Shown here piece after piece: positions 1 to 53,140 of a DNA stretch of 53,140 nucleotides (positions are counted from its first letter, which is position 1; each line of letters opens with the position of its first letter). Where the stretch lies: NCBI GenBank assembly GCA_023381255.1, contig JAMCTX010000012.1, forward strand, positions 1-53,140, given 5' to 3'. The notes beneath the pieces were generated by a model that ran no database searches, had not been told where the DNA came from, and saw nothing but the letters and a program-made list of their open reading frames with translations. Source of the stretch: Nitrososphaerota archaeon (GTDB lineage: Archaea; Thermoproteota; Nitrososphaeria; Conexivisphaerales; UBA164). The position numbers and the translations under genes are program-made.

Positions 1-1882
1 AAAAAAGTAGAAAAAGTCTAGCTTCACGTTTTAATTTACCATCCACGCAGCAACTCCCTATTAGAAAACGGATTTCTTTAATTGAATTAAAATTTAAGTA
101 ATCATGGAAAAGATCTAAAGATTCTATCTTGAAATTTTTGTCTATTATACATACATTTTCCTTTATTGATTTCAAGACTTTTTCTACTTTTTTAATGTTG
201 TTGAAATATTCTTTTGGATTTAATCCTGCAGATTCAGGAGGTTCATTTTCTAATTTTTGTACTTTATAGACCTGCGAAAGAGTGCTAAATATAATTTTGG
301 TTATGTCGTCATTATTTTCCACAGCTGGGTATAGCTCTTCATTTTTAATTATGGCAACATTGCACTTTTTATAATTAACAAGCATATTTTTTAGGGCAGG
401 TAAATTTGGGTACTTTGCAATTATATTTATTGAATCTGTTCCTTGCGAGTGGCATATTTTCTCTACATCCAAGGGTTGTAACCATGAGGCAATAACAAGA
501 AAGGCTTTCCTAATATTAGGCGTATTGCCTCTAATAGTTATAATATAGTAGCCTTTGTCTGTAAAAGCTTCAGAAATATCATATAAAATAGGGTCAAAAC
601 TATTTGCTATTTGGATGGTTTTTCTAATCTCCGAAGCGAGGCTGGCTTTTATTTTAAGGATTGTATCTTCAATTTCTTGGGTAAATAATGGATAAAGAAT
701 GAGTGTTTGGTCAGCAAGCGGTTGGCCTGAATATCCTATGAATGGTTGATGGTCTGACAGTGGCTCATAGCCCAAGATCTGCCAAAATGTGTTGATAGCC
801 CACCCCGAGTAGCGAGAATCGTATAAATTGCTTGCATAATCTAGCATAATTAATTGCTTGTAATTTCTTTCCATGTCTTTAGCCAAAGATTCTATATAAT
901 TTCGGATTTCCGCCTTATGATTGTCTGTTAATTCATAGTCAAATTTAACAGGAAACTTGCAGACAACTGCCTGTATAGGGTAGTATGTCATTGAAAAATT
1001 CTTATCGTAATATCGTTGGGGTTTACCAAATTCGCGCGTCTCCCTTACTATGAACCCCTTTTTTTCTAGGTTTGAGACCATTTTTTCTACTTCTTCTTTC
1101 GGAATGTTCTCTAGATAAGAAAATAGTAACTTGTAGAAAGGAAAATTAACTATTAAATCAACGTAGGAAATTCTATCTGAATCACTATAAAAAGAAGTTG
1201 AATGCTTCTCAACAATTATGTTTTCGTCTTTTGAAAGAAACCCTATCAACTTTCTCTCTTCTAATGTTAACTTTTTATCGCATTCTTCTTTCAGAAATTT
1301 ATCAATCAAATCTGGAGCAGCACTTGGAGCTACATTTTTTTTGTAAAATTCATTTTCTATAAAGTGTAAAAATATACCATTTTCCTCAGAAATAAATCCA
1401 CTAGCTAGAAGCTTTTCTGTAGCTGTAGATTCGATTTCATGCAAAAGAGTATACGGCATGTCTTTTTTAGTGAATAGATAATAAACCAAACGAACCTTAT
1501 TGTCTGAAAATAATTGTTTTATTTGGTTGCTTATTTCATTTATATTACGCTCAAATGTATTTTCAATTGTTTTATTTCCTAATTCGCTTAATTTTAATTC
1601 TGTCCCCCTGTAATTTCCTGCTCTGGTATAGCCTTGGTCTTCTTCGATCAGTAATTTTTCTTCTTGTAATTCTACAATTGATTTGTCTATTATCTCTATA
1701 TTGTTAGAAGTAAGGAATGATAATAATTGCTTATGTAGCGAAATAATTTTTAAATCGTGCTGAGCCCACGTATTATTAAGTGAATAATCACCAAAATAGC
1801 CAGGTTTTACAACCCACCTATCTGATATTAACCCGTTTACTAAAGACTTCACGTAGCTCAAAATTAGGTCTTTTGCGACCAA
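1..1882 (-). CDS. Partial large protein of unknown function, possible defence or effector protein
   Basis: The minus strand is open from 1900 (in-frame stop at 1901-1903) to the left edge, so about 627 codons are present and the C-terminus lies outside the window. No ATG occurs near the 5' end. TTG at 1880-1882 is the best start because an A/T-rich box (TTTAAAAC on the minus strand, about 1902-1911) lies some 25 bp upstream; TTG 1861 and GTG 1852 are alternatives. A middle part (coded near 1000-1100) reads like a winged helix, ending in residues KKGFIVRETREFGKPQRYY. The last visible part (coded by about 60-180) has a pattern of VCIIDKNFKIESLDLF then IKEIRFLIG, like the phospholipase-D-like C-terminal domains of effector proteins, but no HKD motif is visible. 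I do not recognise the family. Codon use is AT-rich, unlike the core genes. Confidence 0.6.
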   Translation of the reverse strand, partial: MVAKDLILSYVKSLVNGLISDRWVVKPGYFGDYSLNNTWAQHDLKIISLHKQLLSFLTSNNIEIIDKSIVELQEEKLLIEEDQGYTRAGNYRGTELKLSELGNKTIENTFERNINEISNQIKQLFSDNKVRLVYYLFTKKDMPYTLLHEIESTATEKLLASGFISEENGIFLHFIENEFYKKNVAPSAAPDLIDKFLKEECDKKLTLEERKLIGFLSKDENIIVEKHSTSFYSDSDRISYVDLIVNFPFYKLLFSYLENIPKEEVEKMVSNLEKKGFIVRETREFGKPQRYYDKNFSMTYYPIQAVVCKFPVKFDYELTDNHKAEIRNYIESLAKDMERNYKQLIMLDYASNLYDSRYSGWAINTFWQILGYEPLSDHQPFIGYSGQPLADQTLILYPLFTQEIEDTILKIKASLASEIRKTIQIANSFDPILYDISEAFTDKGYYIITIRGNTPNIRKAFLVIASWLQPLDVEKICHSQGTDSINIIAKYPNLPALKNMLVNYKKCNVAIIKNEELYPAVENNDDITKIIFSTLSQVYKVQKLENEPPESAGLNPKEYFNNIKKVEKVLKSIKENVCIIDKNFKIESLDLFHDYLNFNSIKEIRFLIGSCCVDGKLKREARLFLLF

Positions 1883-2149
1883 TGTTTTTATATCACTATT
1901 TTATGTTTTAAACAATTCTTATTATTAACTTTGATTTGCCTTATATAATATAATCCGAGAGATGCAAAAAAGAGCATAAAATTGCTCACCAATCTTATAT
2001 TATTATCAAGCCCATCCTGACTTGAAAAAATATAAAATATAATAGTACTATTCAAACCATTATTTTTCTACCGTGGGCCGTATCCCTCTCATTAACCTTA
2101 TCCACGACTATGGTCAAGGGAAATGTTAAGGTCAAGTCCATATTATGCC
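1883..2149. other. AT-rich gap with possible short gene remnant
   Basis: This gap lies between the partial gene and the left end of the first IS. A minus-strand reading frame of 29 codons (2052-2141, ATG start immediately beside the IS end, ending in DTAHGRKIMV) could be a remnant of a gene cut by the insertion. It is too short to trust. Nothing else is seen. Confidence 0.25.
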
Positions 2150-3198
2150 GCTGTGCCCAATTACTGATTATTCTGCGATCCTGCTTTGTTATCTTTATAC
2201 CTCATCATGGGTCATCCTCATGAACATGTTGTACAGTGACACTTTTATCACCATCTCCCTGGCCATGTTCACGAACTTCCTTGTAGACACGTATTTGCCA
2301 AATATCCTTTTTATGGAAGAATACGCTCCCTTCACTGCCCACCTTTTCCCGTAACCCTTTTCCTCTTTCCATTTATCAAAGTCATCGAGCTACGCTATCA
2401 CAGCTGCCTTCCTTGCTTGGCTGCCCCTTGCCCTACCTGAAGAGTTCCTCCTGACCTTTATTGCTGGATCAATTCCTTTTTCAACAAGAAAGTTGAATAT
2501 ATCCCTTGAATCGTACGCTCCGTCACCGTACAGCCTTTCAACGTTGTTCTTTGACAGGGCGCCATTAACAAGGTCCTTTGCCTGGCTTCCGTCTGACACA
2601 TCTTCCTCGGTAACTGTCATTGATACAGCCTCCTTGCTGTTGACATCTACAGCAAGGTGAACCTTGAGGAACCCCCTCTTAACTTTCCACTTCTTCCTTA
2701 TCCAGTCACCGTAGTTTGACACCTTTATGCCTGTAGAATCAATTGCCACAACTATGGGCTGGTCAGTGTCAATTCCTTCAAGATTTATGTCGAGCCTGTT
2801 TGTTCTCCACCATATCGTCCTGAAATCGGGCACCTTCAGGTTATGGACGTACTTTGACAGTGCCCTGACAAACCCCTCCTCCTGCCTGAAAGGCAAATGG
2901 AACAATACATGGATGTAAGCAAGCAGCGTCATGAATCCTTCCGGGTAAACAAACCTTGCTCCTTCCTCCCTTCGTTCATCCTCTTCACTTCTTCGTCCCA
3001 CTTGTCAAGCAAATCAAAGTCCAGCAGCACTTCACCTCTCCTTACCAGTGACTCATTGTATTCGGCCCAATTTCTCTTGTCCACGTAGTTCTTTCCCCAC
3101 CTGCGCATTTCAGGCATATAAATAAAAGCCAGGCAACTTGTTTATACAATTATAACGTCAAATTTTGATTACAAAATAGTCAAGTAGTTGGACACAGC
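2150..3198 (-). mobile_element. Decayed IS5-like insertion sequence
   Basis: The two ends form imperfect inverted repeats. Reading inward, the left end (2150 on) is GCTGTGCCCAATTACT and the right end (from 3198 back) is GCTGTGTCCAACTACT, 14 of 16 identical. The element is about 1.05 kb, a usual size for IS5 relatives, and encloses one minus-strand transposase. No convincing target duplication is seen beside the ends. The transposase is broken twice, so the copy is probably immobile unless supplied in trans. The right end lies just upstream of the TATA box of the permease gene at 3243, so the insertion defines that gene's upstream region. Confidence 0.8.
2195..3117 (-). pseudogene. IS5-family DDE transposase, frameshifted and with an internal stop
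   Basis: Three pieces of one transposase lie in order on the minus strand. Piece 1 (start 3117, residues MPEMRRWGKNYVDKRNW) leaves frame near 2955-2970. Piece 2 continues one frame back, carrying VVAIDSTGIKV (first catalytic Asp) and LYGDGAYDS (second Asp). An in-frame TAG at 2390-2392 follows AAVIA. The same frame then goes on with LDDFDKWKEEKGYGKRW and KRIFGKYV to TAA at 2195-2197, the usual C-terminal end of this family. The junction of pieces 1 and 2 needs a -1 shift, but no classical slippery heptamer is present (the sequence there is GGGAGGAAGGAGC), so mutation is likelier than programmed frameshifting. Confidence 0.8.
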
Positions 3199-3211
3199 AC
3201 ATAAAATGAAC

Positions 3212-3219
3212 TTTTATAA
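3212..3219 (+). promoter_or_regulatory. TATA box of the permease gene at 3243
   Basis: TTTTATAA ends about 24 bp before the ATG at 3243, the spacing expected for an archaeal promoter giving a leaderless transcript. It lies only 14 bp outside the IS end, so the promoter belongs to the flanking DNA and not to the IS. Confidence 0.6.
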
Positions 3220-3242
3220 AGGCATGGGTAGTTTAGTGCATT

Positions 3243-4559
3243 ATGGGAACAGGATCCTCGAATGTAAGTAGTGGAGATAGAAGGCGCCTTTCATTCACCG
3301 ACTTGTTTTTCATGTCCTTTGGTGGTCAAGCACCCTTCATTTCCCTCTTAACCTTTGGAACCGTTATGATAGCGTTAGTGGGTAGGGAGGGGGCCTTTGC
3401 GATGGTTCTGGCAACCTTCATCGTTTTGTTTAATGGTTTGGTAGTTTATTTTCTTTCAAAAAGATATAGTAGAGGGGGTGGGTATTACACATACGCATAC
3501 TACTCCTTAACTTCGAGAATAGGGTTTAACACTGGTTGGAACTACCTCATTTACGCCATATCGTATGGTGGTACATTACTCACCGGGGGAGCATACGTCC
3601 TCTATACTGTGCTTTCAATGGTCTTGCCACCAAGCTTCCCCCTCTTGAAGCAATGGTTGTTGGCATTAATCATAATGAGTGTGGCATCTTGTATGGTCAT
3701 AGCTGGGGTAAGGGTTTCTGCAAGATACGCCATGGTGATGTCAACGGTTGAGATGATTTCGCTATTCTCTCTTGCAGTATTTTTCCTCTACGATTCAGGT
3801 TGGCATTTCTATAATCCTCTACCCCACTCAATTAATCCCACCCTACTAGCGGCTGCGGTTTTTGGCTTAGGCATTCCAACAGGGTACGGATCCATTGCAC
3901 CACTGGGGGAGGATGCAAAAGCCTCCGATATAGGTAAGGCAGCCGTGGCAGTTCTACTATTCGGTGGGTCCTTGGCGGTATTCTTCTTCTACTCCCTTGG
4001 CGCTCTTAACTTCACCGGTAACCTAGTTTTATACCTGCTCTCCCGCTTTGGCATAATCGGCTTAATCATACTGGGATTCATTGCATTAAACGATGGCACC
4101 TTGGGTGGTGTGTCATATATTTTAGCAAATTCGAGAACAATTGAGGCAATGTCAGGGGACCACTTCTTTCCCTCTTTCCTATCAATCCTGAGAAATAATA
4201 GACCCCTCTATGTTGAAATATTCACCAGCGGTATTTTCATTGCGGCTCTAACTCTAATGGTGTATTTCGTAGGCCTATACAATGCATTTGTCATACTGGG
4301 TGCATTGGCAGGGTTAAACAACTTATTCATACATTTATCCGCAAATGCCTCATTGGTAAAAATCTCCATGAGGAGGTTGAGAAAGTATATAGTTGATGTT
4401 TTCGTCGGCATTCTGGCATTCATTATCAGCCTTTCGGTATTATTCTACTCCCTCCCATCTTTAAACAAGTATGTCGTTTACCTCTTCTTTGGCTGGATAA
4501 TTTTAGGTTTCTTTACTGTTGAAGGAATCGAGATTATTAGGACACATTCTAATGAATAG
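3243..4559 (+). CDS. APC-superfamily amino acid permease-like transporter
   Basis: A 438-residue polytopic membrane protein, with about 12 predicted hydrophobic segments, of the amino acid-polyamine-organocation type. It starts with a short hydrophilic stretch, then FFMSFGGQAPFISLLTFG in the first membrane segment, where APC proteins bind the substrate backbone, and has the loop GIPTGYGSIAPLGEDAK. Both motifs recur in the protein at 6348-7718, so the two are members of one subfamily. The ATG is about 25 bp from a TATA box. The 3' end overlaps the next small gene by 8 bp. The substrate cannot be predicted. Base composition is somewhat richer in G+C than the AT-rich DNA just downstream, which suggests separate origin. 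Confidence 0.85.
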   Translation: MGTGSSNVSSGDRRRLSFTDLFFMSFGGQAPFISLLTFGTVMIALVGREGAFAMVLATFIVLFNGLVVYFLSKRYSRGGGYYTYAYYSLTSRIGFNTGWNYLIYAISYGGTLLTGGAYVLYTVLSMVLPPSFPLLKQWLLALIIMSVASCMVIAGVRVSARYAMVMSTVEMISLFSLAVFFLYDSGWHFYNPLPHSINPTLLAAAVFGLGIPTGYGSIAPLGEDAKASDIGKAAVAVLLFGGSLAVFFFYSLGALNFTGNLVLYLLSRFGIIGLIILGFIALNDGTLGGVSYILANSRTIEAMSGDHFFPSFLSILRNNRPLYVEIFTSGIFIAALTLMVYFVGLYNAFVILGALAGLNNLFIHLSANASLVKISMRRLRKYIVDVFVGILAFIISLSVLFYSLPSLNKYVVYLFFGWIILGFFTVEGIEIIRTHSNE

Positions 4560-4689
4560 TCCACCTACTAACCTCCACGTGATTGTTGGAGAGGATTTGG
4601 CTAGGGCTATTGCCTTGAAATCCTTTGTGGAGCATAAGACTATTAGCCAGGTGGTGGAGGAGGCGTTGGCCAAGTGCCTTAATCCGTAG
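4552..4689 (+). CDS. 45-residue ribbon-helix-helix-like DNA-binding protein
   Basis: ATG at 4552 overlaps the stop of the permease (ATGAATAG) and opens a 45-codon frame to TAG at 4687-4689. The product has one predicted beta strand (LHVIVGEDL) followed by two helices (ARAIALKSFVEHK and ISQVVEEALAKCL). That is the size and order of a minimal CopG/MetJ-type ribbon-helix-helix protein. Such proteins bind operators as dimers. The stop-start overlap implies translational coupling with the permease, so an attractive inference is that it represses this small operon or a nearby plasmid- or virus-derived gene. No operator was identified. Confidence 0.6.
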   Translation: MNSPPTNLHVIVGEDLARAIALKSFVEHKTISQVVEEALAKCLNP

Positions 4690-4750
4690 CATGCATCCAC
4701 CTAGAGTCAGGGTTAAAAGCCCCCTTTAAAATCATCAATCTAATTAATGC

Positions 4751-4942
4751 GTGCATGGGTGGTTAACCATGTACGCCACGAGAGGTTATTGGGTAATGGT
4801 TGGGACAGTGCTCGCAATAGCCGTAGTACTGGGTTTAACCGTGGGTGGTTACCAACCATTGGACAGGGTAATAACAACAGAAACTATTAAGTCAATCCAA
4901 TCCCTGAATAGAACAAATACAATAATACCCCCTAGCAAATAG
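4751..4942 (+). CDS. Small single-span membrane protein (uncertain)
   Basis: GTG at 4751 lies about 22 bp after a TATA-like TTTAAAA (4725-4731), which supports transcription of a 63-codon frame; ATG at 4769 is the alternative start. The product has one hydrophobic segment (YWVMVGTVLAIAVVLGLTVGGY) and a short polar tail, and no recognisable family. Its 3' third overlaps the minus-strand ORF 4849-5181, and base composition drops to AT-rich within it. It could be a gene fused to a foreign tail, or not a gene at all. Confidence 0.35.
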   Translation: MHGWLTMYATRGYWVMVGTVLAIAVVLGLTVGGYQPLDRVITTETIKSIQSLNRTNTIIPPSK

Positions 4943-5181
4943 CCAATAGTCGCTTTAAGTGATCCAATTATGCCTATAATCAATAAACCCGCAAAAACGA
5001 AAAGTAATAGATTTATCGAAAAATTTAAGATAGACGTGTTAATTCCAAGGTTTGTTGATGAAGCATTTAGAATTTTAAGCGCATAAAAGCCAGCGTAAAA
5101 AATTATATTTGTAACTGATCCTAAAACAGCTTCATGTATTCCTTTTATCGAACCATTTAATATGCTCAATTTAATCAACAC
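4849..5181 (-). CDS. Small three-span membrane protein of unknown function
   Basis: GTG at 5181 opens 110 codons. The product has about three hydrophobic segments (near SVTNIIFYAGFYALKIL, NLLLFVFAGLLIIGIIGSL and IGYLLGGIIVFVLF), separated by a polar loop with SSTNLGINTS. A minus-strand box TTCATATAAG lies near 5190-5199, a little close to the start. The frame is clean through AT-rich DNA. I do not recognise the family. Its 3' end overlaps the opposing ORF at 4751-4942 by 94 bp, and probably only one of the two is real at that point. Confidence 0.5.
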   Translation of the reverse strand: MLIKLSILNGSIKGIHEAVLGSVTNIIFYAGFYALKILNASSTNLGINTSILNFSINLLLFVFAGLLIIGIIGSLKATIGYLLGGIIVFVLFRDWIDLIVSVVITLSNGW

Positions 5182-5208
5182 AAGTCAAACTTATATGAAA
5201 GCTTTATT

Positions 5209-5239
5209 ATGAAGAAAAATTTACTCTAGTTTTCTTCAT
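5209..5239. repeat. Perfect 10-bp inverted repeat (hairpin)
   Basis: ATGAAGAAAA (5209-5218) and TTTTCTTCAT (5230-5239) are exact reverse complements around an 11-base loop. It sits between two minus-strand reading frames and could be a transcript-end hairpin of the upstream broken gene or an operator. Confidence 0.45.
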
Positions 5240-5325
5240 GGAAATAACACGCTATTAATTCTTAATCTGTATCGCGAAAAGTAAAAACACTAAATCCAAT
5301 CTGATATCCTTAATTTTTGCCAACC

Positions 5326-5980
5326 TTATGTTATATTTTTGCGGTCAATTTCCTTTTTAATTGCTTCCTTGTATTCTTTAAAATTGGTTATCGTGTCGAA
5401 TTTGTCCCAAGCGGCTTGGAGGTCAGCTAACACATCCTCCGGTTTGCCGTTACTGGAAAGTTTTTCTGTAGCGTTATTGATATGTTTTGTTACCTTATCG
5501 AATCCTTCTATTTTAGTAACGTCGATCTCTACGACCCACTTTGCAGAATAACCTAGGTCGCTTAACAGCTTTAGCCATTCCTTTTGTGAATACTTTCTAT
5601 TAAAGGTGAAAAAATGCTACTTGAATTATGTATTGATGGCGCAGGTTGAGCCCTTGTATTGTTTTTAGGATTACCTGTGTCCATATTATAATTTCCAATC
5701 ACTTTGAACATCAGCTCAACATCGTCTTCCCGCTGGCTCTCTATATAATCTAAAATAATGCGGGTTATAGGAATCTGAAAACCAAAACTATATATTTCAT
5801 ATTGCGTAAATATAAATCTTTGACATTCTATAAAACTTTGCATAACAGGAATGCCTTCATAATATACCTTAATGCCGGTAATTTCCATTTCTGTTTTAAT
5901 CCAAAAATCGAGATATTCTTCCGGAAAGTTCGCAGGAATATAAGGAAGAGATGCGGGAACATTGCAACCAGCAATGTTCT
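5326..5980 (-). pseudogene. Truncated, frameshifted gene of unknown function
   Basis: The minus strand codes for one protein in two frames. The first frame is open from 5980 (preceded by an in-frame TAG), with residues VPASLPYIPANFPEEYLDFW before the first ATG at 5888, and continues through EGIPVMQSFIECQRF to a Pro/Ser/Asn-rich linker. Near 5610-5616 (six A on the plus strand) the coding moves one frame back and continues with KYSQKEWLKLLSDLGYSAKW and EIDVTKIEGFDKV to TAA at 5326-5328. The protein-like sequence ahead of ATG 5888 shows that the 5' end is missing, apparently lost at the junction near 5980. The C-terminal part looks like a folded domain of about 90 residues. I do not know the family. 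Confidence 0.55.
5957..5979. repeat. Perfect 9-bp inverted repeat at a gene-truncation junction
   Basis: GAACATTGC (5957-5965) and GCAATGTTC (5971-5979) are exact reverse complements around a 5-base loop. The repeat coincides with the point where the broken minus-strand gene stops being coding and the plus-strand ORF begins, so it may mark an old recombination or element end. Confidence 0.5.
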
Positions 5981-6017
5981 ATCTCAGAGCGACGAGAAAC
6001 TTGCACTCTTCCAGAAC

Positions 6018-6281
6018 ATGGGTATTGAAAAGTACAGGGAGATCGTATTCGGTTCATGTGACGTTAGTGCGGTATTTGCAAGACACAGGAAACCCTTCAG
6101 GAAAGATGGAATGACAAGAAAGAGGATCATAGAACTTGTAGACAAGGGTACTGAAATGATCATTCAAGGCACATTGCACGATGATCCATACAGCGATGAA
6201 GTGATGGATATGGCATACCAATCCCGGAATGATCAAGCAACATCTCCAACAGACGCATGGTTCAAGAAAGATTTCAATTAA
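6018..6281 (+). CDS. Hypothetical protein, probably a fragment
   Basis: From ATG 6018 the frame gives 87 residues, starting MGIEKYREIVFGSCDVSAVF and ending DAWFKKDFN. The same frame is open upstream and its coding character seems to begin near 5975 (LSQSDEKLALFQN). That suggests the original gene was longer and was joined to foreign DNA at the inverted repeat 5957-5979. The protein is charged and helix-rich, with no membrane segment and no motif I can name. It could be a surviving piece of a mobile-element protein. Confidence 0.35.
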   Translation: MGIEKYREIVFGSCDVSAVFARHRKPFRKDGMTRKRIIELVDKGTEMIIQGTLHDDPYSDEVMDMAYQSRNDQATSPTDAWFKKDFN

Positions 6282-6347
6282 TATTCATTATAATTAACAG
6301 ACAATTTCCGCCATAGGTGAAAAGATAAAATTAAAATCGATAAAAAA

Positions 6348-7718
6348 TTAACGGATCGTTTTGTTTAGTGTCAAATTTGAACTCTGTTGTTTCCTCATAT
6401 CTAAAATTTCCAAGATTACAAAACCTGCGATAATGTATCCTGTGAAGACTAAGATCAATACATTCGTTGAAGTAATGAGACTGTATATTAAGACAAAACC
6501 AGATAGCGCAATGGCCAATAGGGAGACACCTATTCTCTTAAGACTGCGTGCAGCGGATTTCAGAGATTCAGACAGAAGGGAGAAATTTGCGATTAAATGA
6601 ACGGCGAGGTTAGCAAGGCCAGCTATTGAACCAAGAAACAGGAAGAGTACAAAAACATTGATGGTTAAAATGACGGGAATCAAAACTACACCAGAAATTA
6701 GCACAACAAAGTACACTGCAGTAATAGGTGTACTATACCGACTTGAAATCCTTGAAAAGAATGGATGTATGAGTTTATTACTAGACATTGCATATATGCT
6801 CCGCGAAGCAGCTGTTAGGAAGGCAAGAGAACCAAGTATTCCGTCATTAACTGCAGCAAAAAGAAGCAGTGGAACGGAGTAGTTTCCAAGGAAAGACCTC
6901 ATAACCGTGATTACTGGAACGCTGGAAGAAAGCATTGCACTGAATGAGTGTGTAGTTATACCTACATCAACTAATCCGTACAGAACAAACGCTTCTAATA
7001 GCCCACCAATTATAATCACCATGAGAGCAGCTCGGCCAACATTCTTATGCGCATCTTTTACTTCTCCTGATACAGGGGTAATTGCTCCATATCCGGTTGG
7101 TATTCCAATGGCAAATAGAATGCCAAGAAAAATTATAGAAGGTGATGGCAAGGACTTAATAGGACTGTAAAAGGAAAAATGGGATATGTATAACGATACA
7201 AAAATCACAGCTACCAGCACTGCGATTTCTATTGATGCCGCAAATGTGGCATAATGCTTTGAGGGTTTAATGCCAAAAATAAGAAAAACGGATGAAGGGA
7301 TGAAGACTATGGCAAATGCCAGAGGTGCTGGAACACCAACAATATACGAAAGAACAAAAGCAGACCCTACCATATATCCGCCCGCGTATAAAATTGAATA
7401 GAATATGTAAATCCATCCAGTCTCGAACCCAAATCTCTTCGATAGAAGCTTGAACGCGTAGTTAAAATATCCTCCTGTTTCCGTGTGTTTCCTGGAAAGA
7501 TAATATACGACTATCCCATTGACAAGTACTACCCCGGTTCCAATAATAACCACTATGGGGGAAAAATACAATGCAAGCAACAAAACAGCCGTAGCATAAG
7601 TAAGCATACTTAAAAACGGAGCCTGTCCTCCAAAGGACAAGAAAAATATATCTCTAAAGTTTAACTCTCTCTTGAGCTCACTACTCTTTCCGATAACATT
7701 GTTGGTTTGGACACTCAA
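6348..7718 (-). CDS. APC-superfamily amino acid permease-like transporter
   Basis: A 456-residue polytopic protein of about 12 hydrophobic segments. It shares with the permease at 3243-4559 the N-terminal block FFLSFGGQAPFLSMLTY, the loop GIPTGYGAITPVSGEVKDA and the NDGILG block, so the two are homologous members of one subfamily. The start is TTG at 7718, because an in-frame TAA lies two codons upstream and no ATG is available nearby; a start this weak may mean that the true 5' end was altered. The gene's 5' end lies only about 54 bp from the end of the second IS. The substrate is unknown. Confidence 0.8.
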   Translation of the reverse strand: MSVQTNNVIGKSSELKRELNFRDIFFLSFGGQAPFLSMLTYATAVLLLALYFSPIVVIIGTGVVLVNGIVVYYLSRKHTETGGYFNYAFKLLSKRFGFETGWIYIFYSILYAGGYMVGSAFVLSYIVGVPAPLAFAIVFIPSSVFLIFGIKPSKHYATFAASIEIAVLVAVIFVSLYISHFSFYSPIKSLPSPSIIFLGILFAIGIPTGYGAITPVSGEVKDAHKNVGRAALMVIIIGGLLEAFVLYGLVDVGITTHSFSAMLSSSVPVITVMRSFLGNYSVPLLLFAAVNDGILGSLAFLTAASRSIYAMSSNKLIHPFFSRISSRYSTPITAVYFVVLISGVVLIPVILTINVFVLFLFLGSIAGLANLAVHLIANFSLLSESLKSAARSLKRIGVSLLAIALSGFVLIYSLITSTNVLILVFTGYIIAGFVILEILDMRKQQSSNLTLNKTIR

Positions 7719-7773
7719 CGTTTAATCAGTCTCAGTCATTCATCGGCACTCCTTAAGTCTTTCTGCGGAATCG

Positions 7774-8543
7774 ATAGAGTAGACCGCAGGTCTTGCCCTG
7801 CGGCCCCTCGTCGAACGTAGCGGGCGGATTTCCCGCACTACGCTCACCGACAGGCTTCTCCGTCCAGCATTATCACAGCCCCTTCGGGCTGCCTTCGCTG
7901 GGCGAAACAGTGCCAATTTCAGCTCTCCGGCCTTTATCCGCTTGGTACGCCTTTCGGCGAATACGGACTGCCTTTCGCCTCTATCGGCACGTGCCTGAAG
8001 CGAAGACCCTTAGCATCCCTGCCCATTGCAGGCAGTTCCTCGCTACTATGGTCTCCTCTGACTTCCGGCAGCGCATTGGGGCACATTTCGCGGGTTACGC
8101 TTATAGTGCCCCTTACCCCTGCACGGCGGCACCGAGCATGCCAAAGCATTTCGGGCCAATTGCCATGCTTGAGGACCCTGCCGGACATCCCGCCTTCTCT
8201 TGAACAGCCTTCGCTGCATGCCAGCCCTGCTACACCGGGAAGCCCCACCAACTCTGCCAATTTCGAAGGTGGGTACTGCCTTCGCCACCACACTATAGGC
8301 TCGGCACTTCCCTTTCTCCGCATTACTGCGGATTTGCCTAACGATGCTACATCCGGGTTCACCATACGTTCTGGCCTGCGGTTTTGCGTCGGGGTGGTTT
8401 GGCCATCTGAGGTCAACTGAACCCCTTTGTCACCCTGCTCCAGCCGGGACAGTCGCCTGCCCTGCCTTGGGCCTCGCTTCGTAACCATTGGCTCTTGTTA
8501 CGTTGAGACTTTCACTCATGGTTGTTCACATCCGGCGGCGCAC
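7774..8543 (-). mobile_element. ORF-less group II intron (ribozyme)
   Basis: Read on the minus strand, this GC-rich block starts with GTGCGCC at 8543 and ends with CTACTCTAT at 7774, the boundary sequences of group II introns. Near the 3' end are a domain V hairpin (7813-7845) and a domain VI stem (CCGCAGG with CCTGCGG). The remaining sequence has intron-like blocks, for example ACCATGAGTGAAAGTCTCA about 25 bases in, and a translated LPEVRGDHSSEE string that I associate with the 5' part of bacterial intron ORFs. No reverse transcriptase follows: domain IV is only a remnant with many stops. At 770 bp the size is right for an intron that has lost its ORF. It must rely on a maturase elsewhere, or be inactive. 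The open frames across it are not genes. Confidence 0.85.
7813..7845 (-). ncRNA. Group II intron domain V
   Basis: The minus strand reads GAGCGTAG, T, GCGG, GAAA loop, TCCGC, bulge, CTACGTTC. The lower helix GAGCGTAG/CTACGTTC pairs completely (with one G-U), the upper GCGG/CCGC helix is capped by a GAAA-type loop, and a short bulge lies on the 3' side. This is the conserved catalytic domain V layout with the AGC triad at its base. It is followed by GACGAGGGG and the domain VI stem. Confidence 0.85.
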
Positions 8544-8708
8544 GCTGTGGGACAAAATTGTTTAATGACCACTAGGCACAAGGAAATCCAACAACGATAT
8601 TTATCCGCATAAATATAAAGCAGCAAATTCATGTTTTTTAAGCGAATTATGAAACGCCCTTTACATATATGTATATATGTTATGATTTACATTTAGTCAT
8701 AAATCAAA

Positions 8709-9738
8709 TGATCACAGAAAACGACATCAGCAGGACATTGGATGAAATAGATAAGCACATCAGGGAAGAATATCTTGCGGCCAGACCTAAAAAGAGGAGG
8801 GGACATGGGAGCAGGTTGATGCCCAGAGGATCAAGGGGGCAATGATGGCCCTTGACCCGCTGATACATGAAGCTGTTTCCACGATAAGGGTTGACAGGGA
8901 GACAGGAAGGCCATCAGCGCTTAGCCTTGAGGACAAGGTCAAACTGCTGCTGATCAAGCAGCTTGTTGGAAAATCAAACAGGGAATTTGCGTACATGCTT
9001 GACATATTCTCGATGGTGTCAGGCATAGACGTTTCGTACAAGACAGTCGAACGACTCTACTCTTACGAGCTGGTGATGATGGCACTGCACAACCTGCATG
9101 TGCTTATACTGAAAAAGAAGGGCATAAAGGAATCTTATGCAACCGGTGACGGCACAGGGTATTCACTCACGGTCAAGAAGAACTACGAGTCGTATGCAAG
9201 GGAGCTAAAGGAAAGGGCGAAGGAAGCAGGCAATGAAAAATCAGCGAATAATGCATCAGGGCATCAATCAGCCAATAAAAAGAGGCTGTTTGCATATTAG
9301 TTCAGGCTAATGGATCTTGGCACAAGGATGTACATTGCCTTTGGTTCAAGCCTGAAGTCTGAGAAGGAGGCGTTTAACAGGGCAATGAAGATGCTGAGGA
9401 GAACCGATATAACCCTGAAGAGCGTCAGGCTTGACAAGTACTACAGCGTATCAAAGTACGTAAGCAAGTTTGGCAAGCGCACAAAGGTGTACATAATACC
9501 AAAGAAGAACGCAACTCTAAACGGATCACAGAAGTGGAAGGATACGATGAAGGAGTTTGTGACAAACACTATGAAATACCTGGAGGAGTATTACAAGAGG
9601 GAAAACTCTGAAGCCGGGTTCTCCGCTGACAAGAAGATGCTTGGCTGGGGAATTGCACAAAGAAGAGAGGACAGGATAGACTGCGCACAGTTCACCACCG
9701 GATTGTGGTACAACCTGTTCAACCTGACTCCATATTAG
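8709..9738 (+). pseudogene. DDE transposase of the second IS, frameshifted and with an internal stop
   Basis: ATG 8709 opens MITENDISRTLDEIDKH and runs to RPKKRRG. The coding then continues one frame back after the A-run at about 8789-8793 (VDAQRIKGAMMALDPL), so a -1 shift or a one-base deletion is needed. An in-frame TAG at 9298-9300 follows KKRLFAY. The same frame resumes with MDLGTRMYIAFGSS and ends in FNLTPY at TAG 9736-9738. Candidate catalytic residues are the Asp of TGDGTGYS, the Asp of RLDKYYS and the Glu of ENSEAGFSADKK. This is an IS4/IS5-like DDE layout; I cannot name the exact IS family. As written the copy is inactive. Confidence 0.7.
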
Positions 9739-9756
9739 GGTTCTGTCCCACAGCCG

Positions 9757-10263
9757 CTATTGCTTAAATCCAATATAACAGAACAACTCAGTTATGCCTC
9801 TGCAATATAACACTATAGCCCTGTGGTTACCATCAATTATACTTATTTTTACACTATTACGGATACATAACAGAGCACTATATCTAATCGCTTTTCCGTT
9901 ATCATTTAACTCTTCCATTAGCGTAGGTTGTTCCTTTAGCATGTTACAGACTTCGCTAAGCTTAAAATTAGCTTTTATCAATAAGGGATTTACCTTATAG
10001 TTTATGAATGAGAGTCTTAACTCATCATAACCTATTTGACAAATCTTCCATATATAATCTTGAATATATATTGCATCATAAACTCCATTTTTTCTAGTTT
10101 CTGAGAGATTTTTCACCAAATGCTTTACTTCTTCATCGTCGTATAGGTCATTCAAGAGCTCATGTAACTTTACAATGCCGTCTGCTTTTTCCCTAGATTT
10201 TTCTGAAACTATATAATTTAAACCAATAAGCCTACGTTCAATATTATTCTCTAAGCATTTCAC
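9757..10263 (-). CDS. ParB/Srx-fold-like protein, C-terminally truncated by the IS
   Basis: The 168-residue product is helical for most of its length. Its last third contains YSALLCIRNSVKISIIDGNHRA followed by hydrophobic strands. The IDGNHR box is the typical sequence of ParB-like and sulfiredoxin-like nucleotide-binding folds, in which the Arg/His contact phosphate. The stop TAG (9757-9759) is formed partly from the last base of the IS repeat, so the natural C-terminus was probably removed. It lies 64 bp downstream of the HEPN-motif gene on the same strand, so the two were likely co-transcribed. The function is unknown. Its AT-rich composition matches its neighbours. Confidence 0.55.
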   Translation of the reverse strand: MKCLENNIERRLIGLNYIVSEKSREKADGIVKLHELLNDLYDDEEVKHLVKNLSETRKNGVYDAIYIQDYIWKICQIGYDELRLSFINYKVNPLLIKANFKLSEVCNMLKEQPTLMEELNDNGKAIRYSALLCIRNSVKISIIDGNHRAIVLYCRGITELFCYIGFKQ

Positions 10264-10327
10264 TTACTAAATCATCCCCTTGAACATAAATAGCCATGCA
10301 AAGTGGCAATAACAAATGTTACAAATA

Positions 10328-11305
10328 TTATTTTTCTGATAAAAAATCTTCCAGTATCTTGTGTTCTTCTTTAGTTATCTTATCTGGGTATAATGCCAAA
10401 AGTTTTTTAAAAGAATCGTGGGCATCCCATGAATTAGAAATTTGTTTGTTTGATGTAGCTATATGTATTACTCGTGACATTTTGGTATTATCAAGCACGG
10501 GCACCAAGTTTAGCATGATTCTAGAGTTTATTCCAGCCACTTCAAAACTGTAACTAGCTTCGTATTCTGCTATCAAAGGTTCTATCAATCCTTTCTTCTT
10601 TATAAAACTCTTTATCTGATCTAAACTAGTAAATTCGGCAATAATTAAAAGTAGCCGTTCTTTGCTTATAATGGGATTTAACAGTGTTTTACGTACTACT
10701 ATTTCAAATAATTCATTCCGAATTTCCATGTCAGTCTCATTTTTTAGACATACTTCTAGAAAGCTAAATAGAGCTGCATGAAATCCAACCTCTTCCCATC
10801 TTAGAAGGGCTATCCTGTCCATGATAGCAGTAAATATATTTTCCTTTGCCTCCTTATCAAGTTCACTAAATACAGCAACCTTTTCTTCTTGAGAAGAATT
10901 CATAATGGAGTCGACAAACTTCTGAATATTTAATGAACCTGAATCTTTAAATAATGACTTTATAAGAGCATTTGTATTGTAAAGTATGGCTGTAGCTTCA
11001 GCGGCATTTATCATAGTTTTATACGGGTTATGCATAATCTCTGCTCTAATACGCCTATAGGACCTTGCTATGGACAACAGGATGTTAGGTTCTTTGATAT
11101 TTCTTTTCTGCATACTTTTAATCAGGTTTTCGGCCAGCTTCTGAAAGTCATCTTCTCCATAAGACTCTCCTAATTCAATCAACTTTCTTTTTACAGCTAT
11201 CTCCTGTGCGGACAAGGAGACTACCGCTATAAGCCAATTAATATCTAAGCCAAGCTCCTTTATCATCTCTAAGATAATTTCCTGATCTTCTTCCAAATTA
11301 AGCAC
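10328..11305 (-). CDS. HEPN-motif protein, putative RNase or toxin component
   Basis: GTG 11305 starts 325 codons; a minus-strand TATA box (11331-11338) lies 26 bp upstream. The first 130 residues are helical and contain RRIRAEIMHNPYK, in which Arg87 and His92 make the R-x4-H motif of HEPN domains. HEPN proteins are mostly ribonucleases in toxin-antitoxin, CRISPR and abortive-infection systems. The rest (about residues 130-325) is alpha-helical, without a motif I recognise. It heads an operon with the ParB-like gene and is divergent from the OLD-family nuclease gene across a 390-bp gap. A defence role is inferred from the motif and neighbours, not shown. Confidence 0.55.
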   Translation of the reverse strand: MLNLEEDQEIILEMIKELGLDINWLIAVVSLSAQEIAVKRKLIELGESYGEDDFQKLAENLIKSMQKRNIKEPNILLSIARSYRRIRAEIMHNPYKTMINAAEATAILYNTNALIKSLFKDSGSLNIQKFVDSIMNSSQEEKVAVFSELDKEAKENIFTAIMDRIALLRWEEVGFHAALFSFLEVCLKNETDMEIRNELFEIVVRKTLLNPIISKERLLLIIAEFTSLDQIKSFIKKKGLIEPLIAEYEASYSFEVAGINSRIMLNLVPVLDNTKMSRVIHIATSNKQISNSWDAHDSFKKLLALYPDKITKEEHKILEDFLSEK

Positions 11306-11695
11306 CCTAATATTTATAAAGCGGAATTATCTTATAAATTTTTTTAAATACGAAGGAGGTGATGCTTTAATAAATATGTTAAGGCTAATCCGAAATATGC
11401 ATGGCACTAAGTATTATTTATTTCAAGTAGCTAGAATTATCAGTTTGGAGGCTTGACCGATTGGTAAACATAATTATAAAGACATGACTGAAGCTTTGTT
11501 AACTTGCAAAGTGAATTTTAGATATAAATATTAAATTATTGAAACAAGGTGTCAAATTTGCTTGATAAATTGAGCAAATTACCCAACAAATTAAGGTAAA
11601 AAGGCTACATAAAGAGTGTTATGTTATAGATGTTGTATAACAGTATTTGATTAGAATTAAAAAGATTTATCAAACTCGGCAACATAACTTTGGTT
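11306..11695. other. Divergent promoter region of the HEPN and OLD genes
   Basis: This 390-bp AT-rich gap has a TATA box on each strand: TTTATAAG (minus, 11331-11338) for the HEPN gene, and ATTTATC (plus, 11665-11671) for the OLD gene. On the plus strand a perfect Shine-Dalgarno string, AAGGAGGTGAT (11353-11363), is followed by short frames: ATG CTT TAA at once, and a 26-codon frame at 11376-11456 (MLRLIRNMHGTKYY...). No other gene is visible. Confidence 0.4.
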
Positions 11696-13633
11696 ATGAA
11701 GATACGTAAGTTAGAGATAAAACATTTTACATCCATAGAATCGCTGGCTATAAACTTTAGTGATACAGTAGCTCTTGTGGGTCAAAATAATTCTGGAAAA
11801 TCAAATATTATAAAGGCGCTCGACCTTTTCTTTGATCCTTCATCTAGTAAGGTCTATCCAGAGAGCTTCTATATGAAGGAAACCGATATTCCAATAGAAA
11901 TAACCGTCGAATTTGACAGGCTAAGTGCCAAAGAGGAGGAATATTTTTCGGCATATATTTATAATCATACACTCAAGGTTAGACGCAGGATTGAATGGGA
12001 TAAAGAAAATGAAAAGGCTATTATACATCACATTGGATTCAGCTTTGATCCCAACGAACCTTGGTTGATAGATGATAAAATTTCAGCAGAACAAATAGAT
12101 CAGTGGTTGCAACAACCTGAAATGCTGTCGATTGCTGGCATATCATTCCTTAAGTATCTTGACAGTTCCAACCCTACAGTTAAAGATTGGAAAGATGCTG
12201 CTAAAAAGTTTATTAAAGAAAATACCATGAATATTAAGATTCAAGAAAATGAAAAAGAAAATATAAAAGGTTTTGAAGGCGTTTTGAAGGGCGGGCTGCC
12301 TAAGTTCATACTAATTCCTGCCATACGAGATATTAGAGATGAAACCAAGGTTGGAAAAACTAACCCGTTTGGAGAACTGATCATGTCAACTTTAAATGAA
12401 TTACAAGGCGAAGGTAGAAATAAATTTAACGAAGCGCTACATAATGTAGTACAATACGTAAATGCTGACGGGTCGCAACGTCTCAGTGAATTAACAATCT
12501 TGGAGAATAAGTTGAATGAAACTATAAATGATTTTGTACAAGGATGCAAGTTGCAGTTGCAAGTACCTGATATAACTATAGAAGATGTTTTAGCTAGGGT
12601 TAAGATTTTTGCAGATGACGGATTCAAAGGGGTCATTGAAGGAAAAGGACACGGGCTCCAGAGATACGTTATATTTTCCATTCTAAAAGCATATGCTGAA
12701 TCTTTAAGAACTATTAGCAATGGAGAAAGGCGACGCAGTATTATCTTTGCCATTGAAGAACCTGAAATTTATCTGCATCCTCAGGCGCAGCGTATAATGT
12801 ACCAAGTACTCCTAAAAATAGGTAATGGGGAGGATCAAGTTATCTACTCTACACATTCTGCACTTATGGTTGACATTATGTACTTTGATAGACTTTGTAT
12901 AATATCACGTAAGAAATTAGACGGTAATTATAAGACGAAATTAAAGCAACTTGCAATAAAGAATATAATAGAAGATCTCAAGGCACGCTATCCTAAAACA
13001 TCACCAACTGAACAAAGTATCAGAGAAAGATATTTCCACGTCTACTCGACTCAACGAAACGAAGGCTTTTTTGCACAGAAAGTAATTCTTACAGAAGGAC
13101 AGACCGAAGAGTATGCCCTCCCAATATTTTCTAAGGCTTTGGGTTACGATTTTGATCGAGAAGGAGTCTCGATCGTATCTGCTGGCGGAAAAGGTACAAT
13201 AGATAGGTTTATACGAATTTTCAACGAGTTTGAAATTCCATGTTATACCATATGTGATGGTGATAAAGATAAAGCTAGTAAGGAAAATAAAAAAGAGACC
13301 AGCGATCTATTTGCATTAACGGAAAAGTTAGATAAAGTTCCTTCGCGGACATTTGTAGGCGAAAGAATAACTATTTTTGTCAAAGACTACGAACACCAAA
13401 TGCGCGAAGAAATAAAAAACTATCAAACATATGTCCAAGAAGCCAAACGTGAGTTAGGTCTGCGTGGTGATAAATCCAAGCCACTAATCGCCAGATATAT
13501 GGCTAATCAACTTGTAAACAAGGGCACTGAAGAAGGTGATCCTTCAAAGTATGTTCCAAAAACTTTAAGGGAAATAATTGACAACGTGCGAAAGTTAGAA
13601 TATAAAGGGTCAGTCCTCAAGGTCTTATCTTAG
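11696..13633 (+). CDS. OLD-family ATP-dependent endonuclease (ATPase plus TOPRIM)
   Basis: A 645-residue protein starting at ATG 11696 (MKIRKLEIKHFTSIESL), the typical first strand of the ABC/SMC-like ATPase fold; TTG 11690 is an alternative start. The Walker A motif GQNNSGKS is at residues 29-36. The Walker B region AIEEPEIYLHPQAQ is near residue 355, followed by the Ser-Thr-His string STHSALM. A TOPRIM domain follows, with VILTEGQTEEY near 462 and CDGDKDK near 520 as metal-binding acids. This is the class 1 OLD layout, known from phage P2 Old and from nucleases of antiviral systems such as Gabija. No UvrD-like helicase partner is adjacent, so it is either a stand-alone OLD or a partner of the HEPN operon. 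Confidence 0.85.
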   Translation: MKIRKLEIKHFTSIESLAINFSDTVALVGQNNSGKSNIIKALDLFFDPSSSKVYPESFYMKETDIPIEITVEFDRLSAKEEEYFSAYIYNHTLKVRRRIEWDKENEKAIIHHIGFSFDPNEPWLIDDKISAEQIDQWLQQPEMLSIAGISFLKYLDSSNPTVKDWKDAAKKFIKENTMNIKIQENEKENIKGFEGVLKGGLPKFILIPAIRDIRDETKVGKTNPFGELIMSTLNELQGEGRNKFNEALHNVVQYVNADGSQRLSELTILENKLNETINDFVQGCKLQLQVPDITIEDVLARVKIFADDGFKGVIEGKGHGLQRYVIFSILKAYAESLRTISNGERRRSIIFAIEEPEIYLHPQAQRIMYQVLLKIGNGEDQVIYSTHSALMVDIMYFDRLCIISRKKLDGNYKTKLKQLAIKNIIEDLKARYPKTSPTEQSIRERYFHVYSTQRNEGFFAQKVILTEGQTEEYALPIFSKALGYDFDREGVSIVSAGGKGTIDRFIRIFNEFEIPCYTICDGDKDKASKENKKETSDLFALTEKLDKVPSRTFVGERITIFVKDYEHQMREEIKNYQTYVQEAKRELGLRGDKSKPLIARYMANQLVNKGTEEGDPSKYVPKTLREIIDNVRKLEYKGSVLKVLS

Positions 13634-13885
13634 GATCTGACTCGGCTAATTAACAAAGAATAGCAAAAAACTTATGTTGCTCAAGGCAGAAGCTTGGTCT
13701 TCCAGAAGTTTTAGGTATTTTGAGGGTCAAATATTATTTCAAATTAAGTTTGCGTATAACTTATTTGCAATTGAATTAGATTAATATTTTGCTTTTGTAA
13801 AAATAGTACTCGCATAAATTTATACACTAATCCCACCGGGCCCGCTCTATCAACATTAATATATTCTTGATGTTCTATTTTATGC
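13634..13885. other. Boundary gap between accessory and core DNA
   Basis: No gene is seen in these 252 bp. A TATA-like ATTAATATAT (13855-13864) lies about 25 bp before the antiporter ATG. Base composition rises from the AT-rich OLD gene to the richer core genes here, so an island edge is plausible, but no attachment repeat or tRNA was found. Confidence 0.35.
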
Positions 13886-15460
13886 ATGCTGCCAGCTTCC
13901 CTTCTAGCAATACTGGAACTGAGCATGCTGCTGTTAATTGGAAAGCTTGGCGAGGAGGGGTTTTCTGCGCTCAAACTTACGCCCTTTGTGGGTGCCATAC
14001 TAATGGGTTTAATATTTGGCCCAGGCATAACTGGGTTATTTTACCCCTCCCCATATGTTTCTGATTTTATCGACCTGGGAATAGTGTTCATACTTTTTAT
14101 GGCTGGCGTAGAAGAAATAAAAGGCAGTGCGGAACGCAAAAGGCCTGCAATAATGGGCATAGCTACTTTTATCATATCATATGCTCTATTATACATAATT
14201 TTTTTGAAAATTGGGTTTGGGCCAACAGCTTCTTCAATACTGTCCATTACTTTAGGAATGGTGAGCGCGGGGCCATTTTCAAGAACCTTGCAAGAAATCT
14301 CATTTGGCAGTTTGACAGAAAAGAACAGAAGTTTGCTGGTTGAAGTCCTATTTATCGAAATAGCCGCTGTTATTTTGTTTGCGTTCTTCGCTATAGGGGC
14401 TGTTTCAAGCATAGATTCGATTATATACGGTGCTCTAAAACTGCTAATTGCATTAGCAATAATCATACTTTTCGGAAAGTATGCACTAAGCAGGCTCCTC
14501 AAATTTGTTGAATCAAAATTCAGGACATGGGAAGCTTTATTTACTGTAATAATATCCATAATACTGCTTTTTGGCTTTATAGCAGAACTTGTGGGATTCA
14601 ATTCTGCCATTGCGGCATTCTTTCTAGGCGCATTCAGCTCAGATTACATAACCAACAATGCATACCTCCTTGAAAAGCTCAGGGCACTTACATATGGCTT
14701 TTTTGAACCGATGTTCTTTATGGGGCTTGGACTGTATTTTGTGAAAATAAGCCCAATCTTGCTCTACTTCGGAATAATTGCCTTTGCGCTTTCGATTTTT
14801 GTCAAGACTCTATCAAGCACCGTTACCAGCAGGTTTCTAAATGCCGGGTTCGTGAAAAACTTTTTTGCAATATCACATGAAGGAGGGGTTGATGGCGCGA
14901 TTCTGCTGACCGCACTGCAACTGGGGCTGGTCAGTTCAGGCATATATTCATTTGCTATGCTGGCAATCATGCTGCTAGCCATAATGGCCCCCATAGGATT
15001 CACCGGGAGAACTCCGCTTGCCAAGCCTAAATCCTCCCCTTCTGCAAAGTTTGTAACTTTTGAGCTGTCAAAAACGACTGCTGAAGAACTTTCAAGGGTG
15101 CTTCCAACAGTAGCTATATGCGAAGATTCAGCAGTTGAAGCGGCAGTAAAAAAGGCCAATGACCTAAACGCAAGGGTGCTTGTTGTGATTGATGCTGATG
15201 GTAAGCCTTTGGGCTACGCCAATGTTCATGACCTGTTTAGAATCGTTTCCTTTGGCCAGGGCGATACACAAATTAAGGACACTTTCCTGCTTCCGGTACC
15301 AACAGTTAAAAGCAATGAAACCGCGGCCAGCGTTCTGGATATATTTAAAGTGAGTGATGCTCAGGTGGTGGCAGTGGTAGATGATCATAAAAAGCTTGTA
15401 GGAACCATACTTGAAAGGGAAATATTGCGGTTTATACTTAAAGAAGGCAAAAATGGATGA
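13886..15460 (+). CDS. Kef-type cation/proton antiporter with C-terminal CBS pair
   Basis: A 524-residue protein. Residues 1 to about 380 form about 12 hydrophobic segments of the CPA2 Na+(K+)/H+ exchanger type, with GAILMGLIFGPGITG near the start and GIVFILFMAGVEE as the conserved fourth/fifth segment region. The last 130 residues hold two CBS motifs (LPTVAICEDSAVEAAVKKA and PVPTVKSNETAASVLDIF), each ending in a G-x-hydrophobic strand. CBS pairs bind adenine nucleotides and commonly gate transporters. It would serve cytoplasmic pH or potassium homeostasis at the membrane. ATG 13886 is chosen because a TATA box lies about 25 bp upstream; the reading frame has no better start. Confidence 0.85.
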   Translation: MLPASLLAILELSMLLLIGKLGEEGFSALKLTPFVGAILMGLIFGPGITGLFYPSPYVSDFIDLGIVFILFMAGVEEIKGSAERKRPAIMGIATFIISYALLYIIFLKIGFGPTASSILSITLGMVSAGPFSRTLQEISFGSLTEKNRSLLVEVLFIEIAAVILFAFFAIGAVSSIDSIIYGALKLLIALAIIILFGKYALSRLLKFVESKFRTWEALFTVIISIILLFGFIAELVGFNSAIAAFFLGAFSSDYITNNAYLLEKLRALTYGFFEPMFFMGLGLYFVKISPILLYFGIIAFALSIFVKTLSSTVTSRFLNAGFVKNFFAISHEGGVDGAILLTALQLGLVSSGIYSFAMLAIMLLAIMAPIGFTGRTPLAKPKSSPSAKFVTFELSKTTAEELSRVLPTVAICEDSAVEAAVKKANDLNARVLVVIDADGKPLGYANVHDLFRIVSFGQGDTQIKDTFLLPVPTVKSNETAASVLDIFKVSDAQVVAVVDDHKKLVGTILEREILRFILKEGKNG

Positions 15461-15743
15461 GCGCCGTTTAAACGGACTAGTTACTGAATGGCAAAAATAT
15501 TGATGCTTTACGAAGTAGATGAATTGACGTGGTATTATGTAACTGCGCAAATAACCAAGTATCTGGAAATTATATGAAAAATACAAAATACCGGAAAGCC
15601 AATATTGTCAAACTTTGTAAGGGTTGATTCTGTTGTTCTTTTAGTTAATGAGAAAATCAAAAATTGCAGAAACCATTGGAGAGGGAGAAACATGGCACCG
15701 AAATATATCATAAAATACAGCTAAAACTGCAAAAGGAATAGAA
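15461..15743. other. Convergent gap, possible decayed coding sequence
   Basis: Between the antiporter and the opposing MFS gene is 283 bp. A short plus-strand frame, ATG 15488 (MAKILMLYEVDEL...), ends after about 29 codons. Downstream protein-like pieces such as VVLLVNEKIKNC appear in another frame. This may be an eroded gene, but no family can be recognised. Confidence 0.25.
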
Positions 15744-16916
15744 TCAGGATTTTTTGATGCTCTTCAACCCGGCACTTAAGGTTATAATGGCAATTATGCC
15801 CAGGCTATCCAGTGATGCCCACAGACCAACAGGATTCAAGAGTAAAAATGACATGACGGTGCTTCCTACAAACGAACCTGTTGAACGCGCGGAACTGGTG
15901 AGCATTCCAAACGCGCCCAGATAACTTCCCCTTTTTTCGGGCCTGGAAAGCAGGTTAGCAATGGTCATGGCCAATGGAGAAAATATATTTTCGCCAATTG
16001 TTACAACAGCTATTGCTATGATCCCGCCCGCATATGACCTGAGAAGCCCAAGCAACAAAAAGCCAGTAATGTAAAACCCCAGTCCTATTCTCAACCATTT
16101 AACAGGGTCTTTCTTTGACAAAAATCTGGCTATGTGGTACTGCAGCAGTACAACACCGGCGCCGTTAACAAAGTAAAGCACCCCGAGGTAAGTAAGCGGC
16201 ATGCCCAGTGAAGTTGTTTCATATATTGTAAGTGTAAGACCGAACTGCGCTAAAAACACATAAGACAAAAAGAAGGGAGAAATTTTCTTTATAAAGGTTG
16301 TATCCTTTATTGCTGACAGGTCAAACCCGGAAAACGCATGTGAGCTTTCTTTCAGCCCCCAGAACAAGGTCGATGAGCAGAGTATTGTTATCCCAGCAAG
16401 CACAAAAGCGTTGGTATAACCCAGAAAGCCTATGGCAACACCCCCGAAAAGCGGGCCAAGGGCCCATCCTAAATTAACGCCAATTCTCATTAATCCGTAA
16501 TTCTTGATCAACTCGCTCTGCTCCCTTCCTATGTCGCCTACATAGGTGTTATATGCCGAAAATGTGGCGCTGCCAAACAGGGTCTGAATTATACCAAGTC
16601 CTGAAACCAGCAGATAACCAGGAACAAGCAGGCTAAGTCCCATTGCAAAAAGCGCTATTCCGTTTGACAGCTGCGCATAAACCATTGTGCTCCTTCTTCC
16701 CCTCCTGTCGGACATCATTCCCCCAAATAGCTGTCCAAGAGCACCTGATGCCGCAAGCGCGACATAGTAAACGCCGACCAGAATCAGCGGCATTCCCTTT
16801 GTGTATAGCAGCAGCCCTATGTAGGGGCTGACCATTGAAATCGAGAATGTCCTGAAGGTGCCAATCAACAGTATTCTGAATAGGTTGCTGTTGATTCCCT
16901 GCCTGTTTAATATCAA
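15744..16916 (-). CDS. Major facilitator superfamily transporter, 12 segments
   Basis: A 390-residue protein with about 12 hydrophobic segments. The loop between segments 2 and 3 reads GGMMSDRRGRRSTM, the MFS signature G-x-x-x-D-R-x-G-R-R, and a related loop lies at mid-protein. The N-terminus carries few residues before the first segment. The start is TTG 16916; no ATG exists upstream in frame. The gene follows the asparaginase gene with 51 bp between them, so the two may share a transcript. The family exports drugs or imports small solutes; the substrate cannot be told. Confidence 0.8.
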   Translation of the reverse strand: MILNRQGINSNLFRILLIGTFRTFSISMVSPYIGLLLYTKGMPLILVGVYYVALAASGALGQLFGGMMSDRRGRRSTMVYAQLSNGIALFAMGLSLLVPGYLLVSGLGIIQTLFGSATFSAYNTYVGDIGREQSELIKNYGLMRIGVNLGWALGPLFGGVAIGFLGYTNAFVLAGITILCSSTLFWGLKESSHAFSGFDLSAIKDTTFIKKISPFFLSYVFLAQFGLTLTIYETTSLGMPLTYLGVLYFVNGAGVVLLQYHIARFLSKKDPVKWLRIGLGFYITGFLLLGLLRSYAGGIIAIAVVTIGENIFSPLAMTIANLLSRPEKRGSYLGAFGMLTSSARSTGSFVGSTVMSFLLLNPVGLWASLDSLGIIAIITLSAGLKSIKKS

Positions 16917-16967
16917 TGCTGGTTGCCTGCCTGTATATCAATTTTGTAATATTAATATTTGCTGCGG

Positions 16968-17762
16968 TCAGAGGAGAAGCCCCTGGCCAAAATTCATTTT
17001 GCATATCTTGCCCGTGCCATTAATGGCGCAAGCCGGCATCTGGGGTTCAGTGTGATAAATCCCTATGCCAAGCCTCGAATCTATGGCAATGCCTCCCTGA
17101 TTTACTTTGCCTAGCACGCTCCTTATGTATGTAAATGAATTTTTCAGAGCTTCAAGGGAGTTTGTTTCCTTCATCATATTAACTGCCCTGAACGCGGTTA
17201 AGACCGCCATGTTCTGCTCACCGATCCCTGTAAGCGCTATCGCACCCGAACCGTTCATTGCATAGAATCCAGCTCCAGCAACTGCAGCATCTCCCACACG
17301 CCCCGGCAGCTTTTCCCTTATTCCTCCGGTTGATGATGCTGCGGCAAACCAACCTTCGGAGGTTGACGCAACTGCACCGATAGTGTCATTGCCGTCTTGG
17401 CCTGGGGAAGCAATAGTGCCTGTATTGCCCACTATCAGCACATGCGGCGTATTAAGCATGACATTTAATGCAGCCCGTATGGGGCTTCTGCAAACAACCG
17501 CGCCCACTGCGCCAACTTTCATTGTTTTTCCATCCATTACTCCGGCATCCATTTCGACCTTTCCCTCGCGGTTTGGAACAGACCCCCTGCCCGCGTTGAA
17601 CAGCCCAGTTTCCTCCATATATGCAAGCGCTTCCACCACGGCTTTAACCGGTTCCCCAGCCCTAGCTAGATTGATTCCAATGCCAAGAGCCTTCTCAAGA
17701 GCGTTCAGTACGCCACGATCATCCCTTGCCCTGCCTGCGCCGCCATGGACAGCGAATGCCAT
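16968..17762 (-). CDS. Plant-type L-asparaginase / isoaspartyl peptidase
   Basis: An N-terminal nucleophile hydrolase of 264 residues. MAFAVHGGAG opens the first strand, FNAGRGSVPN is the conserved loop near residue 56, and NDTIGAVASTSEG contains the autocleavage site, with Thr127 as the exposed nucleophile; ASSTGG follows in the new beta subunit. It hydrolyses asparagine or isoaspartyl dipeptides from damaged protein. The start is ATG 17762; the frame continues upstream to 17843, but that part overlaps GlyRS and lies ahead of the conserved first strand. The alpha part is compact, at 126 residues. It lies 7 bp downstream of the GlyRS stop, in one transcription unit. Confidence 0.85.
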   Translation of the reverse strand: MAFAVHGGAGRARDDRGVLNALEKALGIGINLARAGEPVKAVVEALAYMEETGLFNAGRGSVPNREGKVEMDAGVMDGKTMKVGAVGAVVCRSPIRAALNVMLNTPHVLIVGNTGTIASPGQDGNDTIGAVASTSEGWFAAASSTGGIREKLPGRVGDAAVAGAGFYAMNGSGAIALTGIGEQNMAVLTAFRAVNMMKETNSLEALKNSFTYIRSVLGKVNQGGIAIDSRLGIGIYHTEPQMPACAINGTGKICKMNFGQGLLL

Positions 17763-17769
17763 GATATCG

Positions 17770-19389
17770 TCACACCAAAAGGTCTGAGGGGTTGACGCGT
17801 TCCTGACTCCAAGTGTCACGGTCTCTAACAGTAACTGTTCCATCTTCTAACGTTTGGCCATCAATGGTTATAGCCTTCGGGATTCCTGCCTCATCCAGCC
17901 TCGCATACCTTTTGCCAATGTATCCTTTTTCGTCAAATATAACAAAATAACCTGACTTTTCAAGCATTGCCTTTATCTCGATTGCCTTTTGCAACATGTC
18001 CTCCTTTGAAACCAGAGGGAGCACAGCCACAACTTTTTCAAGTAACGCATGAGGCAACGATAGGATGTTCCTGCCTTCCTTTTTGCCATAAGCGTAATAT
18101 ACTGCAGTAAGCAAAAGTCTATCAAGCCCAAATGACGGTTCCACTACGTGTGGCACAAACTTCCTCACCTCTTCCTTTTCAACTTCCTCTATAATTTTAT
18201 ATTCATCGGCGGAAAGCCTGATGCCGGCAGCATATATTCCATCTGCCCTGCTCTCCGGAACTGAGGACAATATCTTCTCCCACCCATCTAGATGATTGTG
18301 CTTTACCTCTTTCTCGTTGAGCCTGATGGCTTTCCTCGTGCTTATGGCCTTCTTTTCTATTGCTACCAGTTCCTGCCCGGTTTCCTTTGAATGAGATTTA
18401 AGGTCATAATCAGTTCTGTATGCAAGGCCTGCAACCTCGGTCCATCCCATTTCGTCAAAAAAAACTTCATGGTCAAAGGTCTGGGCAGAGTAGTGCGCCC
18501 TTTCGCCTGCAAGCTTTTCAATGAATCTCTGCTTCGATTCTGGAACCCCAAGTGCCATTATAAATCTGAAAGATTGCTCTAGGAAGTAAGCAAGCCATGC
18601 ACTTTTTATGACTCCGCTCCTGTAGGCTTCAGATGGGGAAATCATCTCTGGCTCGCCCCTTTGAATAACCTTTTCGTGAAGCAGCGGGAGCTTTATATTG
18701 CTGTCAAGGGCAGGTGCCTCTTCATCTTCCGGGTCCATGAACAGTTCAAGTTCCATCATGTGGAATTCCCTGAGCCTTACCATTGATTGTCTGGGTGATA
18801 TTTCATTCCTGTATCCCTTGCCTATCTGCGCCACTCCCATTGGCAACCTGCCCCTGTTTATATCAATAAGCGTCTTGAATTCAACAAAAATTCCCTGAGC
18901 CGTCTCAGGCCGCAAATAACCCCTATTTTCAGCATATGGTCCAATGTTTGTTTCGAACATGTTCAGGAATTGTTTTACGTTCCATGCAGTTGCACCGCAA
19001 TTGGGGCACTTGACCTGGTTCTGATTAAGCAGATCGCTCATGTAATTTATGCTGGCGCTTTCGCTTATTTGTATGCCCGAATCCTTTAGCAGATGATCTG
19101 CACGGTACTTGCTGCCGCACTTTTTGCATTCTGCCATTGGATCCTTAAAATTGTCAACATGACCTGACGCCTTGAGCACACGAGCAGGCATTATGTCTGG
19201 CGAGTCTATCTCGAGAAACCCATTGGGCCTTATAAAGTAGCTTCTCCACAGGTCTTCTATATTCCTCAAAACGAGGGACCCCATTGGGCCTAGCGTATAA
19301 AACCCGCTTACGCCACCATAGATTTCATATGATGGCCAGAAATAGCCCTTTGATTTTGCTAGGTTGAGAACTTCGGTGAGTTTATCCAT
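17770..19389 (-). CDS. glyS: Glycyl-tRNA synthetase, archaeal/eukaryotic type
   Basis: A 539-residue class II aminoacyl-tRNA synthetase that charges tRNA-Gly as a homodimer. It starts MDKLTEVLNLAKSKGYFWPS, followed by the glycine-type motif 1 region GGVSGFYTLGPMG. The zinc-like cysteine pairs CKKCGSKY and CPNCGA come next, then RPETAQGIFVEFK, and motif 2 as RNEISPRQSMVRLREF. Motif 3 is the EPSFGLDRLLL string near residue 415, and the C-terminal anticodon-binding domain begins near LSLPHALLEK. The length is typical for archaea. It sits between nicotinate phosphoribosyltransferase (17 bp upstream) and asparaginase, all on the minus strand. Confidence 0.95.
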   Translation of the reverse strand: MDKLTEVLNLAKSKGYFWPSYEIYGGVSGFYTLGPMGSLVLRNIEDLWRSYFIRPNGFLEIDSPDIMPARVLKASGHVDNFKDPMAECKKCGSKYRADHLLKDSGIQISESASINYMSDLLNQNQVKCPNCGATAWNVKQFLNMFETNIGPYAENRGYLRPETAQGIFVEFKTLIDINRGRLPMGVAQIGKGYRNEISPRQSMVRLREFHMMELELFMDPEDEEAPALDSNIKLPLLHEKVIQRGEPEMISPSEAYRSGVIKSAWLAYFLEQSFRFIMALGVPESKQRFIEKLAGERAHYSAQTFDHEVFFDEMGWTEVAGLAYRTDYDLKSHSKETGQELVAIEKKAISTRKAIRLNEKEVKHNHLDGWEKILSSVPESRADGIYAAGIRLSADEYKIIEEVEKEEVRKFVPHVVEPSFGLDRLLLTAVYYAYGKKEGRNILSLPHALLEKVVAVLPLVSKEDMLQKAIEIKAMLEKSGYFVIFDEKGYIGKRYARLDEAGIPKAITIDGQTLEDGTVTVRDRDTWSQERVNPSDLLV

Positions 19390-19406
19390 GGCCCGAAAAA
19401 AATTAA

Positions 19407-20621
19407 TCAGCTTATTAGCTTTACGGATGGGTGCTTGTCCTTAACCCAGCCAATGCGATTCATGACCCTTTCCCGTATTTCCTCAACTGTTTCCGTTTTC
19501 CTGATAATTTTTCCCCTCTCAAGCCATTTTTTCATTAACGGCTCATAACCTTCGGGCGGGTCTCGTCCCTCCGGCAGTATTATATCAGATCCATAACCGA
19601 AATTCCTGTAAGCTTCCTTTTTGCCTGAGATGTCACCTCTCTTGGACCTTTTTACCATTTTTCCTTCCATTTCAACTTCCACTATCTTTAGATTGAAATC
19701 GATGGTGGGGGCATCCGCTACAGACGTACCTATGCCATAGCCATCCACTACATCGTTCATTGCTGTTATATCACTCTCATCAACACCCCCAGATATGATT
19801 ATTTTGATGCCACGACCCCCCCTCTGGTCCAGTTCCCACCTTACCTCTTCCGCTATTTTTCTCCAGTCGCCCCTCCTCGAGCCCGGCGTATCAAGCCTCA
19901 CACCAGAGAGCCTTTTTCCAAGAGTTTCAAGTGCCATTATGGATTCTGTCTTTTCATCATAATAGGTGTCCACAAGAGCTATCCTTGGAATTTCCTGATC
20001 AACGTGCTTGTCAAATGCAACCCATGCATCCCTAGGGTCATTATAGAGCAGTATAAAGCTGTGAGGCATTGTGCCAGATCCTTGCTTTCCCAGCAATCCG
20101 GCACCCAGCACATTACTAAAACCGTCAAACCCCCCAATATAGGCACCACGCTCGATCATTGGCGCAAGTGCTGGATGGGCCCGGCGCGTGCCAAAGCTCA
20201 GAAGGGTTTTTTCAGGACCCGCCAGAAATCTCATCCTTGCAGCCTTTGTTGAAACCCCGCTGAACGAGCAAAGAAACCCAAGCAGCGCCGTTTCGTATCT
20301 TGCAAAATCTCTGTATCTACCTTCTATTCTCATTACAGGTTCGTATGAAATGTCTGTTTTTGACGTAAGAAAAAGCTCGCCCTCCTCCATAGACCACACA
20401 TCCACTGGAACCCCCTCAAGAAGGTTAAGGGATTCATAAATTCCCGAAACTATTCCCCAGTTATCTGGATACGGCAGATACCTAGTGTAGACCTCCATTG
20501 CCACCCTGGGGTTTTTTTGCTCGCCGTCCAAGATTTTTTCGACATTTATAAAATAAAAATCAGTTGTTTGCCCAGACTTGATTTCATCAGCCTCGGGCAT
20601 CAGGAAAATTCTGTCTTTCAT
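19407..20621 (-). CDS. pncB: Nicotinate phosphoribosyltransferase
   Basis: A 404-residue enzyme that joins nicotinate to PRPP in NAD salvage. It has the N-terminal YTRYLPYPDNWGI region, the AARMRF and FGTRRAHP strings, and TMPHSFILL with the catalytic His. GVRLDTPGSRRGDW binds phosphate, and ISGGVDESDI with GYGIGTSVADAP forms the phosphoribosyl-binding barrel end. The length and motifs agree with archaeal type II members. ATG 20621 is preceded by AT-rich DNA. It heads the minus-strand run with GlyRS, asparaginase and MFS, with gaps of 17 and 7 bp between the first three. Confidence 0.9.
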   Translation of the reverse strand: MKDRIFLMPEADEIKSGQTTDFYFINVEKILDGEQKNPRVAMEVYTRYLPYPDNWGIVSGIYESLNLLEGVPVDVWSMEEGELFLTSKTDISYEPVMRIEGRYRDFARYETALLGFLCSFSGVSTKAARMRFLAGPEKTLLSFGTRRAHPALAPMIERGAYIGGFDGFSNVLGAGLLGKQGSGTMPHSFILLYNDPRDAWVAFDKHVDQEIPRIALVDTYYDEKTESIMALETLGKRLSGVRLDTPGSRRGDWRKIAEEVRWELDQRGGRGIKIIISGGVDESDITAMNDVVDGYGIGTSVADAPTIDFNLKIVEVEMEGKMVKRSKRGDISGKKEAYRNFGYGSDIILPEGRDPPEGYEPLMKKWLERGKIIRKTETVEEIRERVMNRIGWVKDKHPSVKLIS

Positions 20622-20917
20622 AAATGATTTTTTACGGTTTTAATTATAAAGTTAGCGACAAATTCTGGCAAATCTAAAAGCCAATTTTGGTGTAAACGCT
20701 GACTGGCTCGACTTTCAATGATGATTATGGCAATTCATCTCTATACCTAAAATTTTCTTGCCACTTAAACGTAAAAAACATACAACGAGCATGGCTCTGG
20801 TTTTGCACAAAATTGGCCTGTTGCACATGCGTTTGGACAAGCGTTGAAAACCCAGGCTAAAAAAGAAAATAAATTCTTTGATAATCATTAAATAATTTAA
20901 TAACACGGTTATATTAA
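20622..20917. other. Divergent gap with promoters
   Basis: This 296-bp gap separates the minus-strand NAD/GlyRS run from the plus-strand small genes. TTTAATAA at 20896-20903 lies about 20 bp before ATG 20918, a plausible TATA box. No convincing gene is seen: the minus-strand frame 20715-20906 has no protein-like composition. Confidence 0.35.
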
Positions 20918-21253
20918 ATGAAGATCGCTGTTACATATGGAAAGGACCACACACTAAAGCCACTTGACGAAGCTGAAATTATTGGGATAATAGACAAAGA
21001 ACATGGCACAATATCCGAGAAGGTAAACCCGGGTTACATGATGAGTAAGGAGATGTCAATGCATTACATTCTTGGCTTGAACGTTGATGCTATAGCTATA
21101 AGGAATGGGTTTTTGTGCCCAGGTTCATATGCAATGTCTGTGGGCAAACTAAAGTATATAGTTACAGATAAAGAAAATGTAGATTCTCTGGCTGATGCGC
21201 TTAATGACAGCAAACAGCTGGATGAACTTGGGGAAGAGCTGTACCAGGAATAA
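20918..21253 (+). CDS. Small protein resembling the NifX/dinitrogenase cofactor fold
   Basis: A 111-residue soluble protein. It begins MKIAVTYGKDH, has the block GYMMSKEMSMHYILGLNVDA, then FLCPGSYAMSVGKLKYIV, and an acidic C-terminal tail. An alternation of strand and helix, with a first strand MKIAV and a Gly-rich turn, recalls the NifX/NifB C-terminal FeMo-cofactor-binding fold, but the His and Gly motifs of that family are not clear. It lies 30 bp upstream of another small gene on the same strand. I treat the family assignment as a guess and the gene as real. Confidence 0.6.
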   Translation: MKIAVTYGKDHTLKPLDEAEIIGIIDKEHGTISEKVNPGYMMSKEMSMHYILGLNVDAIAIRNGFLCPGSYAMSVGKLKYIVTDKENVDSLADALNDSKQLDELGEELYQE

Positions 21254-21283
21254 CTACAAAAAAACCAGGGATGCACAGTAATT

Positions 21284-21613
21284 ATGATCAGTGATGCGGA
21301 AGAGACTGCTAAAGAATTATCAATTTTGCTTGAAGCAGATTATGATGAGATATTATATTATATTACCCTGCTAATTAATAAATCTCAATATTTTAACTTA
21401 AGGGCTGAAAACGACGGCCTGATCATTAAGGGCAATGATGGGCATGCCGTACCGCTACATCCAAGGATGGCTATATCCAATTTGTACAGGATGTCCATTC
21501 TGAAAAACCCAAGCGTCAAAGACCACAGAGCAAGGATTGATGAGTTGATAGCAAAGCTGATTTCAATCAGCCAGAGCAGTAAAACATTTCAAAGTTATCA
21601 AGCTAAATTTTAA
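21284..21613 (+). CDS. Uncharacterised archaeal protein, possibly a regulator fragment
   Basis: A 109-residue protein, mostly helical. It opens MISDAEETAKELSILLEADY and holds AVPLHPRMAISNLYRMSI, a string I associate loosely with archaeal TrmB-like regulators. A separate DNA-binding helix-turn-helix is not evident. It follows the NifX-like gene after 30 bp and probably shares its transcript. Codon use and composition match the neighbourhood, so I take it as a true gene, but give no function. Confidence 0.55.
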   Translation: MISDAEETAKELSILLEADYDEILYYITLLINKSQYFNLRAENDGLIIKGNDGHAVPLHPRMAISNLYRMSILKNPSVKDHRARIDELIAKLISISQSSKTFQSYQAKF

Positions 21614-21656
21614 AGCCTAAATAAAGACCGCATTGTATGAAGGCTGGACAGGTGAA

Positions 21657-21911
21657 CTACGTCGCGCCAAGGCGCGCCGCGTCCAGCTTCAATGGAACCA
21701 GCTTGCTCTCCATAAAGGTTACCCTCCATGAAGCGTAGAGGTCATTTCCTCTGCGGGCATTCTGGGTCTTTTTAAGACCCATGGGCTTATGTTCCGTAAG
21801 CCCCATCTCCACATGGGAGACATCGCTTATTCTGGAACCAGTGAGTACGGGAGCCGATGCACTGCACGCGAAATTAAAGTTCTGCTCACTTTCCTGTTGC
21901 GTCTCACTCAT
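21657..21911 (-). CDS. Uncharacterised 84-residue protein
   Basis: ATG 21911 opens 84 codons (MSETQQESEQNFNFACSASA... to DAARLGAT). The frame runs 17 codons further upstream, but a minus-strand TATA-like CTTAAATA lies 25-30 bp before ATG 21911, which favours this start. The N-terminus is acidic and polar, and the C-terminal half carries RRGNDLYASWRVTF. The coding DNA is notably richer in G+C than its surroundings. The product has no membrane segment and no family I recognise. It is convergent with the gene ending at 21613. Confidence 0.45.
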   Translation of the reverse strand: MSETQQESEQNFNFACSASAPVLTGSRISDVSHVEMGLTEHKPMGLKKTQNARRGNDLYASWRVTFMESKLVPLKLDAARLGAT

Positions 21912-21967
21912 TCCGTTATTATTATACAAAAACATGTATTTAAGGACTGTTATTTTTGACAATTCAT

Positions 21968-21987
21968 CCTTTGCTTAAAAGCAAAGG
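21968..21987. repeat. Perfect 9-bp inverted repeat
   Basis: CCTTTGCTT (21968-21976) and AAGCAAAGG (21979-21987) pair exactly with a 2-base centre. On the plus strand TTTTCTTG follows. The site lies between two minus-strand genes, downstream of 22052 and upstream of the 21911 start, so it could be a terminator for the first or an operator of the second. Confidence 0.5.
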
Positions 21988-22051
21988 TTTTCTTGTCACA
22001 TGATCAATAAAAAACTCATTCACATATAGCTACATAATTTTTGTTGGGGTT

Positions 22052-22300
22052 TTAGGCGAAGTTGCCTGTTACAATCGTTTCCTGCATGGCAATTTCAATA
22101 TCTTCGACGTTGTAACCCCTAGTTTTAAGCTGCTTTCTGGCCTGAGGAGATAACTTAACTGATACATTGTGGCCACCATACCTGCCAAAAGCAGTTCCCG
22201 TAAATTTATATTTCCTTCCGTCAATGGTGACTTCCCCCCTCAATGTGCCAACTATATCACCCATATTGGCGCTTATCACTTTAACCTTGATATTAGGCAT
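22052..22300 (-). CDS. Uncharacterised small beta-rich protein
   Basis: An 82-residue protein with several predicted strands (IKVKVISANMGDIVGTLRG, VTIDGRKYKFTGTAFG) and a charged helix (SPQARKQLKTRGYNVEDI). It has no signal peptide or membrane span. Its ATG (22300) overlaps the region of the stop of the gene at 22302-22691 (TGATATG), so the two are translationally linked. No family is recognised. Confidence 0.55.
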   Translation of the reverse strand: MPNIKVKVISANMGDIVGTLRGEVTIDGRKYKFTGTAFGRYGGHNVSVKLSPQARKQLKTRGYNVEDIEIAMQETIVTGNFA

Positions 22301-22301
22301 A

Positions 22302-22691
22302 TCATCCTATCACCAGGCTGGAATTAATATAATTAGATATGAAATAAAACTTGTGATCGTGGTTATTGCTGCATTTTATACTGCCTTTTTCGTCCACGGT
22401 CAATTCACACTTACCAAATACATTGCAGTTGTGTGAAATCGTGCTGGCAGATTGGGTCAAATGCCATTCGGTTTCCCCATGATCATTACAAGCTATTACT
22501 CCCCATCTGCCAATTTCTGCAAGCGTGCCCATGCCTACGCTTTCTGGCATTTTTGGTTCACCAATTCGCCTTAAATCAGCTGCTGTTCCTCCGCAGTTTT
22601 TGCACTTCCAGATGTCAATAGTTCCATCAACCTCCCCCTTAATTATTATGTTTATTGCGCCTTCATAAGCCATTTTATGTTCACAAGACAT
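22302..22691 (-). CDS. Cys/His-rich zinc-ribbon-like protein of unknown function
   Basis: A 129-residue protein with potential metal ligands: MSCEHKM at the start, WKCKNCGG near residue 30, CNDHGETEWH and SHNCNVFGKC in the middle, and KCSNNHDHKF near the end. The C-x-x-C knuckle plus scattered Cys/His pairs suggests a zinc-binding ribbon, perhaps for nucleic-acid or protein contacts. It is the first gene of a two-gene unit with 22052-22300. The family is not recognised. Confidence 0.55.
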   Translation of the reverse strand: MSCEHKMAYEGAINIIIKGEVDGTIDIWKCKNCGGTAADLRRIGEPKMPESVGMGTLAEIGRWGVIACNDHGETEWHLTQSASTISHNCNVFGKCELTVDEKGSIKCSNNHDHKFYFISNYINSSLVIG

Positions 22692-22810
22692 TGAGCATTT
22701 AAAATTGTTAAGCCTTTTTTACCTTTACCAAACTTTTTTGAGATTTCATTTTAAAATGTTTTATCAATAACAATAAATACTGAATTTTTATTAAAAAAAT
22801 TTGAACAATA

Positions 22811-22821
22811 TTAATATATTA
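22811..22821 (+). promoter_or_regulatory. TATA box of the peroxiredoxin gene
   Basis: TTAATATATTA lies 20-30 bp before ATG 22841, in an AT-only stretch. The spacing points to a leaderless or nearly leaderless transcript. Confidence 0.55.
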
Positions 22822-22840
22822 TTGATAATTAATAACGCTC

Positions 22841-23287
22841 ATGATAGAAATTGGATCTGAGGCGCCTGACTTTGAGCTAAAGAATCAGGATGCAGAAAGC
22901 GTTAAACTGAGCAACTTTAAGGGCAAAGTATCTGTACTTTATTTTTATCCAAAGGACAATACCCCAGGCTGCACCACTGAGGCGTGTGATTTTAGGGATT
23001 CCATGACCGATCTGAAAAAATATGGAATTGTGGTTCTTGGTGTAAGTGCTGATAGCGTAAATTCACATAAAAAATTTCATGATCAAAAGAAACTGAACTT
23101 TGACCTCCTGTCTGACCAAAAAAAGGATGTCATAAAAAAATATGGTGCTAACGGACCGCTTGTAACCAGGAGGATCACTTATATTATAGATAAAAATCAG
23201 AAAATTGCGTATTTGTTTGACAAAGTTCACCCACAGGGGCACTCAAAAGAAGTTCTGGAAAAGATTAATGAGCTTCACTTATTGTGA
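22841..23287 (+). CDS. bcp: Peroxiredoxin, Bcp/PrxQ type
   Basis: A 148-residue thioredoxin-fold peroxidase that reduces hydrogen peroxide and organic hydroperoxides in the cytoplasm. The active site DNTPGCTTEACDFRD has the peroxidatic Cys44 and the resolving Cys49 five residues on, the atypical two-Cys PrxQ layout. FYPKDNTPGCT and VLGVSADS are standard blocks. The length is typical. The stop (23285-23287) overlaps the end of the convergent MFS exporter gene by 9 bp, which may couple their mRNAs as antisense partners. Confidence 0.95.
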   Translation: MIEIGSEAPDFELKNQDAESVKLSNFKGKVSVLYFYPKDNTPGCTTEACDFRDSMTDLKKYGIVVLGVSADSVNSHKKFHDQKKLNFDLLSDQKKDVIKKYGANGPLVTRRITYIIDKNQKIAYLFDKVHPQGHSKEVLEKINELHLL

Positions 23288-24952
23288 GCTACTTTCATCA
23301 ATTACGTATTTTTTACCTCTCATGTATGAAAAGATAGCACCTATAAGAACGAGCGCAACAGATATGTAGATGGAAAACCTGAGCCCTATAATGAATGTTG
23401 GCCCCAATACTGACGGGAGGAAGACATGTGAATCAAGCATGGTCAACACCTTTGCAGGCAATTCTCTGGACAGGCTTGCCGGTAATGCTGAAGCGGGGTC
23501 AATTCCAAGGAATGCTGCAAAAAGCAGCCCACTTGGGGAAAGATTTGATAGAAAATTTGCAACCTGTGTGGGTAAACCGTAGCTAATTGCAGAAGAAAAC
23601 ATATGCGAAGGAAGATATATGGTAAAAACGGTTATTGCTATTGTAAAGAACATTGCCATGCTTATTGTGGACCCTATGTTGTTAAAAGTCTGTCTCATGC
23701 CGTTTCCTGCACCACGTTCAAGTGACCTGAGCGAATTCATTATGGCTGTTGTATTTGGAGCTGAGAACAACCCGTTTCCAAGGCCGTTGATAAACAGTAT
23801 GACTTCAAATGATATCATGTTGAAATTGTATGGGAGCAGGGTCAATGTGAACAGTGAGCCTGCGATAATTATCATTCCAAGTGTAGCAAAAATCCTTGCG
23901 CCGTATTTGTCAGTGAGGCTTCCGCCAACAGGGCCCATTATTACGGTTCCAACCAGCATTGGAAGCATATAAACTCCAGCCCAGAACGGGGTTTCGGTGT
24001 AAGAGAATCCATGCAACGGCAGGTATATTCCCTGAAGCCAGATTGCGACCAGAAACATAATTGCGCCTCTTGCAAGCGAATTTAAGAACAGTGCCATAGA
24101 ACCATAAGAGAATGCCCTTATTTTAAACAGTGAAAGATTAAACATTGGTGCCTTGACTTTTCTTTCATTTAGTATAAAAATTATAAACATCAATGCGCCC
24201 AAAGGAAATGTTGCAATTACCCAGGGATCGCCCCATCCCATTGATGAATTTCCGTATGGCATAAGGGCGTAAGTCAGGCCCAACGATATAGCAAGAAGCC
24301 CAGCAGCAAGCGTTGCATTCCCTGCAATGTCAAGCGAAATTGCCCCTGTGCCGTGAGTTCTTTTTAGTTTAAATATCGACCATATCATTCCCGCAACCGC
24401 AAACGGGATGTTAACTATAAATATCAGGTGCCAGTCATATCCTGCAAGCAAGCCTCCAAGTATTAACCCCAGGAATGAACCGATTACAAACGAAATTTGA
24501 TTAAGCCCAAGCGCTCTTCCTCTTTCATTAGCAGGAAAAGCATCCGTCAGCAGGGCTGTGCTGTTCACCATAAGCAGCCCTCCTCCTACAGCTTGTATCA
24601 TTCTGAAAATTATTAGCAGCAGCGCGCCGTTATTTCCGGAATTGCTTGGTATTACCGATAACAATACTGACGATACAACAAACACAACGAATCCCCAGGT
24701 GTAAACTCTGGCCCTCCCGTACATGTCTGATATTCTGCCAAAGGTGACCAGGACGGAAGCCAGTATTATGCTGTAACCCATCAGTATCCATAAAAGGTAA
24801 ACAAATTCACCGGGAATAAATGGATTAATGTTTAACCCCCTAAAAATTGTTGGCAGAGAAATAAGCACAATGTACATGTTCATGGAAGACATAATAATGC
24901 CCAGCGTAGTGTTTGTGAGCACCGTCCACTTGTACTCCATGATGTCATGCAT
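23279..24952 (-). CDS. MFS multidrug exporter, DHA2/EmrB type with 14 segments
   Basis: From ATG 24952 the protein has 557 residues and about 14 hydrophobic segments. The N-terminal WTVLTNTTLGIIMSSMNMYIVLISLP is the DHA2 first segment, in which an acidic residue in the usual D-x-T position is replaced by Asn. FGRISDMYGRARVY is the loop 2-3 signature, and RMIQAVGGGLLM with LGLNQISFVIGSFLGLILGG is antiporter motif C. A minus-strand box TATATCTAAATATT lies about 25 bp before ATG 24952; the frame also allows starts at 24988 and 24940. It probably exports lipophilic compounds by proton exchange. Confidence 0.85.
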   Translation of the reverse strand: MHDIMEYKWTVLTNTTLGIIMSSMNMYIVLISLPTIFRGLNINPFIPGEFVYLLWILMGYSIILASVLVTFGRISDMYGRARVYTWGFVVFVVSSVLLSVIPSNSGNNGALLLIIFRMIQAVGGGLLMVNSTALLTDAFPANERGRALGLNQISFVIGSFLGLILGGLLAGYDWHLIFIVNIPFAVAGMIWSIFKLKRTHGTGAISLDIAGNATLAAGLLAISLGLTYALMPYGNSSMGWGDPWVIATFPLGALMFIIFILNERKVKAPMFNLSLFKIRAFSYGSMALFLNSLARGAIMFLVAIWLQGIYLPLHGFSYTETPFWAGVYMLPMLVGTVIMGPVGGSLTDKYGARIFATLGMIIIAGSLFTLTLLPYNFNMISFEVILFINGLGNGLFSAPNTTAIMNSLRSLERGAGNGMRQTFNNIGSTISMAMFFTIAITVFTIYLPSHMFSSAISYGLPTQVANFLSNLSPSGLLFAAFLGIDPASALPASLSRELPAKVLTMLDSHVFLPSVLGPTFIIGLRFSIYISVALVLIGAIFSYMRGKKYVIDESSSQ

Positions 24953-25031
24953 AAACAAAATAATATTTAGATATATCGATTTAACCACATATAAGATTAC
25001 ATTCTACATCAAAAATATGCGTAAAAAAATA

Positions 25032-25586
25032 TCAGTCTTTAATTACAGATACTGTGACGGGTTCAGCTTTGGCCATGATGGTACCTGCTTCAGCAAATGT
25101 GTGATGCCATATCTTTGCTTTCACGCTGGCGTTTACATTGCTTGGACCGACACCAAGCTCGCTTGCCGCTATTGTAACTGTTTCGCTGAACTTAAAAATA
25201 AATTTCTTAGCTTCTTCAAAATCGTTGAAAAACTCCGCATACCCTTCCTTATTAACCCCAAGCATCCATATATTGGTTCTGTACTTTTCCAGAATTGTGG
25301 GGTCTCTGGTCCAGTAAAGCACCCATTTTTTGGCAAATGATATTTCTCTTAAAGTTTTATTTCCAAATGCATTAATCTTATATAGCTTGATTGTATACTT
25401 GATTCTGATTCTTCTGTCGGATTTTTTGTAGGCTAGCCTGAGTGCATCCAGAGTTATTGAATCCAAAAACAAAACAGGAAATGAAAAATCAATCTTAAAA
25501 GAGATTGTGCCTGAAAGGTCAGATTGTGGTACCAGCGCGGAAAGGTGGGCTTCCGGCTGCAGCTTATTTACTTCAAGGCTGATCAA
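25032..25586 (-). CDS. Uncharacterised protein in operon with the tetraether-synthase-like gene
   Basis: TTG 25586 lies 8 bp after the stop of the radical SAM gene, so the two share a transcript. The 184-residue product is rich in beta strands in the first half (TISFKIDFSFPVLFLDS, RRIRIKYTIKLYKI), has FAKKWVLYWTRDPTILEKYR in the middle, and ends in VKAKIWHHTFAEAGTIMAK and PVTVSVIKD. It has no transmembrane segment and no cysteine cluster. I do not recognise the family. The tight coupling makes it a candidate accessory or lipid-handling partner of the synthase. Confidence 0.6.
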   Translation of the reverse strand: MISLEVNKLQPEAHLSALVPQSDLSGTISFKIDFSFPVLFLDSITLDALRLAYKKSDRRIRIKYTIKLYKINAFGNKTLREISFAKKWVLYWTRDPTILEKYRTNIWMLGVNKEGYAEFFNDFEEAKKFIFKFSETVTIAASELGVGPSNVNASVKAKIWHHTFAEAGTIMAKAEPVTVSVIKD

Positions 25587-25593
25587 TTTCTGC

Positions 25594-27246
25594 TTAACCT
25601 GTTATACCGCTCAGCATTTCGTTAACCAAGCAGGTCTGGCCAACGCCTTCTTTGATTGCCTGCTTTCTTAACTGACCCCTGTATAGCCGATCCTCAAGCT
25701 TTTCATGGTGCAACTTTTCCCATTCCTCAACAGGCATACCGTATTTTTTCTGTATTCTGTCCCTGTACCATTCGGGAATCACGTTAAAGCTGCAGAACGG
25801 TATTATTCTCATATCAGGTGTGAGGTAGTGTATGTCGCACCGCTGGAGCCTTTCTTCATCATGGTTGTATTTATCTTGGAAATGCATCATTCCCAAGAAC
25901 AGGCTGTTCATTTGCAGCCTGCCCATTGACGAGTAATCATGCTTGAACAGCACGTCAAACAACAGCTTGCCCAAATCTAATCCGTCAGGCTCCTTTGACT
26001 TGTCCACAAAGCCTCTGATTTTCAGGGCAACCCTTGCCAGCTGCAGATATTTGTTTGAGCCAGAGTTTATCTCGTCAGACACTTCGTCCAGAAATTCCAC
26101 CAGCCCATTCACGTCCACAAATCTGGTTATGGGTACCAGCCTGTTGGTTTTTTTGTCAAGGTAAACGTAGGTGCCGGCACCGCATGCAAAGTGTATTGAA
26201 AGTTCATACTGCTTCCTGGTTGTTATGGCCTCTATAAAGTGGGTGACTGGAGAGCAGCTGGGCACGGGGTACCAGTCGTCTCTGGCTATTTCCCCCTCTG
26301 ACAACTCCTCTATCCTTTTTATCACATCAGGAATGGTTATCCTGTACTTTTCACGTTCCTTTTTGCTCATCCTTCCAGTAAGCGATACCGGCTGGAAGTT
26401 TACGGCTCTCACAACGTCTATGTTTTGCTTGGCATATTTGATTATATCATACGTTTCATGATCGTTAACTCCCTTTATCACTGTTGGCACAAGCACTACC
26501 CCTAGGTTGGCACTCCTGCAAGCTTCAATTGCATAAGGAGCCTCCCAGTGGTTTTTAGGGTTTGTCCTCGCAGTAACGCCGTCGAAACTCATATACAGAT
26601 TGCTCACGCCAGCTTTCTTGTATATTTTGGCCAGTTCAGGATGCAACGCAAGGTTCACGCCGTTTGTATTTAGTTGCACATGTTCAACACCTTCCTCCCT
26701 GATTATTTTTATAATTTCTGGAAGGTCATCCCTCATCGTGGGTTCCCCTCCGGTTATCTGCACTGAATTTCCAGGCACTGGCCTTTCAGCCCTTAAAGTT
26801 TTAACCATGCCCCTTATCTGCTCGAGCGTTGGCTCATAAACATAGGCCCCTTCGAGCCCCTTCTTGACATAAAAGAAACAGTACCAGCATGTAAGGTCAC
26901 AGCGGTTTGTTATTATTATATTTGCAAGCCCAGTATGGCTAAGATGGTTCGTGCACAGGCCACAGTTGGTAGGGCACTGGCACTTGTCCATTTTTACGTT
27001 TGGGGCCTCCTGCTTTTTTCCATCATCCCAGTAGGCGCTGAACCTGCGATACATATCGTAATCACCGAAGTAAAGTTCTTCGGTTTCTCCGTGAACTGGG
27101 CAAGTCTTGCGCATGAATACCTTGCTGTCGCGTTCAAAAATTTGAGCCTGAATTATTCTGTTGCACTCAGGGCATATGCTTTGAGTCATTTTGATCGGCT
27201 TTTCATCTTGTTGTTTTATTTCCTTATCAACTTGCGTGCTTATCAT
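25594..27246 (-). CDS. tes: Radical SAM tetraether synthase-like protein (Tes/MJ0619 family)
   Basis: A 550-residue protein with three cysteine regions: an N-terminal C25-x2-C28 with C49; a C89, C91, C95, C98 cluster (KCQCPTNCGLC); and the radical SAM motif CDLTCWYC (Cys116, 120, 123). Radical SAM barrel motifs include QITGGEPTMRDDLPEI, and a C-terminal RCDIHYLTPDMRIIPFC carries further cysteines. This layout is that of the archaeal enzyme that joins two archaeol tails carbon to carbon to make tetraether (GDGT) membrane lipids. The acting site would be the membrane face. A strong TATA box (27268-27279) gives a start at ATG 27246. It sits at the head of a two-gene operon with 25032-25586. Confidence 0.85.
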   Translation of the reverse strand: MISTQVDKEIKQQDEKPIKMTQSICPECNRIIQAQIFERDSKVFMRKTCPVHGETEELYFGDYDMYRRFSAYWDDGKKQEAPNVKMDKCQCPTNCGLCTNHLSHTGLANIIITNRCDLTCWYCFFYVKKGLEGAYVYEPTLEQIRGMVKTLRAERPVPGNSVQITGGEPTMRDDLPEIIKIIREEGVEHVQLNTNGVNLALHPELAKIYKKAGVSNLYMSFDGVTARTNPKNHWEAPYAIEACRSANLGVVLVPTVIKGVNDHETYDIIKYAKQNIDVVRAVNFQPVSLTGRMSKKEREKYRITIPDVIKRIEELSEGEIARDDWYPVPSCSPVTHFIEAITTRKQYELSIHFACGAGTYVYLDKKTNRLVPITRFVDVNGLVEFLDEVSDEINSGSNKYLQLARVALKIRGFVDKSKEPDGLDLGKLLFDVLFKHDYSSMGRLQMNSLFLGMMHFQDKYNHDEERLQRCDIHYLTPDMRIIPFCSFNVIPEWYRDRIQKKYGMPVEEWEKLHHEKLEDRLYRGQLRKQAIKEGVGQTCLVNEMLSGITG

Positions 27247-27809
27247 TTAGCGATGGTTAAACGGCAGTTATATATATAATTTTTAACCAAAATAACAATA
27301 AAAAGTGATTATAACTGAGTTATAAATAATTATTTATTGTAAAAAAAGGGATGAATTGCACATATAATATCATTGAATTTTATAAAATTAATAAATTTAA
27401 TTTATAGTTGGTGTTTAATTGGACAAATTTTTTAATATAGTTTTAAATATGAATTGGATAAGAGCGTTTTCTGGTGAATTATTGGTTGACTGCATTGACA
27501 GCATGTATTTACACATCGAACTGTATGCCCGCTGTTGAAAAAAGTGGTAGAAATGCTAAACAGCATTCTCAACTAATCAAAAGCCCAGTTAAATGAAATT
27601 TGTTTATACCAATGCGCATCGTTCATTGCTTGCATATATGATGCCTGACCACGATGCATTGTTATAATAATCCCATTCTGTTTTTTAAAGTCAATTATCT
27701 ACCTGCCGCCTGTTAACAATAACCCGCTATGGGCGTTTGATATTTTTGAACACAACTGGTTCAGCTTTTGCAAAAAAGTTTAAATTATAAAGGGCTATAT
27801 GTTGAAAAA
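27247..27809. other. Long AT-rich intergenic region
   Basis: This 560-bp gap is divergent between the tetraether synthase and the HIT gene. It contains the synthase promoter, and a TATA-like stretch (TTTAAATTATAAA, 27779-27791) ahead of the HIT start. A 29-codon frame at 27449-27538 (MNWIRAFSGELLVDC...) is too short to accept. No RNA gene or repeat was recognised; the length leaves room for a small RNA. Confidence 0.35.
27268..27279 (-). promoter_or_regulatory. tes: TATA box of the tetraether-synthase-like gene
   Basis: TTATATATATAA (palindromic) lies 22-33 bp upstream of ATG 27246 on the minus strand, the correct position for an archaeal core promoter with a leaderless start. Confidence 0.6.
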
Positions 27810-28244
27810 TTGAATCAGGAAAATCATTGCCTTTTCTGCAGAGTGGTAACTGGGGATGAACAGGCGTACGTTGTATATAATGATATGAGGGCAATTGCCT
27901 TCCTGGATCGATACCCCATTGTTCCCGGCCATACGCTTGTAGTTACAAGGGAACACTATAGGGACTTTCTTACAACTCCACTAGATGATTTAGCGCACCT
28001 GTCTAATATAACAAAAAAGGTAGCAACAGCAGTTCAAGCTGCCATGAAGGCTGATGGCGTAAGAATCTTCACCAATGTAGGAAAAAGCGCTGGGCAGGTT
28101 ATTTTTCACGTTCACATACACGTTATACCCGCGTGGGAAAGTGAACCCGCATTTAATTCTTTTAGAAAAAGAATGGAAATAACACATGATGATGCCGTAA
28201 ATATATCTGGCGCTATAAAGGAAGAAATTTTAAAACTAGGTTAA
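27810..28244 (+). CDS. HIT-family nucleotide hydrolase/transferase
   Basis: The histidine-triad motif HVHIHVIP is near residue 98. The first part has CLFCRVVTGDEQAYVVY (the usual N-terminal C-x-x-C zinc hook region), and AFLDRYPIVPGHTLVV is the conserved strand pair. Members act on adenosine phosphoramidates, dinucleoside polyphosphates or related AMP conjugates. The open frame begins at 27768, but a TATA-like box at 27779-27791 places the transcript start near 27810, where TTG begins a 144-residue product of the usual HIT length (MNQENHCLFC). The start is therefore moderately certain. Confidence 0.85.
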   Translation: MNQENHCLFCRVVTGDEQAYVVYNDMRAIAFLDRYPIVPGHTLVVTREHYRDFLTTPLDDLAHLSNITKKVATAVQAAMKADGVRIFTNVGKSAGQVIFHVHIHVIPAWESEPAFNSFRKRMEITHDDAVNISGAIKEEILKLG

Positions 28245-28361
28245 ATCCATCGCCTCCCGTTAACGGCCAAGTTACCTTTTGCATTTATTTCTCAAGGCGT
28301 TTCAATAATAGAATTTTTTGTATGCCAAAAACTTATATTTTTCTATGAATTATCGAGCATT

Positions 28362-28817
28362 ATGAAATGGGTTACTAGGAGGAGGGCAATGGTTGACAGG
28401 ATAGCCTGCCCGTGGCTGATAAAGAATTTTGTGGATAAAAAAGCTGAATTTCTGTTTGCACAGGAAGGGGAAGTGATGAATGTAGCAAAAACCGAGGGAG
28501 CAATCCCGTTTGACGTCATGGGTGCTGAGCTTTACCATTACTACGACGAAATAGGTAACGAGTATGTTTCATTTGACGCGATAATTAAAAAATACCGGTT
28601 GAATGACCCGGCGTTGCTGGAATTGGCCAAAATTGTAAGGGGGGCAGATGCCCATAACCCGCATGATGCTCCAGCAGAATCTGCTGGGTTAAAGGCAGCA
28701 GCCAGAGGATTTAGGGAAATTTCGGCAGATGACCATCAAAATATGGAGCTCCAATTTCCTCTATATGATGCCCTCTATAGGTACTGCCAGCTAAAATTGA
28801 CGTCATCCACAGGTTAA
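28362..28817 (+). CDS. ChrB-like chromate resistance domain protein
   Basis: A 151-residue protein. WVTRRRAMVDRIACPWLIKNFVD at the N-terminus is the core of the ChrB C-terminal (PF09828-type) domain. The acidic PFDVMGAELYHYYDE block and RGADAHNPHDAPAESAGLKA follow. In bacteria this domain occurs in chromate-resistance loci; the biochemical activity is not known. No ChrA chromate transporter is adjacent, so the role here may differ. ATG 28362 lies just ahead of the conserved W.TRR block. It stands alone between the HIT gene and the SemiSWEET gene. Confidence 0.75.
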   Translation: MKWVTRRRAMVDRIACPWLIKNFVDKKAEFLFAQEGEVMNVAKTEGAIPFDVMGAELYHYYDEIGNEYVSFDAIIKKYRLNDPALLELAKIVRGADAHNPHDAPAESAGLKAAARGFREISADDHQNMELQFPLYDALYRYCQLKLTSSTG

Positions 28818-29021
28818 ATTTCTGCGGCTTCCGTTATCATTCTGCCCTTGAGTTAGGTGCAGGAACTTGTTTTATGATTCAATGACCAGGCTGGTCCCCA
28901 CAGGCGTGAATCCCTACCAGCTACATGCATGCAAGTATTGTACTCAGGCATAACTCCAATTGGGAATTCTGTATATATTTGTCCTAAATGATTGAAGGTT
29001 CTGTAAATAATGTAAATGGTA

Positions 29022-29276
29022 TTAATGTAACCTCAGTTTAAGGATCAACATGATGACTATCAACAGTGCAGATATGCCGTTAGCAAAAATTACTGGCAAA
29101 GAATAAATGTCAAGGCCATAAACGAACCAGAGAATAGCACCTGTTAAAAGTATAACGAGCCAGAGAAGTGATATGCCCTTTGTGTCCTTTGTTATAAATA
29201 TTCTATATACTTCTGGCACATATGCTACTGTTGTTAAAAAACCTGCAACTAGACCAATTAAAAGTACAAAATTCAA
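29022..29276 (-). CDS. SemiSWEET (PQ-loop/MtN3-like) sugar transporter
   Basis: An 84-residue protein with three hydrophobic segments (LLIGLVAGFLTTVAYV, ISLLWLVILLTGAILWFVYG, FANGISALLIVIMLIL), the exact size of a SemiSWEET triple-helix bundle, which works as a dimer to let sugars cross the membrane. The substrate-gate motif is AYVPEVYRI, where the usual PQ pair is PE. TKGISLLWL matches the loop of the family. The start at 29276 leaves no extra N-terminus. Confidence 0.85.
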   Translation of the reverse strand: MNFVLLIGLVAGFLTTVAYVPEVYRIFITKDTKGISLLWLVILLTGAILWFVYGLDIYSLPVIFANGISALLIVIMLILKLRLH

Positions 29277-29338
29277 TCCAAACTAGCTATTAATATTTCT
29301 GTTAAAAATGTTTTCTATTTGCTATTATAAATCCAAAG

Positions 29339-30613
29339 TTAGAGTTCAACATCGCTCATCGGACTTACGTATGCGGATGGATTTATATTGTAATCTTTTT
29401 TCCTGATATCATTTACAGTTGCAACATGCGCCATCCCGTTTATATTGTTGAAGCCCAAGTACGCTTTTACTATCCTGCTTATGTTGTCCTCTCCCAAATA
29501 ATTAATTCTTTTTGATTCGCGATGTGATTCCTTTTCCATTGACGCGTTAATTAAAACAACGCTGTTCTTTGTTTTGGATGGCTTGGATGGCCTGAACACT
29601 AAAATGCTGCTGCTGGACTGGGTATGGTAAAATATCCTTTCAGGCAGCAGTATGACTGCTTCCAGTAGGTCAGCGTCTACTATCTTGGACCTGATGATTT
29701 TATCGGGGCCGGGCCTTGACAGGCACTCCGCGTCCATTACAAGCCCAACCCTCCCATTTTCCTGATCGGTAGACGCCAAAGCGTGCTGTATCCAAGCCCA
29801 ATCTGCAGATTCTAAAGAAGTATAACCAAAGGGATACCTTTCGCCGCTCAGATCCCCTTTTTTCAAAACATTTTCATCGTAGCCATACAGGTTCCATGGC
29901 GGGTTAGATAATATTACATCAAATTTTTTTAACTTACCAGCTTCTTGTGTGCGCGGAAATAGCAGTGTGTCATCCATATAAGCATAATAGCTGGTAATTT
30001 TGTGAACCTGCATGTTCATGACTGCAGTTATGTGCGCCATCGCGCTCAGCTCTTGACCATAAAGATTTACGTCGCATGCAGCGCAATCCTTAGTGACCCA
30101 CTTGTGAGAATAAATCAGAAATCCCCCGTATCCCATTGCCGGATCGTATACAGACTCCTTATCCCTTGGGTTGGCAATTTTTACGAGCAGGTTAACCACT
30201 TCTCTTGGCGTATATGCTTCCCCTTCCTTTGTGTGTGTAAAGGCATAATATTTTAACAGCCATTCAAAAGCATCTCCAAGTGAGTTACTGTTAAATTCTG
30301 AACTGTTCAGGATTTCCACAAGCTGCCTCAATGATTCGGATGCACCCTTGACGCTGGAAAACTGGGCAAAGTCAAAGTAATTATTCATATGCTTAAGTGA
30401 CGGATCATTGCCTGCAATTTCTGCCGTTGCTTTTGAAAGGTCGTTCAAAAGGTCAGACCCGCTTGCTGACAGTTTTTCCCAGCCGGAAGCTGGTTCCAGC
30501 TTTGACTTGATAAACACAAGAGCAAGCAGGTAACGATAGTCTATTCTGGCCCTAGTAATATCAGCCGCTCTTTTAAGTGCTGAAATTTGAGTTTCACTAA
30601 GATTAGCCTCCAT
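29339..30613 (-). CDS. hsdM: Orphan N6-adenine DNA methyltransferase, HsdM-like
   Basis: A 424-residue protein of the type I modification-subunit family. The helical N-terminal domain (residues 1-130) is followed by YDPAMGYGGFLIY, the AdoMet-binding motif I, and by VILSNPPWNLYGYD, the catalytic NPPW of adenine methylases. Blocks LYGQELSAMAHITAVMNM and AEAYTPREVVNLLVK are typical of HsdM. No specificity (HsdS) or nuclease (HsdR) gene lies near, so it is either a solitary methylase acting in epigenetic control or the remains of a restriction system. A shared transcript with the SemiSWEET gene downstream (62 bp) is possible. Confidence 0.85.
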   Translation of the reverse strand: MEANLSETQISALKRAADITRARIDYRYLLALVFIKSKLEPASGWEKLSASGSDLLNDLSKATAEIAGNDPSLKHMNNYFDFAQFSSVKGASESLRQLVEILNSSEFNSNSLGDAFEWLLKYYAFTHTKEGEAYTPREVVNLLVKIANPRDKESVYDPAMGYGGFLIYSHKWVTKDCAACDVNLYGQELSAMAHITAVMNMQVHKITSYYAYMDDTLLFPRTQEAGKLKKFDVILSNPPWNLYGYDENVLKKGDLSGERYPFGYTSLESADWAWIQHALASTDQENGRVGLVMDAECLSRPGPDKIIRSKIVDADLLEAVILLPERIFYHTQSSSSILVFRPSKPSKTKNSVVLINASMEKESHRESKRINYLGEDNISRIVKAYLGFNNINGMAHVATVNDIRKKDYNINPSAYVSPMSDVEL

Positions 30614-30895
30614 AGCGTTAATTTAAATATTGAATTATTTAATTATTTATATCACTTTCTGGTTAAAGCAGAGACAATGGCTTATTAAATTAAATGAATT
30701 ATCATGAACACAACAACGGATATTTTATACATGTTGTAGGCGGCTGTCAAAGGCACATAATGGATCTTGATTTCAATGCAATCAGAAGTTATCCTTTTCC
30801 ATGCTGATCAACAAGGGGTGACATAAGTCCTAAAATTCTACATTAACTAGTTAAAAGGCTCAGTGTTTATTAGTATCCATGCTAAAGCAAAATAC
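30614..30895. other. Divergent intergenic region
   Basis: These 282 bp lie between the hsdM and rtcB starts. The hsdM side is AT-only (30620-30650). On the rtcB side an AGTTAAAAGG box lies near 30849. Nothing else is recognised. Confidence 0.3.
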
Positions 30896-32326
30896 ATGCA
30901 GGTCAACATGATAAGCGATTATGTTTGGGAAATTCCCAAGGAAAATGGCATGAATGTGCCGGTAAGAGTTTATGCCAGCAAAAGCTTGCTAGAAAAAATC
31001 AAAACTGACAGAACGCTAGTTCAGGCGGTAAATGTTTCAAAGCTGCCGGGCATATTAAATTACTCGTATGTCATGCCTGATGGTCACGAAGGTTATGGGT
31101 TTCCAATAGGCGGCGTGGCGGCCTTTGACCTTGGCAGTGGTGTAATAAGCCCGGGAGGTGTGGGTTATGATATAAACTGCGGCGTCAGGCTGGTCAGAAC
31201 AAATCTAACCGAAAATGACCTGAGGCCCTCCCTGGGAAAATTGCTTGATTCGCTCTACAAAAACGTGCCCAGCGGCCTGGGAAGCAAAAGTGGGTTCAGG
31301 TTTAACGCCACTCAGTTAGATGAGGTTGCTACTTTAGGAATGAAGTGGGCACTCGAGAATGGCTATGCCTGGGAGGAAGACTTAAAATCAGCAGAAGAGG
31401 GGGGAAGCATGAAAGGCGCCGATCCTTCAAAAGTTTCAAGGGAAGCTAAGGCGCGTGGCGCAGCCCAACTGGGTAGCCTTGGGAGCGGCAATCATTTTCT
31501 TGAAATAGAGGTGGTTGATAAAATAGTGGATAAAGATGTCGCAAGTGCAATGGGAATAAAGGAGGAGGGCCAGGTGCTTGTGCTCATTCACACCGGCAGC
31601 AGGGGTTATGGGCATCAGGTTTGCAGCGACTATCTGCAGGTGATGGAAAGAGCCGGTAAAAAATACGGCATTGAGCTACCTGACAGAGAACTTGCCGCTG
31701 TCCCATTTAGCAGCGACGAGGGACAGGATTATCTGCATGCAATGGTTAGCGCCGCCAACTTTGCATGGACAAACAGGCAGCTTATAACTCACATGGTAAG
31801 AGAAAGCTTCAGGTTATTGGGTGACCCAGAGAGGCTTGACATGGGCCTGGTTTATGATGTAGCCCATAACATAGCTAAAACTGAAAAGCACTCTGTAAAT
31901 GGCAATAAGATGGACATAATAGTTCACAGGAAAGGGGCTACAAGGGCTTTCGGCCCCGAGTCTGAATTTATTCCTGAAAAATACAGAAAAATCGGGCAAC
32001 CAGTGCTTATACCTGGAAGCATGGGCACTGCAAGCTATATGCTTGTCGGCGTATCTACAAACGATACACTTAGCTGGGGCAGTGCCGCACACGGAGCGGG
32101 CAGGCACATGAGCAGAGGTGCTGCAAAGAGGGCATATAACTACAGTTCATTAATTGAAGAACTGAGGGGAAGGGGCATCATGGTCAGAGCGGCAAGCAGG
32201 GAAACGGTTACGGAGGAAGCCCCCTTGGCATACAAGAATGTAGACCTTGTTGCTGAAGCAACGGAAATGGCTGGTTTGGCCAGAAGGGCGTTCAGGATGA
32301 GGCCTATAGGCGTTGTCAAGGGTTAA
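30896..32326 (+). CDS. rtcB: RNA-splicing ligase RtcB
   Basis: A 476-residue RNA ligase that joins 2',3'-cyclic phosphate to 5'-OH ends, mainly in tRNA splicing. Sequence marks are MPDGHEGYGFPIGGVAAFD, GVGYDINCGVRLV (metal Cys), LGSGNHFLEIE (metal His), IHTGSRGYGHQV, VYDVAHNIAK, IVHRKGATRAF and SAAHGAGR, the motif that leads to the nucleotidylated His. The frame extends upstream to 30863, but MISDYVWEIPKENG (from 30908) matches the family N-terminus, so the start is ATG 30896 or 30908. Acylphosphatase follows 37 bp later. Confidence 0.9.
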   Translation: MQVNMISDYVWEIPKENGMNVPVRVYASKSLLEKIKTDRTLVQAVNVSKLPGILNYSYVMPDGHEGYGFPIGGVAAFDLGSGVISPGGVGYDINCGVRLVRTNLTENDLRPSLGKLLDSLYKNVPSGLGSKSGFRFNATQLDEVATLGMKWALENGYAWEEDLKSAEEGGSMKGADPSKVSREAKARGAAQLGSLGSGNHFLEIEVVDKIVDKDVASAMGIKEEGQVLVLIHTGSRGYGHQVCSDYLQVMERAGKKYGIELPDRELAAVPFSSDEGQDYLHAMVSAANFAWTNRQLITHMVRESFRLLGDPERLDMGLVYDVAHNIAKTEKHSVNGNKMDIIVHRKGATRAFGPESEFIPEKYRKIGQPVLIPGSMGTASYMLVGVSTNDTLSWGSAAHGAGRHMSRGAAKRAYNYSSLIEELRGRGIMVRAASRETVTEEAPLAYKNVDLVAEATEMAGLARRAFRMRPIGVVKG

Positions 32327-32363
32327 TTCAGCCACAATTTTGATATAATGCAGGCCTTTTAAC

Positions 32364-32642
32364 ATGGGCATGAAAGCTAGAGTTGAGATAAATGTAAATG
32401 GCCTTGTACAGGGGGTTGGTTACAGGGCTTTTGCAAAGAGGGCTGCTGACAGGCTGCAGATATTCGGGCTAGCGGAAAACATGGCTGATGGCTCAGTCAG
32501 AATAATTGCGGAAGGCGAAAAGGAAAACCTGGAAGAGTTCATAAAGGAATGCAGCAATGGCCCGTCGCTCTCACAGGTAGAAAGCATCAGCAAAAAATGG
32601 TACCCTTATACTGGCGAATTTTTTAATTTTGAATATTTTTAA
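32364..32642 (+). CDS. acyP: Acylphosphatase
   Basis: A 92-residue small enzyme that hydrolyses acyl phosphates. VNGLVQGVGYRAFAKRAAD carries the catalytic Arg of VQGVGYR, and FGLAENMADGSVRIIAEG carries the catalytic Asn in the A-E-N block, both at the expected distance. The size is typical. ATG 32364 has no close rival; the second ATG (32370) gives a two-residue-shorter form. It may share a transcript with rtcB. Confidence 0.9.
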   Translation: MGMKARVEINVNGLVQGVGYRAFAKRAADRLQIFGLAENMADGSVRIIAEGEKENLEEFIKECSNGPSLSQVESISKKWYPYTGEFFNFEYF

Positions 32643-32653
32643 ACAGATGCAGT

Positions 32654-33802
32654 TCAGGAAGTAAGCAGCCTAGTGCCAATCTTAATTGCAAGCATCGGAT
32701 GTTTCATTAACTTTGAAGCAACCTTTGAAAAATCAAAGCCGTTTGCTAGATCCAGTATATCACCCTCATCCAGTATCTCCTGAAGCTGGTTAAAGTCGTC
32801 ATCAGAAGCCTTTTCAAAGACCTTCATCGCCTTAAGGCTTGACCTTATCCTCTTGCCCCACGGGTCGTCATATAACCTATAGAATTCCGAGAGCCTGTCC
32901 GCTGAAGCGTTGCCCTCAAGTGACGCATCGGCTGCAACCTTGCCCGCAACAAGACCCGCTATGAGGGAAGCATGTATCCCAGCTCCAGTGAAGGGAATCA
33001 CTGTTCCAGCAGCATCACCTGCAAGAATTAAATTGTCCCTTACCGCATCCTTGATGAGCCCTCCTATTGGCACCGGTGCGCCCCGATAGTCTATAATTTT
33101 GGCGCTTCCAAGTTCATCCAAATGCTCCCTTACAAATTTGTCCAAATACTGCTTGGCAACAACCCCCCTGACGCCTATCCCCACCTCCGCTATGTCGTCA
33201 GTTTTGGGAAATATCCACGCATATCCCTTGGGGGCTATGCTGTCGCCCAGGTAGAACCTGACGGAATGAGGGTACTGCAGCTTGACGTTGGCCATAATAT
33301 ATTGAACTGTGGGAATTGGCTCTGATTTTTCCCTTATCCCCGCTGCCTTGGCAACTGCAGAATGATATCCGTCTGCCCCTATTATAACGCTCGCATCATA
33401 CGTGTTGGCGCTTGTTTTAACCTTGACCTTGCCTCCATTCTTTTCAAAGCCCTCAAATGTTTCCCTTACATGTATTTCCGCACCCATCTGCGCCGCCCTG
33501 GCAGCAACTTCCTGCAGAAAAAATGTCTTGTTGATTGAATACCCTTCCTGATTTATAGAAACATACTTGCCGTTGGGAGCAAAAACCATGGCATTTGCCT
33601 TTCTTACTATCAGCGGATAATCTGCCTTTAAACCCATGTCAGTAAATGTTTCAAGCGAAGTGGCCTCCCCGCAGGGTTTCCATGCAGCAACTGCTGGCTC
33701 CCTCTCAATTAATAGCGTTTTGGCACCAGTTTCAGCACTGGATTTTGCAGCTGCTACACCAGCTGGTCCCGCGCCAACTATAATTACATCATAGTCAGGC
33801 AT
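32654..33802 (-). CDS. Geranylgeranyl reductase-family flavoprotein
   Basis: A 382-residue flavin enzyme of the archaeal digeranylgeranylglycerophospholipid reductase type. The N-terminal dinucleotide fold is IIVGAGPAGVAAAKS. KPCGEATSLE carries the conserved P-C-G-E motif, and NLILAGDAAGTVIPFTGAGIHAS is the FAD-binding GD block. It saturates the isoprenoid chains of archaeal membrane lipids, and so acts on the same lipids as the tetraether-synthase-like protein at 25594-27246. The stop is 11 bp beyond that of the convergent acylphosphatase gene. Minor members of this family reduce menaquinone tails instead. Confidence 0.85.
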   Translation of the reverse strand: MPDYDVIIVGAGPAGVAAAKSSAETGAKTLLIEREPAVAAWKPCGEATSLETFTDMGLKADYPLIVRKANAMVFAPNGKYVSINQEGYSINKTFFLQEVAARAAQMGAEIHVRETFEGFEKNGGKVKVKTSANTYDASVIIGADGYHSAVAKAAGIREKSEPIPTVQYIMANVKLQYPHSVRFYLGDSIAPKGYAWIFPKTDDIAEVGIGVRGVVAKQYLDKFVREHLDELGSAKIIDYRGAPVPIGGLIKDAVRDNLILAGDAAGTVIPFTGAGIHASLIAGLVAGKVAADASLEGNASADRLSEFYRLYDDPWGKRIRSSLKAMKVFEKASDDDFNQLQEILDEGDILDLANGFDFSKVASKLMKHPMLAIKIGTRLLTS

Positions 33803-33928
33803 TTTAATTTATTTTAAAGGCTGGCTTTATTAACATTTTGTGATAAAATTTGCAAAAACGTGGCAGAAATATGCATTGAAAATGTGCTGGGCTGTAGGGG
33901 CATCCGGTGAAGCATGAATTGCGTCAGG

Positions 33929-35362
33929 TTATGGCTTTAAACCAATTGCCTCAAATATAAATGCAAGATTGACGCCATTTCTAACGGCTTCTGACGCATC
34001 GTGGATTTCTCTGTCATGACCAAGGTATATAGGGCCCTTTAAGGCATCCAAGCCGTTTTCGTTTCTAAGAATATTGACGAGAGAAAGTGTGAAATCTTCA
34101 TTTTCAAATATCCCATGCAGGTAAGTTCCAAACACCTTACCGCTCTGCGAGCCGTCTGGCCTGCTTACGGGCAAACCATTATCCTTTCTAATTACGGCAA
34201 ACGGTGAAGGAGAAACTGTTTCCCCATAATGTATTTCGTAACCTGTTATCGGGATGCCCTCCATGCCCTTTGCTACAACCGTCCCATCAACGTTTCGTAC
34301 TCTTTTTACTGGTTCCATTACAGTTTCGGCTTCAAGCACGTTCAGGCCGTCAATTTCCCCAATGCCGCTTTCCACCCTGTCTATGATCCTTTTTCCCATC
34401 ATCTGCAGCCCACCACAAATCCCCATTATCCACCTGCCGTCCAAAACCGCCCTCTTTAACATTTCATCAAAGCCTGAGACTTTCAGCTGTATTAGATCAT
34501 GAACCGTGACCTTCGAGCCCGGTATTATTGTCAGGTCATACCCCTGGGGGTCTGGCAGCTCTTCAAAGCTTATGCCCAGCTCCCTCACTTTATACAGCGG
34601 GTAAATATCGGTAAAGTTTGATATGTGGGGAAGTTTCACAACACCAACCCTGACTTTGCCACCCCTGCTGGGCAGGTTATCCGCAGAATCTTCCCATGGA
34701 AGCATAAGCTGCAAATATGGAACCGTGCCTATTATTTTTATGTTGTACCTTTCGCTCATGATCTTGTATGCCGGCCTTAACATGCCTTCATCTCCCCTGA
34801 ATTTATTGAGCACTGCCCCTATCAATCCCCTTCTGCCTATCATGTTCACCGTACCCAGAATGCTTGCAAAGGCGCCTCCCCTGTCTATGTCTGAAATCAG
34901 TATGTTTTTAGCGCCCACAGCTCTGGAAAACTCAACATTGGCCATATCCCTTAGATTTATTTCAGCCGGAGATCCTGCCCCTTCAATTACCACAAGTTCA
35001 TGCTTTTTTTGAAGTTCCTTGAAGGCCTCTACGGCTATTCTAAAGAGGTTATCGTGCACGTCCTCCCTGTAATAGTCCCTGGGATTAAGCGTCATATAGT
35101 GCTTCCCCATCACAACCACGTGAGAGCTGCCCTTTTCCGGTTTAATCAGCACGGGGTTCATAAGCACACTTGGCTCCACCCCTGCAGCTCTGGCCTGCAT
35201 TGCCTGCGCGTAAGCTATTTCCCCACCTTCAGCTACGGCAGAATTAAGGGACATATTCTGAGCCTTGAACGGAACGGCGTCTACCCCCATATCTCTCAAT
35301 ATGCTCAAAATTGCTGTAACAAAAAAGGTCTTTCCGGCTCCCGAAGAAGTTCCCATAACCAT
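33929..35362 (-). CDS. cobQ: Cobyric acid synthase (CobQ/CbiP)
   Basis: A glutamine amidotransferase that amidates four side chains of adenosyl-cobyrinate in cobamide synthesis. The P-loop-like MVMGTSSGAGKT opens the protein. FKAQNMSLNSAVAEGGEIAYAQAMQARAAG and the VVIEGAGSPAEINL block complete the synthetase part. The class I amidotransferase part shows IMGICGGLQMMGKR with the nucleophile Cys, and GTYLHGIFE with the His. The start is ATG 35362, 7 bp after the stop of the upstream gene; the frame permits 35401 and 35410, which would overlap that gene. No other cobalamin genes lie nearby. Confidence 0.85.
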   Translation of the reverse strand: MVMGTSSGAGKTFFVTAILSILRDMGVDAVPFKAQNMSLNSAVAEGGEIAYAQAMQARAAGVEPSVLMNPVLIKPEKGSSHVVVMGKHYMTLNPRDYYREDVHDNLFRIAVEAFKELQKKHELVVIEGAGSPAEINLRDMANVEFSRAVGAKNILISDIDRGGAFASILGTVNMIGRRGLIGAVLNKFRGDEGMLRPAYKIMSERYNIKIIGTVPYLQLMLPWEDSADNLPSRGGKVRVGVVKLPHISNFTDIYPLYKVRELGISFEELPDPQGYDLTIIPGSKVTVHDLIQLKVSGFDEMLKRAVLDGRWIMGICGGLQMMGKRIIDRVESGIGEIDGLNVLEAETVMEPVKRVRNVDGTVVAKGMEGIPITGYEIHYGETVSPSPFAVIRKDNGLPVSRPDGSQSGKVFGTYLHGIFENEDFTLSLVNILRNENGLDALKGPIYLGHDREIHDASEAVRNGVNLAFIFEAIGLKP

Positions 35363-35369
35363 TAGCGGT

Positions 35370-36554
35370 TTAAGTTCCCGTGGCAACAGGCCTCCCACCA
35401 TATAAAACAAATCTCGGCTTCCTGTGATACCTCAATGCTTCTCTTATATTTGGTGCGTTTAGAATGACAAGATCAGCCCTGGATCCTTCCTTAACTTCAT
35501 GATTTTCAATTCCAATGGATTTTGCTGCCTTCATAGTTATCATGTCAAAAATACTTCCTCTCCCTGCTTCGTCCATTGACCACAGAAGGTGAGTCGCAAG
35601 GAACCCAACTTCTAGCATATTACATCTTCCATAGGGATAGTAGGCGTCATTGCAATCGTCCTGCCCAAGTGAAACGTTTATGCCATATGCAAGCGCCTTT
35701 TCAACTGGCAAATGGTATGCCCCTGTATGAGGGTTTGTCACCAGGCTTATGCCGGCGCGCTTTACCTTGCTTAAAACTCTGTTTAGGTTGTTTTCATCAT
35801 AAAGCTGAAGGGCCCTTGCGTGGCAGGCTTCGACTTTCCCCTGCATATCCATTTCCAGGGCTTCGTCAGCAAGCATTTCAAGCGTTTTCAGGTTAGGGTT
35901 TGGGGCATCATCAACAAGGAATGCTGCAGGCCTGGAGTATTTTCTGGCAATTTCAAGAACCTGCTTTATGTGTTCCCTCTGGTCATTTTCATTTTCTTCG
36001 ATCCAGGGTATACCCCCTACCACGTCTGCACCCTTCTTTACAGCATCTTCAACAAGTTCAATTGCCCCGGGATCCATTATCAGACCCTGTTGTGGAAATG
36101 CAACGACCTGAAGCTGCATAAATTCCTTGATTTCTTCCCTTACCCTGGCAGCCCCAGCAAACCCTTTTAGTCCGGCAGCGGTGTCCACGTCCACAAAACC
36201 TCTTACGTGCGTAACGCCGTATTCCAGAGCTTCCAGCATTCTCTGCTTTATCCTAGCATAAATCTTATCCTCATCATACCCTTTCTTCACTTCTGCTGCA
36301 GCCTTGATTGCGTCCCTTGCTCCTGTGCCCAGCTGATACACGTTCATTGTTGCCTTTTCTACCAGCGGGCCAGTTTCGACCTTGTCAATGTGCACATGAG
36401 GCACCACAAAGGATTCAGTCAGAAGCATTCCATCCCCATTAATTTCGCCCTCAGAGCCGTCCCATGGCTCAATTTTGTAAATTTTATCCTTGTCAATTAT
36501 CAGTTGATATAGCCCGGCTTTTCCGTTAAGTGATACGTTGGTTATCTTGTACAT
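35370..36554 (-). CDS. Cytosine-deaminase-like metal-dependent amidohydrolase
   Basis: A 394-residue barrel enzyme of the amidohydrolase superfamily. VVPHVHIDK has the first metal-binding H-x-H. EACHARALQL carries another metal His, and SLGQDDCNDAYYPYG the metal Asp. DLVILNAPNIREAL with RKPRFVLYGGRPV is the C-terminal strand of cytosine-deaminase-like members. The substrate is a cyclic amide or aminopyrimidine, so cytosine deaminase is the nearest name but unproven. It lies 7 bp upstream of cobQ, in the same direction. Confidence 0.75.
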   Translation of the reverse strand: MYKITNVSLNGKAGLYQLIIDKDKIYKIEPWDGSEGEINGDGMLLTESFVVPHVHIDKVETGPLVEKATMNVYQLGTGARDAIKAAAEVKKGYDEDKIYARIKQRMLEALEYGVTHVRGFVDVDTAAGLKGFAGAARVREEIKEFMQLQVVAFPQQGLIMDPGAIELVEDAVKKGADVVGGIPWIEENENDQREHIKQVLEIARKYSRPAAFLVDDAPNPNLKTLEMLADEALEMDMQGKVEACHARALQLYDENNLNRVLSKVKRAGISLVTNPHTGAYHLPVEKALAYGINVSLGQDDCNDAYYPYGRCNMLEVGFLATHLLWSMDEAGRGSIFDMITMKAAKSIGIENHEVKEGSRADLVILNAPNIREALRYHRKPRFVLYGGRPVATGT

Positions 36555-36604
36555 GCACTACCTTTACAAACGGCTGCCTATAAATAATATCATTTCAAAA
36601 CCAC

Positions 36605-37396
36605 CTAGGTAAGCACAATGGTGTTTTCCCGGTCTGTCTTAATCACCTTGACCTTTCCCTCTCTTTCAAGCCTTTTTATTGCCCTCCAGGCAGTAGTTTT
36701 GGGAATAACCAGCTTCTGCCTGATTTCACTCTCCCTTGCCGAACCGCCCCGGCTTTTCAAATAATCAATGATCTGGCCGTCAAGTTCCCTGATTTCCCCT
36801 TCATTTAATTTGGGCTTTCTGCCCCTGATGGCAATGTACCCCAAAACCACTGCCGCTATAGCAATGGCTGCTATTATTTCCCATTCATAATTGTGATGGT
36901 TGCTGGTGACTACAACCTTTGATGGGGGAGGAATTATGTAACTTATTGTCCAGTTCCCTGCACCAAGCATAAGGTATATTGACGAATCAGCCTGTCCGAT
37001 TGAACTCGGGATGGAATTCATAGATACCAGCGAAGCATTTGGCGGGAGGATCACCTTAGTCTCATAAGGCGTGTTAAGTGAGATGAACCACGAAATGTTA
37101 TTTTTTCCCACAATGCTGTAGGTAAAATAGTTAACGCTGACAGTGCCATTGACGTCTGGCACTATTGTAATGTTTTTACCGCTTACACTGAACAGAGCTG
37201 GCGACCCGTTGGAATAGCTTGCGGTGAGTGCTACCGGAGTACCTATCATAGTAATGTTTTCTGGCGAAAAGGCTGAAACCGTTGCATTTTCTGTCACACC
37301 AGCATAACCGTTGGGAAAAATTGTAATTGTAACCGACGGCTGCTGGGCATAAGTTGCTGCAAGCAATGCCAACAGAAAAAAGACAGCCAGCTTCAT
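36605..37396 (-). CDS. Membrane-anchored winged-helix protein, putative one-component regulator
   Basis: A 263-residue protein in three parts. A signal-like N-terminus (KLAVFFLLALLAATYAQQPS) precedes an extracellular beta-rich domain of about 140 residues (ITIFPNGYAGVTENATV...). One membrane span follows (EIIAAIAIAAVVLGYIAIRG, residues about 173-192). The cytoplasmic C-terminus is ELDGQIIDYLKSRGGSARES...AWRAIKRLEREGKVKVIK, a winged helix-turn-helix. The arrangement is known in archaeal surface-sensing regulators: signal outside, DNA binding inside. The target genes and ligand are unknown. Confidence 0.75.
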   Translation of the reverse strand: MKLAVFFLLALLAATYAQQPSVTITIFPNGYAGVTENATVSAFSPENITMIGTPVALTASYSNGSPALFSVSGKNITIVPDVNGTVSVNYFTYSIVGKNNISWFISLNTPYETKVILPPNASLVSMNSIPSSIGQADSSIYLMLGAGNWTISYIIPPPSKVVVTSNHHNYEWEIIAAIAIAAVVLGYIAIRGRKPKLNEGEIRELDGQIIDYLKSRGGSARESEIRQKLVIPKTTAWRAIKRLEREGKVKVIKTDRENTIVLT

Positions 37397-37430
37397 GGTT
37401 AATTTTTAAACTTGTTATTATAAAAGCTTT

Positions 37431-38411
37431 TTAAAATAGCCTTAGCTTTACCCCGATCCCTTTTTCAACGGCTCTCCTAAGGGCGAGGCTCGCTGATGCT
37501 ATATCCTGAATTGCAAGGCCCGTTGAATCAAACACAGTTATTTCCTTTTCAGAGGTTCTCCCCTTTATTTTGCCTTCAAGCACCTGACCTATTTCACCTG
37601 CTATCTTTTGCTGCTTCAGCAATCCTTTTAATATGGGCACGTTTACTTCCCCCGAGTGAACCGCCTGCTCCATGTCGTCTACAATTATCCTGGCCCTGAG
37701 CAACACTTCGGGATCAAGCTCTTCTTTGCCCGGCGCATCGGCCCCTATTGCATTTATGTGAGCGCCTTCCGGAACCCATCCATTTCTGACTACAGGTTCA
37801 GTCGCTGGCGTTGTAGTAATTATTACGTCAGCATCCGATATGCATTCCTTTACGCTGGATGCCACATCAATTGCTGCCCCAACGCTCTTTGCGTACTCGG
37901 AAAACTTTTCAACGGATGCTTCGGAGACATCATATGCCTTACCTGTTAACCCCTTTGCAATTTCGTTTAAACCCAGCAACTGGTACTTTGCCTGAGTGCC
38001 TGCGCCTACGAATGCCACTTTTTTGAAGCCTTTTTTTGCCATTTCCCTGGCTGCTATTGCACCTGCAGCACCTGTTCTCATGCTTGTAAGCAGGGTGCCA
38101 TCCAGTATAGCCATGGGTTCCCCAGTTTCAGGGTCCAAAAGCAAAATTGTCGCCATAACGGTGGGAAGGCCCTTGTCTTTATTTTTAACATGAACATTTA
38201 CCACCTTAACCCCTGCAGACTTTAGAGACGGGATGTACCCCGGCATTACCCTGAAATCGCCTTCATATTCATGGAAGAACAGGTATACCTTTGGCGGCAT
38301 CTGCACCTTACCCCTTGCCTTTTCCCTGAATGCTTCATCAACCGCCCCAATTACGTCCTTCATGTTTATAAGTGACCTGACATCATCCATGCTTAGAAAA
38401 GTCACTGTCAT
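37431..38411 (-). CDS. Ornithine cyclodeaminase / archaeal alanine dehydrogenase-family enzyme
   Basis: A 326-residue NAD(P)-dependent enzyme of the mu-crystallin group. MTVTFLSMDDVRSLINMKDV opens it; FRVMPGYIPSLKSAGVKVVNVH and GTLLTSMRTGAAGAIAAREM are substrate-site blocks. VAFVGAGTQAKYQL is the nucleotide-binding Rossmann motif, and VFDSTGLAIQDIA completes the active site. Archaeal members often act as alanine dehydrogenases, so the reaction cannot be settled. The start is ATG 38411: a minus-strand TTTATTAAA box lies about 25 bp upstream, while the frame itself opens at 38450. Confidence 0.85.
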   Translation of the reverse strand: MTVTFLSMDDVRSLINMKDVIGAVDEAFREKARGKVQMPPKVYLFFHEYEGDFRVMPGYIPSLKSAGVKVVNVHVKNKDKGLPTVMATILLLDPETGEPMAILDGTLLTSMRTGAAGAIAAREMAKKGFKKVAFVGAGTQAKYQLLGLNEIAKGLTGKAYDVSEASVEKFSEYAKSVGAAIDVASSVKECISDADVIITTTPATEPVVRNGWVPEGAHINAIGADAPGKEELDPEVLLRARIIVDDMEQAVHSGEVNVPILKGLLKQQKIAGEIGQVLEGKIKGRTSEKEITVFDSTGLAIQDIASASLALRRAVEKGIGVKLRLF

Positions 38412-38459
38412 GATTGCTGTTCTTTGCCCAGATTTAATAAACTTTTGCACAATACCTTA

Positions 38460-39770
38460 TCAGTTGGTTCCATATGGCTTGGCGTACAGGTTAACGGAAT
38501 CAACGCTTTCGATTTTTGCAGTAATCGACCTTCCGAGCATTTCCATTTCACTAAACACCACTACCTGCTTGTATGAAAAATTCCTGCCCTTCCAGGTTCC
38601 CTTTCTGCTTCCCCTTTCTGTTATGAGAACTTCCCCCTCCCATCCAAGCCACTTTTCATTTGATTTATTCATAATTTTCAGTATTAGATCATAAGCTTCC
38701 TTGCTCCTTCTTGAGACGATCCTGCTGTCAAGGGGCTTTAGTTTTGAAGCTGATGTGCCGGGCATGGGCCAGAACTTGGACAGGTTTACTGATGCAGGAT
38801 TTACCCGCTCTAAAAGCGAGAGAGTTGCATTAAAGTCGTCTTCAGTTTCAGTCGGGTAACCCACTATAACGTCTGTTTCGATTGTGCTTGACGGCAGCTT
38901 TTCCCTTATCGAGTTCACAACCCCTTCAAAAAGCGACGACCTGTACCCCCTTTTCATGTCATTCAATACGCAGTCGCTTCCTGACTGGACTGGCACGTGA
39001 AAAAACTGATATACGTGCCTGCTGGGAAACAGGCTCAGCATGCCCTTGGTTATTGCCTTTGCAAAAGGCGGCGTCATCATACCAGCCCTTATTTTAAAGT
39101 CTGATTGTATGCTGCTTATCTGTTCAAGTAGCTCGGGAAGCCTTTTCCCCTCATAATAGTAAGCCGCCACGTCCTGGCCTGTCAACCAGATTTCAACTGC
39201 GCCCTGCCTTGCAAGCTCACTTGCTGCTCGAATTATTCCTGCAACAGGAAAGCTATGATTTGCCCCACGAGAGAACTTTGTAGCACAGAATGTGCAATTG
39301 TAGTTGCATCCTTCCTGCACTTCTATCACCCCAATGGTAGGCGAAAGAGTTCTGCCAATCATGGCAGGCTTGTCTGCAACCAAATCAGAAGTTATCAGTT
39401 CACCCCTTGCGCCATTAAGGGACATTGCCGCGGCCTCCGCTATCCTGTCAACAGAGCGAACATCTATGGCAACATTACAACCAGATCCAATTATGCGCTC
39501 CCTATCTATCCTTGTCAGGCAGCCGGCAACAACAATCGGCCTTTTGCCTTTAACTATTTCATTAATTCTGTACAGTATCTTGTCTTCAGTCGGTTTTTTA
39601 ACCCCACAAGTATTTATTATTATTACATCTGCTTCATTTTCGTCTGATTCGGACCAGCCCTTATTTTCAAGTATATTTTTCATTATACTGGAGTCAGCCT
39701 GGTTGGCTGCGCAACCATATGTTTCAATATAATACTTGAGCTGGGGCAACGATGCACCTTTGACATCCAT
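38460..39770 (-). CDS. tRNA t6A37 methylthiotransferase (e-MtaB/CDKAL1-like)
   Basis: A 436-residue radical SAM enzyme that adds a methylthio group to t6A at position 37 of tRNA. The N-terminal UPF0004 domain has its cysteines in ETYGCAANQADSSIM, NTCGVKKPTEDK and VAGCLTRID. The radical SAM motif is GCNYNCTFCATKFSRG, and the C-terminal TRAM-like domain is LGWEGEVLITERG...VVFSEMEMLG. MiaB-like proteins with this TRAM ending in archaea belong to the e-MtaB group. Its stop lies 48 bp upstream of the next gene on the same strand. Confidence 0.9.
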   Translation of the reverse strand: MDVKGASLPQLKYYIETYGCAANQADSSIMKNILENKGWSESDENEADVIIINTCGVKKPTEDKILYRINEIVKGKRPIVVAGCLTRIDRERIIGSGCNVAIDVRSVDRIAEAAAMSLNGARGELITSDLVADKPAMIGRTLSPTIGVIEVQEGCNYNCTFCATKFSRGANHSFPVAGIIRAASELARQGAVEIWLTGQDVAAYYYEGKRLPELLEQISSIQSDFKIRAGMMTPPFAKAITKGMLSLFPSRHVYQFFHVPVQSGSDCVLNDMKRGYRSSLFEGVVNSIREKLPSSTIETDVIVGYPTETEDDFNATLSLLERVNPASVNLSKFWPMPGTSASKLKPLDSRIVSRRSKEAYDLILKIMNKSNEKWLGWEGEVLITERGSRKGTWKGRNFSYKQVVVFSEMEMLGRSITAKIESVDSVNLYAKPYGTN

Positions 39771-39793
39771 TTATAAAAATTTTGATTATGAAT

Positions 39794-40813
39794 TTAGCCA
39801 TCCACGTAGTAGCTCCTGTCCCGCCATTGAACAGAGTGCGATCTTGCTCCGACCACCAGAAACAGAAGGGCAAAGAAAATCGCAGGCACCGACATTATTG
39901 ACGGTAGCACCGCAAGCCTCCCATACCTGCGTCCCCTAACCAAGTTTTTCACAACCCACAGGGCAAAGGGAGTAAGGTAAAGCCAGTTTGCCGTCAGCGC
40001 AAACATAACCAGAAAAGCTGTTAAGATAAGCGCCACGGCAGCAAACACATATACGCCCTTCCTGGAATACTTAAGCATCAGCTTGACCTGTCTCGTTGTC
40101 CACGATGCAAGGGCTCTTTCGTCAAACGCATTGAGTGGCATGGCTCTCGCTGCATAACCTATTTTCCACCCCTTTTCCTTTGAAATTCTGGTAAGCGCGC
40201 AGTCATCGCACCATTCGACGCTAAGCTCATCTGTTATTTTCTGGTCTATATCCCCTTCCCTGAATGCCATTGAACCGCCCCAAAGGAACCTGCCTCCAAT
40301 TGCATGGCTCTCAAATCCCAGTGTCCAGAATCCTGCGCGCATCAGGTTACTGGGGGTGATTTTCAGCGGGCATGGCCAGGAAAATACAGTGACAACATGG
40401 TAGTTTTTTAGCATGGAAGTTAACGCCGCCAGCCAGCCTTTGGGATAAACCGTATCAGAATCGGCAATCACTATGTTTCCGTTTGAATGCCTTATGCCGG
40501 TAAGTATAGCCCTGATTTTGCCGCTGCACCTGCCACAAAGTTCTTCTGTTTCAATTGCTTGTACACCAAATTGCTTCAGCCTTGCATTTTGCTTTTCAAG
40601 TTCATCGCTGTCAACTACATAAATCAACTTGAAATCCGGGTGTTCCTGGCCTAAAATGGAAGTTGCATTCATGCCAAGCGCCGGTTCTTCACCGCGCAAG
40701 GGGACTATAACAGTTGACTTGCATGGCTCTCCCTGTTTAGTGTGATAAAGTTGAAGTTCCCTCACCATCTGCAATATCAACAGCAGGTCAACAGCGAGGA
40801 GTATATAGAGCAT
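39794..40813 (-). CDS. Membrane-associated glycosyltransferase family 2
   Basis: A 339-residue protein. A short N-terminal membrane span (LYILLAVDLLLILQM) is followed by the GT-A domain STVIVPLRGEEP. NIVIADSDTVYPKGW carries the metal-binding D-x-D. DELSVEWCDDCALTRISK is the acceptor-site acidic pair, and SWTTRQVKLML resembles the Q/R-x-x-R-W motif of processive enzymes. About four C-terminal hydrophobic segments follow. The pattern recalls ceramide-glucosyltransferase-like (HpnI) enzymes that glycosylate lipids, so a role in glycolipid or surface polysaccharide assembly is plausible. Confidence 0.8.
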   Translation of the reverse strand: MLYILLAVDLLLILQMVRELQLYHTKQGEPCKSTVIVPLRGEEPALGMNATSILGQEHPDFKLIYVVDSDELEKQNARLKQFGVQAIETEELCGRCSGKIRAILTGIRHSNGNIVIADSDTVYPKGWLAALTSMLKNYHVVTVFSWPCPLKITPSNLMRAGFWTLGFESHAIGGRFLWGGSMAFREGDIDQKITDELSVEWCDDCALTRISKEKGWKIGYAARAMPLNAFDERALASWTTRQVKLMLKYSRKGVYVFAAVALILTAFLVMFALTANWLYLTPFALWVVKNLVRGRRYGRLAVLPSIMSVPAIFFALLFLVVGARSHSVQWRDRSYYVDG

Positions 40814-40883
40814 CCACCATCAATAGGCCGTGCGCTTATAAAAATATTCATTCATTTACCAGCTAATATAATAGTTTTTTCCG

Positions 40884-40896
40884 AAATATTTATATA
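40884..40896 (+). promoter_or_regulatory. tfb: BRE and TATA box of the TFB gene
   Basis: CCGAAATATTTATATA (40881-40896) has the purine-rich BRE next to TTTATATA, the TATA element. The ATG is 33 bp downstream of it, giving a very short leader. It is among the cleanest promoters in the window. Confidence 0.65.
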
Positions 40897-40928
40897 TACA
40901 TAATTTAAGTTTTTTTGGTGTTAAGTTT

Positions 40929-41867
40929 ATGCCATTTAAAAAGCTTAGACCGGGGGATCTTGAAGGAGTTGAAAAGTGCCCTATATGCGGTTCAAAAGAC
41001 CTTCTGCAGGATGATGAATCTGGCGAAATAATCTGCGCTAGCTGCGGCTTCGTGGTAAAGGAAAAAGTTGAAAGCACTGGACCTGAATGGAGAGCCTTTT
41101 CAAAGGATGAAAAGGACAACAGGAGCAGGGTTGGGACGCCAACATCGCTGGGAATAAACGATATGGGCCTCTCCACGGTGATGGACAGGTCTAACAGGGA
41201 CGCCACTGGCAAGTCGATATCAGGAGCCAACAAGGCAACATATTACAGGTTGAGGATGTGGGACAGCAGGAGCAAGGCCCATGAGCCTGCAGACAGAAAC
41301 CTTAGGCAGGCTTTTAATGAGCTTAACAGGCTTGTGGATAAGCTGAGCGTTCCAGGAAGCGTGTCTGAGAGGGCAGCATATATTTACCGCAAGGCTCTGG
41401 AAAAGGGGCTTGTGAGAGGCAGAAGCATCAGCGCAATAATGGCGGCTTCACTGTACACTGCCTGCAGGTCGCTTGAAGTTCCAAGAACTCTCAAGGACAT
41501 AGCTGCGGTTTCAAACATTAAAAGAAAGGACATAGCGAAGAGCTACAGGCTGATCGTGAAGGAGCTTGACCTGAAAATGCCGGTTGCCGACCCAGTGAAG
41601 TCTGTCAGCAGGATAGCCACAAGGGTTGGATTAAGCGAAAGGACCAGCAGGAAGGCACTGGATATCATAAAGAAGGCAATGCAGTCTGGCATTTCTGCAG
41701 GCAAGGACCCAATGGGGCTTGCAGCGGCTGCACTATATGTTGCATGCGTTGTGGAAGGAGAAAACAAAACACAGAAGGATATAGCTGAAGCAGCAGGCGT
41801 CACCGAAGTTACTATCAGGAACAGGTACAAGGGTCTCAAATCAGCACTTAACCTTCCAAAGGAATAG
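40929..41867 (+). CDS. tfb: Transcription initiation factor TFB (TFIIB homologue)
   Basis: A 312-residue basal transcription factor that binds TBP-promoter complexes and recruits RNA polymerase. The N-terminal zinc ribbon has CPICGS and CASCGF knuckles. The B-reader/linker region RAFSKDEKDNRSRVGTPTS follows. Two cyclin-like repeats begin at LRQAFNELNRLVDKL and DPVKSVSRIATRVGL, and a helix-turn-helix near the end (TQKDIAEAAGVTEVTIRNRYK) contacts the BRE. No intein or frameshift is present. It heads a plus-strand run with GNAT, Dph6 and SRP54. Confidence 0.97.
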   Translation: MPFKKLRPGDLEGVEKCPICGSKDLLQDDESGEIICASCGFVVKEKVESTGPEWRAFSKDEKDNRSRVGTPTSLGINDMGLSTVMDRSNRDATGKSISGANKATYYRLRMWDSRSKAHEPADRNLRQAFNELNRLVDKLSVPGSVSERAAYIYRKALEKGLVRGRSISAIMAASLYTACRSLEVPRTLKDIAAVSNIKRKDIAKSYRLIVKELDLKMPVADPVKSVSRIATRVGLSERTSRKALDIIKKAMQSGISAGKDPMGLAAAALYVACVVEGENKTQKDIAEAAGVTEVTIRNRYKGLKSALNLPKE

Positions 41868-41908
41868 ATTGCCATAACAGTTATTAACAAATTTTATTAA
41901 ATTATTTT

Positions 41909-42424
41909 GTGTACACGGTAAGGGAAGCTAATGCACAGGACATGTTGCCAGTGATAGATGCTTACTATTCATATTATGACGAGGTAAAGCGCAATCCGGA
42001 GCTGGGGCTTACGCTTTACAATGAAAAGCCGGACTTGAATGTTGAAAAAAAATGGTACGCTGACTTGATAAGCTCTGGCAGGGCAGTGGCTGTAGTGGGA
42101 GAGGCTGATGGCAGGGCAGTGGGACTCTGCACAATTGAACCAAGAAAGGAGAACTCGGTAATGTCCCACATTGGGGTCCTGGGCATTGCTATAATGCAAA
42201 AATACAGAAACATGGGCATGGGAAGGGCCATGATAACCACGGCCCTGGAGCTTGCACGTGAAAAATTTGAAATAGTAGTGCTTAGCGTATACAGCAACAA
42301 TCTGCACGCCATCCACCTGTACCGCAGTTTGGGATTCACCGAATATGGTCTTCTTCCGCGTGCTTACAAAAGGGGGAACAAATATTTTGATGAGGTGCTC
42401 ATGTATAAAGCACTTAAAGCATAA
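41909..42424 (+). CDS. GNAT-family N-acetyltransferase
   Basis: GTG 41909 opens 171 codons (MYTVREANAQDML). The acetyl-CoA-binding motif is MQKYRNMGMGRAMITTALELA (R/Q-x-x-G-x-G/A type). IVVLSVYSNNLHAIHLYRSLGF is the conserved C-terminal block. The protein transfers an acetyl group from acetyl-CoA to an amine; the acceptor cannot be told, though similar small archaeal proteins act on protein N-termini or polyamines. It follows TFB after 41 bp. Confidence 0.85.
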   Translation: MYTVREANAQDMLPVIDAYYSYYDEVKRNPELGLTLYNEKPDLNVEKKWYADLISSGRAVAVVGEADGRAVGLCTIEPRKENSVMSHIGVLGIAIMQKYRNMGMGRAMITTALELAREKFEIVVLSVYSNNLHAIHLYRSLGFTEYGLLPRAYKRGNKYFDEVLMYKALKA

Positions 42425-42428
42425 TAGG

Positions 42429-42488
42429 GTGCGTGTGAACAATTATGCCGACCTCGATGATATTAAGGAAGAGCCGTCTGAGCAGTGA
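42429..42488 (+). CDS. Possible 19-residue micro-ORF upstream of dph6
   Basis: GTG 42429 opens MRVNNYADLDDIKEEPSEQ and ends at TGA 42486-42488, which shares its A with the ATG of dph6 (TGATG). Such overlaps usually mean translational coupling. The product is acidic and too short for a family match. It may also be chance. Confidence 0.2.
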   Translation: MRVNNYADLDDIKEEPSEQ

Positions 42489-43159
42489 TGAGGATTATGA
42501 GAAATGAGAGGTCAATTTATGCGGCTCTGCTGTCTGGAGGAAAGGACAGCAATTTTGCAATGTTTGAAATATACAGGCGCACCGGGCAGCTCCCATGCTG
42601 CGCCATAACTGTCTTTACTGAAAAGGATGATATGGTTTTCCACTATGAAAATACATCGTGGGTTAAACTCCAATGCGCTTCCCTGGGCATACCGTGGATA
42701 GCGGTAAAAAGCATAGAAGAGGGACTGGATGCGGCTAGCAGAAATTATGATGCGAAAGAGCTGGTTACTGGGGGCATAGCAAGCAACTTTCAAAAAAGGA
42801 AATTTTCTGAAGTTGCTGCAAAATTCAACATGAAGACCGTCAATCCGTTGTGGGGCATTGATCAGGAATATTATATGAGGCAGCTGCCAGGCAATGGTTT
42901 TGATTACATAATCGTAAAGGTGGCTTCGCTTGGACTGGGCAGAGAATGGCTTGGGAGGAAAATGGACGGGGATGCTACCGAGCAGCTGATAAAACTTTCC
43001 AAAAGGTACAGGTTCAATCCTTCGCTTGAAGGAGGAGAGGGTGAAACCTTTGTGCTCTGGATGCCCCTTTACAGGAAGAGGATACGCATTAATGATGCTG
43101 AAATGGTGTGGGAGAAGGATTCAGGAACATATTTAATAAGGAGCGCCGATCTTGAATAA
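42488..43159 (+). CDS. dph6: Diphthine-ammonia ligase (Dph6)
   Basis: A 223-residue ATP-dependent amidase that completes diphthamide on elongation factor 2. The PP-loop motif is LLSGGKDSNFAMFEIYRR. The region NTSWVKLQCASLGIPW and the block ELVTGGIASNFQKRKFSEVAAKF are standard for the ATP_bind_4 family. NPSLEGGEGETFVLWMPLY is the conserved C-terminal motif. The start is ATG 42488, with GTG 42485 as a one-codon-longer alternative. The stop lies 5 bp before the SRP54 start, so the genes are co-transcribed. Confidence 0.92.
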   Translation: MRIMRNERSIYAALLSGGKDSNFAMFEIYRRTGQLPCCAITVFTEKDDMVFHYENTSWVKLQCASLGIPWIAVKSIEEGLDAASRNYDAKELVTGGIASNFQKRKFSEVAAKFNMKTVNPLWGIDQEYYMRQLPGNGFDYIIVKVASLGLGREWLGRKMDGDATEQLIKLSKRYRFNPSLEGGEGETFVLWMPLYRKRIRINDAEMVWEKDSGTYLIRSADLE

Positions 43160-43164
43160 AAAAG

Positions 43165-44460
43165 ATGCTGGATGACCTTAAAGACGGCCTGAGAGCGGCC
43201 CTTGATAAATTCATAAGGAGAGGAGGCATTGACGAGCAGGCGCTGAAAGAGTTCATTGTTGACCTTCAAAGGGTACTTCTCAAATCTGATGTAAATGTAA
43301 AGCTAGTGCTGGAATTTTCTAAAAAAATTGAGGAAAGGCTGAAGAGCGAAGGAACACTGCCAGGCATTTCACTTAAAGAAATGGCAGTGAAGGCAGTATA
43401 TGATGAGATGACAGAACTTCTCGGGGGAGATTTCAAGCTATCTCTTGGTCCAAAAAACTTGATAATGCTTGTTGGGATTCAGGGTTCTGGCAAAACCACC
43501 TTTTCCGTTAAACTGGGCAAGTACTTGGCAGCAAAGGGGTTCAAGGTTGGAATAATCGGTGCTGATATATACAGGCCAGGCGCTCTTGAACAACTTCAGA
43601 GCTTTGCTTCAAGGGCCGGTATAAACGTATATGGCGACCCAAAGAAGGATCCCATAAAGATAGTAAAGGAAGGTCTCCAAGAATTCAAGGACAGAAATGC
43701 AATAATTATAGACACTGCAGGCAGGCACAAGGATGAATCTTCTTTAATGCAGGAAGTCAAAAAGCTTGAGGAAGAAGTTAAGCCGACATTAACGCTCTTG
43801 GTAGTAGATGCCACAATAGGACAGCAAGCATTTAATCAGGCAAAGGCATTTTCTGACACGGTAGAAGTTGGCGGGCTGGTCATAACAAAGCTGGATGGCA
43901 GCGCAAAGGGAGGCGGCGCGCTTGCGGCTGCAGCTGCAACGGGGGCCAAGGTTTACTTTATTTCAAACGGCGAAAGGATAGGGGACATTGAAGAGTTTTC
44001 GCCCAAGCACTTTGTTTCAAGGCTGCTGGGAATAGGGGACCTGGAAATGCTGCTTGACAAGGTAAAGGAAGCCGAAATCAAGGTAAGTGAGAAGGAAGCA
44101 AAAAAAATAATGAAAGGCAGAATGGACTTCGAGGACTTTCTTGCCCAGATTGAGCAGATGGAAAAAATAGGTCCTCTGGAGAAGATAGTTGACATGCTTC
44201 CCGCGCCATTTAATGTAAACAAGAAGGAAATAGATAAGGCGAAAGTTCAGCTGAAAAAGTGGAAGGCCATAATACACAGCATGAATATCACGGAAAGGAG
44301 AAACCCAAAAATAATCAACACGCCGAGATTGAGGAGGATTGCGGCTGGTTCAGGGACTTCAGAAAAGGATGTCAGGGACCTCATAGATGCGCTCAATAAG
44401 GGAAAGTTAATGGCTAAGGCTGCTAGGAGGATGAACGTTCCTTTTGGCGCTTCCCCGTAA
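43165..44460 (+). CDS. srp54: Signal recognition particle protein SRP54
   Basis: A 431-residue GTPase that binds signal sequences and SRP RNA. The N-domain helices (LDDLKDGLRAALDKFI) are followed by the G-domain: GIQGSGKTTFSVKLG, IDTAGRHKDES, and TKLDGSAKGGGALAAA. The C-terminal M-domain contains DFEDFLAQIEQMEK and INTPRLRRIAAGSGTSEKDVRDLI, the RNA-binding part, while the methionine-rich tail is short. It is 5 bp downstream of dph6. Its 3' end overlaps the end of the convergent PriL gene by 38 bp. Confidence 0.96.
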   Translation: MLDDLKDGLRAALDKFIRRGGIDEQALKEFIVDLQRVLLKSDVNVKLVLEFSKKIEERLKSEGTLPGISLKEMAVKAVYDEMTELLGGDFKLSLGPKNLIMLVGIQGSGKTTFSVKLGKYLAAKGFKVGIIGADIYRPGALEQLQSFASRAGINVYGDPKKDPIKIVKEGLQEFKDRNAIIIDTAGRHKDESSLMQEVKKLEEEVKPTLTLLVVDATIGQQAFNQAKAFSDTVEVGGLVITKLDGSAKGGGALAAAAATGAKVYFISNGERIGDIEEFSPKHFVSRLLGIGDLEMLLDKVKEAEIKVSEKEAKKIMKGRMDFEDFLAQIEQMEKIGPLEKIVDMLPAPFNVNKKEIDKAKVQLKKWKAIIHSMNITERRNPKIINTPRLRRIAAGSGTSEKDVRDLIDALNKGKLMAKAARRMNVPFGASP

Positions 44461-45508
44461 ATTGCACGGGGTTTTTAATGCTGTCACATTCCTCTGTTTT
44501 GAAACAAAGCCCTTCGGATGCAAGCTTTGAACAACTGGGCACCATGTATTTCGGACCGTTTTCCTTTTTGCCGGCAATCTGCTCCACCTGATACCTTGTT
44601 ATTTTTTCGCTGAAATCAGGCGATGTTGTAAACAGGTTGATCACGCTCTGTATATCATAACCACGGTTTATAAAAAATGAGGCAATTAAAAATCTTGCCG
44701 CATGGGGTATGTTTTCACCCTTCTTCATCCTATCAAGCTGCACCTGAACGCATGGCGGCACGCCACCCTCTATGGGCTTTACAACCACTTTCGGTTTGTA
44801 AACCATTATCTCTGACAGAATGTTTGCCAGCTCCCCCTTCAAAACTGGTTCTGGCATTTTCTGAACAGTTTGATTTATCGACTTGGCTGCGGATTCCCTG
44901 AAAATGTGCAAAATTTCGTTGTCCTTTACAAACACCTTGCCTGCGATGACCCACCTGTTGACAAGCTTCCAGCTTGGCTGTGAGACTATTGCGTTCTTGA
45001 GATAATCAGAAATGTCCACTAAAAATCCCTCACCATAGTAGTCGGTTAAATTGATGCCGCATGTGTGCTCTATAATTGGCACAGCCTGGCTTCTCCTGCT
45101 CTGGGCCAGAAAGTAGCCCATGTACCTTTCACTTCTTCTTGCTTCTGCCAGAGCAAACCTGCTTGTCAACCGCTGGTCATTAGCTGCGCGTAAAATTATC
45201 AACGCAAAAATAAATGATGCAAGGGATATTTCATGGGAAATATCAGCAAGATCTGGTGAATCACCATTCCCCAAAGCATCATTTAGCCTGACCCTTACTA
45301 TTGAAAAAACCTCTTCCGCATTGTGCCCCAGAACTTCTGTGCCATCCAGCGCCCCCAGATTCAACCCCCTCATTCTGCTTATTGCCATCGATGTGCTTTC
45401 AGATAAAAACGGGTATTTGGCGTAGTCTGCATTTCCCATTAATTCAGCCAATAAGCTCACCCCAAACAAGCTTAAGAAATACAGCCGCTGCGCTCCGTGG
45501 TTGCACAT
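44423..45508 (-). CDS. priL: DNA primase large subunit PriL
   Basis: A 361-residue partner of the catalytic primase PriS. Four cysteines ligating the 4Fe-4S cluster are visible: PPCVQVQL, MVPSCSKLA, EGLCFKTE and EECDSIKN. The C-terminal block GENIPHAARFLIASFFINRGY matches the conserved region of archaeal/eukaryotic PriL. The start is ATG 45508 (MCNHGAQRLYF), 22 bp downstream of a TATATAT box at 45530-45536, while ATG 45439 (MGNADYAKYPFLSES) is nearer to the family N-terminus. It runs opposite to SRP54 and overlaps its 3' end. Confidence 0.92.
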   Translation of the reverse strand: MCNHGAQRLYFLSLFGVSLLAELMGNADYAKYPFLSESTSMAISRMRGLNLGALDGTEVLGHNAEEVFSIVRVRLNDALGNGDSPDLADISHEISLASFIFALIILRAANDQRLTSRFALAEARRSERYMGYFLAQSRRSQAVPIIEHTCGINLTDYYGEGFLVDISDYLKNAIVSQPSWKLVNRWVIAGKVFVKDNEILHIFRESAAKSINQTVQKMPEPVLKGELANILSEIMVYKPKVVVKPIEGGVPPCVQVQLDRMKKGENIPHAARFLIASFFINRGYDIQSVINLFTTSPDFSEKITRYQVEQIAGKKENGPKYMVPSCSKLASEGLCFKTEECDSIKNPVQFTGKRQKERSSS

Positions 45509-45529
45509 TTAGTTAATAATCATAGGCGA

Positions 45530-45536
45530 TATATAT
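45530..45536 (-). promoter_or_regulatory. priL: TATA box of priL
   Basis: On the minus strand the TATATAT box begins 22 bp upstream of ATG 45508, a typical distance for leaderless initiation. Confidence 0.55.
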
Positions 45537-45658
45537 GCTGATTGACAAAAATCTTGAGCAAAAATAAACGCGCCCTTTTCTTTTTCATCAGTAAAATTTT
45601 AAATATGAATTTAAATATATCTTTTTTAAAATGATGCCTGTTGAAGGAATTCTGGTTC

Positions 45659-46348
45659 ATGAACCAAAACTTATACTATAACCTGCTTTATCTGCCATTT
45701 ACATTTCTAAGCATTTCATATGTGCTGGATGGGTTAATAGTAGGGCGCAATTTTATCCTTCTAGCTGACTTGCTGCTTATACTGGCCTACTTTGTAGGGC
45801 ATGGAATAGCGTCGCATTTTATAAACGAAGCGTATTCAATGCACTTTTCTGATTACCGTGAAGCCAGAAAAATCAAATCAATTGGTTACTTGTCATTGAC
45901 CATAAGCGCATTGCTGGGAGCAGTGTCGCTCGCCCTTTTAAAATGGAATTTATACCTTTTGACCATTGGGATACTGGAAATTGCCTTTCTGATAACTTAT
46001 AATCATCCCAAAACCAGCTTCATGCATAACGATGCCACAATAGGTGTTTCTGTAGGAGCTCTGCCAGCTCTGGCCGGCTACGTTGCTGCAACGAGCTCCT
46101 TATCTATAAATGGGGCAATACTTGCCCTTTTATGCACGCTAATTATACTGCTTGAAATCACTCCGAGCCGGTTTGTAAAGCACTGGAGGAGAAAGCCGAG
46201 CGAGCCGGTAAAAGTTGTATTTGATGATGGTAGCGAAGAAAACGTCACGCTTAAATCCTTGATTGAAAGGCCGGAGAGGACGATAAAGATAATGGTTATT
46301 CTTTCTTACCTTTTGCCTGTCTTTTTGGTTGCTTTGATTTATGGCTGA
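45659..46348 (+). CDS. Polytopic membrane protein, UbiA-like (uncertain)
   Basis: A 229-residue protein with about seven hydrophobic segments. The first cytoplasmic loop, YFVGHGIASHFINEAYSMHFSDY, sits where UbiA prenyltransferases have their N-D-x-x-D-x-x-x-D motif, but here the motif reads N-E-A-Y-S and lacks most acidic residues. The length is below the usual 280-300. It may be a degenerate UbiA relative or an unrelated membrane protein. TTG 45641 is an upstream start option; ATG 45659 is preferred. A TTTAAATATA box lies at 45610-45619. Its stop abuts that of the convergent ABC permease. Confidence 0.5.
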   Translation: MNQNLYYNLLYLPFTFLSISYVLDGLIVGRNFILLADLLLILAYFVGHGIASHFINEAYSMHFSDYREARKIKSIGYLSLTISALLGAVSLALLKWNLYLLTIGILEIAFLITYNHPKTSFMHNDATIGVSVGALPALAGYVAATSSLSINGAILALLCTLIILLEITPSRFVKHWRRKPSEPVKVVFDDGSEENVTLKSLIERPERTIKIMVILSYLLPVFLVALIYG

Positions 46349-47563
46349 CTATTCGTTCCTAAGCACTCTGACCGGCTCCACTCTTGAGGCCTTATAAGCA
46401 GGTATCGACCCTGCTATAATACCTATTATGGCAGATATAACTACAACTATAGCTATTGTGGATGGATCGAATACCGGCATCGCATACCCTATTGAAAATC
46501 CTGACTGCCCACCAAAGTTCAAAAATCTGGGGATTATAAGAGAAAGGGCATACGAACCCACAGCTCCAAGAGTGACGCCTATCAATCCCCCCACCAAGCC
46601 CATTATGCCGGATTCAAGCATGAAAATATTCATCACGTCATTATTTCTGAAACCGAGGGCCTTCAATATCCCAATTTCACGTATTCTCTCAAGGGTGCTT
46701 GTGTACATGGTGGTTGTAACCCCAACAAATGCGACCAAAAAAGACACTGAGGCAGCTGAAGCAAGCAGCAGGTTAAGAGTGCCCACTATAGAATTTGCCA
46801 CATTTATTGCCTCCTGAGAACTGAGCACCTGAAGGTTGTTTCCATAATACCCTTTTATGCTGTTTGTTATGGAAGTAACGTCAGAAGAACTCTGAGCAAT
46901 TACAAGCAACCCATCATACGGGGAATTTCCCGTAAGCTGGCTTCCTGTGTTCAATGGAACAAACACCCCCTGGTCCACATTTACTATGAACGATGGCCCG
47001 AACTCCTTCAATATCCCCATTACAAGAAAACTTTTTGAAACCTGCTGCCCTTTAACTGATATTGTCATCGTTACTACATTGTTTAGTTTATAGCTTGAAT
47101 ACTGACTATCCTGTGGATTCGCAATCTGCCACCCTATAACTGCACCAAAGGTGTTAAATTGCTGGGGAAATTGCCCCTGCGATAGTTTTATTCCAGGCAC
47201 TGCGCTCTCCAGCCCCGTCTGCAGGTTTATAGCAAAAACCACCACGCTTTCCTTACCGCCGGGCGTGCTTATTTGAGCCGGTATTGCATAATATGGATAA
47301 ACGCCGCTGACGCCCTTAATCGTTTCAATCTGATTTATTTCCTGGACGGTGATCGTTTTCTGACCATTTGGCTCCACCAAGATCGTATTTGTTCCAAGTT
47401 CAAGCAGCTGCGAGTGTATGTTCTGGCCGTAACCCGAGGTCAGGGAAGTTATTCCTATTACGGCAGCCGGACCTATCATTATTCCCAGTATGGTTAAAGC
47501 GCTTCTGGTCTTCCTTTCGCTCATTGCCCTGATAGCATACATCATCACATCTATCAGCTTCAT
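46349..47563 (-). CDS. ABC transporter permease, MacB/FtsX type
   Basis: A 404-residue permease. The first membrane span follows YAIRAMSERKTRSALTILGIMIG, then comes a large extracellular domain of about 200 residues (TNTILVEPNGQ... to LQVLSSQEAINV). Three C-terminal spans include the FtsX block LERIREIGILKALGFRNNDVMNIFMLES. The ending IPAYKASRVEPVRVLRNE is typical of MacB/LolC-like permeases. Its ATG overlaps the stop of the upstream gene by 4 bp (ATGA), so it belongs to a three-gene operon with 47560-49431 and 49428-50114. Confidence 0.9.
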   Translation of the reverse strand: MKLIDVMMYAIRAMSERKTRSALTILGIMIGPAAVIGITSLTSGYGQNIHSQLLELGTNTILVEPNGQKTITVQEINQIETIKGVSGVYPYYAIPAQISTPGGKESVVVFAINLQTGLESAVPGIKLSQGQFPQQFNTFGAVIGWQIANPQDSQYSSYKLNNVVTMTISVKGQQVSKSFLVMGILKEFGPSFIVNVDQGVFVPLNTGSQLTGNSPYDGLLVIAQSSSDVTSITNSIKGYYGNNLQVLSSQEAINVANSIVGTLNLLLASAASVSFLVAFVGVTTTMYTSTLERIREIGILKALGFRNNDVMNIFMLESGIMGLVGGLIGVTLGAVGSYALSLIIPRFLNFGGQSGFSIGYAMPVFDPSTIAIVVVISAIIGIIAGSIPAYKASRVEPVRVLRNE

Positions 47564-49431
47564 CTTTTCAAGCGCCTTAAGAACAGGTAGACTATCGCAA
47601 TTATAACTATAACAGTGATTACTATTAAAAGCAGCTCAAAACTGCGGTTTGGCGATGCTGCTTGGACCGTAACCTTCCCGCTTATCACCTGCATATATGT
47701 GCTGTAAGTTGCATAATATGTATTTCCCAGACTGTCCTTGTACTGATAGGTGAACGTTACCGGGTAAGACCCTCCCTGAACATTTGATGGTAAATAAACG
47801 GTGTAGCTGAAAGGCGTTGGGGAATCCGTTGGCAGGTCACCAATGTACTGCGACTGGTTGATTTCAAGCCTGGATGAATTTATATAAAGTGTGCCATAAT
47901 AGGCTTCCTCTGTTCCCGAATTTATTATTGTGCCTGACACGGACCCGCTTGAACCGTTATACATTGCAGGAACCTGCACCTGAGAGAAGTTAATTGTTAT
48001 TATGCCATTTATAAACAGAGGAACTGTTTGCTGGATGGATTGTGTGTAGTTTTCACTTCCCTGAAATTGTAACGTAATCTGCAAGGGATAAACCTGGTCC
48101 TGCGTAAAATACGGCATGACATCAAGGCTCAGGTTTGCCTCGCCATTGGGGTTTATGTTTCCCAGAAAAAACGGCCCATATCCCTGAGCTATGTATACAG
48201 ATTGAGCTGGGGATATAAACAACTGAACGTTTTTTAGCCCAATACCCATGGCATTTTTGATGAACACTGTTACCGAATTGTTCCTCATATAATATATGGA
48301 ACCTGGATTGATTGTTATGTATGCTTCCTGTGGTTGGGACGAAACTGATGCATATGTTATATATGATGTCTGCGTCATGCTTCCTGCAGATTCATACTGA
48401 AGCTCGACGGTAATTGGGTAAATGCCAGATGGCAGGTTCTGCGGCGCATAAATTGTATATTCAAAGCTTGCAGAGCTGCCGGAACCAAGCATGCCCAGCT
48501 GGCTTGTGTTTCCCTGCGCAAGCTCAACGCCCTGCATCTGCAAGCTAACAGTCAGGTCATATATCGGCGAGCTGCCCGTGTTTTTTATTGACGCGTTTAT
48601 GCTGGAATATTCTCCTTCCAGCAGGCCTGGAGAGTTCAGGCTTACACTCAATTCTGTCCTTGGATATATTATAAGTTCAAGGGTTCCTGAATTGGTAAAG
48701 TATGCACCGTTTGAATCCATGTAAGTTATGGTATATGGTTCGTAGTAATTGCCTGGGGCAACCGCCTGAGTAACATTAACCACAGATGTAACAGGTTCAA
48801 ATGATCCCGGTGAAATTTCAGAAACGTAAAAGCTTTCGGTGCTGCCCGATGTTTGCGACTGAAGACCAGTCGGTAGCTGCAGGTTAAGCGTTACATGGTA
48901 AATGGATCCGCTATCAGGGTTGCTTATCAATGCTGTTAATTGCGCACTTCCGTATCCCGGGTAGGGATAAAGCCTTGATGTGCTCCCCCAGTAAAGTTCA
49001 GAGGCTGAGACAGAAGGTGGCGGTGAAATCCTGGCGCTTACAGTAAAATTGTAAGTATTGCCGTCAGTCTGAACGATCTTGATTGGGATGCTATAGGTGC
49101 CGGGGTTAGCTGAAGGCTTAACGTTCAGAGTAAATGTAAATATTGCAGGAGAAACTGATTGTGAAGTGCTCCTGGCTATGGACCCGCCTGTGGAATTTGT
49201 TAACACGGTTGATGGCAGGTCAAGCTGCGCATAAAGTATGGAAGTATCATTCTGCACCTCCACAGTATATGGGATGTTGGTGTAGCCGGGCCTGACTGTG
49301 ATTGGCTGCTGCATTGTGCCCCAGTTGCTGTAAATTATAACTGGCTGAGAATGCGCAAATGAAGGCGTTGCCGAAAACGCCATGGCCGCAGTTAGCGCCA
49401 GGACTATGAAAATAGGTATCTTGCTGTTCAA
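47560..49431 (-). CDS. ABC exporter-associated surface protein with CARDB-like repeats
   Basis: A 623-residue extracellular protein. A signal peptide ([20 protein letters not shown]) precedes about four or five beta-sandwich repeats of roughly 110-130 residues, each with a pattern of Y-P-G/N-x-x-x-S-N/T and T-Y-x-D-x-x-G blocks, resembling CARDB/NEW3-type domains. A single C-terminal membrane span follows (LLLIVITVIVIIAIVYLFL), with a positive tail RRLKR. The stop and start overlaps (4 bp each side) show that it is made with the permease and ATPase, so it probably acts as the extracellular partner. Confidence 0.75.
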   Translation of the reverse strand: MNSKIPIFIVLALTAAMAFSATPSFAHSQPVIIYSNWGTMQQPITVRPGYTNIPYTVEVQNDTSILYAQLDLPSTVLTNSTGGSIARSTSQSVSPAIFTFTLNVKPSANPGTYSIPIKIVQTDGNTYNFTVSARISPPPSVSASELYWGSTSRLYPYPGYGSAQLTALISNPDSGSIYHVTLNLQLPTGLQSQTSGSTESFYVSEISPGSFEPVTSVVNVTQAVAPGNYYEPYTITYMDSNGAYFTNSGTLELIIYPRTELSVSLNSPGLLEGEYSSINASIKNTGSSPIYDLTVSLQMQGVELAQGNTSQLGMLGSGSSASFEYTIYAPQNLPSGIYPITVELQYESAGSMTQTSYITYASVSSQPQEAYITINPGSIYYMRNNSVTVFIKNAMGIGLKNVQLFISPAQSVYIAQGYGPFFLGNINPNGEANLSLDVMPYFTQDQVYPLQITLQFQGSENYTQSIQQTVPLFINGIITINFSQVQVPAMYNGSSGSVSGTIINSGTEEAYYGTLYINSSRLEINQSQYIGDLPTDSPTPFSYTVYLPSNVQGGSYPVTFTYQYKDSLGNTYYATYSTYMQVISGKVTVQAASPNRSFELLLIVITVIVIIAIVYLFLRRLKR

Positions 49432-50114
49432 TTTACCTGTTCCACCCTTTCAATCATGCCGTCCTTTAACTGAATTATCTTTTTTGTCATCTTTGCAAGG
49501 TCCATGTTGTGTGTTACCATGATTATCGTCTTGCTCATGGTTTTGTTTACATATGTTAAAACGTTCATTATGTTTTCTGCATTTTTGCTGTCAAGGTTGC
49601 CCGTTGGTTCATCTGCCAGTATTATTGTTGGGTTTGTAACCAGCGCCCTGGCAATGGCAACCCTCTGCTGTTCCCCGCCGCTGAGTTCCGATGGTTTCCT
49701 TTTTACCATGCTGCTCAGCCCCACATCATTCAGGGCCTTTGTTGCAAGCTGATACCTTTCAGAGGAGTTGACCCCTCTAACTACAAGAGGCAAAGAAACA
49801 TTTTCAAGGGCGGTCAACCTGTTTATGAGATTGTACGACTGGAATATGAATCCGATATGAATGTTACGGATTTTGGACAACTCATCGTCGGTCATGCCCG
49901 TGGTATCCTTCCCGCCTATATACACCTTGCCGGAAGTGGGTTTGTCAAGTGTTCCAATTACACTGAGGAGCGTCGTTTTGCCAGACCCAGATGGGCCAAC
50001 AATTGAAGCGAATTCCCCCTCTGCAATATTTAAGCTTATACCCTTTAGTGCAACTGTGCCAGCTGCACCGGGATAGACTTTTTTAACATTATCAAGCAAA
50101 ACAGCATCTGTCAA
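49428..50114 (-). CDS. ABC transporter ATP-binding protein, LolD/MacB type
   Basis: A 228-residue ATPase. Walker A is [14 protein letters not shown], the Q-loop is [18 protein letters not shown], the signature is [16 protein letters not shown], Walker B is [15 protein letters not shown], and the H-loop is [11 protein letters not shown] 50114 is the start; a minus-strand TTTAAAA box (50141-50150) is 27 bp upstream. It heads the operon and powers the MacB-like permease and its surface partner, by inference exporting or extracting a substrate rather than importing it. Confidence 0.93.
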
Positions 50115-50173
50115 TTTATTATCGGCAACGATATCTTTGTTTTTAAATCTTTGCCAAAAAACTTACTGCAACT

Positions 50174-51394
50174 CTAGGCCCTGCCAAGCATTTTGTCCAG
50201 ATTGGCTTTTACGGCTGAAATAAACGACTGCGTATCCACAACAGCACCTACAGGCTTTTCAGCAACATTTGCAACATCCTGAGTCATTATTCTATCCTTT
50301 TCGATTGTTAACTTGACCGCATCTTCAAGTTTAAGCGAAAAATTGTACAGTTCCTGATTTCCATCCAGTTTAGCCCTCCTTTCCAGTCCCCTTGTCCACG
50401 CAAATATTATTGCGGTTGGGTTTGTAGAAACCTTTTCGCCCTTCAGATACCTGTAATAGTGCCGTTGGACCGTGCCGTGTGCGGCTTCTGATTCATAATA
50501 TCCTTCAGGCGACATGAGCTCCGATGTCATCAGTGCAAGAGTTCCAACATATGCTGTTGAAACCAGGTCTGATATTATGTCCCCCTCATAATTTTTGCAC
50601 GCCCACACAAATCCGCCTTCGGACCTTACAGACCTGGCCAGCGCATCATCAATCAGATAATAATTATAGTGAATGCTTGCATCGTCAAACTTCTGCTTGA
50701 ACTCTTTTTCAAATGTTTCCTGAAATATTTGCTTAAATCTTGCATCATAGACTTTGGATATCGTATCTTTTGTGGCAAACCAGAGGTCCAGATGATACAT
50801 TAGCGCATAATTAAACGAAGCTCTGGCAAACCCGTAAATTGAATTATCTATGTTATATTTTGCTTCTATCACACCGGCGCCCTTGAGCGCAGGCAGCTTG
50901 ACAGATTTTTGCACTGATCCATGCCTGAACAGTATTTCAGCTTCCCCTTCAGTCTCAAACCTCAGTGAAGCTGCGTCATATATATCGCCAAAGGCATGCC
51001 TGGCAATCACAATTGGCTTTTTCCAAAACCTGACAGCCGGCATTACATTGTTCAGGACAATTGGAGCCCTGAATATGGTGCCGTCCAGGATCTTCCTGAT
51101 AGTAGCATTGGGGCTTGGCCACTCCTTTTTCAGGTTATACTCCTTCACCCTTTCTGCATTCGGCGTTATTGTGGCGCACTTTATGCCTACTTTTAGCCTC
51201 TTTATTGCTTCACCTGCCTGATAAGTTACCTGGTCGTCAGTCTCATCTCGGTGTTTTACGTGCAGATCGTAGTACTCAGTTTTCAGGTCCACGTATGGCA
51301 TCAACAGGCTTTCTTTTACCCAGGACCAGATCACCCTTGTCATTTCATCGCCGTCCATTTCAACTACTGCATTATCCATTCCAATTTTATCCAT
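50174..51394 (-). CDS. icd: Isocitrate dehydrogenase, NADP type of the eukaryote-like subfamily
   Basis: A 406-residue enzyme converting isocitrate to 2-oxoglutarate. VEMDGDEMTRVIWSWVKESL at the start and CATITPNAERVKEYNLKKEWPSPNATIRK are the hallmark of the eukaryote-type (subfamily II) enzyme, as is the KYNIDNSIYGFARASFNYAL block. WACKNYEGDIISDLV and SEAAHGTVQRHYYRYLKG complete the active and cofactor sites. The start is ATG 51394, although the frame runs to 51451. Most archaea use the shorter subfamily I enzyme, so the type is notable. Confidence 0.9.
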   Translation of the reverse strand: MDKIGMDNAVVEMDGDEMTRVIWSWVKESLLMPYVDLKTEYYDLHVKHRDETDDQVTYQAGEAIKRLKVGIKCATITPNAERVKEYNLKKEWPSPNATIRKILDGTIFRAPIVLNNVMPAVRFWKKPIVIARHAFGDIYDAASLRFETEGEAEILFRHGSVQKSVKLPALKGAGVIEAKYNIDNSIYGFARASFNYALMYHLDLWFATKDTISKVYDARFKQIFQETFEKEFKQKFDDASIHYNYYLIDDALARSVRSEGGFVWACKNYEGDIISDLVSTAYVGTLALMTSELMSPEGYYESEAAHGTVQRHYYRYLKGEKVSTNPTAIIFAWTRGLERRAKLDGNQELYNFSLKLEDAVKLTIEKDRIMTQDVANVAEKPVGAVVDTQSFISAVKANLDKMLGRA

Positions 51395-51434
51395 AATCAA
51401 TATGGTATACCAGTTCCTCAATTTAAGGTTGACC

Positions 51435-51451
51435 TTGAGGTTACGCCTCAA
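51435..51451. repeat. Inverted repeat in the icd upstream region
   Basis: TTGAGG (51435-51440) and CCTCAA (51446-51451) pair around TTACG. It lies between the divergent icd and cysS starts, upstream of ATG 51394 and of the cysS TATA box, so it may be an operator or an mRNA hairpin. Confidence 0.35.
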
Positions 51452-51466
51452 CCTTTCCAGGCTTAA

Positions 51467-51476
51467 CTTTAAAAAA
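51467..51476 (+). promoter_or_regulatory. cysS: TATA box of cysS
   Basis: CTTTAAAAAA lies about 25-30 bp before ATG 51500. The complementary strand carries TTTTTTAAAG, which may serve the divergent icd gene. Confidence 0.5.
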
Positions 51477-51499
51477 CAGCCATCACACTATTATACATA

Positions 51500-52894
51500 A
51501 TGGGTAATGTCTCTATCTACGATACATACACAAGGAGCGAGATTGAACTCGACCCTGCACGGCAAAAGAACATAACGATATACTCGTGCGGGGTCACCGT
51601 TTATGACCTTAGTCACATTGGTCACGCCAGAGTATTTATTATATTTGACATACTCAGGCGTGTGCTTAAAAAAAATGGCTTCAACGTAATTTATGCCCAG
51701 AATTTTACAGATATGGATGACAAGATAATAAACAGGGCAGCAAATGAGGGGGTGGATTATACGCAAATCTCGAAAAAGTACATTGATGAATATTTCACAG
51801 ATTCTGATTTGCTCAACATATCAAGGGCAGACATGTATCCCCGGGCTACAGACCATATATACGAAATGGTCAAAATCATAAAACGCCTGTTAGAAACCGG
51901 ATATGCATACAAAACTAGCGACGGGATATACTTTTCAGTTGACAAATTTCCCGGATATGGCAGACTCTCAGGAATCAAAAAAGAGGAACTGCTGGCCGGC
52001 GCTAGGATTGACGTGAATGAAGACAAAAAAAATCCGCTGGACTTCGCGCTTTGGAAATTCCATGAAGATAGGCCATTTTTCGATACTGAAATAGGGCATG
52101 GAAGGCCTGGATGGCACATTGAATGTTCAGCCATGATATGGAAAAACCTTGGGGATACAATCACCATCCACGGGGGCGGCGAGGACCTAATTTTTCCACA
52201 TCACGAAAATGAAATAGCACAGAGTGAGGCGTTTACCGGGAAGCCGCTATCAAAAATATGGATGCACATAGGGCTTGTGAAAACAGGCGAAGAAAAAATG
52301 AGCAAGAGTCTCCGTAACGTTTTTTATATAAGGGATTTCCTGAACGCTTACGGTCCAAATGTGCTAAGAGTGCTGATGGTCCAGGCCCATTACAGGAGCC
52401 AGATAACCGCTAATGAAGACAGAATATTAAAAGCCATTGAAATATGGAAAATAATTGAGGAAGCCATGTTCAATCTGGGCAAGCCATTCAGCTTGAATGG
52501 GACAGAACAGAGTGCTGTGGATGAAGTCATGAAGGAGCTGAGATTGGCAGACAACGCTCTGGGGCATGACCTTGACACACCGGAAAGTCTTACGCATCTT
52601 CTTGCGGCAGCCAGGGCCATAAACAGAATGCAGGCATCCCTGAAGCTTAGCCCTCCAGTGGTCCAAAGCATGAATTTATTCAATGAGATTACAAGCTGTT
52701 TTGGGTTTAAGCTGCCTGAAATTTCCAGGGACGAAGCTGAAACAGCAAAGAGGCTTGTGACTGAGAGAGCAACCCTCAGATCTGGCAGAAAGTATGCAGA
52801 AGCTGATCAAATCAGAAAAAAATTACTGGAGATGAAAATAAAGCTGATTGACGTTGGCGACAAAACTTACTGGAGAAAGGTTGAAGTCTTGTGA
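51500..52894 (+). CDS. cysS: Cysteinyl-tRNA synthetase
   Basis: A 464-residue class I synthetase that charges tRNA-Cys. The HIGH motif is GVTVYDLSHIGHARVF, next to a zinc-ligand Cys (YSCGVTVYD). GWHIECSAM gives the second Cys of the zinc site, and HHENEIAQSEA a further part. The KMSKS motif is EEKMSKSLRNV, and the anticodon-side helices and C-terminal basic region (KYAEADQIRKKLLEMKIKL) follow. The length is typical. It is transcribed away from icd. Confidence 0.95.
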   Translation: MGNVSIYDTYTRSEIELDPARQKNITIYSCGVTVYDLSHIGHARVFIIFDILRRVLKKNGFNVIYAQNFTDMDDKIINRAANEGVDYTQISKKYIDEYFTDSDLLNISRADMYPRATDHIYEMVKIIKRLLETGYAYKTSDGIYFSVDKFPGYGRLSGIKKEELLAGARIDVNEDKKNPLDFALWKFHEDRPFFDTEIGHGRPGWHIECSAMIWKNLGDTITIHGGGEDLIFPHHENEIAQSEAFTGKPLSKIWMHIGLVKTGEEKMSKSLRNVFYIRDFLNAYGPNVLRVLMVQAHYRSQITANEDRILKAIEIWKIIEEAMFNLGKPFSLNGTEQSAVDEVMKELRLADNALGHDLDTPESLTHLLAAARAINRMQASLKLSPPVVQSMNLFNEITSCFGFKLPEISRDEAETAKRLVTERATLRSGRKYAEADQIRKKLLEMKIKLIDVGDKTYWRKVEVL

Positions 52895-52950
52895 ACTACT
52901 TCTGACTGGAGCATAAGATAATCCCTGAGAACGTCTAACCGTTTCTGAAA

Positions 52951-52970
52951 GGTTATAATTTCTTATAACC
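52951..52970. repeat. Inverted repeat over the stop codon of the right-edge gene
   Basis: GGTTATAA (52951-52958) and TTATAACC (52963-52970) are exact reverse complements with a 4-base centre. The repeat spans the stop of the gene running off the right edge and lies 57 bp beyond the cysS stop, so it may be a bidirectional terminator between the two convergent genes. Confidence 0.4.
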
Positions 52971-53140
52971 CCCATTCGGAGCGTAGGCTTCCTCCGTCAT
53001 ACCCGCTCTGGCCATCTTAGGCTGATGGCCGGTGTACAGGTACTCATTCTTCATTGTAAGCCAAGAGGCATCCGCACTCACGGTAAACGGGTAGCCGCAC
53101 AGCCGCAGTCCACGCAGGGTTATGGCCAGTGAAGCCAGCC
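52953..53140 (-). CDS. C-terminal end of an unidentified protein
   Basis: One minus-strand frame is open from the right edge (53140) to TAA at 52953-52955 and codes for 61 complete residues: LASLAITLRGLRLCGYPF, then NEYLYTGHQPKMARAG and EEAYAPNGGYKKL. A hydrophobic start and a polar tail with Tyr-Gly residues suggest the end of a membrane or surface protein. The other two minus-strand frames hold stops, which supports this frame. The family cannot be told from this piece. Confidence 0.4.
   Translation of the reverse strand, partial: LASLAITLRGLRLCGYPFTVSADASWLTMKNEYLYTGHQPKMARAGMTEEAYAPNGGYKKL

Follow-up and report, generated by a model that had tools for sequence, protein, structure and literature searches.

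A group II intron without its reverse transcriptase in the terminal repeat of an archaeal insertion sequence

On contig JAMCTX010000012.1 of a Nitrososphaerota archaeon (assembly GCA_023381255.1), an insertion sequence (IS) lies next to a block of DNA that splits its left terminal repeat. What this block is, how it came to occupy such a position and whether its RNA may still be active are the questions raised by the locus, examined here in a window of 53,140 nucleotides (the whole stretch of DNA that was analysed). The first-pass annotation had taken the block for a group II intron without an open reading frame (ORF), on the basis of its ends, a domain V and a domain VI stem, and had proposed a covariance-model search of the domain V-VI region as a check.

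The intron and the loss of its reverse transcriptase

The block is a real and well-formed group II intron on the minus strand that has lost its reverse transcriptase (RT) gene, and its boundaries are correct to the single base (Table 1). It begins with GTGCG and terminates with CTACTCTAT, in agreement with the GUGYG start and AY end (here AT) of such introns. The covariance search supported the annotated identity, with matches to domain I and to domains V-VI that exceed the respective curated Rfam cut-offs of 49 bits (RF02005) and 40 bits (RF00029). Domain V (DV) has a GAAA tetraloop, and the bulged branch-point A is found at window position 7780, 7 nt ahead of the intron 3' end. The minimum free energy of the intron RNA is 7 s.d. 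lower than that of dinucleotide shuffles, and in a three-intron consensus fold 51 of the 152 pairs present a double change that keeps pairing. The 6-nt EBS1 and EBS2 give the intron a IIB-like layout.

Domains I-III are about 70-71% identical, over nt 1-537/547, to those of two RT-encoding archaeal introns. Kinship places the host in the class Thermoplasmata. The best other match in 400 genomes of that class (71% over intron nt 1-547) is an intron of archaeon isolate Maxine3 (JARCRS010000107), and the second relative, with 70% identity, belongs to Ca. Sysuiplasma superficiale (JAGVSJ010000047). Both share the 5' end and EBS layout of the window intron, differing from it in their exon targets and in that these Thermoplasmatota MAGs keep the RT ORF in domain IV. 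The Maxine3 intron runs on into a group II RT matching TIGR04416 and that of Ca. Sysuiplasma superficiale into a group II RT ORF (ORFs of 219 aa, truncated, and 374 aa, respectively), the relatives' RT matching solved group II RTs. No Rfam DV match was obtained for the Maxine3 intron, and the Ca. Sysuiplasma superficiale contig ends ahead of DV. After these archaeal relatives come bacterial RTs at 38-56% identity, in keeping with the bacterial origin that is generally assumed for group II introns of archaea (PMC2882425).

The homology to the Ca. Sysuiplasma superficiale intron extends as far as the RT start. In the next 54 nt the window intron reads KRIKAGELKLALFRPAKA, which aligns colinearly with MDKKVSELQQSLYRAAKA of the relative in spite of the missing start codon, with a score matched by none of 20000 shuffles and none of 1325 other stretches of the intron. 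Homology ends after this relic and DV starts within about 40 nt. The absence of an RT ORF that had been annotated was thus borne out, and the window intron is an ORF-deletion derivative in which about 18 RT codons are left and the deletion reaches near domain V.

Table 1. Features of the intron, its host IS and the neighbouring gene (window coordinates)
Feature	Position	Strand	Details
Group II intron	7774..8543	-	770 nt; GTGCG 5' end at 8543, 3' end at 7774; Rfam and RT-encoding relatives
Domain I	8223..8512	-	Rfam RF02005 (group-II-D1D4-6), 58.9 bits, E 4.7e-14; covarying pairs
Domains V-VI	7774..7847	-	Rfam RF00029 (DV-DVI), 43.5 bits; match stops precisely at 7774
Relic of RT ORF N-terminus	7890..7943	-	Domain IV; KRIKAGELKLALFRPAKA; colinear with residues 1-18 of the Ca. 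Sysuiplasma superficiale RT; start codon lost
EBS2	8333..8338	-	GGCAAA, intron nt 206-211; inferred by homology with the stretch of the Ca. Sysuiplasma superficiale intron that matches its exon
EBS1	8289..8294	-	AGTGTG, intron nt 250-255; 11-nt hairpin loop
IBS2	8551..8556	-	TTTGTC, exon -13 to -8; inside IS end
IBS1	8544..8549	-	CACAGC, exon -6 to -1; in IS terminal repeat
IS (weak IS5-family match)	8544..9755	+	Terminal repeats GGCTGTGGGACA; first G of left repeat at 7773, beyond the intron; two other genome copies
Transposase ORF	8842..9738	+	Broken by TAG at or adjacent to 9298-9300; contig 21 copy has a sense codon
Amino-acid permease gene	6348..7718	-	Pfam PF00324, 2.9e-21
Predicted spliced junction	8544 to 7773	-	CCCACAGC^CGATTCC

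The site of insertion

The limits of the host IS could be set with an intron-free copy on contig 21 of the same genome, which is flanked on both sides by the 9-bp target-site duplication ACATAAATC, so that the IS end is GGCTGTGGGACA. The intron separates the two Gs of this end, one base inside the transposon, and its excision in silico yields AATCGGCTGTGGGACAAAA, which is also the left end of the contig 21 copy. This duplication-flanked paralogue confirms the annotated placement in the IS terminal repeat, with the caveat that the intron leaves a single base of the repeat, the G at 7773, beyond its far end. Taken alone, the join at this G gives weak support for insertion, since one base agrees by chance in 1 case out of 4; the continued agreement over AATC is external to the IS and coincidental. 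A target-site duplication is absent at the window copy of the IS, the flanks being TGCGGAATC on the left and GCTATTGCT on the right, which points either to an additional rearrangement of the locus or to a less than simple history of the IS. The transposase itself scores 25.5 bits against the IS5 model NF033579, below the cut-off of 140.

Pairing between the intron and its 5' exon would lend independent support to a true insertion at the IS repeat. EBS2, which is unpaired in the consensus fold, matches IBS2 at 6/6 positions (one G-U), and EBS1 matches IBS1 at 4/6, with mispairs at -1 and -2 adjoining the splice site. The EBS1-homologous hairpin loops of the two relatives pair 6/6 with their own 5' exons, and their EBS2 does so at 6/6 positions in Ca. 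Sysuiplasma superficiale and 5/6 in Maxine3; the resulting sums of 12/12 and 11/12 support the EBS assignment. Over both window strands, at least 10/12 EBS-IBS pairs are reached at 271 of 106,254 positions (0.26%), and a complete IBS2 match combined with the first four IBS1 pairs occurs at only 8, the intron site among them. GACAAA at intron nt 113-118 was first considered as EBS2 but set aside, as it is conserved in the relatives, which have other exons. Because IBS2 fits fully but IBS1 only in part, the pairing suggests targeted retrotransposition into an imperfect (ectopic) site.

History and possible activity of the intron

The reading preferred here, with a probability of about 0.85, is that an RT-deleted IIB-like intron entered the left terminal repeat of the IS in antisense orientation. 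Deletion of the RT gene would have left the domain IV codons described above, and the intron would have reverse-spliced into the repeat, guided by the full EBS2 and partial EBS1 match, with target-primed reverse transcription following; the RT may have been supplied in trans or have been the intron's own before its loss. The opposite order of events, in which the intron already stood ahead of the permease gene when recombination or IS transposition brought the IS end up to its 5' end, would account for the missing target-site duplication and for the single repeat base beyond the intron. It is improbable, however, since it requires an IS end that is short by exactly one base and meets the first intron base precisely, and IS sequence that happens to fit EBS2 and EBS1 to the extent reported above.

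The antisense insertion favoured here would have left a copy that is nowadays, most probably, non-autonomous or stranded. There is a substantial, somewhat less than even, chance that it is a dead remnant whose RNA no longer splices: the EBS1/IBS1 mismatch falls at the splice site, the family's remaining copies are fragments, and no group II RT was found in the intron's own assembly (85% complete) or in 20 genomes of the host's order. On the other side stand the intact domains I, V and VI with their compensatory changes and strong fold, and a copy in another genus that is 99% identical over the last 75 nt. An RT may lie elsewhere in the genome, given the completeness of the assembly, and a maturase encoded in the missing part could splice and mobilise the intron in trans, as established for the ORF-less introns of Thermosynechococcus (PMC2882425). 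With group II RTs in none of the 20 genomes of the order and in 4/400 of the class, such a helper is rather unlikely. Less probable still, and a speculation, is that a structurally intact intron persists in an order that lost all group II RTs and splices out of the permease leader by itself or helped by a host factor.

On the same strand, the permease gene starts downstream of the intron, at a distance of 55 nt from its 3' end. Lying antisense to the transposase gene, the intron would be absent from the transposase mRNA and form part of a leader, antisense or readthrough, that runs towards the permease gene; any splicing would act on that leader RNA. Splicing may persist there, probably inefficiently. 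The earlier proposal that splicing keeps the transposon end intact was rejected, as RNA splicing cannot restore a DNA end: the left terminal repeat is split in the DNA, and this IS end should be inactive. With the transposase already interrupted by a stop codon, nothing in the IS would need protection. A separate peculiarity of the transposase is that its N-terminus (window 8709-8842) is in another frame than the remainder in both near-complete IS copies; the change falls at an A/G-rich run, where programmed frameshifting or decay common to both copies may account for it.

Known counterparts and further copies

ORF-less group II introns were reportedly described in Methanosarcina by Dai and Zimmerly in 2003 (cited in PMC2882425). 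Like the window intron, they have a domain IV RT deletion with ORF remnants and occupy sites with EBS/IBS fit, which in the window intron is partial at EBS1; their genome carries RT-encoding partners and several copies, against a single full copy in the window genome, where no RT was detected. The same likenesses and differences hold for the TeI3 series of Thermosynechococcus elongatus, and mobilisation of ORF-less introns in trans is established (PMC2882425). A place inside an IS is shared with RmInt1 in ISRm2011-2 (PMC4238363), which is RT-bearing, mobile and within the transposase coding region, unlike the antisense, RT-less intron of the terminal repeat. The rarity and parasite-in-parasite character first ascribed to the locus were overstated, as introns in ISs are known (PMC4238363) and group II introns have been reported in 15% of surveyed Thermoplasmatota genomes (PMC8919778). 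The window intron adds one local case, in an unusual position, to a known kind of element. It attests an archaeal lineage of group II introns in Thermoplasmatota that has RT-bearing and RT-deleted members, offers a clear case of RT loss beside fragmented copies in related genomes, and provides a compact natural setting in which to ask whether splicing can outlast RT loss in an archaeal intron.

The search of the genome for an RT and further copies, also proposed in the annotation, was fruitful for the latter only, retrieving a truncated second copy on contig 25 (first 116 nt, 89% identity; contig positions 7400-7515). It lies inside an IS481-type transposase gene and is followed by a deletion, with about 78 transposase residues missing; both intron copies in this genome thus sit in insertion sequences. 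In the host's family (11 genomes) the other genomes carry fragments only, namely DV-VI pieces in three genomes and one domain III/IV piece. No vector was seen in phages, plasmids and IMG/VR searched with four DNA patterns and the RT, the one short DV match among plasmids being to an E. coli plasmid.

The contig of the other genus that bears the 99% identical DV-VI piece has parts of this intron in two orientations, separated by about 4 kb (L012:5561-5635 and 9788-9858). Within the window, 32 bp at 30813-30844 are identical to the end region of the contig 25 IS481-type element, which suggests another IS end, and an OLD-family ATPase/TOPRIM gene at 11690-13633 (AAA_15, OLD-like_TOPRIM), near mobile elements, is possibly a defence gene.

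Follow-up and report, generated by a model that had tools for sequence, protein, structure and literature searches.

A conserved orphan gene beside the TesB subtype of archaeal tetraether synthase, a possible accessory protein

The tes-PART locus

The window analysed here is a stretch of 53,140 nucleotides (contig JAMCTX010000012.1) from a Nitrososphaerota archaeon with an assembled genome of 1.28 Mb in 25 contigs; the nearest named relative in the search is "Nitrososphaeria archaeon isolate DRTY3_bin.13" (L051), with 81% identity. Two adjacent genes on its reverse strand are considered. The upstream gene, tes (25594-27246), encodes a radical SAM tetraether lipid synthase of 550 aa, and the gene directly downstream on the same strand (25032-25586) encodes a basic orphan protein of 184 aa. 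In archaea, tetraether synthase joins two lipids of the membrane into a single lipid that spans it. We will use the term PART for the orphan protein and the terms TesA and TesB for two subtypes of the synthase, all three being labels coined in this analysis. The Tes of the window is of the TesB subtype.

The original prediction called the upstream gene Tes-like, and its sequence identifies it as a tetraether lipid synthase. The protein scores 703.2 bits with NF045702, for which the cut-off is 450, covers positions 2-485 of the 486 in the model, and matches PDB entries 7tol/7tom with an E value of 3.6e-136. The CxxxCxxC motif of radical SAM enzymes is present as CDLTCWYC, aligned to CNLNCPIC of 7tol, and further cysteine positions are shared. 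The window Tes is thus a member of the Tes/GDGT-MAS family (NF045702; MJ0619, PDB 7tol), aligned to 7tol over nearly its full length. The 7tol alignment stops at residue 515 of the query, before a tail that lies C-terminal to the catalytic part and has the pattern L-[ER]-x(2,3)-LYRG-x-[LMF]-R-[KR], followed by a stretch with a cysteine. In the window the motif is LEDRLYRGQLRK (25663-25698, reverse strand; residues 517-528), and the cysteine is residue 539 (25630-25632). The LYRG tail has been found in all 33 TesB sequences compared (16 PART-linked, 17 from families f7, f9 and f10) and in 0 of 38 other Tes. TesB therefore differs from MJ0619/7tol in having this tail beyond the aligned end and in coming with PART; the available portion of the Tes structure paper mentions no operon partner of MJ0619 (PMC9433317).

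Seven bases separate the tes stop from the PART start, in agreement with the predicted distance of 8 bp, which is obtained by counting to the start base itself. Upstream of tes, a TATA-like box (27268-27279, reverse strand) is the presumed promoter of the pair, and a T-run directly 3' of the PART stop (25023-25029, reverse strand) is the presumed terminator, both as read from the sequence. Because the box precedes tes, only 7 bp lie between the genes and the T-run follows PART, the two are probably co-transcribed. PART begins with TTG (25584-25586). The same first start codon is seen in every f1 or f2 locus with a resolved ORF start (homologues L002-L009 and L013), unlike most of the f7 loci listed, in which PART starts with ATG. 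The TTG is perhaps a deliberately weak, translationally coupled start.

Comparison with the sister genome G001 gives a dN of 0.112 and a dS of 1.224 for PART (dN/dS ~0.09), and a dN of 0.023 and a dS of 1.279 for tes. Since dN is far below dS in both cases, both genes are under purifying selection. The ratio for PART, together with the occurrence of homologues in 38 of the 61 relatives, excludes a chance ORF and establishes PART as a genuine gene.

PART as an undescribed protein family

PART is present in a single copy per genome in the 38 relatives, and in 58 of 299 genomes from the phylum. Residues Trp92, Arg94 and Trp107 are invariant in an alignment of 34 homologues (A4), while Tyr53, Asp57, Lys87, Pro96, Leu144, Gly147 and His162 are nearly so; the L074 sequence was excluded from this alignment and from alignment A2.

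The window protein has no match in Pfam or NCBIfam at E ≤ 1. Searches with the family gave scattered matches to Pfam (33 rows, best E 0.042) and NCBIfam (34 rows, best E 0.018), with no credible family in either, and chance-level matches to PHROGs (34 rows, best E 0.039). Against PDB sequences, the best match of the single protein has an E value of 0.23, and the 34-row A4 profile returned one chance-level match (E 2.3). The original prediction assigned the protein to no known family, and this statement stands; judged by these searches, PART is an undescribed protein family. A viral origin was also considered and rejected: viral contigs scanned with A2 gave 11 pattern matches and no relative, and the matches in PHROGs were at chance level only.

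Electron supply and membrane tethering had been proposed as functions of the neighbour. Neither is favoured by the composition of the family. Cysteine is absent altogether from the window protein and from 28 of the 34 homologues, and no cysteine is conserved; Pfam and NCBIfam gave no match to a redox family, so that PART does not resemble a carrier such as a ferredoxin, flavodoxin or cytochrome. No hydrophobic segment of ~19 residues that could serve as an integral membrane anchor was found over the 34 homologues, in which the highest 19-residue Kyte-Doolittle mean is 1.30, the usual transmembrane threshold being ~1.6. Electron transfer and transmembrane anchoring by PART are consequently unlikely on the sequence data, while peripheral membrane docking or substrate handling would be possible. 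The window protein has an isoelectric point of 9.4. Of the 12 rows from the host's order, 11 fall within 9.0-10.0, and the remaining 22 rows lie within 6.0-9.5.

An AlphaFold2 model built from two rows only (window and L051) has a mean pLDDT of 44.1 and is too poor to be relied on. The strand pattern in A4, assessed by eye, suggests an Ig-like beta-sandwich. Together with a C-terminal hairpin of the G-x-x-x-x-x-A-x-V type, it looks like the soluble Ig-like or arrestin-like beta-sandwich adaptors. No family of this kind and no PDB chain matches PART in sequence, and the likeness is a lead and not a statement of membership.

Linkage of PART with the TesB subtype

Seven f1 genomes have two Tes copies, and PART lies beside only one of them, the TesB copy. 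In a 56-row tree of Tes (duplicates L046, L047, L124 and L128 removed; 16 PART-linked rows), the PART-linked copies group with the Tes of f2, f3, f52, f7, f9 and f10, and this group is what we call TesB. The second copies of f1 fall outside it and are called TesA. The PART-linked label changes twice on this tree, against a mean of 14.1 changes after shuffling, and 0 of 500 shuffles gave a value as low. The families with PART (f1, f2, f3, f7, f9, f10 and f52) are the families represented in TesB. PART was absent from the searched genomes of the 13 families with other Tes in the tree, among which f5, f6 and f8 were searched with a single protein only. The second, PART-less tetraether synthase of the host itself is found at L052:7058-8692 (G000:C19); its counterpart in G003 adjoins glutamate dehydrogenase and xanthine-dehydrogenase-type genes, and the same clusters flank the host copy.

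Within the host's order, PART is present in 14 of 20 genomes and a Tes over the cut-off in 18 of 20. All 14 PART genes are located within 1.2 kb of a Tes, which is always of the TesB subtype. The original prediction named conserved adjacency as its check, and absence of the neighbour beside Tes in all relatives as the contrary outcome. The adjacency is conserved: PART is the next gene downstream of TesB in all 11 PART-bearing genomes of f1 (seven) and f2 (four). Measured by script, the gap ranges from -4 to 51 bp in ten of these; in the eleventh, G018, it is ~14 bp as read from the frame. Close linkage is also seen in 3/3 genomes of f3 and in both PART-bearing genomes of f52. In f3, PART is divergent from Tes at 986-1141 bp, with an aspartate/ornithine carbamoyltransferase-type gene between them in the two genomes where that gene was called. 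In G243 and G312 of f52, which belong to another class, the genes for Tes, a HerA-type ATPase and PART follow one another on one strand in the same run. The ATPase is of the HerA/DUF87 type (L137:6457-7605 and L138:8728-9807), and none of the other loci compared has a member of its cluster.

Eighteen other window genes around Tes served as a control. Only c14 (13 of 14 loci), c20 (10) and c19 (8) recur near the linked Tes, and the remaining 15 are near it in at most one locus each; PART is near it in 13 of the 14 loci when scored by script, and by frame in G018. The gene order around Tes is scrambled between families while the Tes-PART pair is kept.

The absences also coincide. The six genomes of the host's order without TesB are also without PART: TesA is the only copy in four of them (G003, G006, G009 and G010), and no Tes passes the cut-off in G013 or G019. 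TesB and PART are both present in G008, which shares its genus with the four TesA-only genomes. Given completeness values of 92% (G003), 91% (G006), 66% (G009), 68% (G010), 86% (G013) and 55% (G019), some of these absences may be assembly gaps. At the thresholds applied, neither Tes nor PART was detected in G336, a third f52 genome, which is 67% complete. One f7 genome, G050, has PART and no Tes over the cut-off. Its best match to the TesB-type TrmB has an E value of 2.1e-21, against 1.2e-108 in G052. An eRF1/pelota-like gene lies at a distance of 2.5 kb from Tes in G052, and its match in G050 is weak (E 1.3e-6). Since G050 lacks this gene as well as Tes and the TrmB on the Tes side, the absence of Tes is probably due to a stretch missing from the assembly.

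An enlarged tree included 15 further Tes from the class of G243, with 14 PART-linked rows remaining after removal of the near-copies L042, L045, L049, L050, L055, L060, L146, L147 and L148 (two of them PART-linked). TesB forms a clade of 27 rows with a support of 100/99 and with f52 inside, although the position of f52 within it is weak (81/87), and the 15 Tes of the class of G243 are elsewhere. The nesting of the f52 TesB in this clade, apart from the Tes of its own class, points to a transfer of TesB, PART, TrmB, c14 and c20 into f52.

Among the neighbourhood genes, c14 (22302-22691, reverse strand) encodes an orphan protein of 129 aa with four invariant cysteines in a 10-row alignment and only weak, zinc-ribbon-like matches in Pfam. 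It is present in exactly the 14 of 20 genomes of the host's order that have PART, although its distance from Tes is 13 kb in G008 and the two are on separate contigs in G001. TesB, PART and c14 thus behave as a module, and because c14 shares the pattern, presence and absence alone cannot tell which member touches Tes. The conserved proteins c19 (22052-22300, reverse strand; 82 aa) and c20 (21284-21613, forward strand; 109 aa) have no Pfam match, and c20 looks by eye like a small winged-helix regulator. A TrmB-family regulator is found beside or near Tes in many, though not all, of the loci examined (L040:3138-3908, L048:3138-3902, L127:524-1303, L076:9166-9924 and L137:3119-3868) and is not beside the Tes of the window. 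TrmB is a candidate regulator of tetraether synthesis.

A possible accessory role for PART

We propose, tentatively and at somewhat less than an even chance, that PART is a cytosolic binding partner of TesB and influences its position at the membrane or the balance of its products. PART would serve the TesB subtype as an accessory protein, soluble in the cytosol and lineage-specific, and would be made from the message of TesB with translational coupling at the TTG start. Its first candidate docking site is the C-terminal tail found only in TesB; as tail and PART are both traits of a single clade, the match between them may represent one event. Through binding, PART would modulate the place on the membrane surface at which TesB acts, or its choice of product, and leave the radical chemistry unaffected. 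A more specific version is improbable. It holds that TesB is a distinct class of synthase and that PART, as a beta-sandwich adaptor, grips the LYRG tail, docks TesB on the inner face of the membrane and sets the balance between macrocyclic archaeol (joining within one lipid) and GDGT (joining between two lipids), with c14 as a redox or metal member of the module.

A role for PART as a general partner of Tes has been ruled out: of 61 genomes sampled from the class of G243, 54 have Tes and only 2 have PART. According to the accessible parts of the respective papers, Tes of M. jannaschii works by itself: it yields GDGT in vitro with Ti-citrate (PMC9433317) and also in E. coli (PMC12042123). As most Tes occur without PART and the M. 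jannaschii enzyme works alone, PART is not generally needed. It is dispensable for Tes chemistry in general and at most a modifier of one subtype.

The arrangement in f7, f9 and f10 argues against a simple partnership. PART is away from Tes in these families; its immediate neighbour in 20 of 22 loci is rpoL, and the TFS and PCNA genes come next. PART might therefore serve an unrelated core process, such as transcription or DNA handling, its adjacency to tes being a retained old gene order. The presence of PART in all 24 f7 genomes searched among the relatives and the ATPase gene that separates it from Tes in f52 would fit such a role. Retained order does not readily explain why the pair is kept when other genes around Tes are reshuffled between families, why PART is missing from all six TesB-less genomes of the host's order, or why it travels with TesB in another class, and this explanation is considered unlikely, if a serious one. 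PART could also belong, together with TrmB, c20 and c14, to a module for regulation or sensing, where it would act on regulators or lipid supply and not bind Tes, and this reading is slightly less likely still. It agrees with the shared neighbourhood of TrmB, c20, c14 and c19 in f2 and in genus g2 of f1 (TrmB, c14 and c20 in f52), with the presence pattern that c14 shares with PART and with the divergent TrmB gene beside Tes in several f7, f9, f10 and f8 loci. However, genera g1, g3 and g4 of f1 keep Tes-PART with no TrmB beside Tes, the best TrmB match of the host is a different frame of 409 aa (E 2.9e-26), and PART is not with TrmB in f7.

Tes requires reducing power, which would favour a metal or redox partner feeding electrons to it. 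The Tes homologue MA_1486 of M. acetivorans is numbered next to the reductase-ferredoxin pair ma1484-1485, adjacency being judged from the gene numbers in the available portions of the sources (PMC8941075, PMC12042123), so that a Tes gene apparently lies near possible helper genes there as TesB does near PART. That pair consists of the reductase and ferredoxin of archaeol saturation, and PART resembles neither. With its lack of conserved cysteines and of any redox family match, PART is very improbable as an electron donor, and c14, with its four invariant cysteines, would be better suited to such a role.

Binding of PART to TesB, with an effect on position or product, would bear on a recognised gap: the factors that partition the products of Tes are stated to be not understood in the available text of the Tes structure paper (PMC9433317). 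Our literature search found no paper on the gene neighbourhood or an accessory protein of tetraether synthase. If f7, f9 and f10 are ammonia-oxidising archaea, as their neighbourhoods suggest, then the main marine producers of GDGT also encode PART. The lipids made by Tes underlie archaeal temperature proxies. A protein that is inherited with one Tes subtype and is absent beside the other sampled Tes would offer a concrete test of whether accessory proteins steer tetraether synthesis.
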